From a virus, in the IMG/VR virus record IMGVR_UViG_3300023079_000001, positions 1 to 43,386 of that record: a DNA stretch of 43,386 nucleotides, one strand, 5' to 3'. The notes beneath the pieces were generated by a model. That model saw only the letters and a list, made by a program, of their open reading frames with translations. It did not search any database and was not told where the DNA came from. A program made the position numbers and the translations under genes. Positions 1 through 43,386 of this stretch are shown here, one piece after another; positions within the stretch are counted from its first letter, which is position 1; each line of letters starts with the position of its first letter.

Positions 1-115
1 CAGATCGCTCTTTGCGTGATTGGTTAGCTGTTTGTTTCCACGATGCATTAATAGAGACTTCACCGACAGCTGCGATAGCAGCATTAATCGTGGAATGGAT
101 AGGAAAATAGGTCAT
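1..115 (-). CDS. 5' fragment of the 203-aa unknown protein gene (repeat copy)
   Basis: This is the duplicated beginning of the gene annotated at 42768-43379. The start codon is ATG at 113-115, and the reading frame runs off the left edge of the window. It is not a separate gene. On the circular molecule translation continues from base 1 into base 43264. It is listed so that the partial reading frame is not taken for a truncated gene. Confidence 0.85.
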   Translation of the reverse strand, partial: MTYFPIHSTINAAIAAVGEVSINASWKQTANQSRKERS

Positions 116-122
116 GATAGAA
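1..122. repeat. Terminal direct repeat, left copy
   Basis: Bases 1-122 are identical to 43265-43386. The left copy cuts off the start of the minus-strand 203-aa gene, while the right copy carries it whole, so the repeat lies inside a coding region. The simplest reading is an assembly overlap of a circular contig, which means the genome is complete and either circularly permuted or arbitrarily opened. A true T7-type physical terminal repeat of 122 bp cannot be excluded from sequence alone. Confidence 0.95.
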
Positions 123-231
123 TCCCTTAATAGAGAAGATAGGAATGGAAACGATGCAGACGATATAGACGATCGCATCCCATAGGACTCACATAGAATC
201 CTAGGCGGATAGAATCAGAACAGGGTCTAGA
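116..231 (-). other. Leader between the 62-aa and 203-aa genes, with short repeats
   Basis: No gene was found in this 116-bp gap. It holds three copies of ATAGAATC (117-124, 193-200, 209-216) and, read on the minus strand, three tandem 9-mers beginning ATCGT (ATCGTCTAT, ATCGTCTGC, ATCGTTTCC). No convincing promoter or terminator was seen. The repeats may bind a regulator or be chance; related AATCTA-type words recur in the quasi-palindrome at 42.2-42.7 kb. Confidence 0.4.
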
Positions 232-420
232 TTATACGTTATGATTGTTGTTTGGTCTAGCTTTATTTAGTAGTTCTACTAGAACAGCTACTTGCTCACC
301 CAACATACAAACAGTATCTTGTGTTGCTCTGCCGCTAGTGAGTGCTAGTTGATATTTTCGTCTAGCGTCTCTCAAACATTTGAGAAGTACAGTGTACTCT
401 CTAGTAGTCAATTCTAGCAT
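232..420 (-). CDS. Small unknown protein (62 aa)
   Basis: Not recognised. The 62-residue product is mostly helical in appearance, with a basic stretch (RDARRKYQLAL) followed by a leucine/valine-rich segment (EQVAVLVELLNKAR) that could form an amphipathic or coiled-coil helix. The ATG at 418-420 follows a GAGAGAG purine run on the minus strand, a plausible ribosome-binding site. It is the second gene of the short leftward unit that starts near 700 and crosses the circular junction into the 203-aa gene. The 10-bp gap to the gene upstream suggests co-transcription. Confidence 0.6.
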   Translation of the reverse strand: MLELTTREYTVLLKCLRDARRKYQLALTSGRATQDTVCMLGEQVAVLVELLNKARPNNNHNV

Positions 421-430
421 ATCTACTCTC

Positions 431-655
431 TCAGTTGCTGAATTGATATTCTACTAGAGAAAATCCAGCATTGTCAACACGTTGTTCAATCTTTCCATTC
501 AGGCCCGAATAGATATTCCATTGCCACAGTGGCAAATCATTCTGTACGCAGTAGTAATCAAATGCCCAGTTCACACCGTGAGTTGCAATTGTATCTTGTA
601 CCATTTCAGAGAATGGGAACTTTGTAGAACCCTTCAATGTTTGTTTAGTTTGCAT
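431..655 (-). CDS. Small unknown protein (74 aa)
   Basis: Not recognised. The 74-aa product is rich in aromatic residues (for example WAFDYYCVQNDLPLWQW), which suggests a compact globular fold. There is no signal peptide or membrane segment. The ATG lies at 653-655 with an AGGA about ten bases upstream. It is the promoter-proximal gene of the leftward unit divergent from the late operon, so it is probably controlled by the operator-rich region at 656-1146. Its small size and position beside the control region would suit a regulator or host-modifying protein, but nothing in the sequence proves this. Confidence 0.6.
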   Translation of the reverse strand: MQTKQTLKGSTKFPFSEMVQDTIATHGVNWAFDYYCVQNDLPLWQWNIYSGLNGKIEQRVDNAGFSLVEYQFSN

Positions 656-700
656 TCTTTGTCATCCTAGAGAAACCGATCAAACCGTCGGCAGGTACTC

Positions 701-735
701 TTATATAAGCACGCACCGTGCCAGCTTTGCCAAAA
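701..735 (-). promoter_or_regulatory. Candidate promoter for the leftward unit, with sigma54-like motif
   Basis: On the minus strand, TGGCACG-GTGC-GTGCT (708-723) matches the -24/-12 sigma54 consensus TGGCACG-N4-TTGCW at all but one position, with correct GG/GC spacing. It is followed at once by TATATAAG (702-707 and on), which could instead be a sigma70 -10 box with a poor TTGGCA -35 upstream. The core GCACG-CAC-CGTGC (709-721 region) is also a short inverted repeat, so it may be a protein-binding site. The start codon of the 74-aa gene is about 50 bases downstream. Which reading is right cannot be decided here. Confidence 0.4.
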
Positions 736-783
736 TAAAAAGTCCTTTAAAATCAACAACTTAGAATCCACCCTATTCAGGCC

Positions 784-841
784 CGACAAAGAATGTCACT
801 TTCTATCTGACAAATATTGTCACCCATGACAAATATCGTCA
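784..841. promoter_or_regulatory. Cluster of TGACAA/TTGTCA operator-like palindromes
   Basis: A perfect inverted repeat TGACAA-ATA-TTGTCA lies at 808-822. A near copy TGACAA-ATA-TCGTCA lies at 827-841, with centres 19 bp apart (about two helical turns). A weaker third copy, CGACAA-AGA-ATGTCA, is at 784-798. Repeated dyads with helical phasing in a divergent intergenic region are typical of dimeric repressor or activator sites. No obvious helix-turn-helix regulator gene was found in the genome apart from terminase-type ones, so the binding protein may come from the host or be an unrecognised small phage protein. Confidence 0.6.
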
Positions 842-887
842 CTCTCACAATGCAGAATCCTATCTCACATCACGCAGTCAGAAGTAA

Positions 888-962
888 GTAAGTCCTAACT
901 AACCTACCCAGACTATAGTAAGCACTAACTAACTTCCAATTTTGAAGTGAGTACACACTAAC
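888..962. repeat. Three 16-bp direct repeats, 29-30 bp apart
   Basis: GTAAGTCCTAACTAAC (888-903), GTAAGCACTAACTAAC (918-933) and GTGAGTACACACTAAC (947-962) form a phased array. The first two also read as imperfect dyads, AGTAAG-N2-CTAACT. Spacing of 30 and 29 bp (about three helical turns) would put bound proteins on one face of the DNA. They sit between the operator cluster and the late genes, so they may be activator sites for late transcription or iterons. No gene lies here. Confidence 0.6.
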
Positions 963-1080
963 ATTGACGGGGGTAGAGGCTTTTTACGGGGGCGTGGTTT
1001 CATATCCTACTAGGGCTCAGAAGAAAATTTCTAAATTTTCCAGGTAGAGGTGACCAACAAAAATTTTTTATTTTCTAGAT
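963..1080. other. Non-coding stretch upstream of the late operon
   Basis: No gene was seen. The stretch has a G-rich segment after TTGACG (964-969) with two GGTAGAGG words (972-979 and 1043-1050), and an A/T-rich segment (about 1022-1080). TTGACG looks like a -35 box, but no acceptable -10 lies 16-18 bp downstream of it. GGTAGAGG recurs at 42682-42689 beside the quasi-palindrome. Confidence 0.4.
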
Positions 1081-1109
1081 TCGTCAGCAACTAGGATTCA
1101 AAATAAAAT
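1081..1109 (+). promoter_or_regulatory. Candidate late promoter
   Basis: TCGTCA (1081-1086, four of six matches to TTGACA), a 17-bp spacer and TAAAAT (1104-1109, five of six matches to TATAAT). Transcription would begin near 1116, about 30 bases before the small terminase start. The weak -35 box and the repeat arrays upstream suggest that an activator is needed, as expected for a late promoter. This is inference from motif matches only. Confidence 0.4.
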
Positions 1110-1146
1110 CTAGACTAGTCCGAAGAAGTTGAAAGGAGAACAGATC

Positions 1147-1779
1147 GTGACGGGAACCAACATAGTATCTAGTGGGATTCGCGGACGGGCGAAGGAAATG
1201 CTGAGTCTTGGAATTCCAGCAAGTGCAGTAGCTGCGAGATTGGGAGTAACAGATTCCATGATTTCGCAACTCTTGGCGGACCCAGATTTCGCAGCCAGCG
1301 TGCAGGAAGCAACAATTGAATCCAGTGACGAAGATCAGCAATTCGATAATCTGCTACAGAAGACAGAATTGGAATCTTTACAGAACATCTCAAACAAGAT
1401 CAAGTTTGGAAATCTCCAACAAAGTCTGGTTGCTTTCCGAACTCTTAATGGAGCCAGAAAAAGAAGAGATTCCAGCATTCTTGCAACTCAGCCAGTTGGA
1501 TCAGTTGTACAGATTTCTATGCCTGTCGTCCTGATTCCAACCTACGTGATGAATGCAAGAAGTGAGATCGTGGAAGTTGATGGGCAGGTTATGGCATCTG
1601 CCAGCCCGAAAAGATTGGATGAAATCGTGCAGCAAAAGACTGGAGTTGCAGTCACACTGAAGCAAGAAAAACTAGAGCAAGCCAAACATGTTCTGGAATC
1701 TGTAGTTCGCAGTGTAGTAATGCCAGCCAGAAGGCCAGTTCGACAACTTGGAAAGACAGATCTTGTAGATCTACTTTGA
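1147..1779 (+). CDS. terS: Terminase small subunit
   Basis: Probable DNA-recognition subunit of the packaging motor (210 aa). The N-terminal third holds a helix-turn-helix (GIPASAVAARLGVTDSMISQ, about residues 22-41), as in many small terminases. It is followed by an acidic/glutamine-rich oligomerisation-like segment, and the C-terminal part is basic (RPVRQLGK). A GTG start at 1147 is chosen because AAGGAG lies 8 bases upstream; a longer TTG start at 1129 would lack that site. It is the first late gene, two genes before the large terminase. A phage DNA-binding regulator is the alternative, but length and position favour TerS. Confidence 0.75.
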   Translation: MTGTNIVSSGIRGRAKEMLSLGIPASAVAARLGVTDSMISQLLADPDFAASVQEATIESSDEDQQFDNLLQKTELESLQNISNKIKFGNLQQSLVAFRTLNGARKRRDSSILATQPVGSVVQISMPVVLIPTYVMNARSEIVEVDGQVMASASPKRLDEIVQQKTGVAVTLKQEKLEQAKHVLESVVRSVVMPARRPVRQLGKTDLVDLL

Positions 1780-1796
1780 AACTTTTGGAGAACTTG

Positions 1797-2015
1797 ATGA
1801 TTTCAAACCTGGTTACTCTCTTGGTTCTTGTCTTAATTATCGGATTAGTGTGGTGGATCCTAACAACTTACGTCACCCTCCCAGCTCCATTCTATAAGAT
1901 TGCTGGAGTAATTGTTGCAATCATCTTTGTGCTTCTTCTCGTTGGGATTCTTTTTGGTGGAGTTAGTCTACCGCACATTCTTGCTCTCTATCCAGGAAGT
2001 AAAGTACTGGTCTGA
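1797..2015 (+). CDS. Small two-helix membrane protein
   Basis: The 72-aa product has two hydrophobic segments, roughly residues 5-23 (VTLLVLVLIIGLVWWIL) and 35-55 (IAGVIVAIIFVLLLVGILF), separated by a short proline-containing turn, so it should sit in the inner membrane. The pattern resembles the Thivi_2564-type small membrane proteins found in many phages. A holin role is possible, but no endolysin was found beside it. The ATG at 1797 is preceded by GGAG at the right distance; upstream in-frame TTG codons overlap the end of terS. It lies between the terminase subunits in the late operon. Confidence 0.65.
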   Translation: MISNLVTLLVLVLIIGLVWWILTTYVTLPAPFYKIAGVIVAIIFVLLLVGILFGGVSLPHILALYPGSKVLV

Positions 2016-2031
2016 TTAACTGGAGATCTAA

Positions 2032-2268
2032 ATGAATTTTGGTTACGCACTTTCTGAACTAAAAAAAGGTTCTTTTGTTTGCAGAAAAGGCTGGAATGGG
2101 AAAGGATTGTGGCTAACTTTGCAAGTTCCTGATCAACACAGCAAAATGACACTTCCCTATATCTACTTGAATTATCCAAAAGACGCAGCAAATACTCCAG
2201 GAGCAAGAGTTCCTTGGACACCAAGTCAGACAGATTTATTGGCTGATGATTGGGAAGTTGTTGTATGA
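2032..2268 (+). CDS. tad2: Tad2-like anti-Thoeris protein (DUF2829)
   Basis: The 78-aa protein has the DUF2829 pattern. It opens with NFGYALSELKKG, has the basic-aromatic motif RKGWNGKGLWL (about residues 20-30), a central beta strand ending IYLN, and the conserved C-terminal WTPSQTDLLADDWEVV. Members of this family (Thoeris anti-defense 2) bind and sequester the cyclic-ADP-ribose signal made by Thoeris ThsB, so that the effector is not triggered; some homologues also bind other nucleotide signals. That it does so here is inferred from family membership. GGAG precedes the ATG. Its TGA overlaps the ATG of the large terminase (ATGA), so the two are translationally coupled and expressed late, an unexpected setting for a defence inhibitor. 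Confidence 0.85.
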   Translation: MNFGYALSELKKGSFVCRKGWNGKGLWLTLQVPDQHSKMTLPYIYLNYPKDAANTPGARVPWTPSQTDLLADDWEVVV

Positions 2269-3749
2269 GCAGTGAAGAGATACTAGTTGACAGTTCGAGT
2301 GCGGCAGCAACAGCTAAGGCAGATTTCAACTATCTTGCAGGTCTGGCATTAGCAGGAGAGTTTCTGTTCGCATTCCCGAAATGGTATCTAGTTCTCTTCT
2401 CTCTTCTCACACAATTCAAGAATCGAGTAGAACGTTTCGCAATCGGACTTCCTCGTGGATTTGCCAAGACAACATTCATCAAGATCCTCTGTCTTTGGTA
2501 CATCTTATTCAGCCACAAAACATTTATCCTAGTGGTGAGCGCAAGTGAAAAGAAGGCAACCAGTATTCTGTCAGATTTGGAAGACATGCTCAGTTCTCCA
2601 AATATTAGAAGACTTTTTGGCCATTGGGACTCCGCGCTCGAAGAGAACAACAACACAACAAAAGTATTCTATTTTCGAGGAAGAACAATCGTACTGTGGG
2701 CAGCAGGCGCAGGAACCAGTGTTCGAGGAATCAATAGAAAGAATCAAAGACCCGATGTAATATTGATGGATGATATCCAGGACAAGGAAGATGCCAAGAA
2801 CAAGGAAATGGCAGACGATTTGTTGGTCTGGATGTTGGGCACACTGATGAAAGCACGCAGCCCGTTCGGTTGCATTTTCATTTTCGTCGGGAATATGTAC
2901 CCACAGAATTCTATTCTCGAGAAACTCAAGAACAATTCCCAATGGGTGTCTCTTATTGTTGGTGGGATTCTAGCAGATGGAACTAGTCTCTGGGAAAGTC
3001 TGAGGCCAGTTGAGGAACTCCTGGAAGAATACCAATCTGACACAGAAATGGGACACCCAGAAGTCTTTATTTCTGAAGTTCTGAATTCAACTGACATTGC
3101 ACTCGCATCTGGCATTGATATTTCCAAGATTCCTACACTGCCCTCTTATTTTAAAGAGATCTTAGACGAAGATCAGAATGCAGGGGAAGCAAGTTTCATC
3201 CTAATTGACCCAAGCGGTGCAAAGAAGAAAAGTGACGACTGTACAATAAATCATTTTGAGGTACTCGATGGCAAACCTATTTTCGATGAACTCGTTTCTG
3301 GTGTCTTTACGCCCACTGAAACCATCAAACTCACGATTGATCTCGCGATACGTAGAAACACAAGGCTCATCTGCGTTGAAGATGTTGCTTACCAAAGCAC
3401 TCTCCTTCACCACTTCGAACAGTACTGCGAGCGTGAAGGAATTACTGGATTTTTCTTCCAGCCGGTTTCCCCCAGAGGACAGGCAAAGAATAATAGGATT
3501 AAGCGAGGAGTTGTAAAGATCATTGCAGGAGAAATTTATCTCCATCCTAAAGTCCGCTCAATTGTAGTGAGTCAATATATTGGATGGAATCCTCTCAAAA
3601 CAACTAATGTGGATGACGTAATTGATCCCATTGGATATGTAGAGGAAGTCTTGCAGGTTTATCCAGATCTTGCAGGCCGACAAATTCTAGAATTCAGAGC
3701 GTCAGAAACTAAAGCATCACACTCAGAAGATCTTCCCCTTCCCTGGTAG
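2265..3749 (+). CDS. terL: Terminase large subunit
   Basis: ATP-driven motor and nuclease that packages DNA into the prohead (494 aa). The N-terminal ATPase has a Walker A-like GLPRGFAKTT (61-70) and a Walker B VILMDD (165-170). The C-terminal RNase H-like nuclease shows an ILIDPSG strand with D315 and a later acidic pair in CVED (E372, D373). The start is the ATG at 2265, which overlaps the stop of the tad2-like gene; an in-frame TTG at 2250 would lie inside that gene. The packaging strategy (headful or other) cannot be assigned by eye; a phylogeny of TerL would help decide it. Confidence 0.95.
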   Translation: MSSEEILVDSSSAAATAKADFNYLAGLALAGEFLFAFPKWYLVLFSLLTQFKNRVERFAIGLPRGFAKTTFIKILCLWYILFSHKTFILVVSASEKKATSILSDLEDMLSSPNIRRLFGHWDSALEENNNTTKVFYFRGRTIVLWAAGAGTSVRGINRKNQRPDVILMDDIQDKEDAKNKEMADDLLVWMLGTLMKARSPFGCIFIFVGNMYPQNSILEKLKNNSQWVSLIVGGILADGTSLWESLRPVEELLEEYQSDTEMGHPEVFISEVLNSTDIALASGIDISKIPTLPSYFKEILDEDQNAGEASFILIDPSGAKKKSDDCTINHFEVLDGKPIFDELVSGVFTPTETIKLTIDLAIRRNTRLICVEDVAYQSTLLHHFEQYCEREGITGFFFQPVSPRGQAKNNRIKRGVVKIIAGEIYLHPKVRSIVVSQYIGWNPLKTTNVDDVIDPIGYVEEVLQVYPDLAGRQILEFRASETKASHSEDLPLPW

Positions 3750-3782
3750 TTTCCCAAATCTTTCCCAAAGCAGGACCATCAA

Positions 3783-5729
3783 ATGGCAACAACATCAGCA
3801 TTCACTAGAACTCTGACAATTGATCAGAGGAAACATCTTTTGGATTATGCAAAGATTTGTGCCGGACAATCAAGCGAATTGGGAACATTTAGACAGTTGC
3901 TAACTTATCGGGATCGTGCCTATCAAAGTCAGCTGAATATGACGGCCGAACACTTGAAGGCAATCCGCGCAAACATGCTAGGAGATGCCAGAAAAATTCG
4001 GGATCTGACAGTTCCAATTGTGATGCCGCAAATAGAAAGTGCAGTAGCTTACCAAGCAGGAGTCTATCTTTCTTCCTGGCCAATTTTTCCAGTTGTTTCC
4101 TCCCCGCAGAATCAACCAATTGTAGACCAGTTCCAAACAGTAATGAACAATCATGCAATACAGTATGGTTGGACGCGCGAGATGATTAAATGGTTTCGTG
4201 ACGGATTCAAATATAATTGGGGTGCAGCTTTCGTACACTGGAAAAAGACCAGCGTGACTCGAATCACAACAAGTACAGATGTTTCCACTGCTGGTCAAGC
4301 AAAGGTGAATCAACTTACTTACGGTGGAAACTGCATCACACGAATTGATCCCTACAATTGTTTCATGGACATGCGAGTAGAGCCAGCCAAACATCATGAA
4401 GAAGGAGAATTCTTCGGCTGGAATGTTCTAATGAATCGCATGGCATTCCGTCGTTTTGTAGAAGGCCTCGACAAGACGCGGACAACAAATCTGAATGAAG
4501 CAATTAATTCTGGCTACATGGGAACCAGTTTTGGTGACTCATCGAATCCGCAAGATTTTTACATTCCACCAGTTAATCAACTCCTTGACATTAATCGTCT
4601 CGCATTATCTGGTAAAAACTGGCTGGCTTGGGCAGGGATAGAGCGTCAAGGTGGCGCAAACGAAGTAAATTACAAGAACCAATATGTAGTAACTCCTTTC
4701 TTATGCCGCGCTATGCCGGCAGATTTCGGTGCGATCGGAAAGCAGCCCACGATTTATTTCTGCTACATCGTAAATTGGCAGTATATTGTCTACGTCGAAG
4801 AAATGGTGACAGCAAATGATTATCTTCCGGTTTTTATTACCCAGCCATACGAAGACGGACTCGGATATCAAACAAAATCGCTCCTTGACAATGCTCTTCC
4901 ATTCCAAGACATGTCCTCTGCGCTATGGAATATATCTCTGGAAAGCCAGCGTCGTAAAGTCTTTGACCGTCTCATTTACAACGAGCGCTTCATCGACAAA
5001 AAAGATATCGACCCTGTATCCGCTGTTGCACGTATTCCGTTGAGAAATGCTGCAATGTTTAAGGGCGATGACATAGGGAAGGCAATCTATCAAATTCCAT
5101 ACCGAGAAGACAATCTCCAAGCATCCCTCCAAATGAGTGAGATGGTTTCTCAAATGGCAGATGTTTCTTCAGGCCAGAACAAAGTTCAGCGTGGACAATT
5201 CCAGCCAGGAAATAAATCTGTCACGGAATTTGAGCAGACAATGGATGGCAGTAATTCCCGTCAACAACTCACTAGCATGTCAATTGAGCACCAGTCAATT
5301 ACTCCGTTGAAGGAAACTCTCAAAGCAAACATGCTGCTGAATCAGACTTCCGGAGAAATGCTGGATCGCGAGAATAAGCAACTAGTCAAGATAGATCCAG
5401 TGCAACTCCGCGACACAATGATGGAGTTCAAACTTACTGATGGACTCCTGCCAATTGAGAAGTTGATGAATCCTCAGTTGCTCATGGTGTTCTTGCAAAC
5501 TGCTCAAGCAATGCCAGTTGTAATGGGAGAATACGATATCATGGGGATGTTTATCTACTGGATGAAATTGAAAGGAGCATGGTGGTTGGAAGATTTCAAA
5601 CGTACACCAGAACAACAGCAACAATTCACTCAGATGTTGCAGCAAACAAGTGCAGCTCAGAATGCTGTGCCGCCAGAACAAAATCCTGCATTAGCTGCCC
5701 TACCACAAGGACAAACAGCACTTCAGTAA
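3783..5729 (+). CDS. Portal (connector) protein
   Basis: The 648-aa protein directly follows terL, and its size and sequence style fit podovirus portal proteins. An early region (VPIVMPQIESAVAYQAGVYL) resembles the clip/wing start of such proteins, and the C-terminal tail is glutamine-rich (PEQQQQFTQMLQQ). It should form the dodecameric ring at one capsid vertex, through which DNA enters and to which the adaptor binds. AGGA upstream of the ATG serves as ribosome-binding site. The assignment rests on gene order plus overall family resemblance rather than on catalytic motifs. Confidence 0.85.
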   Translation: MATTSAFTRTLTIDQRKHLLDYAKICAGQSSELGTFRQLLTYRDRAYQSQLNMTAEHLKAIRANMLGDARKIRDLTVPIVMPQIESAVAYQAGVYLSSWPIFPVVSSPQNQPIVDQFQTVMNNHAIQYGWTREMIKWFRDGFKYNWGAAFVHWKKTSVTRITTSTDVSTAGQAKVNQLTYGGNCITRIDPYNCFMDMRVEPAKHHEEGEFFGWNVLMNRMAFRRFVEGLDKTRTTNLNEAINSGYMGTSFGDSSNPQDFYIPPVNQLLDINRLALSGKNWLAWAGIERQGGANEVNYKNQYVVTPFLCRAMPADFGAIGKQPTIYFCYIVNWQYIVYVEEMVTANDYLPVFITQPYEDGLGYQTKSLLDNALPFQDMSSALWNISLESQRRKVFDRLIYNERFIDKKDIDPVSAVARIPLRNAAMFKGDDIGKAIYQIPYREDNLQASLQMSEMVSQMADVSSGQNKVQRGQFQPGNKSVTEFEQTMDGSNSRQQLTSMSIEHQSITPLKETLKANMLLNQTSGEMLDRENKQLVKIDPVQLRDTMMEFKLTDGLLPIEKLMNPQLLMVFLQTAQAMPVVMGEYDIMGMFIYWMKLKGAWWLEDFKRTPEQQQQFTQMLQQTSAAQNAVPPEQNPALAALPQGQTALQ

Positions 5730-5744
5730 TTTTGGAGATTACAC

Positions 5745-6107
5745 ATGACGCCAGATTATTCAGGAAGATTCAATACGTTTATTCTATCTCCTGCAGAACT
5801 CCAAGCTGCACGAACAGTGAATCCATTCTTTCTAGCCTACCTACAGAATAAGATCGCAACCTACGCAAATGCAATCATAGAGGATGGCTATGACGGAGAA
5901 AAGAATCAAGTAGATTCCCAAGTTCTCACAATGCTCCGACACGAGAAACTCAAGGCTCAAGTAATTGTACTAGAAGAACTTTTCATGGAGTGTTCGGCTC
6001 CAGAACAAACAGAACCAAATGAAGAAGATCCAGGTCAACAAGAAATGTTCGATCCAAGAGATCCAGTAGATCCCACAAAACCACGTTCCCAAGCAAGTCA
6101 CTCGTGA
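5745..6107 (+). CDS. Unknown protein between portal and scaffold (120 aa)
   Basis: Not recognised. Residues 1-85 are probably helical and end in LKAQVIVLEELFMEC. The last 35 residues are acidic, proline-rich and likely disordered (PNEEDPGQQEMFDPRDPVD). GGAG precedes the ATG. Many podoviruses have a small gene at this place between portal and scaffold. A role in head assembly is inferred from position only. Confidence 0.7.
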   Translation: MTPDYSGRFNTFILSPAELQAARTVNPFFLAYLQNKIATYANAIIEDGYDGEKNQVDSQVLTMLRHEKLKAQVIVLEELFMECSAPEQTEPNEEDPGQQEMFDPRDPVDPTKPRSQASHS

Positions 6108-6143
6108 CTAGCAATTTCTTAACTTCAAGTGAAAGAGAAAATC

Positions 6144-6932
6144 ATGGCATTCCTCTCTGGTATTTTTAGTGCTCCTGCGCCCTCTCCTGCTCAGCCGAAT
6201 CAGCAAGGAAATCAGCAGCCAAATAATCAGCAGCAGCCTGCACCAAATCAACAACAAGGACAACCAAATCCTGAGCCCCCAAATAATGCAGCAGCTCAGC
6301 CGAAACCAGCAAATTCTTCAATGGATACGCTGATGCAATTGATGACTCCCAGCAAGGAAGTTGTAGAGGCGCGGAATAAACAGAATGAAATGCAGCAGCA
6401 AGGAATCTTTCCTGAAGTAAAGCCAGAACAAATCCAGGCAAGTCTTGCAAATGCAGATTTCACAACTGGAATTGCACCAGAACTTGCACAAAAAGCACTT
6501 GGTGGTGATGTTCAGTCTCTAATGCAGCTGATCAATACAGCATCTAGAAATGCAGTTGCATCAAGTATGCAGCTTTCTCAAGGTCTTGTAGAACACGGAG
6601 TTAAGACAGGGCAGGAACGATTTAGTTCTACGTTAGATTCGCGATTCCGTGATTTGCAACTCAGGAATCAGAATGTTGAAAACCCGGCGCTAAATCACCC
6701 ATTAGCAAAGGGAATGCTACAAAGCATTGCAGCCCAAATTGCAAACGCTAATCCCAAACTCTCCCCCTCAGAAGTTACCAAGCAAGCGGAAACACATTTT
6801 CTGCAATTCGCCAAAGATTTATCTGCACCCACACCTGCGCAAGAGTCTCTGAACAAGCCTCCTGAGAAAGATTGGTTGCGGTATTTGGAAGATGGAAGCA
6901 CAACAAGTTCTAATGTGCCTCCTAATTCCTAA
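6144..6932 (+). CDS. Capsid scaffolding protein
   Basis: Probable scaffold (262 aa): position directly before the major capsid gene, an N-terminal low-complexity segment very rich in Gln, Asn and Pro (about residues 10-60), helical middle regions and an acidic, proline-containing end. These are usual traits of podovirus scaffolds, which shape the prohead and then leave. The ATG at 6144 with GAGA upstream is preferred over a GTG at 6129. No protease motif was seen, so scaffold removal probably does not depend on a protease encoded here. Confidence 0.75.
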   Translation: MAFLSGIFSAPAPSPAQPNQQGNQQPNNQQQPAPNQQQGQPNPEPPNNAAAQPKPANSSMDTLMQLMTPSKEVVEARNKQNEMQQQGIFPEVKPEQIQASLANADFTTGIAPELAQKALGGDVQSLMQLINTASRNAVASSMQLSQGLVEHGVKTGQERFSSTLDSRFRDLQLRNQNVENPALNHPLAKGMLQSIAAQIANANPKLSPSEVTKQAETHFLQFAKDLSAPTPAQESLNKPPEKDWLRYLEDGSTTSSNVPPNS

Positions 6933-6971
6933 ACTCTTCGGCGCTTAGCGTCAAACAACTGAGGAATTATC

Positions 6972-8174
6972 ATGTCTGTTGGACTTCTTTCTACAGCAAA
7001 TCTCCCCGCAAATCTGGCGAAGTTGTCATTCAGTGCGCTGATTACAAGACTGATGCCAAATGGACAAGCACCACTGTTTGGTTTGACTGCACTCTTGAAA
7101 GATGAGACTGCATCAAACATCGAACATGGTTACTTTTCCAAGACGATGATTTTCCCAGAAGCTCTGCTAACTGCCGCAGTAGCTGATGGAGTTGCAACTG
7201 CACTAACTGTCGCATCAACTCAAGATCTAGTAGTTGGCGATATGTTGCGTGCAGATACTACTGGCGAAGTGATGCTAATTACTTCCGTAACCAGTGCAAC
7301 AGTTCTGGCAGTTCAGCGTGGAGTAGGAACAATTGCAGCCGGGGCAATCGCATCAGGAGTTCACCTCTACACAATCGGTAATGCATTTGAAGAAGGTTCT
7401 GTTCGTCCGAATGCAGTAAGTATCATGGCAGTTCGCTATGTTAACTTCACGCAAATCTTCCGGAATTCTTGGGCAGTGACAAAGACTTTGGCAGCAATGC
7501 CGATGATTGCAGGTGATGGCCTAGTTGCAGAATCCCGCAGCGACTGCGCATCTTTGCACGCACTGGCAATTGAGAAGTCTTTGTTCTTTGGTCAGAAATT
7601 CATGGGAACTCGGAATGGTTATCCGTTCCACACCCAAGAAGGAATCATTGCTCGCGTAACTGCGAGTGCGCCATCGAACATTACAACTTTGCTGGCGACC
7701 ACAAACTGGACTCAGTTGCAAGCCGCGCTAGATTTGACACTGAATACAGTGACAGATGTTAAGAGCGGAAATATCCGGACAATGTTTGTTGGTGGCACAG
7801 CTCGCATTGTGATCCACAACATTGCACGATTGAATTCAACTTACCAGATTGCAGGAACAGATACTTCTTGGGGTTTGCAGATTGATCAACTGCGTACTCC
7901 CCGTGGAACTTTCGAAATGATTGAGCATTCTTTGTTCAATGCATACGGAAGTGGTAGTTCCTGGTCGAAGATGGCAGTGATCGTGGATTTGAATGCCTAC
8001 TCTTTGGCATATCTCCGTAGGACAGAAGATCTGGAATTCAATGCAAATGGCACGCCAGTAGATAATGGAATTGATGCTCGTGGTGGAACTCTGACAACAG
8101 AACTCACGAGCTTGATCAAGAATCCAGCAGCATTCGGAATCATCTACAATTTCACAGCTGCCTCGGTGGGTTAA
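6972..8174 (+). CDS. Major capsid protein (SU10/DUF5309-like)
   Basis: The 400-aa protein resembles the SU10-type HK97-fold major capsid family. It has an N-terminal arm, then a small beta-rich inserted domain (about residues 67-135, with DLVVGDMLRADTTGEVMLI), then the segment NAFEEGSVRP and the core. It forms the icosahedral shell. GAGGA precedes the ATG by a good spacing. It is followed immediately by an intrinsic terminator (8196-8235), as expected for a gene whose mRNA must be made in excess of the genes downstream. Confidence 0.88.
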   Translation: MSVGLLSTANLPANLAKLSFSALITRLMPNGQAPLFGLTALLKDETASNIEHGYFSKTMIFPEALLTAAVADGVATALTVASTQDLVVGDMLRADTTGEVMLITSVTSATVLAVQRGVGTIAAGAIASGVHLYTIGNAFEEGSVRPNAVSIMAVRYVNFTQIFRNSWAVTKTLAAMPMIAGDGLVAESRSDCASLHALAIEKSLFFGQKFMGTRNGYPFHTQEGIIARVTASAPSNITTLLATTNWTQLQAALDLTLNTVTDVKSGNIRTMFVGGTARIVIHNIARLNSTYQIAGTDTSWGLQIDQLRTPRGTFEMIEHSLFNAYGSGSSWSKMAVIVDLNAYSLAYLRRTEDLEFNANGTPVDNGIDARGGTLTTELTSLIKNPAAFGIIYNFTAASVG

Positions 8175-8195
8175 GAAGTTCTCGGTTAGTGTGTT

Positions 8196-8235
8196 GGGAG
8201 AGAGTTCTGGGCGTCTGGAACCTCTCCCCTTTTTT
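8196..8235 (+). terminator. Intrinsic terminator after the capsid gene
   Basis: GGGAGAG (8196-8202) pairs with CTCTCCC (8222-8228), and GTTC (8204-8207) pairs with GAAC (8218-8221) across one bulged A. This gives an 11-bp stem with a 10-base loop, followed by a C and six T (8230-8235). It lies 22 bases after the capsid stop and just before the ribosome-binding site of the next gene, so it probably lets a fraction of transcripts through to the tail genes. Confidence 0.85.
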
Positions 8236-8249
8236 GTGGGAGAAAGATT

Positions 8250-8576
8250 ATGCCAGTTGTAAAAGTTCCTAAAACTTGCACCAGTATCACGATCAATGCT
8301 GGTGTAAATGTTCCAAATCCACAAGGAGAAATTACACTTTCAGAATCTGAAACAAGAGCACTAGTTCCTAAAGATCACCAGCAACTTTGGATGGTTAAGT
8401 CAAATCCAGATGGCACCGTGAATCTGAAACTCCCGCCGATTATTGATTCCATCACACTTGGTGGAGTTCCATATGGCAAGGATGGGAATGGAGTCTTTCT
8501 AAACATTCCAGGACTTGTAGCAGGAGAGTTTCTTGGCGGAGAAAATGAGCAGACATTCAGATACATTCGTCCGTAA
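8250..8576 (+). CDS. Small head-associated protein (108 aa)
   Basis: Not confidently recognised. The 108-aa product is beta-rich in appearance and glycine-containing (for example NGVFLNIPGLVAGEFLGG), without membrane segments. Its place after the capsid gene suggests a capsid decoration or head-completion protein; that is inference. GGGAGAAAG, just after the terminator, provides the ribosome-binding site. Confidence 0.7.
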   Translation: MPVVKVPKTCTSITINAGVNVPNPQGEITLSESETRALVPKDHQQLWMVKSNPDGTVNLKLPPIIDSITLGGVPYGKDGNGVFLNIPGLVAGEFLGGENEQTFRYIRP

Positions 8577-8582
8577 GCAACC

Positions 8583-9059
8583 ATGCCAGTAATCACATTT
8601 CATCGCTACCAATTCCCTTTCACTCCGGTTTCGGAAACTTTAGAAAGATTCTACAAAATGCTTAACAGTGCAAACTACGTACGTGACGCGCAAGTCATTC
8701 AATCTGGCGTGCAATTCCAAAGTGATTTGGATCCCGCCGTTCTGAAAGATCCAGCAACCAAGATCTACGAACACCAAGTTAAGGGAGCTAAGATCTTCAT
8801 GCCAGATGGCGCAGAACTTGTTTTCCACGGCGGACTTTTCATCACACAGAATCCAGCTATCATTTCCGAACTTGATAAGATTGCAAACAAGACCGGAACA
8901 ATGGTGACCACGAATGAAGTTGCATTGAAGAGACTCCGCGCGGAAATTCAGAAAGCAGCAGATGACGCTGCCCTCCCCGCTTCAGAAGGAAATGTTCTTG
9001 GTGACAAAACAATTGAACTTCCTGGAGTTGAACAGCAGCCAGCCCGACGAGTTATTTAA
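8583..9059 (+). CDS. Unknown structural-region protein (158 aa)
   Basis: Not recognised. The first ~105 residues look alpha/beta (with AKIFMPDGAELVFHGGLFIT). The last ~50 are helical and then extended, and end basic (QQPARRVI). It lies 6 bases after the previous gene and 20 before the adaptor gene. A head-completion or capsid-surface role is suggested by position only. Confidence 0.7.
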   Translation: MPVITFHRYQFPFTPVSETLERFYKMLNSANYVRDAQVIQSGVQFQSDLDPAVLKDPATKIYEHQVKGAKIFMPDGAELVFHGGLFITQNPAIISELDKIANKTGTMVTTNEVALKRLRAEIQKAADDAALPASEGNVLGDKTIELPGVEQQPARRVI

Positions 9060-9079
9060 GTTGTGAGTTGGAGAGAGTC

Positions 9080-9685
9080 ATGACCACTTTCGAAGAATTA
9101 GTAGATCTCACCAAAGCAAACACAAAGAGACCAGAGTTAGAAGCTCTGACGGAAACTTGTGTTAGGTTGGCAACAATGCGTGCCCATCAGGTGGATTTCT
9201 TTCTTCGAGATTTGACAGCAGCCGCTCTCCTTTTCGTTCCAGATGGGCAACAAGTATTCGTTGACATTCCAGCGATTTCAGATCTATTGCCTCGTAAGCG
9301 ATCAATTAAGTTCTTGCAGTCAATAGATCTGGGAACTCTCACACCCGTAGAAAGATTGGAGTGGAGAGAATACGGAGACTTCTGGGATTCTGACGGAGAT
9401 CTCCGAATTGGAGTCTACACAGAAATCGGCGATACTTTGCGAGTTCGTCCGTGGGTGCAGACAGGAAGATTGGAAGCTCTCTATTATCAGAATCCAGTCA
9501 CGACGACAGCGAACTACAGATCCTGGATTGCAGACAATCATCCAGATGAAGTTGCTATGTGGGCAGCTGGATTAATTTGGGCTCGAACGGGCTTTCTAGA
9601 ACAAGCACGAGTTGCACAAGAACTCCACATCACACCATTTAAAGATCTTCTCGTTTCTTCATATTTGCTTGGCACGGTGAATTAA
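9080..9685 (+). CDS. Tail adaptor (gp11-like, tail tubular protein A)
   Basis: The 201-aa length matches the T7 gp11 class (about 200 aa). The C-terminal half has the typical order of a beta strand (RLEALYYQNP), a short segment with a Trp (YRSWIADNHPDEV), and a helical pair (MWAAGLIWARTGFLEQARVAQE). Such adaptors form the ring joining portal to nozzle. The ATG at 9080 follows GGAGAGAG, so the in-frame TTG at 9068 is rejected. It precedes the tailspike and hub genes, in keeping with this role. Confidence 0.8.
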   Translation: MTTFEELVDLTKANTKRPELEALTETCVRLATMRAHQVDFFLRDLTAAALLFVPDGQQVFVDIPAISDLLPRKRSIKFLQSIDLGTLTPVERLEWREYGDFWDSDGDLRIGVYTEIGDTLRVRPWVQTGRLEALYYQNPVTTTANYRSWIADNHPDEVAMWAAGLIWARTGFLEQARVAQELHITPFKDLLVSSYLLGTVN

Positions 9686-9696
9686 GGATTATCATC

Positions 9697-11574
9697 ATGG
9701 CAACCTATGTACCGAATCCACAAGACGTAACTCAACCTACAGAAGATAAGTTTGTTGAGAGTGCAGCCGCTGAATTCAGAGCACTTAAGACGGAAGTACG
9801 AGACCAAATTGAAGACATAGAAGAAGAGATTGAAGAAATTCAAAATGACATAGCTAACATCGTAGGCTCGAATACTCCCTTATCTTCCGCAGCTATTGCA
9901 GAGTTGTTCAGTGGTGATGATGTAAGAACTTCTTTCACGTTGCTTCGTAGTCCAGGAAAGCAAGCTAATTTAGATGTTTCTGTTTCAGCCGCAGTTCAGC
10001 GTCCAGGCTTAGATTATATTTGGCTCGGTGGGACAACGTTAGATTTTGTAGTTCCACCAATTACTGGGGATAAAAATATTCTTGTTCGTTATACTGAAGG
10101 ATTACCTGAAGATAGTGACGGAAGCATTAGAGGTGATTTAGGCAATCCTGATCTTGGTGATGCACTTGTTGCTGTGAAGCAACCATTTATAGATACAGTT
10201 GCTAGAACTCAGCACGAAAAGAATCTGGAAATTGTGAGTATTTTAGATTTCGGGGCGACAGGATTAGATATTGCCGCAGATACTTTTGCTTTTCAAAGTG
10301 CGCAAGCGAGTAGAGAATTTACTTTTATCCCAGAAGGATATGTTTTCCGTGTTCTTGCTGGACTTGATTATTGGAAGTTTTACGGGCAAGGCAGAGTAAT
10401 TGAACCAACTCGTGAGTGGACATTGTCGGCTTTCCCCCAAGTTCCTGTTTTAGGAAAACATTATGTTCCAAGAACTTATGGAACTTACGAAACAGCAGCT
10501 GGACACTCAGTTTCAGTTAATTCCAGCAGCGGTCAAAGAATAGAAAACACACAAGTAAGTGGAACTGACACACGAGATACAAAAGGATTGGCACAGAGTT
10601 ATTCTGGTCGTGATCATGTAGGACAATTCATTGGTGCATATGGATATGTTCCTGATGTGCTTGATTCAACAACTTCATATACTGTTAACAGTTTGGATAA
10701 TGCTACTGTTCCTGGTTTGAATGTCGCCGGAAAATTGAAGGTCGGCATGGTGATTGATACTTTACATGCAACGCCATGCACAGGCAGAATTACAGGAATT
10801 AACGGATCAGTGATTTCTGTTGATGCTTGGTGGCCTAAAGTTGGTGCTGCACCAATTGCTCCTGCTAGTGGAACTGGCGCCATAATTAATCCAAACAATA
10901 AGATCTTTGGGCAGAATATTGTCGTTAGTTCTTTGGGTAATGGAACAACAACAGGAGCACAAAGTTTTGCTGGTATGGAGATTGACTTACATACTCCCGA
11001 TTCCCCTACTTCTATTCCAGGAACTTGGGGAATTGATATGGTCACGGTAGGTGGATTTGCTGACGTAGGATATCAAATACGTGGAAAGCGTAATATATCT
11101 TTTTCCAGTAATCCAGCTGGTGGAGGTGGCAATTACGGCTTCATGTCTGCTGGAGATAAACGCGGTGTTTCTGTGCAAGATGCAGTAAACGCAGCCATTG
11201 AAGTTATCACAGGTGGGATTTCAAAATTCTTTGTGGCTCCTACCGGTGAAGCAAAAGCAGTTGAATTTTTAACTGGAGCTACAGGAAGAATTCGTGGTGG
11301 GGTTACAGCACAAGCTAGCACCACTCCAGTTAATCTCGGTCTTCCAGGAGTTGCACCAAATTTTGGTCATTTAATATTTGTGTCTGGATTTAATACTTCG
11401 GGCGGTGCTACGTTTGTACACCTCTTATTGATCCGTGTTGGAGCTGTTATTCAAATTGGTGGCTTTGATGCTACTGGCCTCACTGTGGCGTACAGTATTT
11501 CTGGAGGCAGCCAAGCACAGATAAAAACAACTTCAGGCACTATTCAATACGATCATATGCAAATCTTGCTTTAA
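9697..11574 (+). CDS. Tailspike / tail fibre 1, with virion anchor
   Basis: The 625-aa protein has an N-terminal head (residues 1-25), an acidic coiled coil (about 27-56, with IEDIEEEIEEIQNDI), a small beta domain (about 60-140), a docking-like segment (KQPFIDTVARTQHEKN, about 162-177), and the tailspike entry motif LDFGATG at 183-189. Glycine- and threonine-rich beta-helix-like sequence follows, and the C-terminus (about 535-625) looks like a compact trimerisation or carbohydrate-binding domain. It is the likely receptor-binding or polysaccharide-degrading spike; no catalytic residues could be assigned. Gene position between adaptor and hub is unusual for a podovirus fibre. Confidence 0.8.
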   Translation: MATYVPNPQDVTQPTEDKFVESAAAEFRALKTEVRDQIEDIEEEIEEIQNDIANIVGSNTPLSSAAIAELFSGDDVRTSFTLLRSPGKQANLDVSVSAAVQRPGLDYIWLGGTTLDFVVPPITGDKNILVRYTEGLPEDSDGSIRGDLGNPDLGDALVAVKQPFIDTVARTQHEKNLEIVSILDFGATGLDIAADTFAFQSAQASREFTFIPEGYVFRVLAGLDYWKFYGQGRVIEPTREWTLSAFPQVPVLGKHYVPRTYGTYETAAGHSVSVNSSSGQRIENTQVSGTDTRDTKGLAQSYSGRDHVGQFIGAYGYVPDVLDSTTSYTVNSLDNATVPGLNVAGKLKVGMVIDTLHATPCTGRITGINGSVISVDAWWPKVGAAPIAPASGTGAIINPNNKIFGQNIVVSSLGNGTTTGAQSFAGMEIDLHTPDSPTSIPGTWGIDMVTVGGFADVGYQIRGKRNISFSSNPAGGGGNYGFMSAGDKRGVSVQDAVNAAIEVITGGISKFFVAPTGEAKAVEFLTGATGRIRGGVTAQASTTPVNLGLPGVAPNFGHLIFVSGFNTSGGATFVHLLLIRVGAVIQIGGFDATGLTVAYSISGGSQAQIKTTSGTIQYDHMQILL

Positions 11575-11593
11575 TTGGTAGGAGTATCAAATC

Positions 11594-13222
11594 ATGACAC
11601 AAAGACTTCCTGCCACGATGGCACTGACTCAGCAGCCTTTCCCTGGATCTGTTCTCAGATTGCAGAGTGAGAAGAACGCAGAGACAGTAACACCGTTAGA
11701 TTTTGGTGCAAAAGGTGATGGGATAGTACTTGACACCAACGCCATTCTTTTGGCGCTATCTTCTGGCCGTCGAGTTGATTTAATGAATTTGACGTATGCA
11801 GTAGATGCAACTATCCCAATTAATGGTGCTGTATTTTCTGGTAACGCTACACTTAAGTTTACAGGCAATGTCACTACTGCTTTGGATCTCAGGCCAGGAG
11901 CTGATTTAATAGGAAAACTTAACGTCGATATTTCCACAATCGTATGTCAAAACGGGATTTTGTTAAACGGTGCGCTGCAATCAACTCACGATACAGCGCA
12001 ACGCTGCGATACTATTTGGGTAAAGGGAAATACCCATCCGAATTCGGGATTTGGATTGTTATTTGACGCAACAGTTGGAGGTGCAAATAATGAAGCTTGG
12101 ATTCATTACGCAAAACTGCGCAGAATCATCTTAGAAAACTGTGGAGTAGGATTGCGTATTCAAGCAGCTGCATCTGGTGTACTGCGCAGATATGTGAATG
12201 CAAATGTTATTGACGAATTGACTGTGATTGGCTGTAAGAAGTTCATCTCTATCGACGCAGGAACAGCAGACGTAAGTGCAAATTTTGTCGAGCATTGTAT
12301 CTGCCAGTACGGAAGTGTTGCTGGATCTTATCCATCAGTTGGCATTGAAATTCTGGGGACAGCTGGAGCAAATAGAATTGAAGCTTTTATTTACGATTGG
12401 AGTCACGCAACAACTCAGGGTCCGATAGTATCTTTTGGTTCAACAACTTCCATGAACACAGTTGTATCCAGCGCATTTTCTTGGGAAGTAAAAGATCTTG
12501 GAATTCGTAATCGTTATGAATGTGCACTTACACCCTCAGTCAGCAATTACTGGTTCTCTGCTTTTGGTAGGGGTTTTCTAGGCAAGCAAGACAATATTCT
12601 TGCGCATTTTCAGCCAGCTGTTGGTTCAGTAATATCAACGACAAGCACAACAGGAACTGCTAGTTGCAACTTGGCCACAGGAACATTCTTGGATGTTCAG
12701 CGAGAAAATTCCAATTATATTGGAGTAGCTTTTGCAGCAGGAACTGGACAAGCAAATTTCATTATCGAATACAAAAGCCTAACAAATGCAATCAATGATG
12801 TGAGTATGGTAGGTGCTTATTTTGAGCCTGGATATCTTCCTTCACAAGTAACGGTACAGATTGATAATGGTGGAGGATATGTAAGTCGGGCAAACTTTGC
12901 TGATGTACAAGGTAATGAAGTATTTTGTCGTTTAGATACAGTTGGTGGAACTGACGTATACAACGGAGTAATTGGAATTAAATTTATTATCTCCGCAAGT
13001 GATACACGAACTGTACGTTTGCGTCATGTGTATGCGAACGGATCTGTTATGAAAACTTATCCTTCTCGTGGCGGAGACAGAATGGTAGGAGATCTGCGTT
13101 GGCCAGCTGGTGTTGGTCCAGTTCTTGTGGACACAGTAAGTGGAAATGAATATAGATTGCAGGCAACTAATGGAGTACTTACACTAGTCTTGAATCCAGT
13201 CAAAGTAATGACCTATTTTTAG
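11594..13222 (+). CDS. Tailspike 2 (pectate-lyase-like beta helix, no anchor)
   Basis: The 542-aa product begins with a short peptide (QQPFPGSVLRLQSEKN, residues 13-28) and the beta-helix entry motif LDFGAKGDG (35-43), typical of pectate-lyase-fold tailspikes. It lacks the coiled coil and head domain of its neighbour. Residues 13-39 parallel the docking-to-entry segment of tailspike 1 (QPF...EKN...DFGA), so it may attach to tailspike 1 or share its mounting site. It probably binds or cleaves a second surface glycan. No catalytic acid pair was assigned. AGGAG precedes the ATG. Confidence 0.8.
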   Translation: MTQRLPATMALTQQPFPGSVLRLQSEKNAETVTPLDFGAKGDGIVLDTNAILLALSSGRRVDLMNLTYAVDATIPINGAVFSGNATLKFTGNVTTALDLRPGADLIGKLNVDISTIVCQNGILLNGALQSTHDTAQRCDTIWVKGNTHPNSGFGLLFDATVGGANNEAWIHYAKLRRIILENCGVGLRIQAAASGVLRRYVNANVIDELTVIGCKKFISIDAGTADVSANFVEHCICQYGSVAGSYPSVGIEILGTAGANRIEAFIYDWSHATTQGPIVSFGSTTSMNTVVSSAFSWEVKDLGIRNRYECALTPSVSNYWFSAFGRGFLGKQDNILAHFQPAVGSVISTTSTTGTASCNLATGTFLDVQRENSNYIGVAFAAGTGQANFIIEYKSLTNAINDVSMVGAYFEPGYLPSQVTVQIDNGGGYVSRANFADVQGNEVFCRLDTVGGTDVYNGVIGIKFIISASDTRTVRLRHVYANGSVMKTYPSRGGDRMVGDLRWPAGVGPVLVDTVSGNEYRLQATNGVLTLVLNPVKVMTYF

Positions 13223-13230
13223 GATCCATC

Positions 13231-15009
13231 ATGCCAATGCAACGATTTAAACTTGCTCTGAATCAGGCAAGAATGCCGATGGTTCCTTCTTGGTCACCAA
13301 GAGCAGCATTGATTCCACAACTTGATGTGATTCAGAAATCAACCAGCCAGGCATTCTTTGGTGCAGTTGAGAATGCAGACTTTAATGCACCGCAGATTTT
13401 GTACGGAGAAAACTTTGTTCCTTGGACACAGGGAATCAAGAGTGTCAGCTATTCCCAAGTTGTTCCAGGAATTACAGACCACACAGATTTTGATCAGATC
13501 TTTCCACTGAGGGATGAAGAAGAAAATCAAGTACTCTTCTCCCCTGCTAATGGCGCAAATTATATTGTAGGTCCTAGCGGAGTTTGGATTGCAAATCCTC
13601 CATTAGGACAGCAATGGGCTGGAGAAACTCCTCCACTCTTCCTTTCTACAGCTTCTATAAATAATTTAGAAACTGCGAGAGTGACGCCAGCCTATGTGGA
13701 CGGAAAAACATTCATAGCCTACAGTGGAATAGGACTGTCCACAACAAATGGTGGAGCAACACTGGATAAGGATGGAAGTATCTACTTGTGGAATCCCACA
13801 ACTCTCCAATTCGAGAGACAGAATCCACAAGGAACTGCCGGCCTCATCCAGAATCTAGATATCCCTATCGGAGAGATTGGTGGAATTGCAAGTTCCAATG
13901 GCTATCTCCTAGTTTGGAGTGGACTTGCTGTTCATTGGGCAGCATTCAATGGTGAAGCATTTGATTTCACAATCTATGCAAACGGAGCAATTACTGGATC
14001 TGGCAGCCAGATTCCAGAAGATGTTGAAGGACCAATTACAGCCATCCGGGCAGTCTCTGGTGGATTCATTATTTTCACCAGTCGGAATTGTGTAGCAGCC
14101 TACTACAATGCAAACAATTTTGCCAGCCCGTGGATTTTCAAGGGAATCTCAAATGGTGGTGGACTGGAAGATTTAGAACTTTCCACGCGCGAGACTTCGA
14201 AAGGAAGTATCTTTGCCTACACAACTGGCGGAGTTCAGCAGATCACACTGAATGCAGCGGAATCATTTGCTCCAGATGTTACGGATTTCCTAGGATCTAG
14301 GAGTCTGGAACGATTCAATCTTTCCACGATGACCTTCACACAAGGAAGATCTAGTTCAGAATTCTTCGTGAAGATGACATATGTAGGAAGCCGATTCCTC
14401 GTAGTTTCTTATGGATTTATTCCAGGAACTTATTCTTTTGCACTCATATTTGACACTGCACTACAACGATGGGGAAAACTCAGACTTGCCCATCGAGATG
14501 CTTTCATCTACAGCGGAACAGTAGAAACTGTGAAACTTACCTATGGGATGCTGATTGATGTAACCTATCATGAAATGGCAGACATTCCATACAATGAGAC
14601 AACCACACAAACTAGTGGACTCACCTACCCTAGACAAAGTCTGGCATTCCTCCTGAAAGATGGAACCATAAAACTGGCTGTAATGGATTTCCGAGATAAG
14701 GAAGATGATTCAGAATCTTTCGTAGTGCTTGGGAAAGTTCAACTCTCACGGAGTAGTAATGTCACCTTGCATTGTGTGGAAGTCGAAGGACTCCTGGCAG
14801 ATGGAGAAGAATTCCTGCGTGCTGTACACATGCCAAATGGCGTAGATATTGCAGGATATGAGGAAGGATTTGTGCGGGAACAGAGTTCCAGATTCACTGA
14901 GTTTGGAATTGATATGTTGACTGGCAAAACATTTGCACTGGTTGTGAAAGGAACATACGAACTCAGCACAATGATTGTCCACGCCAGTCCAGAATCCAGC
15001 ACATATTAG
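13231..15009 (+). CDS. Tail hub / nozzle protein (gp12-like, tail tubular protein B)
   Basis: The 592-aa beta-rich protein has repeated propeller-like segments (for example FIIFTSRNCVAAYYN, SIFAYTTGGVQQITL and SRFLVVSYGF), as in podovirus nozzle or stabilisation proteins. It should form the tube below the adaptor and serve as platform for the spikes. The characteristic LELSTRETSKGSIFAYTTGG-type stretch is at about residues 315-335. Start ATG with GGA upstream. Identification rests on length, beta-propeller character and gene order. Confidence 0.75.
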   Translation: MPMQRFKLALNQARMPMVPSWSPRAALIPQLDVIQKSTSQAFFGAVENADFNAPQILYGENFVPWTQGIKSVSYSQVVPGITDHTDFDQIFPLRDEEENQVLFSPANGANYIVGPSGVWIANPPLGQQWAGETPPLFLSTASINNLETARVTPAYVDGKTFIAYSGIGLSTTNGGATLDKDGSIYLWNPTTLQFERQNPQGTAGLIQNLDIPIGEIGGIASSNGYLLVWSGLAVHWAAFNGEAFDFTIYANGAITGSGSQIPEDVEGPITAIRAVSGGFIIFTSRNCVAAYYNANNFASPWIFKGISNGGGLEDLELSTRETSKGSIFAYTTGGVQQITLNAAESFAPDVTDFLGSRSLERFNLSTMTFTQGRSSSEFFVKMTYVGSRFLVVSYGFIPGTYSFALIFDTALQRWGKLRLAHRDAFIYSGTVETVKLTYGMLIDVTYHEMADIPYNETTTQTSGLTYPRQSLAFLLKDGTIKLAVMDFRDKEDDSESFVVLGKVQLSRSSNVTLHCVEVEGLLADGEEFLRAVHMPNGVDIAGYEEGFVREQSSRFTEFGIDMLTGKTFALVVKGTYELSTMIVHASPESSTY

Positions 15010-15017
15010 GAGGAAGC

Positions 15018-15581
15018 ATGCCAACTCCCCTAATTCAAAGTGGACTTCCTTCTGTTCCAGCCGGACTTCCAGACAAAGAGCATCGTCTCCTGACTCCAAT
15101 CTATCTTGCATTCAATTCTCTTGCACGAACAATATCTGGTGCGACTGGAATGGTGACATATACGCCAGGAGAAATGGCAGCTTCCAGCCCGATCGCAGCT
15201 TTAGGAACTCAACAATTCACCAGAGTCTTTCTTCGTGCAACAGTAGATATTGCATTTGGAAAGATGGTGAATATCTTCCTAGATTCTGGAGAAATGTCCG
15301 CAAGATTAGCAGACTCGACAAACAATTCTAAGCCAGCTTCTGCAGTATGCAACCAACTTGAAGGAGTTCCACTTGGAACAACTGGAGAGTTTCTTCTCTA
15401 CACTGGCTACACAGCAGGAATAAGTGACACAGTTCTTGGTGCAACATATTATCTGGGAACAAATGGAAATTCGCAACTAACTCGTCCTTCTGGTGCTGGT
15501 AGTATTATCCAAGCTGTAGGGATTGGGTTTGGTTCTCTTGGTTTCTACACTCAAATCTCTAGCTTGTTCATTCAGAACTAA
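15018..15581 (+). CDS. Head-fibre / decoration-like protein (187 aa)
   Basis: The last ~90 residues carry a pattern seen in head-fibre and decoration proteins of several phages: a hydrophobic strand GEFLLYTGYT, then GATYYLGTNG, and an ending of the type VQxVGxAxS (here IIQAVGIGFGSLGFY). The N-terminal half is less clear. AGGAGGAA gives a strong ribosome-binding site 6 bases from the ATG. It may decorate capsid or tail and bind surfaces; exact role unknown. Confidence 0.65.
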   Translation: MPTPLIQSGLPSVPAGLPDKEHRLLTPIYLAFNSLARTISGATGMVTYTPGEMAASSPIAALGTQQFTRVFLRATVDIAFGKMVNIFLDSGEMSARLADSTNNSKPASAVCNQLEGVPLGTTGEFLLYTGYTAGISDTVLGATYYLGTNGNSQLTRPSGAGSIIQAVGIGFGSLGFYTQISSLFIQN

Positions 15582-15602
15582 GTTCTAGCAAAGGAAATAA
15601 TC

Positions 15603-17942
15603 ATGGCTGACGCAAAGCGAGTTGCAGCTCCTAGTGGAACTGGTCTTGAAGCAATTTCAGGTGTGCTGAATTTATTTGGACAGAATCAGAAACAAACTGC
15701 GACTGCAAATACTGGACCACTTGAGGCACTACTCGCTCAGTTGTCAGCACCAACAGATCCTGCACAACAACTGGCTGGATTGTTTCAGCAAGCAGGAAGC
15801 CAGATTCCAAAGTTTCAACAGGCATTTGGTAATTCTGTAGGAGCACGCACAGGTGGAAATGCACCGATGAATGCAGCTTTGCAGAATCTTTTGCAGCAGA
15901 CAACACTTGCAGGCCAGAAACAAATTGCAGACCAAGATCTCCAACGTCAGCAAATTGCAGCAAATGCAGCAGGAAATCTTGCACAAGCAACTAGGAGTGT
16001 GAATCAAACAACCTCCCCTAATACTGGAACTGCCGCCAAAGTTTTAGGAGGTATGCAGGTTCTTGGAAAGTTAGGAATCACAGACAAAGTTAGGAATGGT
16101 TTGTTAGGAAGTGGAGTAGATGCAGTTTCTGATGGAAGCGCCCTCTTCTCAGGAACTCCGTATGCTTCATACATTCCAGAATTTGGGAACAATGTATTCT
16201 CTACTGCAAGTGAATCTTCTTTGGGAGAAGGTCTTGCCTCAATGGATTGGGGAAATATTCTCTCCGATGCAGGATCTAGTTTCCTAACTGATTCAGCAAC
16301 AGACATTGCCTCTAGTGCAGCAGGTGATGTTGCAAGTGAAGCCGGCGGAAACTTCTTATCTGATGCATGGGAAGGAGTTTCTAATTTCTTCGGCTGGGCA
16401 GATGGTGGATTGATTGGTCGTGATGATCCAGATGATGACAAGTCACGAAAGGAAATGATTGCCAGACTTAATGCGAAACGAGAGAAACAAAAGTCTGGTG
16501 GAATCGGAGAAGATTCACGATACAGCAGCGGAGATAAAGAACTTGTCTCAGAAAATACTCACTACAATCGTGGTGGAATTCTCAAGGTAGAGAAAGCATT
16601 GCGGGATGCTGGAGTTGGATATGCAGATGGTGGATCTGTTAGATCTGGTGGAGGTCGAGCAAGTTCTCGTCCAACATTTACTCCAGTAACTAGGGCAACA
16701 ACAGCAGCAATTAATTCCAGTGGACAACGTCCCTCTTCTACAGCAGCAGGAAATACAGGAAGTAAAGTTTCTGGTGGTGGCGGTGGAAATGGATTATCTG
16801 ACCGAGACAATATTGGATTCGGAGACGGAAATAGTTTCGATTTCGGAAGTATTCCAGTTGGTGGGGCTGTAGGTCCTACTGCTGGAGTTGGAACTTTGGG
16901 ATCAGGAAACATTGGAACTGGAGTTCCTAGTTGGGCAATTGGACTTCTTGGTTCTGCACTTGGATTGAATCCCCTACTCTCTTTTGCACTGAAGCAAGGG
17001 AATGATTATCTCTATCGCAATGATCCACTGAATCCACGTGCGGACGGAACAAAAGATCCATTGAAGCCCGCACTTCCAGACAATTCAGAGAATGCTGGAA
17101 AGGTAAATGATGCCTTCGAAGGAATTGGCGGTGTTCCAGGTCTTGGTGGTGATGGAAACTACGGAGACCTTGGTGGTGGATTAGGTGGATTTGGAAATGA
17201 ATTCGGTGGTGGCTACGGAAACACAGGAGATTTTGGAGGTGATGGTGGATTCGGAAGTGGAATTGATTTAGGAACTCCAGGAGATTTCGGAGATTTTGGT
17301 GGTGGCGGACTTGGTGGTGGAATTAGTGGAGGTGATTTCGGTGGTGGATCTGGAGGTGGATGTGTTCACGTAGATTCTACTCTTTCCTGCGGTCGTCGTG
17401 CGGGAGATATTAGAGTTGGTGATACATTAGAACTTGCAGATGAAGTAACTCTGGAAGCCAGTTCGGGAGTCGTGAATTATTCCGAGAAGAAAGTGATGCC
17501 TGGCTGGAAACTCACAGCTGGTGGAATCTCACTAGTCTGCTCAGATTCTGCTCCTATTCCAACTCGCCGTGGATTGAAAACTCCTCCAGAATTGTTGCAT
17601 GAATATGTTGCAGTTCTCCTAGAGAATGGAGAAATGGGCTGGTTCCAAGTTACTGCGACACCAATCGGACCTATTGAAGTCCAGCACATTTCCGTGAGTG
17701 ACAAATGTTTCTGGGCTGGAGAATCCTACAAAGGATTTATCTTGCACCACAACAAGTTCGTATTTGAGTTTGCAGAAGGTGGAAAGATTCAAGGACCTGG
17801 AACAAAGACAAGTGATTCGATTCCAGCCATGCTTTCCAAAGGAGAATACATTATTCCTGCAGATGTAGTTGATGCGGTAGGTGCACAATTCTTCGACCAT
17901 CTGAAAGCACAATTCCACACAATGACGAAGGAAGGGAAGTAA
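15603..17942 (+). CDS. Internal virion protein with embedded Hint (intein-like) domain
   Basis: The 779-aa protein has an N-terminal Gln/Ala-rich helical region (1-150), a mixed region with several DGG-type turns, a glycine-rich linker (about 510-586), a Hint domain (587-717) and a C-terminal tail (718-779). The tail holds the phage motif GPGTKTSDSIPAMLSKGEY, common at the ends of virion or tape-measure-like proteins. As first of three large genes after the tail hub it probably is an ejection (internal core) protein. The Hint domain suggests self-processing that would free the 62-residue tail or splice the flanks (see separate entry). Confidence 0.8.
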   Translation: MADAKRVAAPSGTGLEAISGVLNLFGQNQKQTATANTGPLEALLAQLSAPTDPAQQLAGLFQQAGSQIPKFQQAFGNSVGARTGGNAPMNAALQNLLQQTTLAGQKQIADQDLQRQQIAANAAGNLAQATRSVNQTTSPNTGTAAKVLGGMQVLGKLGITDKVRNGLLGSGVDAVSDGSALFSGTPYASYIPEFGNNVFSTASESSLGEGLASMDWGNILSDAGSSFLTDSATDIASSAAGDVASEAGGNFLSDAWEGVSNFFGWADGGLIGRDDPDDDKSRKEMIARLNAKREKQKSGGIGEDSRYSSGDKELVSENTHYNRGGILKVEKALRDAGVGYADGGSVRSGGGRASSRPTFTPVTRATTAAINSSGQRPSSTAAGNTGSKVSGGGGGNGLSDRDNIGFGDGNSFDFGSIPVGGAVGPTAGVGTLGSGNIGTGVPSWAIGLLGSALGLNPLLSFALKQGNDYLYRNDPLNPRADGTKDPLKPALPDNSENAGKVNDAFEGIGGVPGLGGDGNYGDLGGGLGGFGNEFGGGYGNTGDFGGDGGFGSGIDLGTPGDFGDFGGGGLGGGISGGDFGGGSGGGCVHVDSTLSCGRRAGDIRVGDTLELADEVTLEASSGVVNYSEKKVMPGWKLTAGGISLVCSDSAPIPTRRGLKTPPELLHEYVAVLLENGEMGWFQVTATPIGPIEVQHISVSDKCFWAGESYKGFILHHNKFVFEFAEGGKIQGPGTKTSDSIPAMLSKGEYIIPADVVDAVGAQFFDHLKAQFHTMTKEGK
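17361..17753 (+). other. Hint / intein-like domain (residues 587-717)
   Basis: Block A begins at Cys587 (CVHVDSTLSCGRRAGDIRVG then DTLEL), as in Hedgehog/intein domains. The end shows VQHISVSDKCFWAGE and ILHHN, finishing with His716-Asn717 just as a C-terminal intein junction does. At 131 residues it is the size of mini-inteins and bacterial intein-like domains, without a homing endonuclease. The residue after Asn717 is Lys, not Cys/Ser/Thr, so normal splicing is unlikely and C-terminal cleavage is more plausible. The usual block B TxxH is replaced by SDSAP, which may be a trait of this subfamily. Confidence 0.8.
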
Positions 17943-17944
17943 TC

Positions 17945-19672
17945 ATGGCTGGCTTCAATCCACTTGATCTTCTCCAACAAGCTGTTGCAGCCACCAATCA
18001 AAGTAACGTGGAATTGGAGCAAGGTGCAGCAGATCTTGGAATGGTGAATCAGCAGATTCTTGGGCTTCTCACGAAGAGCCAAACTGAAATGGCAGGTGCA
18101 GTACAAGATGCTCAGAAAGTTGCAGGCCAGAAAGCTGCAATTGATTACGCACGTAATTCACAGATGGAAAAGATTCAGCGATTGTATCGACTGGATCCAG
18201 AACAAGTGAACTACGCAGTTGCTCAAGATATGGCAGCGTATGAAAAGACAAGGGATGCCAGAGTTGCAACACGCGCAGAGTATGACAACCTGAATTCAAA
18301 AGATTTTCTCACTAACCCACTTGGTTGGATTGTTGCTCAAACGAAACTTCCTCAGGTGGCAGCACAGAACAATGCATTAGCAGATCAAGAAGATGAAGCT
18401 CTGCAAGATATCCGAGTCAGGCAGGAACTCTTTGGAGCAACAAAGAATACAGTAGTTGCAAACACTGCTGATGCAATTCAAGCAAATCAACTTGATGAGG
18501 CAGCAGTTAAGGCACGGGCAGGTATGGCTGATTTGGATCAGCAGACAGCAAAGAATCTTGCATTGGTTTCAGCTGGCAAACTCCAGCAGATTCAACTTGC
18601 AGACAAGATTGGAGACAATAAGAGATCTACAATTGGTCTAGCAATTTCTGCTCTTGGTGCAGATGAAGCTAGGAAAGCTAGACTGGAAGCTAAAGAAGGC
18701 CAGACAGAATATCGGGAACTTCAGCGTCTCATGCTGAAAGAGAAACTTGATGAGATTAAAGGAAGGCAAGAAGAGAAGGATCGTTTCAATGAGCGGTTCA
18801 AAATTATCTCTGACTCTCTTGGTCACTCAGTTCCAATGACTACAGATCGTCTCAAGACTCTTCCGCAGAAAGAACAGAGTGCTTGGATTGATGCCGCACA
18901 ATCTAGTGGTTATGGTTCTGGACTTGGTGATGCAGTTCTCTTCTTTCAACAAAAACAAAATCTGCGGTCGACAGAGAATTCCAGTTTGCAGGGAGTAGCC
19001 AACAAGATTGATGGAGCAGCTAAAGTTCTAGCTCCAAATATTCTTGGTGGTATGCGTGCAATGGATCCGACAGGAAAGACAAAGATTACTGAAGAACAGA
19101 TTCGTGATGCGACATACAAAGCATATAAAGATTCTGTTGTTGCCTCAATGGCCAGCGACGAAAAAGTTGGGGACGATCTTTCCTCACCTAAGTGGGATAA
19201 GACATATAATGTCTATGTTGCGCCATTCACTAGCTTCAACAAGGCAATTGAAACTCAGCCAGGTCTTGCTCCACTGAAGAATAATGCAGTCAAACAGCAA
19301 CTTGATATACTTGCCGCAGCAGGAACTGTGCGTGGAGATAATCTAACTTCCGATCAGCAACAACAAGTCTTCTCTGCAATTCAAAATAAAGTCGAGAAGA
19401 AGGAAATGACAAGTGCTCAAGCTGCGGCAGAGATTTCCACATTCATGAAGTATGCTTCTGGATTCAATCTTGGGATCAACAAGTACAGTTTGTTTGGATT
19501 GCCAGATCAACAGAAATATATGTACACTCTTCCAGGTGCAAAAGATAAAGTTGATCTGTTGAATCCTGGTGCAGTTGAAAATGCATTGATGAGAAACATC
19601 AAAGATAAATACGCTGCAGAATACACACAACTCGGTGTGTTTAGGAATTCTCCTGGCTGGGCAATCCGCTGA
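17945..19672 (+). CDS. Internal virion protein (575 aa)
   Basis: Largely helical and rich in Ala, Gln, Lys and Glu, with long coiled-coil-like stretches (about residues 160-290, for example LEAKEGQTEYRELQRLMLKE). It has no signal peptide or membrane segment. It lies between the Hint-containing protein and the 1681-aa protein, the usual place of podovirus core/ejection proteins (compare T7 gp15). It starts 3 bases after the preceding stop, with GAAGGGAAG as ribosome-binding site. Role by position: part of the internal core ejected into the periplasm. Confidence 0.75.
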   Translation: MAGFNPLDLLQQAVAATNQSNVELEQGAADLGMVNQQILGLLTKSQTEMAGAVQDAQKVAGQKAAIDYARNSQMEKIQRLYRLDPEQVNYAVAQDMAAYEKTRDARVATRAEYDNLNSKDFLTNPLGWIVAQTKLPQVAAQNNALADQEDEALQDIRVRQELFGATKNTVVANTADAIQANQLDEAAVKARAGMADLDQQTAKNLALVSAGKLQQIQLADKIGDNKRSTIGLAISALGADEARKARLEAKEGQTEYRELQRLMLKEKLDEIKGRQEEKDRFNERFKIISDSLGHSVPMTTDRLKTLPQKEQSAWIDAAQSSGYGSGLGDAVLFFQQKQNLRSTENSSLQGVANKIDGAAKVLAPNILGGMRAMDPTGKTKITEEQIRDATYKAYKDSVVASMASDEKVGDDLSSPKWDKTYNVYVAPFTSFNKAIETQPGLAPLKNNAVKQQLDILAAAGTVRGDNLTSDQQQQVFSAIQNKVEKKEMTSAQAAAEISTFMKYASGFNLGINKYSLFGLPDQQKYMYTLPGAKDKVDLLNPGAVENALMRNIKDKYAAEYTQLGVFRNSPGWAIR

Positions 19673-19696
19673 ATTTGAAGTAACAGGAAATACATC

Positions 19697-22600
19697 ATGG
19701 CTGACAATGCATATGTTACCCCTTCCCTGCTTGGCTCAGATACTGTGGATATGCAAGCTGGAATCTTTTCTCGCTTGGGTGACGCAGCAACTAAAGGAGT
19801 TTATGGTGCAGCTGTTTCTGGGGGACTTAGCATTGTCAACACATTCTTGGATTACACAGGACAGGAAGCAATTGATACTGCCAAAACAATTCGAGACTTC
19901 GATGAAGATTACGGGAACTATTACGAAGAGAATAAAGACATCATCGACCTCGGTGGATTTGTTGCAACTAGCATTGTTCCTGGAATGCTTGGCGTTAAGG
20001 CATTGAAACTTGCAAGAACAGGTGAAGCTCTTGGTCCTATTTCACGTGCATTGAACTTTGCAGCCACGCCAGCACAGCGGAATCTTGCAAAGGGATTGGA
20101 AGCTCTTGGTAGATCTGGCGGCACACTAACTGCTGAAGTTCAATCTGCTAAGCGTGCAAGACTTGCTTGGGAAACAGCAGATCAAGTACTAGTTAGTGCT
20201 GCTACAGAACTTGGTGTTCTGGCGATGATGAATGATTCACCAATCTTTGAGAATGATACTGCAGCCGACTTTGTCAAGAACATCGTAATCGGTTCTGTAT
20301 TTGGTGGAGCGATTGGTGGAGTTTTCTCTGCATTTGAAACTCGTGGAATTATGAAGGCAGCCGGCCGACAAATTGAAGCAGGCCAGAGAACCTTTGATGT
20401 TGTGTCAGATCCTGCAAAGTATGGCCTCAAGAAGGCAGATGAAATTCTCACCTTCACAGAGAACTTGTTGAAACTTCCCGACAATTTCTACGACATTAAC
20501 TTCAGCTACAAACTTGGTAAAAAGACACACTATCAAGGTCTTCCAACTTCTGAAGCATTCAAGAAGTCCCGGACTGGTGCAGAGAAACTTGCAACTGAGC
20601 AAGCGAAGATAAAGTTTAATGAGCTTGCACAAGGCGCAGAGAATACTGGCAATGCAATGTTTGAATTCATTGCGAAGAAGATGCAAGAAGGTCGTGAAGC
20701 TGGACACTCCGCAGAAACAATTGCAGACACAATTGGTGGATACTTGCAAGGAGTCAAGAGTATTTCTAGCTTGGATTTTGAGTCTGCATCTGTAGAAGCT
20801 CCGAAACAATTCTTCGTCAACTTGAAGCCGAAACATTTGGGAGATATGTTCTCTGATGTTCGTGGAACTAGCACAGGTAAGAAAGCCTACTACCTAACTA
20901 CTACTGACCCACGCCAAATTAAATCAGGAAGCATGGAGCGTCTTGGATATGGTAGTGTTGGTGAAGCATTCGAAGATGGATATGATATGGTCTACAATAA
21001 GGCCGGATTTGTTTCCATCAATCCTAAGTCTAAGGTGATCAAGAATACACCAGACATGGCACTGAAGAATGATTTCTACATGGATCTGGAAACTGGCTCA
21101 CTTACTCCAGACATTGTTCTGACTGGTGGAGACATCCTAAAGAAAGCTGGAGACTTCAAGGCCTTCAAAGATTCTGTTACTGTCTCAGGAAAACATTTCT
21201 CTCAGGTAGCAAGCAAGAGTTTGGATTTGAATGGCTCTGCACTTGAAGCAAGTACTAGATTTATGTGGGCAAGTAGTGACGCATTAACTGATGCAAGTTT
21301 CAAGAAGATGACAATTGAGTGGAATGATTTCCCTCTTCTCGACCGGGCAAAAGGAATTGCAGAATTGGCATTGGATAGTGACACTGCAATCAGAATGCCC
21401 GACGGAAGTTTGCAAAAGTTCATTGACCTTGTAAATATTCCAGAGTTTGTGAATGAATTAAAACTTCAAGCTCTCCGTGATCAACTAGATACAGGACCAC
21501 AGAAGTGGCATGATGTTCGCCACATTCAAGCACATCTTAATGTGTCAAGAGAGTGGTTTGAAACTGGAGTAGCAAATAATTTCGCAGTAGTTCCTGAGCA
21601 GCTGAAAGAAGCCAGAAGTCTCTCAACGTATTTCAAACCACAGACTGTGAAAATGCAATGGGATTCTGAAGCAATGCAAGTTGCTCGCCCAGATGCAGGA
21701 TTTGTCGGGCCTGCACATCTGAGCAACTACACATTAGGTCACCATTACCAACTGCAAACAAACAAGAGGACGGAACTGAATGCTTTTGAATCTGCATTTG
21801 GTGAAGATGCCAAAAGATTCCAAGAAGCAGATGATGCATTAATTGGTGGAGTTCGCAGTACTGGATCTGGTGCTGGTGAAGTCACAGCTAGTAATGCAGA
21901 TTACGGTGATCGTACTGGATTGTTTGTACAAGATACTGGTAAAGCAACTTCCCTCACCCAGCAGAAATGGAGGGATGCAGACATTAAAGCATTGTCTCCA
22001 CACATCAATGCAATACGAGATAGCAAAGAAGCTGCTGCTGAACTTGGAATTCTTACTACGGCACTGAGAAGGGATCCTGCAAAGTATTATCTAGATCATT
22101 CTGGAGATACAGCCAGACTTGTAGATCGGGAAGCCTACAAACTTCTTGAGAAACATCCAAATGATTTCCAGGATCTGGATGCTGCAATTCTCCATCTTCA
22201 GGATGGTGGAAAGAAAGGCAGCTACGCAATCCAGAACATTGAAGTAGGAGATTTCTTCCAGGCATCACGAGACATTAATAAGGTGCGTCTGAATAAGATG
22301 ACCACACTTACTAATGCACTCGGTCTTGGTAGAACAATGGATGACATGGTTATCTATGCTCCACCAGTAGATACTAGGCGGTATCCTTTCTTTGCATTTG
22401 TGCGTGCGAAAGAAAAGATTGGCAATCACACAGATCTTTCCATGATTACGGCAAAGTCTTCTGATGAATTGCGCAGCCTTGCTAACCAAGTTGGTGACGA
22501 ATACGAAGTTATCTACAATGACCAGACAAAGAGATTCTTTGAAGCCAAGGGACAGTATGATTATTCTCTGGCGATCAACGAATCCAGAGTTAATTCAGAC

Positions 22601-24742
22601 TTGCAACGTCGTGGCATTCGTGGAGACTTCTTCCCAGAAACTCGTGCACAGAATGTTCTTGAGGACTATGTTCAGTGGCATGGAAATTCCAGTGACCACT
22701 TAGTTCGTACTGGTGTGCAAGTAAAGAACAGGCAACTTCTTGCAGATATAGATTTCCTATCTACACAGTACCGGAATGTAGAAACTAGCACAGTTAACGC
22801 TTCACAGCGACAAGCTAGTAAGATTGCAGATCCGTATGATGATTATCGGAAAACAATGCTGAATATCAGCAAGCAATCTGAGTATCCTATTCTAGACAAG
22901 TTGAATGAATTCACAGATAGCATTGCAAAGAAAATGTACAGTGCGCTGGACAGCGTGAGAAATGATGTATTTGAAAAGTCTGAAGAAGGATTTTCTAACC
23001 GGTTTGCTTCTCTAGAATACACCAACAAGTTGATGGCAGATGCAGGAATTGGTACAGAGTATCAAAGCATCGAACAGATTTTGCTGGCAAATGAACGCTA
23101 TCCTAAGAATGCAATTAAGGAAGCTGTTCAGAAAGTAAACTACTGGCTGGCCACTACAACTTTGCGGTTGGATTTGGCTAACTCAATTGTGAATATTATT
23201 TCCACACCAATTATGTTGGGCACTGAGTGGAGTAGTATTAAGCGACTGGTTGCAGATGACAGCGAACTCGCAGGAAAACTTCGTGAACTTACGCACGTGA
23301 AAGTTCCCGGCCAAGATCAAGCAGTTCCTTCGCTAACCAAAACAATCTATAACGCAAGTAAGGCTTTCTGGGGACCAGAGAAAGAAGCTCTCATTAAGAG
23401 ATTTACAGACAATGGAGATATCAAAGGGATTGCTTCTCTCTATCATGAAGTTCATGGTGATCTTGCCTATAGGCCTGGACAAGAAATAAGCAAGTTCAAA
23501 GCTCAGATTGACGCAGCAGTTGAGAAGGGATCCAAGATTACTGGCAATGATTTTGCTGAAGAATTCACACGATTTGTTTCTGCACATTCGATGCTGCAAT
23601 TAACTGATCCTCTTGTTGCAGCCGGCCGAATGACAATCAAAGAGCAGAACGCATACATTTCCAGTTTCGTCAATCGAGTCCAAGGAAACTACATTTACTC
23701 TCAGCGACCTGTAGCTTTCCAAGGAACTGTGGGTGCTGCAATCTCCCTATTCCAAACATATTCATTCAATGTTCTCCAACAACTTACAAGACATATGGAG
23801 AATGGAGACAAGAAAACTCTTGCAGTTTTCGGCGGGCTGCAAGGAATGATTTACGGGCTGAATGGTTTGCCAATGTTTGATGCTATCAATACCCATCTTA
23901 TTGGCTCACTCAGTAGCAATCCACAACATCGTGATGCATACTCAGAACTCACTGGAAAAGAACTTGGTGATTGGATGCTGTTTGGTACAGCTTCTGCATT
24001 CCCACTGTTTGGAAACAAGTCACCTGCCCTCTTCTCTCGTGGAGATATTAATCCACGGAATGTAGCTTTGCTTCCATTACTTCCTCAAGATGTTCCAGCT
24101 GTGCAGGCTTCCATTAAACTTGTCGGTTCCATTACTGGCTTTGCAAAACAAGTTGGCGGTGGAGCAGATGTTTCTACTAGTTTCTTGCAAGCTCTAGAAC
24201 ATCAAGGCTGGAGTCGACCACTTGCTGGATTTGCACAGTTGCTGGCTGGAGAAAGTACCACTAGTAAAGGATCACTCATCAGTGCTGCAAATGATTTGGA
24301 AACTACAACCTGGCTTTCTAGGATTCCAGATCGCTTAGTCAACTATGGTGGAGTTTCCCGTCTTATGGGTGCAAGACCAATGGACGAAGCAATCTCTCTG
24401 AATGCGATTAACAGAATCAAAGCATACGATGCACTTGATAGGCAACGGATTGAAGCTCTCGGTCAAGTAGTCAAGACGAAACTTGGAAACAATCAGATGC
24501 CAGATGATGAAGAACTCCACGGATTTATGCAATCCTATGTTAACTCTGGTGGCAGACAGGAAACATTCTCTTCTTCAATGCAGCGTTGGAGTCGTGATGC
24601 AAATGAATCTATTGTGAATCAACTGAGCAAGAAGATGGGAAGCCAGACTTCCAGACGGTATCAGGATCTTCTTGGTGGTGAACAGATGAGAGATTACACA
24701 AGTATGGGTGGAATGCCACCACTTGCTAGTGAAGCAGAATAA
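19697..24742 (+). CDS. Large internal virion / DNA ejection protein (1681 aa)
   Basis: By far the largest gene. Such giant proteins at the end of the podovirus late operon are ejected with the DNA and form the channel through the envelope (compare T7 gp16). There are hydrophobic glycine-rich stretches that could insert in membranes (for example SVFGGAIGGVFSAF near residue 200) and long helical regions. The C-terminal quarter has the segment NYIYSQRPVAFQGTVGAAIS, of a style seen in such proteins. No lytic transglycosylase or peptidase motif could be identified by eye. The gene ends 23 bases before the bidirectional terminator. Confidence 0.8.
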   Translation: MADNAYVTPSLLGSDTVDMQAGIFSRLGDAATKGVYGAAVSGGLSIVNTFLDYTGQEAIDTAKTIRDFDEDYGNYYEENKDIIDLGGFVATSIVPGMLGVKALKLARTGEALGPISRALNFAATPAQRNLAKGLEALGRSGGTLTAEVQSAKRARLAWETADQVLVSAATELGVLAMMNDSPIFENDTAADFVKNIVIGSVFGGAIGGVFSAFETRGIMKAAGRQIEAGQRTFDVVSDPAKYGLKKADEILTFTENLLKLPDNFYDINFSYKLGKKTHYQGLPTSEAFKKSRTGAEKLATEQAKIKFNELAQGAENTGNAMFEFIAKKMQEGREAGHSAETIADTIGGYLQGVKSISSLDFESASVEAPKQFFVNLKPKHLGDMFSDVRGTSTGKKAYYLTTTDPRQIKSGSMERLGYGSVGEAFEDGYDMVYNKAGFVSINPKSKVIKNTPDMALKNDFYMDLETGSLTPDIVLTGGDILKKAGDFKAFKDSVTVSGKHFSQVASKSLDLNGSALEASTRFMWASSDALTDASFKKMTIEWNDFPLLDRAKGIAELALDSDTAIRMPDGSLQKFIDLVNIPEFVNELKLQALRDQLDTGPQKWHDVRHIQAHLNVSREWFETGVANNFAVVPEQLKEARSLSTYFKPQTVKMQWDSEAMQVARPDAGFVGPAHLSNYTLGHHYQLQTNKRTELNAFESAFGEDAKRFQEADDALIGGVRSTGSGAGEVTASNADYGDRTGLFVQDTGKATSLTQQKWRDADIKALSPHINAIRDSKEAAAELGILTTALRRDPAKYYLDHSGDTARLVDREAYKLLEKHPNDFQDLDAAILHLQDGGKKGSYAIQNIEVGDFFQASRDINKVRLNKMTTLTNALGLGRTMDDMVIYAPPVDTRRYPFFAFVRAKEKIGNHTDLSMITAKSSDELRSLANQVGDEYEVIYNDQTKRFFEAKGQYDYSLAINESRVNSDLQRRGIRGDFFPETRAQNVLEDYVQWHGNSSDHLVRTGVQVKNRQLLADIDFLSTQYRNVETSTVNASQRQASKIADPYDDYRKTMLNISKQSEYPILDKLNEFTDSIAKKMYSALDSVRNDVFEKSEEGFSNRFASLEYTNKLMADAGIGTEYQSIEQILLANERYPKNAIKEAVQKVNYWLATTTLRLDLANSIVNIISTPIMLGTEWSSIKRLVADDSELAGKLRELTHVKVPGQDQAVPSLTKTIYNASKAFWGPEKEALIKRFTDNGDIKGIASLYHEVHGDLAYRPGQEISKFKAQIDAAVEKGSKITGNDFAEEFTRFVSAHSMLQLTDPLVAAGRMTIKEQNAYISSFVNRVQGNYIYSQRPVAFQGTVGAAISLFQTYSFNVLQQLTRHMENGDKKTLAVFGGLQGMIYGLNGLPMFDAINTHLIGSLSSNPQHRDAYSELTGKELGDWMLFGTASAFPLFGNKSPALFSRGDINPRNVALLPLLPQDVPAVQASIKLVGSITGFAKQVGGGADVSTSFLQALEHQGWSRPLAGFAQLLAGESTTSKGSLISAANDLETTTWLSRIPDRLVNYGGVSRLMGARPMDEAISLNAINRIKAYDALDRQRIEALGQVVKTKLGNNQMPDDEELHGFMQSYVNSGGRQETFSSSMQRWSRDANESIVNQLSKKMGSQTSRRYQDLLGGEQMRDYTSMGGMPPLASEAE

Positions 24743-24765
24743 TTAAGTTCACAAATTTTAGATAC

Positions 24766-24799
24766 GAAAAAGCCCCCATTACGGGGGCAATTTTTTTTT
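24766..24799. terminator. Bidirectional intrinsic terminator between late and early units
   Basis: GCCCCC (24772-24777), loop ATTAC, GGGGGC (24783-24788). On the plus strand AA and nine T follow (24791-24799). On the minus strand five T (complement of 24767-24771) follow. It ends both the late operon and the opposing replication operon, whose last stop codon (24798-24800) lies just inside the T-tract. Confidence 0.95.
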
Positions 24800-26117
24800 A
24801 GGATCTAGCATCCCTGAATTCTTTTAGCAGATGATACTGAACATACAATTTATTCCCCTCCCCTACTACTTTGTTCTTCAGAATGTAACCACCTGGTGTA
24901 CTGCCTCTTGGCTTAACCCACTGAATCTTATCTGCATCTGTCAACATCATCAGAATCTTTTGCAGATCATCTTGCCGATCCAAGTTACTCATCACAATCT
25001 TCACCATGGATTTAACTTCCACAGGTCGGACAGTCTTACTCAGAATCTGGAGAACTGTATTAGCCACATCGTTGTTCTTTGCCCGGCCAAACTCTCCAAG
25101 TGCTTTCGGCATGAAGTGTTCAACATAGGAAAGGATTGTGTTGGCCAGAATAATCTCCTGAATCCCAATCTCCTTCTTCATGTTTGCTGCCGCACAAATC
25201 AAGCATAGTTTAATCAGGTGAACATGACGACGAGTTGAGTATGGATTAAATCTAACATCTTCGAGCGGCTTCGTTGTGTTGTAGAGAATTGTGTACGCAT
25301 CAAATGCTGGCTTCGTCCACTGAATAGGACCAGTGAAGTTCTCCCGAATCCACATCAATCTCTTGATGAAGTCAAGTTTCTTCTGTTCATTCAATGCATC
25401 TGGAATTGGCTTCCTAACTCCAGTAGGTTCACAATAGATTAGCAACATCCGACTCAAGAATCCCTGACCAATTGCTTCTGGTGGAAACATACTGGTGAAG
25501 TTCTCTTGTGTGTTGCCGCCGAGGATTGAAATAGTTGGCTGGTAAATTGCAAGACTCTTACTATTCTTCAGCCTGTGTTCCCATGGAAGATTCTCATCAT
25601 CCCAATCCCACAGCGACCCAAGCAGACTCTGGAATTCTAAATCTCTGCAACTCATGAAGTCATTGAATTCATCTGCCACAATGAAGACTTCTCTTGGATC
25701 GCTACCAACTACTCCATCTGCACCAAACAAATTCTCCATCACACTGGAGCCATTAACTTGTCCAGAAGAAAGATCAAACTCCTCACCTTCCAAGTCCATG
25801 AGGAACTTTTCTTTTGTCGTCTTCTGTGCAGCAAATGTTTTGTATTCAGCTGCGGCCAGAATCTTCTTTGCCATCTTGATCGCAGTAGACTTCCGAGTTC
25901 CACTCTCTCCAATAATCATTGCATAGCAGTTAGGAAAGATCTTACTTGGACCGAATGGCAACCAAGCATTCCTACCTATCAACGCACCGATGCAGCAGAT
26001 TAGACTCCACCTATGTGCGATAGCTGGGCTTTCTGTTTCACCAAGCAATTCAAAGTAGGAGTCGAAAAGATTCTTTGCTATCCCAGCTTTTGGTAAGATA
26101 GTTACTGGCGCAAGCAC
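24798..26117 (-). CDS. DUF3987-like P-loop ATPase (putative replicative helicase/primase-associated)
   Basis: The 439-aa protein has a Walker A GESGTRKST (70-78) and an acidic strand VFIVADEF (Walker B, about 142-149), with an overall pattern like the DUF3987 ATPases often linked to phage and plasmid replication. The C-terminal 100 residues may form a winged helix (ADKIQWVKPRGSTPGGYIL). A role as replicative helicase or helicase-primase partner of the DNA polymerase is inferred from the family and from the adjacent polymerase gene. The GTG start at 26117 is supported by AAGGAG 8 bases upstream. No TOPRIM or zinc-ribbon primase domain is present. Confidence 0.75.
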   Translation of the reverse strand: MLAPVTILPKAGIAKNLFDSYFELLGETESPAIAHRWSLICCIGALIGRNAWLPFGPSKIFPNCYAMIIGESGTRKSTAIKMAKKILAAAEYKTFAAQKTTKEKFLMDLEGEEFDLSSGQVNGSSVMENLFGADGVVGSDPREVFIVADEFNDFMSCRDLEFQSLLGSLWDWDDENLPWEHRLKNSKSLAIYQPTISILGGNTQENFTSMFPPEAIGQGFLSRMLLIYCEPTGVRKPIPDALNEQKKLDFIKRLMWIRENFTGPIQWTKPAFDAYTILYNTTKPLEDVRFNPYSTRRHVHLIKLCLICAAANMKKEIGIQEIILANTILSYVEHFMPKALGEFGRAKNNDVANTVLQILSKTVRPVEVKSMVKIVMSNLDRQDDLQKILMMLTDADKIQWVKPRGSTPGGYILKNKVVGEGNKLYVQYHLLKEFRDARS

Positions 26118-26129
26118 AGTATATTCTCC

Positions 26130-28436
26130 TTACTTCAGACCAGACCAGTTATATGATCCAGCACTCATCGTAGGTGGGATCTTCAATGTCCTTTTAACTC
26201 CCTTGATATCTGTGACTTCAATTGGGTTGATCATCATCTGGCGAACAAGTTCTGGAATTTCTTTTCCACGATAGCAGAATAGAATTGAATCATGAATCTG
26301 TGCTTTAATTCTCACTCGTCCACGCAGATCACCGTAAACAGATTGCCGCCAGATCTTGTAGAATACTTCGTTGATGATGCCAACAGAAAGATTCTGCGGG
26401 CCATGTGCAACTGCTGCATTCAATGCCGGCTTAGAGTTATTCGGATTACTGAAAAAGTATCTTGTCCAGCCGAGCGAGCTGGTAAGTTTTTTCGTAATGC
26501 CGATTGTCCGCTTGATCCAAACTTGTAGATCCACCTTAACTTCTGGATATGTTTCTGCATACTGTTTGAGCAAGTGTCCGCACACATCATTAAGACTCCA
26601 TTTAACTGGAAGCTTCAGAATCCTTTTGGCTTCCGATACAATCTTAGGACCCATTGTCTCCAACATAACAGCCGGACCCATGTTATAGTTTGCACCGTGA
26701 TTAGTTCTCTTGCTCAAGTCACGGAGTTTCTTATCCAATGTCTTGCCATTTGCTTCGTCGTAGATCTTATCGTAAGCCACGCCGAAAAACTTACTAGCAT
26801 TCCAGGAATGATAATCATGGCTACTCTCCACAAGATCTATCAGAGGTCTGCAGCCGCTAATATATCCAACACAGCGAGCTTCTGATTGGGAGTAATCTCC
26901 TTCTGCAAGACCATCCCATCCTTTATCTGCAACAACAAAACATTTGACGACATCTCCGTCCCTGGCCGGAATATTTTGGATCTGTAAGCCACACCAAAAA
27001 GAAGATTCTGTTGAAGCCAAGCGTCCAGTGTCCGTTCCAGCGGGATTAAGTTTGTAATAGAGTCGATTGTTCCAGAACTTTTCCCAATCAAGATAAGTAG
27101 ATAGAAGTTTTCTGTAGCCTCTGACTTCGAGGATTGCAGATAGAATTCTTTCATTGAGCGGATGCGCAGAACTCGCCGCGACAAGAGCCTTCTCATCAGA
27201 GGATTTAACATTTCCACTCCTATCTGCACAACCCAGAACTTTAAGAAGATTCTTAACTTGGACCGGGCTGGCTGGATTGAATCCAACTCCGAACCAATTC
27301 TCTAGTTGTTTCTCTAATGGTTCGAGTTTGTCACTGACATTCTTCTTGCTCTTCTCGAATGCATCTTGGTCCAGTGACATTCCATCTGCTTCACAATGCA
27401 GGCAAGGAAACACCAGAGGAAACTCAATGAGATAATTCTTCTTCGCCCAGTCTGGCATTTCCAACAACAGACTCAGGCATGAATTTAATGTGGCCCAGCA
27501 GTCTCTTGCATTGTATTCGTAGTGATCCATCTTGTTGCCAGACTTACCATCATCTTTCCAGAACCGCACTTTTCGCAAGGCAAATGCTGTAACGAAGTCA
27601 AGTCGCTTTGGGAGTTCGCTATACCAAGAATGGAAAAGATGCTGTGTGTCATACATCCAGTTAAAGACAGGGCTATTGTATCGCAACTTATACAAGTTAT
27701 CGTACAGTCCATTCTGATAACATTTTGGGGCAGGCAACTCATTGAATTTCCTCATCCATCTTACGCCCCACATGGAGTTTGTTGGTATAACTACTGAGTG
27801 AGTTGTTCCGTCTGGAAACAACGCAGCAAATCCACAGCAATCAATTACTCGAAGATCATTTCCTTCTTGAGTTTCAATGTCGCTTGCAATTAGTTTTGCT
27901 GTGGCAAAGGCAGCCAGCAAACTTTCTGCGTTGTCTGGAGTCAGAAGTTCCCAAGTAAAATCTGTCTGAGGAAACCACGCATTCGGCTTGGTGATTTTGC
28001 TGATGAAACGGCGAAAAATAAATTCACCCTCTGGAACAGTACGCAGATGTTCAAGAGGATTTAGAAACAGGACTTCAAGTGGACGATCACGTCCGATCAA
28101 ATGACCAGAAAGTTCTATGAAACTTCCATGGTAATCATTCATCGACAACTTCTTCTCTGCCCCATTCTTATTGTAGGACTTCTTGAAATCTGGCAGAGCG
28201 TTGAGAATGAGAGTCAAGAGTTTTTGATCTGTGACAATTGCAGAATCCAGGTCTGCTGCTTTCGCTTTCGTTGCGAAGACATTAAAGAATTCTACCCCAC
28301 TCTCGGAGATAGAACCCTTTAGAATGTGGCCGGGACCAATTAGTTCTTTGAACTTCGGGAGATAAGCTCGATCCCGTTGTGCGTCTGGTCCAGCAGATTC
28401 ATGAGCTTGAATCCCAAAGAAGCCAATGGTACTCAT
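26130..28436 (-). CDS. Family A DNA polymerase with 3'-5' exonuclease
   Basis: Replicative polymerase (768 aa). The proofreading domain has Exo I SDIET (D186, E188), an Exo II-type NGLYDN and Exo III YNARD. The polymerase domain has motif A GDYSQSEAR (D514, E518), motif B RTNHGANYNMG (from residue 577) and motif C IHDSI (H715, D716), where most family members have HDE. All catalytic residues seem intact. About 150 N-terminal residues before Exo I are of unknown role. The ATG overlaps the stop of the 69-aa gene (ATGA). Confidence 0.95.
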   Translation of the reverse strand: MSTIGFFGIQAHESAGPDAQRDRAYLPKFKELIGPGHILKGSISESGVEFFNVFATKAKAADLDSAIVTDQKLLTLILNALPDFKKSYNKNGAEKKLSMNDYHGSFIELSGHLIGRDRPLEVLFLNPLEHLRTVPEGEFIFRRFISKITKPNAWFPQTDFTWELLTPDNAESLLAAFATAKLIASDIETQEGNDLRVIDCCGFAALFPDGTTHSVVIPTNSMWGVRWMRKFNELPAPKCYQNGLYDNLYKLRYNSPVFNWMYDTQHLFHSWYSELPKRLDFVTAFALRKVRFWKDDGKSGNKMDHYEYNARDCWATLNSCLSLLLEMPDWAKKNYLIEFPLVFPCLHCEADGMSLDQDAFEKSKKNVSDKLEPLEKQLENWFGVGFNPASPVQVKNLLKVLGCADRSGNVKSSDEKALVAASSAHPLNERILSAILEVRGYRKLLSTYLDWEKFWNNRLYYKLNPAGTDTGRLASTESSFWCGLQIQNIPARDGDVVKCFVVADKGWDGLAEGDYSQSEARCVGYISGCRPLIDLVESSHDYHSWNASKFFGVAYDKIYDEANGKTLDKKLRDLSKRTNHGANYNMGPAVMLETMGPKIVSEAKRILKLPVKWSLNDVCGHLLKQYAETYPEVKVDLQVWIKRTIGITKKLTSSLGWTRYFFSNPNNSKPALNAAVAHGPQNLSVGIINEVFYKIWRQSVYGDLRGRVRIKAQIHDSILFCYRGKEIPELVRQMMINPIEVTDIKGVKRTLKIPPTMSAGSYNWSGLK

Positions 28437-28642
28437 TTGTTATCTTCTGTCGTAGAAATCACACTGCGCAGAATAGTGGCAAGTTGTGGGCCAGTCAGAT
28501 TAATCACGCCATTCTGCCCTTCTATCCAATTCACCAGAACATGCTGTGCTTCGATCCAGATAGTTTTGGCTGAGGATTCTATATCTACATTCACCCAATT
28601 ACTATCTTTATCTTGCCACTGTTCAAATGATTCCATCTTCAT
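28433..28642 (-). CDS. Small unknown protein upstream of the polymerase (69 aa)
   Basis: Not recognised. Acidic, with a hydrophobic helix (WIEAQHVLVNWIEG). The ATG at 28642 is preferred because GGAG lies 6 bases upstream; another ATG at 28654 has no ribosome-binding site. Its stop overlaps the polymerase start by four bases (ATGA), indicating coupled translation and perhaps equimolar supply to the polymerase. A polymerase accessory role is possible but unsupported by sequence. Confidence 0.65.
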   Translation of the reverse strand: MKMESFEQWQDKDSNWVNVDIESSAKTIWIEAQHVLVNWIEGQNGVINLTGPQLATILRSVISTTEDNK

Positions 28643-28660
28643 CGCAAACTCCATCAGAAC

Positions 28661-28697
28661 TAGAAAGCCCCACTGAATTCTAAAACTCAGCAGGGCT
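28661..28697 (-). terminator. Hairpin terminator/attenuator after the ssDNA-binding-like gene
   Basis: On the minus strand an 11-bp stem with two G-U pairs forms between 28687-28697 and 28666-28676 around a 10-base loop, followed by TTTCT. The T-run is short, so termination is probably partial. This would give more mRNA for the upstream ssDNA-binding-like protein than for the polymerase, which makes functional sense. Confidence 0.6.
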
Positions 28698-28727
28698 AGA
28701 GGTTATGCGTTATCTAACAATATTCAA

Positions 28728-29207
28728 TCAGAGGATCACAACATCCTTGATATCGACATTGAATTGATCTTCGTTCTTACGATTCACACTACGCTTAACC
28801 GTTGCAGCGATCTGGAATTCCTTAACTCCTGCAATCAGTTCACGAATGTTCTTAGTTCCGACGCGATCAACATACGGAGCCAGACGCTGCTTCAGTTTGC
28901 CAATGCCGAACGGATTCGGAGCACCATCCTTCTTCGTGATGTGGAAGAATTCTGTGAACTGCTGCTTCGGCAAAACTTCACTTGCCTCGTCAGGATCTTT
29001 CAGTTCATTCACCGCATCAACCAGATATTCGGCAGCAATAACTTCCTTGTTCTCTTCGCCGATAGTTTTGATATCGAACGAAACCGTCAGATTGTAATGA
29101 CCTGACGGGGGAACTCCCATTGGTGGCAAGTCATCCAGATCATCCATCGAAGCATCAAGCAGAGCATCAATGTTGTCAAACAAGATACCATTAGTATTTG
29201 CAGTCAT
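28728..29207 (-). CDS. Putative single-stranded DNA-binding protein (159 aa)
   Basis: The 159-aa product has an acidic, disordered-looking N-terminus (DASMDDLDDLP) and then alternating strands typical of an OB-like fold (GHYNLTVSFDIKTI; KEFQIAATVKRSVN). Position strongly supports a recombination/replication role: it directly follows the Sak4-like ATPase and precedes the polymerase, and Sak4-type recombinases work with a cognate SSB. Unlike classical SSB, the acidic tip is at the N-terminus. The identification is an inference. Confidence 0.55.
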   Translation of the reverse strand: MTANTNGILFDNIDALLDASMDDLDDLPPMGVPPSGHYNLTVSFDIKTIGEENKEVIAAEYLVDAVNELKDPDEASEVLPKQQFTEFFHITKKDGAPNPFGIGKLKQRLAPYVDRVGTKNIRELIAGVKEFQIAATVKRSVNRKNEDQFNVDIKDVVIL

Positions 29208-29286
29208 TTCTCAATTCCAATCAATTTAAGTTACTTACGTGTATCAGATTTGTGGAGAGTTAATCTCTTCTCAGGTTCTGACAAAC

Positions 29287-30099
29287 CTATTGTTTTGGTC
29301 GACCGAAAATATCTACGATACTTGTATTCGATCCGTCTTCCAGCTTAACACCACTTCGTCCGCCAGTCAAGATGGTATTGGAAAATGTTGTGCTTGAATA
29401 TGCTGAGTGCTTCTTGTTGAGAACTTGCACATAAATTACTTCGTCGAAATACTTGGCAATTGTCTTGCTGAAGTTTCGAGTTCCTGCATTCGGAACCATT
29501 CGCTCCTTAGATTCTGACTTCTCCACATCAGTGTCATGTGTGATGACTACGATGTTGAGATTACTTACCTGAATCTTGGTGAGGATTTCATCTTGATACA
29601 TCCCCTGCAATCGGTAGTCATCAAAGGTGAACTTGTATTCTGGATCTTTCATCCACTCTTTCAGCGAGACTTTGTTTGCAGCAGAGTTAGCAACCTGAGT
29701 CCAACTGTCGATGACTAGAATATCTTTGTCCGTGAAAGTGGAAATATCAATCTCATCACTCCACCTATTCCCTGCTTCACGAGAACAGATAGGACACATA
29801 TTCTTGCCGTGGTTGTAGCAGAACTTCTTCTTCCCGCCTTTGAACAATTCCCGCAGAGTGTCAATGGCAATTGGATATCCACGATGATCTGGGATGTTGA
29901 ATACTTTGACTTGCTTCCGAAATTCGGGCTTCAAGATGGCAGGATTCAACAGCGTCTTAATGCCCTGCTCAAAATCAAAGAACCAAATCGTGAATCCTGC
30001 TTCTGCTAGAGCACCAATCAATGCAGTCTTACCAGACTTCGGTGGACCGTAGATAATTGCTTTGACTCTTTTAGTTTGATCGTAGTCTGAAAGATCCAC
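29287..30099 (-). CDS. Sak4-like RecA-fold ATPase (AAA_24 type)
   Basis: The 270-aa protein has Walker A GPPKSGKTA (18-26), a central strand with D42 and E44 (WFFDFEQG), Walker B DILVIDSW (D131) and a later HDT (VVITHDTDVEK), as in phage Sak4-type single-strand annealing/recombination ATPases. An insert carries a putative zinc knuckle: C94-x2-H97-x4-C102-x2-C105. It probably acts in recombination-dependent replication with the neighbouring ssDNA-binding-like protein and the Cas4/RecB-like nuclease. Start is GTG, with GGAG five bases upstream. Confidence 0.85.
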   Translation of the reverse strand: MDLSDYDQTKRVKAIIYGPPKSGKTALIGALAEAGFTIWFFDFEQGIKTLLNPAILKPEFRKQVKVFNIPDHRGYPIAIDTLRELFKGGKKKFCYNHGKNMCPICSREAGNRWSDEIDISTFTDKDILVIDSWTQVANSAANKVSLKEWMKDPEYKFTFDDYRLQGMYQDEILTKIQVSNLNIVVITHDTDVEKSESKERMVPNAGTRNFSKTIAKYFDEVIYVQVLNKKHSAYSSTTFSNTILTGGRSGVKLEDGSNTSIVDIFGRPKQ

Positions 30100-30107
30100 A
30101 GTATCTC

Positions 30108-30719
30108 CTAGTGTCGGACAGAATTCATAACTTGTGTGTAGATTGTTGCTGCCTCATCTTGCTGCTTTCTTTTTACGTCAGCTGCCCACACAAGTTCTGC
30201 GCGTTTGAGTTCGAACAATTTATCCCACTCTGTTTTGTCTACGCTGGTAATCAGTGCGATGCCATAAGTAAACCAACGCATTCCATCGTACATTGCATCT
30301 TGCGCGGGAACTGGATCGAGCTTGATGATTACTGGATTCTCGATGTGCAAAACAAGTCGGCAGTACTGAGCAATAAATTTCTGGAGTTGCAGTGCAGCAT
30401 CTGGAGAAAGCATCGCACTTGCAAGATCACGACCAACAGGAACCAGAATAGTTTCCGAAATGTTCACTACTCCAGAGGAGCGGAAAGCAAATCGTGAAAC
30501 ATGATCTATATTTTCTGCGTCTTCCGGCAGATCTTCCATCAGTGCAAGGTGTCCGAAATTGCAGAGAGCAATCGACATCACAGCAACTTCAGATCCACGC
30601 AGACTAATGAGACTTTCCATTTGAGGATGCAATGCCTTTGGGTAAAAAGGAAATTGCCGCCCTGTTTCTTCCGTGTCGTGTAGAAGATCCAGAGTAAAGT
30701 CTGTTGTGCCTAGGTTCAT
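30108..30719 (-). CDS. Unknown protein in the recombination operon (203 aa)
   Basis: Not recognised. A globular protein with no membrane segment; the last ~40 residues form a charged helix (LFELKRAELVWAADVKRKQQ). Its ATG overlaps the stop of the Cas4/RecB-like nuclease gene (ATGA), and it lies 8 bases before the Sak4-like gene. It is therefore co-translated with recombination enzymes and could be an accessory factor of either; that is inference from position. Confidence 0.7.
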   Translation of the reverse strand: MNLGTTDFTLDLLHDTEETGRQFPFYPKALHPQMESLISLRGSEVAVMSIALCNFGHLALMEDLPEDAENIDHVSRFAFRSSGVVNISETILVPVGRDLASAMLSPDAALQLQKFIAQYCRLVLHIENPVIIKLDPVPAQDAMYDGMRWFTYGIALITSVDKTEWDKLFELKRAELVWAADVKRKQQDEAATIYTQVMNSVRH

Positions 30720-31849
30720 AATGATTCCATTCCAGTTGTGTTCTTTAGTAACTTGTGTCCCTGGTTAGGGTGCGGTTGTTGACTGCCTTGACTGATAAGA
30801 TCTTTCTCTTGATGCTGAATCAAATCACTCAGTCTGATCTTGAAGTTCAAAGGTTCTACTGCTTCCAGTTCCTCAAAGTTCTTAATCACTTCCAGATCGG
30901 AGAACTTCTTTCCGAATGTGCGATCACTATCAAATCCACAGACTTCAAAGAACTCACAACGACGAGAGAAGTTGAAGCAAGTTTGTCCGTGCTTTGGGAA
31001 GAAATTGATTCTGGAATATTCTGCCAACTCATTAGTCAGGAGCAGCTGACCTTGCAACCATTCTGCCTTGTCGAGTGCCGACTTAACAAAGGACATTGCA
31101 ATCCAGCGTTGGCTAGTTGTTGAGTAGATGCAATAAAAAACATCGTAGTCTGTTTCCCCGTATGTATCCACCACAACTGCGTAACTCAATGCTTGATCTG
31201 AGTTGGCATACAATGCCGGATCTACTGCATCAAATACTGTGGTCTTGTTTTCCTTGATCTTCAGTCGGCCAGTTTCTTGATGCTTGAGTAGTTCATCAAT
31301 GTGGCCGACATAGAAATTTCCATCTTCCAGATCTACTGCAATGGTAGCTTCTACATGCTCCACATAGTATTCATCCAGCCGCTCTTCTTCAAAGAAACTT
31401 TCATACAACTTGAGTGCCCAGACTGCATGAGCGAAACTTTTCTTTGGATCTCTGCCACTATCTTTCTTTTGTCCAGTAGCCAGCAGATCAATATTCCAGG
31501 CTAGGAATGCAGCAAAGATTGCCTTACTTACATCCCGAGTTCTATCAAACTCTGCAACACCAGCACCAACTGCATGACCGAATGCAAAATCTACGTTAGG
31601 TTCCATATCTGGTTCACCATCTTCGCAGTCTGCACGCAGCTTCATAAGTTTGAATTTCCGTGGGCAGTTCTGAAGTGTCTGCTCCATGGAATAACTCAGA
31701 ACATTCTGGTACTTTGCAAGGTCTCGGTAGTTCGTTCTTTTGTGTGTGACACCAAGATTGCTTGCTCCACTACTGCCAGAATCTACTTCAGAGTTCAACA
31801 AGTTCTCTAGTAATTGAGCTGCACTTGTTGTCGTTGTTGGGAGTTCCAT
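30716..31849 (-). CDS. Cas4/RecB-like PD-(D/E)XK nuclease with Fe-S cluster motif
   Basis: The 377-aa product shows the family order: a first cysteine in LQNCPRKFKL (C62), the catalytic GHIDE (D185), E200-x-K202 (KENKT), then a C-terminal cysteine group C291-x6-C298-x5-C304. This four-cysteine arrangement holds an Fe-S cluster in Cas4 and AddB proteins. It is probably a single-strand exonuclease that makes ends for the Sak4-like annealing ATPase. There is no CRISPR array or cas gene nearby. The ATG at 31849 lies inside the preceding gene's reading frame (62-bp overlap) and lacks a strong ribosome-binding site. Confidence 0.85.
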   Translation of the reverse strand: MELPTTTTSAAQLLENLLNSEVDSGSSGASNLGVTHKRTNYRDLAKYQNVLSYSMEQTLQNCPRKFKLMKLRADCEDGEPDMEPNVDFAFGHAVGAGVAEFDRTRDVSKAIFAAFLAWNIDLLATGQKKDSGRDPKKSFAHAVWALKLYESFFEEERLDEYYVEHVEATIAVDLEDGNFYVGHIDELLKHQETGRLKIKENKTTVFDAVDPALYANSDQALSYAVVVDTYGETDYDVFYCIYSTTSQRWIAMSFVKSALDKAEWLQGQLLLTNELAEYSRINFFPKHGQTCFNFSRRCEFFEVCGFDSDRTFGKKFSDLEVIKNFEELEAVEPLNFKIRLSDLIQHQEKDLISQGSQQPHPNQGHKLLKNTTGMESL

Positions 31850-32171
31850 AATGTTCTTTCATAATTTGCAGAACAAGTCCTTGCTCTTCATGAGATAAGA
31901 ACTCTAATGTGTGGGCAACATGGAAGTTGCGGAATGTCCAGAGATTCTTTCCAGTCATGTGATCTTGCAGGATCTTACATACTTCTCGAAGAATCTCTTC
32001 TCTTACTGGCCGACAGATGTGATGGAAGAATGGAGAAATTGGTGCCCAGTTAATTTGTTGTGGGGCTATCAACATTCCACACTTTCTTTTCCTCTCTTGA
32101 TTCCTTGCCCAGAACACCAGATTCCTAGCAATGAAATGTGCAACCAGTTTTGGATTGCTTGGGAGTTTCAC
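31788..32171 (-). CDS. Unknown basic protein (127 aa), GTG start
   Basis: Not recognised. The product is rich in His, Arg and Cys (for example ARNQERKRKCGML and SPFFHHICRP). The GTG at 32171 overlaps the stop of the preceding gene (GTGA), so translation is coupled. Its 3' end overlaps the nuclease gene by 62 bases in another frame, longer than usual here. It could be a small nucleic-acid-binding accessory protein, judged only by composition and neighbours. Confidence 0.55.
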   Translation of the reverse strand: MKLPSNPKLVAHFIARNLVFWARNQERKRKCGMLIAPQQINWAPISPFFHHICRPVREEILREVCKILQDHMTGKNLWTFRNFHVAHTLEFLSHEEQGLVLQIMKEHYGTPNNDNKCSSITRELVEL

Positions 32172-32473
32172 AAATCTGCGGCAGTCATCCTGCTCAATGC
32201 TTTGTTACTTGCCTTACCCTTGACTGCATCACGAACAATCTGAGTATTAGTCAGGGCTTCTGCTGCATCAATCAACATTGCAATCTCTGGATCTTCCAAG
32301 AGATGCACAGTTTCTGGATAGGAAAGAAGCAGACGATGCGACTCTTGCAAATGTGTCGGCATGGCTGGATCTTTCGTCAACAAGGCAGATTCTAAACTTG
32401 CCATCGACATTGAAAGTCTGCCCATCACATCGGCTGGAATTGCTGAAGTCTGGTTTTCAGTTGGGATCTTCAT
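32168..32473 (-). CDS. Unknown helical protein (101 aa)
   Basis: Not recognised. Helical and mostly hydrophilic, with a methionine-rich early segment (GRLSMSMASLESALL). The ATG at 32473 is chosen because AAGGA lies about ten bases upstream. A GTG at 32551 would extend the protein by 26 residues into the previous gene and has no such site. The start overlaps the previous gene's end by 17 bases. Confidence 0.6.
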   Translation of the reverse strand: MKIPTENQTSAIPADVMGRLSMSMASLESALLTKDPAMPTHLQESHRLLLSYPETVHLLEDPEIAMLIDAAEALTNTQIVRDAVKGKASNKALSRMTAADL

Positions 32474-32720
32474 TTGATTTGTTCCTTGCGGGAGATACAT
32501 ATTGAAGTATAGGAAAGGGAGTATCAAGAATGGCGTGCAGCCAGATTTCACCTTTACGCGTCACAGCAAATCCACTTCCGGTATCAGGAGTTTCATACAG
32601 AATCTCTTGTTCTATTAGTTGATTCCTATACTCTATGACTGCTGGAGCATTATGATTTTCCATCATCCTTGCTCTTGTGTGATGCCAGATTAGAATCTCT
32701 AGGTGTAGTGGAGTCACCAT
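32457..32720 (-). CDS. Small winged-helix-like protein (87 aa)
   Basis: The 87-aa product resembles a class of small phage proteins with a winged-helix look: it opens MVTPLHLEILIWHHT, has an AVIEYRNQLIEQEIL helix and a wing-like FAVTRKGEIWLHAI strand pair. It may bind DNA or a host protein; the function is unknown. It overlaps the preceding gene by 71 bases in another frame. Confidence 0.6.
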   Translation of the reverse strand: MVTPLHLEILIWHHTRARMMENHNAPAVIEYRNQLIEQEILYETPDTGSGFAVTRKGEIWLHAILDTPFPILQYVSPARNKSNEDPN

Positions 32721-33060
32721 TCTGTTCTTCCTTTATCTGATCTACAATATCTTTGAAGTCTATTACTTCTGCGCTCGGTTCTTTGAAATGTTTGCGGGCA
32801 TAATCTTTGAATGCCTCCGTCACAACATGTTCACCTAATCTTGATGCTCCCCAAATACTAACTCGCAACATGGCAGTTGAGAAAGCATCCACTCCGAATT
32901 CCCGCAAGAGTTCTTGCTGCTTTTCCATTTCTTGCTGAGTTAATCTGTGGGTGTGAACATGTTCTTTCCCGTCGAATGTAAAGGAAACTCTAATGAGTCC
33001 TCCATTCTTGGCGAGTTCAATCTTCTTATTCTTTGCGAGTTGTTTGCTACTTAATGTCAT
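32650..33060 (-). CDS. Unknown protein (136 aa)
   Basis: Not recognised. The N-terminal part is basic (SSKQLAKNKKIELAKNGG). A beta strand pair with several His follows (KEHVHTHRL), and the C-terminus is charged and likely disordered. The start ATG at 33060 overlaps the stop of the preceding gene (ATGA), so the longer frame reaching 33132 is rejected. Confidence 0.6.
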   Translation of the reverse strand: MTLSSKQLAKNKKIELAKNGGLIRVSFTFDGKEHVHTHRLTQQEMEKQQELLREFGVDAFSTAMLRVSIWGASRLGEHVVTEAFKDYARKHFKEPSAEVIDFKDIVDQIKEEQNGDSTTPRDSNLASHKSKDDGKS

Positions 33061-33299
33061 AGTCGCGTCTCGTAAGAAAGGGTGAATGTAACTTTGACTC
33101 TGCCCTGCCCTAGGTCTTCCCGCTTTGTCCACATTTTGGGGAAGCGGATCTTCTTAACTTTCCTCTTGAGTCCGTTCTCAAAACTCTTTGTTCTTCTTAC
33201 TCCCTGGATTAAAGTCTGAGCATGATCTTTGCTGACCACAACTTCTGCTTTCCCATTTGCTTTGACTGCGTTCCAGATATCTGCATATAAATAACTCAT
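33057..33299 (-). CDS. Small basic protein, first gene of the replication operon (80 aa)
   Basis: Not recognised. Strongly basic middle (GLKRKVKKIRFPKMWTKRE), possibly nucleic-acid-binding. The ATG at 33299 lies only 15 bases after the end of the terminator at 33314-33350 and has no clear ribosome-binding site; an in-frame TTG at 33332 lies within the hairpin and is rejected. It is the first of eleven genes, through the DUF3987-like ATPase, that depend on read-through or on a promoter in this leader. Confidence 0.6.
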   Translation of the reverse strand: MSYLYADIWNAVKANGKAEVVVSKDHAQTLIQGVRRTKSFENGLKRKVKKIRFPKMWTKREDLGQGRVKVTFTLSYETRL

Positions 33300-33313
33300 G
33301 ACAGACCCAGAGT

Positions 33314-33350
33314 AAAAATGGCTTACACCCAATAGTTAGATGCAAGCCAT
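33314..33350 (-). terminator. Terminator/attenuator hairpin ahead of the replication operon
   Basis: On the minus strand a 10-bp stem with one G-U pair forms between 33341-33350 (ATGGCTTGCA) and 33318-33327 (TGTAAGCCAT), with a 13-base loop and five T at its end. It fits an intrinsic terminator but lies directly upstream of a start codon (33299), so it probably works as an attenuator. The hairpin also contains a tiny ATG...TAA frame (33336-33350), which might be a leader peptide. Confidence 0.7.
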
Positions 33351-33387
33351 GTCTCTCAAGTAGATTCTATGTTTAAAGGTGTCCCAT

Positions 33388-33393
33388 TTTATA
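33388..33393 (-). promoter_or_regulatory. Possible -10 box in the leader of the replication operon
   Basis: TATAAA on the minus strand, within TTTATAAAAT. Seventeen bases upstream only TTTAGC is found, a poor -35 box. If used, transcription would start near 33380 and the leader would contain only the attenuator hairpin; otherwise the transcript comes from further upstream and contains the larger RNA structure too. Confidence 0.3.
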
Positions 33394-33416
33394 AAGCGTT
33401 GGGACCACACGCTAAA

Positions 33417-33502
33417 TAATCTTCATCAAGGGAGCTACTGGAATCCAGTGCTGAGAGGGAGGAAGAGATCTCTGAATCCCAGTTTACTTTAGATGAAGAT
33501 TA
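33417..33502 (-). ncRNA. Candidate structured leader RNA / cis-regulatory element
   Basis: A perfect 11-bp inverted repeat (33417-33427 with 33492-33502) encloses 64 bases. Inside are a second strong hairpin (33433-33435 plus 33437-33441 with 33445-33452, eight pairs around an AAT loop) and complementary GGGA/TCCC pieces that would close a junction. A further hairpin, AGCGT/ACGCT, lies just downstream on the minus strand (33395-33413). It starts 6 bases after the stop of the 183-aa gene and precedes the attenuator at 33314-33350. The architecture is like a riboswitch or processed RNA. The strand is inferred from the flanking genes; no known RNA family was recognised. Confidence 0.5.
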
Positions 33503-33507
33503 AATTC

Positions 33508-34059
33508 TCAACTCTTTTTCGGAGTATCTTTATTTCCTGAATCTTCTTTCTTCAGGCCAAGAGTTTGTTCAGCAGTGGGAAGTTTCTTCTGTCCTGCTGC
33601 TTCCTGCTGCTTCCGATACTCACGATCTTTCTCTTCTGCTCGCCGTTGCTCTACAGGTTTCTGATCTTCTGGAAGTTCTGGTTCTGGTTCACCACGTTTC
33701 TGCCTTTCAATCCGATCGGCTTCTTTCTGAGCAGCTTCTTCTTTCAATTCACGACGACGCTTCCGTTCGTCTTCTTTAATCTGTTCGCGTTCTTCAACTG
33801 GATAACCAGCATCTTTCGCATTGTCCCTTTGCAAATCAATTTGATCTTGCCTGGGATCAACACCTTCTTCATCAACCTCAGGATCTTCCCAGATTTGTTT
33901 CGCACGCTGTTCTGGAGAAGCTTCAAGTTGTTGCTGCTCTGGTTTAGCAAGTCTCTTCTTCAGTTCCCTGCTCAGATTTGCTTCCGGTGAAGTATCAGTA
34001 TCTTCGTATTCCGTTGTGGGATTTGTTACGTCGCCACTACCTACTAGGTTCTTGTCCAT
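33508..34059 (-). CDS. Highly charged, probably disordered protein (183 aa)
   Basis: Not recognised. Almost the whole protein is low-complexity: Glu, Lys, Arg, Gln and Asp dominate, with an acidic N-terminus and a long charged helix (about 90-160, for example ERKRRRELKEEAAQKEADR). There are no hydrophobic core segments. GGAG precedes the ATG at good spacing. It could be an abundant early scaffold or nucleic-acid/protein-binding factor. The structured RNA element follows its stop codon directly. Confidence 0.65.
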   Translation of the reverse strand: MDKNLVGSGDVTNPTTEYEDTDTSPEANLSRELKKRLAKPEQQQLEASPEQRAKQIWEDPEVDEEGVDPRQDQIDLQRDNAKDAGYPVEEREQIKEDERKRRRELKEEAAQKEADRIERQKRGEPEPELPEDQKPVEQRRAEEKDREYRKQQEAAGQKKLPTAEQTLGLKKEDSGNKDTPKKS

Positions 34060-34125
34060 TACCTATCTCCAAAAGTTTAGAACTACTACACTGTTTGGCA
34101 AGAATTGGGATGGTGCTTTGGGAAA

Positions 34126-34148
34126 CTGCTGATTGAACGGGTCAGCAG
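34126..34148 (-). terminator. Weak hairpin terminator between the 218-aa and 183-aa genes
   Basis: CTGCTGA/TCAGCAG, a perfect 7-bp stem with a 9-base loop, is followed on the minus strand by TTT only. A second small hairpin, ACTAC/GTAGT, is at 34173-34190. The short T-run makes termination at best partial. The rest of the 171-bp gap (34060-34230) shows no gene and no convincing promoter. Confidence 0.4.
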
Positions 34149-34230
34149 GAAAAGAATTTGGTAGGCCTTTTTACTACATGCCCAGGTAGTTGAACATCTA
34201 ACTCTTATTCAGAAACCCGGAGGAATTTCT

Positions 34231-34887
34231 TTACAGAGCCGACGCATCAAACGTGTCATCTTCCTTCAGCCACTTTTCGAATCGCGACTTGATTCGTGCA
34301 GCAGCTTCCATTGTTTCTTCAATGTTCGGCGAAGCAGTGATGTAGATATTCAGCTGGTCAATCAGAGTGGTCATGATTGCAGTAGAATCTTTGTTCTGCT
34401 TTGCCTTCAATGGCTTCTGGAAAAGATCAATGTGTGCCTTGATTCGCTTCTCTTCCTTGCCAGTTGCTTGAACCATGACAGAAAGATAATCGGAATAGAA
34501 TGCTTCCTTATCTTCTTCAGACAGAGCACGAGCACCACGTTGTGCAGGTTCCAGATTTGCAATGTAACTCAGAGTGAGTTTGTCATGATCCAGCATTTCT
34601 GGAGTGACAACCTTGGAATCATCAGATCCAAAACTCTCAATGATTTCATCCAGTTGCGAACGTGCTTGATCACGTTGAACTGCAACGATTGCATCCATGA
34701 TGAGTTGCTGAACTTTAATATCTGCCGGATCGGAAGACATCAAAACTTCTGCAACATCATCCTTGGTTGGGACCATGATGTTTGCAGTGATTGGATTCTG
34801 CTTCTTGATCTTGCCAATTTCAACGTTGTTCTCGTCCTTAATTGTGCGGCTCTTGAAATTGAACTTGATCGGAGTTGCTTGAGGCAT
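34231..34887 (-). CDS. Unknown early protein (218 aa)
   Basis: Not recognised. The N-terminus is a small basic beta segment (IKFNFKSRTIKDENNVEIG). The remainder is helical and acidic with many Asp/Glu, ending KWLKEDDTFDASAL. It has its own strong promoter (34989-35017), so it is probably needed in quantity early. No enzyme motif was seen. The start ATG has only a weak AAAGAA purine tract upstream. Confidence 0.7.
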   Translation of the reverse strand: MPQATPIKFNFKSRTIKDENNVEIGKIKKQNPITANIMVPTKDDVAEVLMSSDPADIKVQQLIMDAIVAVQRDQARSQLDEIIESFGSDDSKVVTPEMLDHDKLTLSYIANLEPAQRGARALSEEDKEAFYSDYLSVMVQATGKEEKRIKAHIDLFQKPLKAKQNKDSTAIMTTLIDQLNIYITASPNIEETMEAAARIKSRFEKWLKEDDTFDASAL

Positions 34888-34988
34888 GATGATTCTTTCT
34901 ATCTATCTAGTCCACTTAGGACAGGTTGAACATTTAAAACACTTACTTACTTAACTAAGTTCCCGCTGTTTCCTAAGCGAGAACCTAC

Positions 34989-35017
34989 ACTCTATATGAG
35001 AGCCGACCCCCTGTCAA
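34989..35017 (-). promoter_or_regulatory. Sigma70-type promoter for the 218-aa gene
   Basis: On the minus strand: perfect -35 TTGACA (35012-35017), a 17-bp spacer and TAGAGT (34989-34994). An overlapping TATAGA two bases upstream is an alternative -10 with a 15-bp spacer. The leader to the ATG at 34887 is about 95 bases. The promoter lies inside a 12-bp-stem hairpin (34999-35032). Confidence 0.65.
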
Positions 35018-35032
35018 TAGGGGTTGGTCTCT
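34999..35032. other. Strong hairpin overlapping the promoter, downstream of the helicase gene
   Basis: AGAG+CCGACCCC (34999-35010) pairs with GGGGTTGG+CTCT (35020-35032) with one bulge and one G-T pair. Neither side has a T-run, so it is not a classical terminator. It may stabilise the 3' end of the helicase mRNA or serve as a protein-binding site over the promoter. Confidence 0.5.
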
Positions 35033-35056
35033 AACCGGATCTAATCCACAAATACT

Positions 35057-37276
35057 TTAAGCTTCCGCAGATTTGATGGCTGCCTTAATTTTGGAAACTG
35101 CCTTCTTACCAGCAGCAACCAACTTCTTTTTAGTCTCTTTAATTTCTGTACTGGATTCTTCTCCATCCATGTCTTCGTAATTATCTTCCTCCATGCTTTG
35201 CAATTCTTGTTGCTTAGCTTCACGATCTGCCAATCTTTGCATCGTCTTCTTCTTGGCCTTGAAATATTCTGCTTTCTCAGCCAGAGTTACGCCAGTAATT
35301 TCCGGAGACTTTGCTGCCCGAGTCAGTGAGTTAAATACTTCTCCACGATCTGGCTCACAGATGATAAATAGTTCTTGCTTTGCACGAGTTACTGCTGTGT
35401 ACATAAGTTCACGAGTCAACATTGTATTGTGCGAATAATGCAGGAAGATAAATACTTTCCGCCATTCAGAACCCTGTGACTTGTGAACAGTGAGTGCATA
35501 AGCAAACACCATTGCATTAACATCACCAGAAGAACTCAGGACTCGTGACATTCCAGTGTCGCAGAATTCTACCGTGATTGTGTGACTGGCTGTATTCTTT
35601 CCTTCACTTTCTTCTCCACCAATTTCAAGAGTGGAAAGAACATCATGTCCTCGTGCAATTAGAATGTCCTTGTCTTCATCATCTTCCTTAGCAGCACGCT
35701 TCTTCTTGGGATCTTTTCCCCAACGATTCATTGTCTTGCTAGGTTCATCTGGTTGGCGGCCAGAATAGTGAGGAGTTTCTTCGATCTTCGTAATGATTGC
35801 TTCTTGTCGATCAACCAGAACACGATCACCAACTGCCCAATAACTAAACATTCCACGGCTGCAAACTTCATAGACAGTTGCTTCTCGCAGCTTGCCCAAG
35901 TAATCTGCAATTCCCTTGTTCAGTTCAATGGTTCCGAAAGTCTTGTTGAATGGGCAAAGAATAATGTCTTCTGCCGGATCGTATTGTCCTGTTTCGTGCA
36001 GCTTAGTTACGAAATTCTGGACCGTCTTGCAGCCGGAAACTGGTTGAAGTTTCTTCTTCCATGGGTGGATTGTAACCTTGCCATGTTCTGCACGATCATC
36101 TAAGAATCCACCAGTTCCATCATCGTGGACTGGCTTCAATGGTCCAATTACCCTGCCCTCTCGAATCTTGTGTGCCAATGTGATGATTGGAGATTCCAAA
36201 GCTTGACGATAAACGTGAGTCAATTCTACTGTCGACAGTTCCAACAACTTAAATCCAAGAACACTAGGTCCAAAGATTGGAGGCAGCTGATTCAAGTCAC
36301 CCAGGAAAATGAATTGAGTTTCTTCTGGATGTGGCAAAGCATCAATTACCCACTTCCAATGATCGTCCCATCCAACCATGGAACTTTCTTCCACGATCAC
36401 AATTGGAATGTGCGGGAGTTTGTTGTCCTCGTAATATGTAGGAAGGAAGTTTCCTTGTGCATTACGCTGCGACAATTCAACATCATCAAAGCTGCGAATG
36501 GGTTTGAATTCCAACAGAGAATGAATTGTCAGGCAGTGACGCTTGAGTTCATCAGGTAGGAATCGTTTAATGTTGTTGACTGCTTTGTTCGTGAAACTAA
36601 TAATCACCACACCTGGACTACCTGCATCCAGATATTTTGTGCTGTGGTGAATAGTAGTACACTGTGGAAGCTTGACAACTTGTCCAATAATTTCACGAGT
36701 TGTTGTAGTCTTACCAGTACCTGCTGCTCCAATCAGATTGATGGATTTTCCGCGCATTGCAAGTTCAATTGCCAGTAACTGCTTCTCATTGTATTCAAAG
36801 CCCGGAATTACTGGATGGAAAGATCCTGTTTCCGTGAATACTTTGCCAGTCGTGGCTGGAATGTGAGTGACTTGGTGGTTGCTGTGGTTAGAACTTGCCG
36901 AAGTATTTCTTGATGGCAGCGAAGAAACTAATGCTGATTTCGGAATCTCTATCTTGTCCGTTGGGAATTGAATCTCCGTTACTGCTTCCAATTCTTTTGG
37001 GCTGGCTTGGATGCCTTCCTCCTCTTGCTTGGATTCAGTACGCAGTAAGGCTGCTTGTTCCAATTGATCAACAACTTCTGGACTTGCTTCAAGTTCTACA
37101 GATTCCACCATTGCAGAGTCAGGAAGAATTTCTACTTCCGGTCGCTGAACATCAAGTTCAAGTGGAGGATTCTTTTCTGCTTCCTTAGCTGCTGCTTCCG
37201 CTGCATCCCTAAGTTTCTTTTCTTCGTGCTGCTGTTTGGCCTTAGCAATCAATGCTTGAAGTTTAAATTTGTTCAT
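35057..37276 (-). CDS. RecD/Dda-like superfamily 1B DNA helicase
   Basis: A 5'-3' helicase (739 aa). After ~165 residues of charged, probably disordered N-terminus come motif I GAAGTGKTT (Lys189), motif II VIVEESSM, motif III LGDLNQLPPI, motif IV region HVYRQ, motif V TVHKSQGSE and motif VI YTAVTRAK. The C-terminus is a lysine-rich tail (KKLVAAGKKAVSKIKAAIK), perhaps for DNA binding. Likely roles are origin unwinding, fork restart and recombination. The start ATG has no evident ribosome-binding site, unusual in this genome. Confidence 0.92.
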   Translation of the reverse strand: MNKFKLQALIAKAKQQHEEKKLRDAAEAAAKEAEKNPPLELDVQRPEVEILPDSAMVESVELEASPEVVDQLEQAALLRTESKQEEEGIQASPKELEAVTEIQFPTDKIEIPKSALVSSLPSRNTSASSNHSNHQVTHIPATTGKVFTETGSFHPVIPGFEYNEKQLLAIELAMRGKSINLIGAAGTGKTTTTREIIGQVVKLPQCTTIHHSTKYLDAGSPGVVIISFTNKAVNNIKRFLPDELKRHCLTIHSLLEFKPIRSFDDVELSQRNAQGNFLPTYYEDNKLPHIPIVIVEESSMVGWDDHWKWVIDALPHPEETQFIFLGDLNQLPPIFGPSVLGFKLLELSTVELTHVYRQALESPIITLAHKIREGRVIGPLKPVHDDGTGGFLDDRAEHGKVTIHPWKKKLQPVSGCKTVQNFVTKLHETGQYDPAEDIILCPFNKTFGTIELNKGIADYLGKLREATVYEVCSRGMFSYWAVGDRVLVDRQEAIITKIEETPHYSGRQPDEPSKTMNRWGKDPKKKRAAKEDDEDKDILIARGHDVLSTLEIGGEESEGKNTASHTITVEFCDTGMSRVLSSSGDVNAMVFAYALTVHKSQGSEWRKVFIFLHYSHNTMLTRELMYTAVTRAKQELFIICEPDRGEVFNSLTRAAKSPEITGVTLAEKAEYFKAKKKTMQRLADREAKQQELQSMEEDNYEDMDGEESSTEIKETKKKLVAAGKKAVSKIKAAIKSAEA

Positions 37277-37332
37277 GATGTTTGGTGATGTTTGTCCGTG
37301 TTAACTGGTCTAGTGTGTGATATTGAAATCTT

Positions 37333-37761
37333 CTATTCTTCGTTGTCGTCTAACGTACTATCTACTGCACAATCATCTTGTTCTTCTTTGTTCCAACTCT
37401 GTCCCGAATTCAGGATGGTCAGGATTGCTACTCTTCCAGAATCTCCAATGAGAGAACTGATTCTAAATTGCACTCGGATCACACTATTTAGTGGAACGTT
37501 GTGCCATTGTTCTTGTGTTGGAATATTGTTGTATTCCCACCGAATCTTGAATCCTTTGTCGTCTCCATTTGCGAAGATCTCAACTTGGGATTCATCCAGC
37601 ATTCCGAGAAGTTTTTCTTTGGAGACTACAATTGTTTTATGCCATGCAACTGCTCGCCGAGCTGCACTAGAAAGTCGCGCCCAAGAATAGAATCCTACTT
37701 GATACGCAATCGTGGTATCATGTTTGGAATTCTGACTTGGGGGTTTGTGGATTGCAGTCAT
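37333..37761 (-). CDS. Unknown protein (142 aa)
   Basis: Not recognised. The middle looks beta-rich (VEIFANGDDKGFKIRWEYN; SVIRVQFRISSL) and the C-terminus is acidic (DDCAVDSTLDDNEE), a feature seen in ssDNA-binding proteins and DNA mimics, but nothing proves such a role. GGGAG precedes the ATG, which overlaps the stop of the 419-aa gene (ATGA). The two are thus a coupled pair directly before the helicase. Confidence 0.65.
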   Translation of the reverse strand: MTAIHKPPSQNSKHDTTIAYQVGFYSWARLSSAARRAVAWHKTIVVSKEKLLGMLDESQVEIFANGDDKGFKIRWEYNNIPTQEQWHNVPLNSVIRVQFRISSLIGDSGRVAILTILNSGQSWNKEEQDDCAVDSTLDDNEE

Positions 37762-39017
37762 ATAGAGTCTCCCTCAGAATCTTCTTCACTGTCGTCGACT
37801 AGTTGTTCTTCTAAGACTTGCTTAGGCTTCTCGCCGTTTGCTGCTTTCTCTTCCTGCATTTGTTTCCAACGCTTGCCTAAGATATCCCATCTTGCTTTAG
37901 CTTGAAACCACAATGCATTAGTTGCAAAGTTCTTTCTTTCTGGTTCCGGCGGCATGGCTTCCAATGTTCCTGCCGTCTCATCGTAACTCTTGAAGAACTC
38001 TTTCTCTTGTGGAGTTTGTTCGTCACTTCCGAACTTATCTTGCTGAACTTTTGTGAGGAGTGTGAAGCTGGAATTAAAGTCGTGGATCAGACTCTTGATT
38101 CCACGCAGACGCTCTCGAATGTAGAGATTGAATTCATTGTCAATGTCACAATGTTGGGCCAAAGAGAACTGAAGATCTTCCACATCTTGCTTCAACCAGT
38201 AGCCGGCATTCAAGTCTCCATCTAAGAAGATCTCTTTGAATGTCTGGATTCTGCCTTCTGGTTCGTGTCCCCTAAGTTGGACTTCAATCCAGCCCCAAAT
38301 CTTCTTTCTTTCTGACGGCCTAGAATGTGCACTCTTTAGTTCTTTGAGAGCTTCACCTTCTGCCCTCTTGAGAGTTTCTTCTTTTCTTTGCTGGACTGTT
38401 GATGCCCAATTCTTCCGAATTTCAAATGCAGAATCCAGCCAATATTTGAAATTCTCCCACTGAAGATTTGCATTCTTTGGAGATACGGAATATGTTGGGA
38501 AAGCTAATCTCTGACTAGAGATGTAGAAAAACCACTTCGCCAAACTTAGAAGTCTGCTTGCGCTTGCTGCTGCAATCTCATGTTTTGGGAGACTTGGTTC
38601 TTGTTGTCTAATGCAGCCTAGATTGTGCATTAGTGCGCTACAAAGTAGGCGAAGTCTTTCCTTTTCTCTATCTCCAGGATTCCAGGATGCTTCTTGGTGT
38701 CGGTGGAGACTGTCTTCTAGTTTCTTCACCAGAACTACAGAATTCAATCCGTAGAATGGATGCAAGAAAACAGAGTCTTCGTAACTTTGTACGTAAGTTA
38801 GGTGTCCTTCCACAATCATAACTCTCAGATGACCTAAGAGAATGCCTGAATTTTCGCAGCGTATTTCCTTCGTGAATTCTGTTTCACCAAGAGGAAACTT
38901 AACTGATTCTGGAAAGCCCGACTTGCTGCCTTGAAAGATTGTAACTTGCGCTCTAGCTGGCGGTTTTTGTAGAGCAGTAAAATGGTTTAAGATACCAAGG
39001 GTCTTATTTGTACTCAT
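37758..39017 (-). CDS. Large unknown early protein (419 aa)
   Basis: Not recognised despite its size. The N-terminal ~100 residues look beta-rich (VTIFQGSKSGFPESVKF; GHLRVMIVEGHLTYVQS). The rest is strongly helical with many charged residues and several Trp, and the end is acidic (VDDSEEDSEGDSI), like the end of its partner gene. No ATPase, nuclease or methylase motif was found. The ATG has no ribosome-binding site; instead its leader contains CCTCCC, resembling anti-Shine-Dalgarno sequence. Confidence 0.7.
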   Translation of the reverse strand: MSTNKTLGILNHFTALQKPPARAQVTIFQGSKSGFPESVKFPLGETEFTKEIRCENSGILLGHLRVMIVEGHLTYVQSYEDSVFLHPFYGLNSVVLVKKLEDSLHRHQEASWNPGDREKERLRLLCSALMHNLGCIRQQEPSLPKHEIAAASASRLLSLAKWFFYISSQRLAFPTYSVSPKNANLQWENFKYWLDSAFEIRKNWASTVQQRKEETLKRAEGEALKELKSAHSRPSERKKIWGWIEVQLRGHEPEGRIQTFKEIFLDGDLNAGYWLKQDVEDLQFSLAQHCDIDNEFNLYIRERLRGIKSLIHDFNSSFTLLTKVQQDKFGSDEQTPQEKEFFKSYDETAGTLEAMPPEPERKNFATNALWFQAKARWDILGKRWKQMQEEKAANGEKPKQVLEEQLVDDSEEDSEGDSI

Positions 39018-39081
39018 GCTAGGGAGGTAGATTAAGAAAGCATTGAGTTAATGGGAGGAGATTTCTGTCGCAAGAAACTTC

Positions 39082-39300
39082 CTATTCGATAAAGATGCGT
39101 TGTGATACTCCTTCAGTTTCAGGGTGTAGCAGAAGAAAGCCTACTTTATTTCTGCGATAGACCTTGAGTCTAGTTCCTTTCGGAAGCACTGTCAAGTGGT
39201 CTAATGCTAATAAATCCTCCTCGGCAATAATCCAGGGAAGATTTGATGTAGGTTCGAATTCAGTAATTACTGGTGCACCTTCGAGAGATACAAGTTTCAT
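39082..39300 (-). CDS. Small unknown protein (72 aa)
   Basis: Not recognised. Beta-strand-rich with a short basic stretch (GTRLKVYRRNKVGFLLL), which could be an SH3-like or nucleic-acid-binding barrel. AGGAG lies well placed before the ATG. It is part of the run of very small early genes between 39.1 and 41.4 kb, a typical location for host-takeover and anti-defence proteins. Confidence 0.6.
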   Translation of the reverse strand: MKLVSLEGAPVITEFEPTSNLPWIIAEEDLLALDHLTVLPKGTRLKVYRRNKVGFLLLHPETEGVSQRIFIE

Positions 39301-39310
39301 AAGCTAACTC

Positions 39311-39574
39311 CTAATCTTTCTTCTTCACTGAAGTCTTGAGACATTTCCAGCCACGCTCCCCAATTACTTTGCGGGCTCCCATTTGTGCAGCATAATCCAT
39401 GCAGACCGCAACATAAGTTGCTTCTTCTCTTGAGAGAGTTCCTGCTTGAATGTTGTCGACCAGAATGGAAACTTCCGTAAGCAGGAAGCAATCCTCTAGA
39501 TCGTCTAGCACGAGCGGGACTTTGATTGTGCGTACAAGTTCTAATTTCGGTTTGTTCTTACTCAGTGTCGTCAT
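39311..39574 (-). CDS. Small unknown protein (87 aa)
   Basis: Not recognised. Begins basic (KNKPKLELVRTIKVP), has an acidic middle (LDDLEDCFLLTE) and a helical end with a Lys-rich tail (KTSVKKKD). AAGGA precedes the ATG. The start overlaps the end of the preceding gene by 17 bases. Confidence 0.6.
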   Translation of the reverse strand: MTTLSKNKPKLELVRTIKVPLVLDDLEDCFLLTEVSILVDNIQAGTLSREEATYVAVCMDYAAQMGARKVIGERGWKCLKTSVKKKD

Positions 39575-39791
39575 GATTTATTTCCTTCTCAGCTACTACT
39601 TTGTGTGTGGTCTTCTCGAAATCTTTTACAGTTTCGTCGTCTTTCTTCTGGTTCGGTTTCCAGTATTGTTTCCATCCTTTCCAGCCACACCTAGTAAGTA
39701 TCCAGTCTCTACTCAATTGAAGGCCACGAATACTTGCACGAATGGCAAGCACTTTGACTAAGAGTTCGAGAAATGGAAAACTTCCTGGCAT
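39558..39791 (-). CDS. Small unknown basic protein (77 aa)
   Basis: Not recognised. The N-terminal ~28 residues are hydrophobic and leucine-rich (FPFLELLVKVLAIRASI) and could be an amphipathic or membrane-associated helix. It is followed by a Trp/Lys-rich section (RCGWKGWKQYWKPNQKK) and a charged tail. GGGAG precedes the ATG. Confidence 0.55.
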   Translation of the reverse strand: MPGSFPFLELLVKVLAIRASIRGLQLSRDWILTRCGWKGWKQYWKPNQKKDDETVKDFEKTTHKVVAEKEINHDDTE

Positions 39792-39813
39792 CGCAGTACT
39801 CCCAAATTAGAGA

Positions 39814-39996
39814 TCACAAGTCAGAAAGATCTATGTTTACTTTCTTGCCCTTCTTCATCATTGGTTCGATCACTGGTGGATCTTCTTTTCCGTGGAAATG
39901 ATCTTCACTTTCCTTCAGTGCTTTCCAGGCAGTCACGAGGACGAGGATTGCAACTACGGAAAAGACAAGATAGACGAGGATTTCTTCTTTAGTCAT
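39814..39996 (-). CDS. Small single-pass membrane protein (60 aa)
   Basis: One transmembrane helix at about residues 6-25 (ILVYLVFSVVAILVLVTAW), followed by a charged cytoplasmic or periplasmic tail. The ATG overlaps the stop of the preceding gene (ATGA). Single-pass early proteins of this kind are often superinfection or host-envelope modulators, but a lysis role (pinholin, spanin) is also open. Function unknown. Confidence 0.6.
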   Translation of the reverse strand: MTKEEILVYLVFSVVAILVLVTAWKALKESEDHFHGKEDPPVIEPMMKKGKKVNIDLSDL

Positions 39997-40292
39997 GTTG
40001 GTGCTCTCTCCAGATGATCTAGTGCGGCTTGATTGAATTCCACATCTTCTTGGTGGAAGATATAAACTCCTCTACGTTCCCAGAAATTTTCTAGTGTGAA
40101 AGTTTTCTCATACCAATAGTCCTTTCTTTGTAATTCTATTGGGCGTGCAATTGCTACATTTGCATTGAAAACAAAATATTCTCCGTCAAGAGCAAAGAGA
40201 TCACCGTTAACTCCCGCTGGATTCATTCCTTCGTGGTCTGGATAGATTATAAGAGTGCAACCAGTAATTACACATTGCATTCCAGGAATCAT
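39993..40292 (-). CDS. Small unknown protein (99 aa)
   Basis: Not recognised. Beta-rich with many aromatic residues (GDLFALDGEYFVFNANV; ERRGVYIFHQEDVEF). The ATG at 40292 is chosen because GGGAG lies 7 bases upstream and it overlaps the stop of the 52-aa gene (ATGA). A longer frame reaching 40385 would run through that gene. Confidence 0.6.
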   Translation of the reverse strand: MIPGMQCVITGCTLIIYPDHEGMNPAGVNGDLFALDGEYFVFNANVAIARPIELQRKDYWYEKTFTLENFWERRGVYIFHQEDVEFNQAALDHLERAPT

Positions 40293-40447
40293 GCTTGATC
40301 TCCCACCGTGGAAACATACGGTTTGTAGTGTGCTTGGTGATACAGCAGATTGTAATACTTGGTCTTGATTTCTGCACTCAAGCACTCGAATGCTTCATTG
40401 TATTCGTGATACAATTCCAGCAAGATCTGATACTGTTTTTCGGTCAT
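40289..40447 (-). CDS. Very small unknown protein (52 aa)
   Basis: A short reading frame found by hand: ATG at 40445-40447 after GGAGGAAG, a near-ideal ribosome-binding site, and TGA at 40289-40291 overlapping the next ATG. The product starts MTEKQYQILLELYHEYNEAF and is tyrosine-rich and helical. Not recognised. The strong site and the ATGA coupling argue that it is real. Confidence 0.6.
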   Translation of the reverse strand: MTEKQYQILLELYHEYNEAFECLSAEIKTKYYNLLYHQAHYKPYVSTVGDQA

Positions 40448-40463
40448 GCTAACTTCCTCCTAG

Positions 40464-40703
40464 TTACTTACTTCTGATCTCATAAAGAACTTGTCTTTGA
40501 CTCCAGTTCGGCTGAATCTTAAAGCGTGCAATCTTTTCTTCCGCTTCTTCGTAAGTCATACCAATTCCAGAAGTCATCCAGTTGTCATTGTCAAACTTGT
40601 ACCAGATGCAGAATATTCGGTCTGGCTGCTCACTTGATTCTGCTTCTTGATTCATGATAATCTCTGTTTCTGTCTTCGGTGACTGTTGGGAATCGGGGAT
40701 CAT
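40464..40703 (-). CDS. Small unknown acidic protein (79 aa, or 63 aa from second ATG)
   Basis: Not recognised. After a Glu/Gln-rich start comes a small alpha/beta unit (RIFCIWYKFDNDNW then YEEAEEKIARFK). Two starts are possible: ATG at 40703 with GAG nearby, or ATG at 40655 preceded by GAGATTATC, which matches the start context of many genes here. It follows a terminator (40771-40789), so it needs read-through or an unseen promoter. Confidence 0.55.
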   Translation of the reverse strand: MIPDSQQSPKTETEIIMNQEAESSEQPDRIFCIWYKFDNDNWMTSGIGMTYEEAEEKIARFKIQPNWSQRQVLYEIRSK

Positions 40704-40884
40704 TTGTATCTCTACTTTCTAGTTCTGTCTCTGGCCTACCCTATCCTATCTATTCCCTAGCACAAACAAGAAAAGCACCAATTTGGTGCAGTCTCCTGGT
40801 AGCTGTTACATCTCTGAGAGTTTCTCATTTTTCGGGCGGGCCGTCAAGAAATATAACTAGATTGATTTGTGTGAGTTAGATCTT
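40704..40884 (-). other. Gap of 181 bp with a terminator and no gene
   Basis: Besides the terminator at 40771-40789 the gap contains, on the minus strand, TTGACG (complement near 40848-40853) with no good -10 box at 16-18 bp, and a G/C-rich GGGCGGGCC segment. No reading frame with a ribosome-binding site was found. Confidence 0.4.
40771..40789 (-). terminator. Intrinsic terminator within the early small-gene cluster
   Basis: GCACCAA-T-TTGGTGC (40775-40789) is a perfect dyad. On the minus strand it is followed by TTTTCTTGTTT, as in an intrinsic terminator. It separates the first early genes (42160-40885) from the rest of the leftward unit, so later genes probably require read-through or another promoter. 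Confidence 0.7.
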
Positions 40885-41088
40885 CTAGGTCTGCAATCTC
40901 TGGAGTTCTTCTCTCATCCAGATGATTTGATAGTAGAGTTTATCGTCTTCTTCAGATTGGAACTTGCATTCCAGTTGAGTTCGTTTGTAGACTGCTCCAT
41001 CAATTGCGAGCTTCAAGATCTCAATCTGATTCGGTCTCATTTGCTGAATCTTTGAGACGTGACTGAATTTGTCAATTGGTGCGGTCAT
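40885..41088 (-). CDS. Small unknown helical protein (67 aa)
   Basis: Not recognised. Helical and hydrophilic, with Gln/Met-rich and charged stretches (KIQQMRPNQIEILKLAIDG; YYQIIWMREELQRL). The ATG at 41088 overlaps the TAA of the preceding gene by one base and has GGAG upstream; the longer frame to 41139 is rejected. Confidence 0.6.
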   Translation of the reverse strand: MTAPIDKFSHVSKIQQMRPNQIEILKLAIDGAVYKRTQLECKFQSEEDDKLYYQIIWMREELQRLQT

Positions 41089-41210
41089 TACAGTTTCTCC
41101 AATACTTCTAAAGCATACCAGCTGATTATGAAACTCCAACCAGCCAGTCCAATTGCGTAGACTGCAAAGAGAATCTTGTCTTCTGTGTCTAGATTAGAAA
41201 AGAGTTTCAT
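41088..41210 (-). CDS. Very small single-pass membrane protein (40 aa)
   Basis: The product has one hydrophobic helix (ILFAVYAIGLAGWSFIISWY, about residues 13-32). The ATG at 41210 is supported by GAGGAG six bases upstream and by overlap with the TGA of the preceding gene (ATGA). A longer frame to 41285 would duplicate that gene's coding region. Function unknown; a membrane partner of the neighbouring 72-aa protein is possible. Confidence 0.55.
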   Translation of the reverse strand: MKLFSNLDTEDKILFAVYAIGLAGWSFIISWYALEVLEKL

Positions 41211-41425
41211 TCCATGCTCCTCTTGATGAAGTAAGTAATTATGGTGACTACAACGGGCAGAATAAGTGTGATTGGAAGCCACCATTTGTCTCGATCAAAC
41301 TTCTTGGCTTCTGCCTTCAGCTTGATTGCTTCAGCTTGAAACTTCTCTGTCTCTGCCTTAGTTTGCTCTAGAGTGTAGAATTCTTGTGTGACTGGTGGAA
41401 TCTGTGGAGTTTTGTTAGCGGTCAC
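41207..41425 (-). CDS. Coiled-coil protein with C-terminal membrane anchor (72 aa)
   Basis: Residues about 16-46 form a charged coiled coil (EQTKAETEKFQAEAIKLKAE), followed by one membrane helix near the C-terminus (WWLPITLILPVVVTIITYF) and a short basic end. This tail-anchored form could present the coiled coil to the cytoplasm. GTG start at 41425 with GAGGA upstream. Its role is unknown; it sits at the head of the early unit rather than with late lysis genes. Confidence 0.6.
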   Translation of the reverse strand: MTANKTPQIPPVTQEFYTLEQTKAETEKFQAEAIKLKAEAKKFDRDKWWLPITLILPVVVTIITYFIKRSME

Positions 41426-41434
41426 AACTTATCC

Positions 41435-42160
41435 TCAGAGATTATCCAACCAAGTCTTTTTTGGCGGCTTGTTAAGTTCCTTCAATGCATTCTCAAAGAA
41501 TCGTTTAACTGAGTTGTTTAGATATGTAGTGTGTGAATCTGGAATGATATTCATTTTCAGTCCGTAATTCAGACGAGCTAGAATATCTGCATAGTAGTCA
41601 TTCACTATTTGCTTTCTAGACTTTACTGGCTGCTCTGGTTGCTCAGAAACGACTTCAACATTCCGTGTAGGTTCTACAGAGAATGTTGTTTGATTAGATC
41701 GAGAATAATCTACATCTTCAGGCAGATACTCTTGTTTTTGTTGTTCTTGCTGTTGTTCTTCTTTTAGTTGCTGTTGTCTCTTATATTCTTGAACAGCAGA
41801 AGATTCTTTCAACTTCTCAAGAAGTTCTCTACCTTCTTTGCTTCGTGGCTTACTCTCAGCCACTTCTTTTGTAATCTCAATGACTGCTTCATTGTGTGCA
41901 TATGCTGCACCAAATGGATTCTTCGGATCCCAATCATCTTCAGGATCATATCCGAATTCTGCAATTCTTTGCTGCTTGAGAATCTCTTTCATTTCAGAAT
42001 CTAATTCTTCTTGATCTTTAATCTCCAGAGTTTCGATTGGATTCCCGAAAGCATCCAGTTTATCTAGTCGGGTTTCTTGTTCTGTCTCTTCAATGATTGC
42101 CTCAGAATTGAGTTCTTCAATCATTTCAGTCATTTGATTCCCGTTTTTTGGTTTCTTCAT
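41435..42160 (-). CDS. First early protein: charged, Gln/Glu-rich (241 aa)
   Basis: Not recognised. Residues 1-150 are acidic and low-complexity with a Gln-rich helix (KRQQQLKEEQQQEQQKQEY). The last ~75 residues look folded (RKQIVNDYYADILARLNYG) and end NKPPKKTWLDNL. It is the gene next to the strongest promoter found, so it is probably made first after infection. Host takeover is a natural guess but has no direct support. Confidence 0.7.
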   Translation of the reverse strand: MKKPKNGNQMTEMIEELNSEAIIEETEQETRLDKLDAFGNPIETLEIKDQEELDSEMKEILKQQRIAEFGYDPEDDWDPKNPFGAAYAHNEAVIEITKEVAESKPRSKEGRELLEKLKESSAVQEYKRQQQLKEEQQQEQQKQEYLPEDVDYSRSNQTTFSVEPTRNVEVVSEQPEQPVKSRKQIVNDYYADILARLNYGLKMNIIPDSHTTYLNNSVKRFFENALKELNKPPKKTWLDNL

Positions 42161-42196
42161 TACAACTCCGTTAGGTTTATTAAGTGATGCAAAGAG

Positions 42197-42224
42197 AGTA
42201 TATCACAGGGTTATGCGGTGTCAA
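42197..42224 (-). promoter_or_regulatory. Main early promoter (sigma70 type)
   Basis: On the minus strand: perfect -35 TTGACA (42219-42224), a 16-bp spacer and -10 TATACT (42197-42202; five of six matches). Transcription would start near 42190, some 30 bases before the first early gene. The left arm of the quasi-palindrome begins 4 bases upstream of the -35 box, so regulation or replication could be linked to this promoter. Confidence 0.85.
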
Positions 42225-42227
42225 CCC

Positions 42228-42684
42228 CCCTACCCCTATTGTTGGGTACTACTCCCAAGATTCTAGACTACTACTACTCCCTCTACACACTGCATGCTTT
42301 CAAGTCTTGGTTTCCCTGTGTGTGTCAGACCCGTTAGATATTGTTAGATTCTATTCTGTCTCTCTAGTTCTCTATATTCTATGTGTTCTGTTTGTTGTTA
42401 TTGAGTAGATCAAATGTGCGTTCCTTTTTTTATACCCTCCTTTTAAATTTCAATGTATAAAAAATACAATATAAAATCTAAGAGGGGGATATAAAAACGG
42501 GGAAACAATAAGAGACTACTAGAGACTAAACAAATAGGATAGAAAGAATCTAGAGATAACAGATAGAGAGAAAGAATCTAGTAATAGGAACTAAGGGAAA
42601 ACACCAAAGGGGGAAACGTGAGCAAGCGATACGCATGTGCGCACAGGGAGTAGTAGTACCCAACAAATTGAGGGGTAGTAGGGT
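42228..42684. other. Large quasi-palindrome; candidate origin of replication
   Basis: Outer arms: TACCCCT (42231-42237) with AGGGGTA (42671-42677), then TTGTTGGGTACTAC (42239-42252) with its exact complement (42653-42666), and ACTCCC with GGGAGT. Inner arms TTTTTATACCCTCC (42427-42440) and GGGGGATATAAAAA (42484-42497) match at 12 of 14 positions. The centre (about 42440-42483) is almost all A/T. The plus strand is pyrimidine-rich to the left and purine-rich to the right. No gene lies here. An origin or packaging/termini region is the best guess. No DnaA box was seen. Confidence 0.6.
42541..42581. repeat. 13-bp direct repeats inside the quasi-palindrome
   Basis: AGAAAGAATCTAG occurs at 42541-42553 and 42569-42581, 28 bp apart. 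An extended form GATAGAAAGAATC (42538-42550) is also present in inverted orientation at 34891-34903, in the leader of the 218-aa early gene. The shared word may be a binding site for a phage protein or simply a purine-rich leader. Confidence 0.5.
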
Positions 42685-42767
42685 AGAGGTCAAGAATTGA
42701 GAATCCAGCAATTACACAAGAATGCACCCAAAACAGGATGCATGATTTGTGCAATCAATCCAGAATC

Positions 42768-43379
42768 TTACAAGTCAGCAAAACTCACCGTCTGAACAGA
42801 ATCTTTCTTCCCCATTTGCTCGAATCGGCGGATGATAAAGCTTCCCATTTCCGTATTCAAATCGTCCGATTCCATCTTGGCAATAATCTGGTCGCGGATT
42901 TCCTTCGGCAAGTGAGTAGGTTTGGCTGACAATTTCAAGATGTTATCCTTGTAGGCATTTGCTGCATTCTGATATGTGACATTAGATGCAAACTCAGAGC
43001 GGGAAACAATCCGATTCCATGTCCGACTGCCAGTAAAAGCAGTTTCCAGAGATTCTTTCGACATCCAGGAATCAGATTTAGATAGGAAAGATTCCACCAA
43101 TTGCGGGCGATCAAACAGATTCGAGCTAATCTGATAGTTATTAGGCTGATCGTTCACAAAGGATTTGAGAGTCTCTTCTGCACTCGCCATAAGGCAGGAT
43201 TCCACCAGAGCACGGAAAGACTCAGGAACTTCAGGAGCTTTCACACATTCCATGGGAATGCAAACAGATCGCTCTTTGCGTGATTGGTTAGCTGTTTGTT
43301 TCCACGATGCATTAATAGAGACTTCACCGACAGCTGCGATAGCAGCATTAATCGTGGAATGGATAGGAAAATAGGTCAT
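42768..43379 (-). CDS. Unknown protein (203 aa)
   Basis: Not recognised. Soluble and helical, with a Ser/Asn-rich middle; the C-terminal section (ESDDLNTEMGSFIIRRFEQM) is amphipathic. The ATG at 43377-43379 lies in the terminal repeat, so on the circular molecule the gene follows the 62-aa gene at 232-420 on the same strand. It ends at the edge of the quasi-palindrome region, and no terminator was clear after it. Confidence 0.75.
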   Translation of the reverse strand: MTYFPIHSTINAAIAAVGEVSINASWKQTANQSRKERSVCIPMECVKAPEVPESFRALVESCLMASAEETLKSFVNDQPNNYQISSNLFDRPQLVESFLSKSDSWMSKESLETAFTGSRTWNRIVSRSEFASNVTYQNAANAYKDNILKLSAKPTHLPKEIRDQIIAKMESDDLNTEMGSFIIRRFEQMGKKDSVQTVSFADL

Positions 43380-43386
43380 GATAGAA
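43265..43386. repeat. Terminal direct repeat, right copy
   Basis: Second copy of the 122-bp terminal repeat, identical to 1-122. It contains the ATG (43377-43379) and the first 38 codons of the 203-aa minus-strand gene. Joining the two copies places the genes at 232-655 directly upstream of that gene, on the same strand. Confidence 0.95.

Follow-up and report, generated by a model that had tools for sequence, protein, structure and literature searches.

Replication origins of the iteron type, as in lambda ori, R6K and pSC101, carry repeats of ~17–22 bp in one-sided arrays next to an AT-rich region. Shorter units are found in the contiguous tandem arrays near promoters that are formed by the 8-bp met boxes of MetJ and the 7-bp heptads of the omega protein of pSM19035. 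A mirrored layout is described for HSV OriS, where inverted sites for the origin-binding protein are arranged around an AT-rich spacer (PMC12543377). The element reported here lies in a window of 43,386 nucleotides, i.e. the whole stretch of viral DNA that was analysed. Like the iteron origins it combines short repeats with an adjoining AT-rich region, but its repeats measure 7–8 bp and occur on both sides, mirrored. Contiguous 7–8-bp tandem repeats are shared with the MetJ and omega parS arrays, whereas their mirrored placement about an AT-rich centre, mostly away from the promoter, is not. In an arrangement that recalls HSV OriS/OriL, the window and relatives have an AT-rich core and mirrored repeats, which may likewise serve as initiator sites. 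This resemblance is one of layout only, with no homology, and the element differs in that the arms are ~210 bp long, diverged, equipped with G-runs and 7–8-bp tandem arrays, and subject to turnover by lineage.

The window comprises a plus-strand podovirus-like module with terminase (2250–3749), portal (3783–5729), tail proteins and a 1681-aa structural-type protein. The replication module runs leftward and encodes DNA polymerase A, a primase, a Sak4-like protein, an exonuclease and a Dda-like helicase. The 1681-aa protein (19697–24742) is encoded at the end of the late operon, and its sole match is the uncharacterised phrog_16165. The terminase is near those of PaMx41, PaP2 and 119X (Fredfastierviridae, Jamesmcgillvirus), Polaromonas phage Tiera and EBPR podovirus 3. 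A scan of bacterial genomes returned only two metagenome-bin contigs as matches. The first and last 122 bases of the 43,386-base record are identical, which suggests a circular assembly, and hence that the element is not situated at a contig end.

Anatomy of the quasi-palindrome

The features of the element and its flanks are as follows (positions in the window).

41435–42160, minus strand: gene that heads the leftward early operon and is not conserved in relatives
42161–42767, no strand: gene-free gap of 607 bp containing the element, from the open reading frame list, flanked by the genes at 41435–42160 (minus) and 42768–43379 (minus)
42197–42224, minus strand: predicted leftward sigma-70 promoter TTGACA-16-TATACT with extended −10 (TG), 11/12 consensus
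42221–42256, minus strand: outer left block, outward GGGAGTAGTACCCAACAATAGGGGTAGGGGGGTTGA, with a 15-bp exact complement (42239–42253/42652–42666) and a 17-nt block at 82%
42247–42458, no strand: left arm (best local alignment), score 134–138 against at most 74 in shuffles
42262–42281, minus strand: GTAGTAGTA-type short repeats of the left arm, from the near-match count in the genome
42427–42450, minus strand: left core motif, outward AAATTTAAAAGGAGGGTATAAAAA, a 24-nt inner arm with the same vocabulary in relatives
42443–42480, no strand: AT-rich centre, candidate unwinding site (central 120 bp 71% AT)
42464–42680, no strand: right arm of the quasi-palindrome, from local alignment and the blastn self-search
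42474–42497, plus strand: right core motif, outward AAATCTAAGAGGGGGATATAAAAA, a 24-nt inner arm with the same vocabulary in relatives
42538–42586, plus strand: direct repeat GATAGAAAGAATCTAGAGATA / GAGAGAAAGAATCTAGTAATA in the purine-rich right arm, from a repeat search
42637–42687, plus strand: outer right block with GGGAGTAGTAGTACCCAACAA and AGGGGTAGTAGGG, from the outer arm complement and repeat count
42722–42743, minus strand: terminator-like hairpin after the right-hand gene, with a poor U-run and not clearly above shuffles
42768–43379, minus strand: orphan 203-aa protein, conserved neighbour of the element, with homologues at 43 loci

Local alignment of the left half with the reverse complement of the right half gave a score of 134, compared to a mean of 51 and a maximum of 74 in 300 dinucleotide shuffles. 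The quasi-palindrome is real, and the description in the initial annotation of two diverged halves of an old palindrome is borne out, the shuffled-sequence control named there as a possible refutation scoring far lower: two mirror-image halves surround an AT-rich centre. The inner part without the outer arms scored 100 (shuffle maximum 66), and a blastn search of the genome with the region as query recovered the reverse complement with 67% identity over 318 bp (E 3e-7). In a scan of the whole circular genome the element is the top quasi-palindrome at 134–138, with the runner-up at 59–61. The outer exact complement noted earlier exists, albeit with a length of 15 bp rather than 14 (TTGTTGGGTACTACT at 42239–42253, AGTAGTACCCAACAA at 42652–42666), and the inner match of 12 out of 14 bases proved to be part of the 24-nt arms at 42427–42450 and 42474–42497, which are 83% complementary. 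The switch from pyrimidines to purines at the centre was likewise recovered, with a purine content of 34% in the left and 73% in the right half. The gap at 42161–42767 is the largest without genes, but not the sole one as had been claimed. A second large gap at 656–1128, where the minus-strand block meets the plus-strand late operon, is likely a late control region. Of the two minus-strand genes that flank the element, the left one begins on the side of the element and the right one terminates towards it.

From the centre outward, each arm passes from an AT-rich core word and a G-run with TATA, through a purine-rich middle with small repeats, to an outer block that contains GTAGTAGTA and CCCAACAA. 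The tandem repeats of the window are GTAGTAGTA-like and less clear than those in relatives. Six of the 15 near-matches of this type in the genome fall inside the element, and the only two exact matches are placed one per arm in opposite orientation. AGAATCTAG occurs in four copies genome-wide, two of them in the direct repeat at 42538–42586. The early promoter reported beside the element was found as TTGACA-16-TATACT with TG (42224–42197, minus strand). It scores 16.3, where the 99th percentile of the background is 12.5, sits just outside the left arm and is the predicted driver of the early operon. Separately, AGGRGGRTATAAAAA was considered as a common promoter motif elsewhere in the window and rejected, as its matches outside the element do not exceed chance.

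As ssDNA, the whole 457 nt fold into one long imperfect hairpin (z −6.9). Such a fold and sub-threshold miRNA-like Rfam hits would speak for a large structured regulatory RNA, a function that the initial annotation had put forward. Any quasi-palindrome folds in this way, however. The Rfam search returned sub-threshold hairpin hits only, with no curated family at gathering score, and what is conserved is a DNA vocabulary whose words are mirrored outward (see below), so that no single transcript carries all of them in one sense. We regard a regulatory RNA as extremely improbable.

Recurrence and shared plan in related podophages

A terminase profile scan yielded 80 related loci, and quasi-palindromes are conspicuous upstream of the terminase in many of them. 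In a first set of shuffles among these relatives the centres had been selected for high score, and the fair test is the gene-anchored one. Here, loci were searched independently of any palindrome with profiles of the right-hand (orphan) gene. This search gave 43 loci, 28 of which hold the element side of the gene as judged by coordinates; in the rest the gene is at the contig end. The top-scoring quasi-palindrome is found no farther than 900 bp from the orphan gene in 23 of the 28 loci, compared to ~5 expected by area over all 43. The same element, for which the initial annotation had proposed to look in related phages, is in this sense present there. The exceptions to the top rank are L005, L050, L064, L101 and PaMx41. 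As several loci are close relatives (L040, L044, L046 and L026; L088 and L090), the number of independent cases is smaller than the locus count. Still, they include lineages with terminases 42–69% identical to that of the window, and 34% in the case of Tiera. In annotated phages, a DNA similarity search with the region gave no match, and none of the papers searched, a limited set, describes an element of this kind for these phages.

The element of PaMx41 is weak (score 55), and its close relative 119X scores 68. PaMx41, PaP2 and 119X carry this weaker form, with AGGTAGRTCA-like repeats, at L010:1–365 and 43290–43490, and their database records begin at the element centre. On the left-hand side, the first gene next to the element in L013 and L018 (L013:11224–11640) is related to Tiera_053, and its product resembles a SprT-type metalloprotease (HExxH motif by eye).

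The coincident record starts, within ~six bases of each other at the region centre in PaP2 and 119X, are what could be expected of a packaging or genome-end site, be it pac, cos or the target of a protelomerase. Palindromic DNA in a phage genome able to be an episome is known from the N15-type telomere site, and protelomerases use a near-perfect palindrome. The arms of the present element are gapped, diverged and far from such near-perfection, and no protelomerase match was found in the proteins scanned. Moreover, the element is internal in the same-group records FBPa48, 20Aug470 and PaMx32, as it is in circular-type assemblies and in cultured relatives with records cut elsewhere. Genome ends at the element were judged unlikely, several PaMx41-type records having it in their interior, and the packaging or end-forming role suggested earlier is very improbable.

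The orphan gene faces the element in eight loci and faces away in 20. Since symmetry is independent of the direction of this gene, a symmetric DNA site fits better than a leader RNA. The elements follow a common plan, which from the centre outward consists of an AT-rich core, a AAATTTAAAG-like word with a G5/C5 run (GGGGGTATA or ATACCCCC), a purine-rich middle and, often, 7–8-bp tandem repeats whose phase is the same in the two arms. Both orientations of the core, GGGGGTATA and ATACCCCC, occur. An AT-word with a G4/C4 core is present in 14/28 elements compared to 0.9% of background windows; the window's own core is a near match that the strict pattern of AT-word and G/C-run missed. G5/C5 runs amount to 4.2 per 300 bp in elements and 0.18 in background. 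Among outward words in 24 elements, GGGGTATA was counted 8 times (0.07 expected), TGTTACA 29 times (0.45) and AAACTAAT 11 times (0.41), figures that are descriptive because the three words were chosen from among all words. In L079, a 44-kb record, five of the six TGTTACA are inside the element, three on the minus strand on the left and two on the plus strand on the right, and in L090 the word is less confined (3/11 in the element). The repeat spacing is 7–9 bp in the 10 relatives analysed, and the phase is alike in both arms, as illustrated by 8,8,9,8,8 in L040 and 7,7 in L017. Near the element centre of L061 (5285–5330) there is a run of TAGTAGTAGGTAGTAGTAG; by sequence, this run and GTAGTAGTA in the window may recall DnaA-trio repeats.

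The outward strands are purine-rich in 20/24 and 22/24 elements for the two arms. Together with the words common in outward orientation, this would be compatible with a divergent promoter and leader region, in which two similar purine-rich leaders run outward and carry, for example, antitermination sites like lambda nutL/nutR. In lambda, the control region with pL and pR is divergent and has similar sites, nutL and nutR, on either side. Here, by contrast, the promoter is outside the arm, so that the left arm is not the leader of the early promoter in the window, and the right-hand gene often faces the element, so that a rightward leader would serve no gene in the eight loci concerned. A consistent outward promoter at the centre was not found either, and this reading is unlikely.

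Arm turnover and the orphan neighbour

Comparison of arms within and between phages gave median arm-to-arm scores of 84 and 36, respectively, where the value of 84 is inflated because centres were picked by score. High between-phage scores stem mostly from close relatives. Distant relatives have almost no common arm sequence, and yet the arms match within each phage; arm-to-arm likeness within a phage exceeds likeness between distant lineages. The initial annotation had made the element depend on conserved arms in close relatives; a lack of such conservation does not count against it, as arm sequence turns over by lineage and arm-to-arm symmetry stays. An example is L026, in which the first two repeat units read TTACT in both arms, as opposed to mostly TTACA in L040, L044 and L046.

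For inverted repeats, homogenisation of arms and inversion of the spacer via template switching are documented (PMC8604942). Template switching would explain both the TTACT units in the two arms of L026 and the two core orientations. The same precedent, and the core in either orientation, would also suit a relic, i.e. an old inverted duplication whose arms are kept alike only by template-switch homogenisation and whose selected function is at most to host the early promoter. Neutral palindromes would be expected to be lost, however, and the three-zone plan and its words persist across the range of terminase identities given above, Tiera included. A mere relic appears decidedly unlikely.

The gene to the right of the element encodes the orphan protein, the conserved neighbour of the element. 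Its structure model (pLDDT 85) has a helical C-terminal part and a mostly acidic tail, and no DNA-binding fold. No match was found in Pfam, PHROG, or PDB sequences or folds. By tblastn, the protein of the window is absent from plasmids and annotated phages, and the member of the second subgroup in L088 is absent from annotated phages. The two groups of orphan proteins are remotely similar (hhalign E 3e-5, probability 74%); the structure model of the second subgroup was too poor for use. The protein is a candidate partner of the element, and as its model has no known fold, this link rests on gene position.

A candidate bidirectional replication origin

The element is situated at the base of the early operon, whose products include DNA polymerase A, primase, helicase and a Sak4-like protein. 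This position points to a bidirectional origin, as do the symmetry of the plan, the AT-rich centre, the mirrored arrangement of repeats, the lack of dependence on gene direction and the composition switch. We consider the element most likely the, or a, bidirectional DNA replication origin of this podophage clade, at a probability of roughly 0.5. Of the functions put forward in the initial annotation the origin is the best supported, and neither a packaging or end-forming site nor a regulatory RNA found support. A phage-encoded binding protein, possibly the orphan neighbour, would assemble on the short tandem repeats, in mirror image on each arm. The assembled protein would strain and open the AT-rich centre, aided by the G-run and TATA motifs of the core, and two divergent forks would be loaded and exit via the purine-rich leading-strand arms. 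The adjacent early promoter would link the site to early transcription. The mirror symmetry may be maintained by selection for a matched pair of arrays, and template switching between the inverted arms at replication may copy one arm onto the other while both drift.

Composition along the genome adds weak evidence, because gene strand and the element's own composition also produce skew. The cumulative purine skew of the window has its minimum at 42451 and its maximum at 24790, both confounded in this manner. With the element masked, the minimum shifts to the element edge in the window and in Tiera, and lies ~1.4 kb away in PaMx41. Cumulative GC skew alone, the check named in the initial annotation, places the minimum at 7229 in the window, away from the element, and whole-genome GC skew was discarded as an origin marker. 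DnaA boxes are sporadic, with at most two strict ones in a few elements and none in the window, and do not form a DnaA-type cluster. The repeat period of 7–9 bp and the lack of a Rep family match set the element apart from classical iterons. Among the genes scanned, a Dda/RecD-like SF1 helicase and a DUF3987 primase were seen, with no known initiator and no UL9-like match.

The main rival to an origin is a control or partition site, in which the mirrored tandem repeats are cooperative arrays for a protein of the ribbon-helix-helix type and exert their effect on the early promoter from a distance or function as the centromere of an episomal carrier state. Contiguous 7–8-bp tandem repeats of the MetJ/omega type are indeed present, and their period is closer to ribbon-helix-helix arrays than to classical iterons. 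The strong early promoter adjoins the left arm on its outer side in the window, and about half of the relatives have one in a comparable position; in L022 the array ends ~13 bp from a promoter-like site. Furthermore, Shea, a cultured relative, apparently persists as an episome that is not integrated (PMC13348215). Against these observations, the array is ~100 to 190 bp upstream of the promoter in L040, L044, L026, L066 and L090. Only Tiera and L090 have a strong counterpart of this promoter on the right, and divergent-promoter regulation can therefore not explain the right arm. Scans with Pfam and PHROG found no ParA-like or ribbon-helix-helix protein among the genes scanned, many of the small ones being without assignment. 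Such an operator or partition site is a possibility to be reckoned with, if a rather small one. The apparently episomal state of Shea bears on the replication origin as well, since an episome should need an origin that works without integration.

A bolder version of the origin reading can be put forward tentatively. The element may represent a viral origin class not described before, tied to the orphan protein family, with mirrored arms that are rewritten jointly in each lineage by template switching and co-evolving bound repeats, and the element may at the same time serve to maintain an episomal carrier state. If the origin assignment is correct, it would provide a candidate origin and partner protein for little-studied podophages, including the Pseudomonas aeruginosa Jamesmcgillvirus that can be grown in the laboratory. 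The element would then be a natural case of a DNA element in which symmetry is conserved and sequence is not, and the concerted evolution of inverted repeats would become directly testable.
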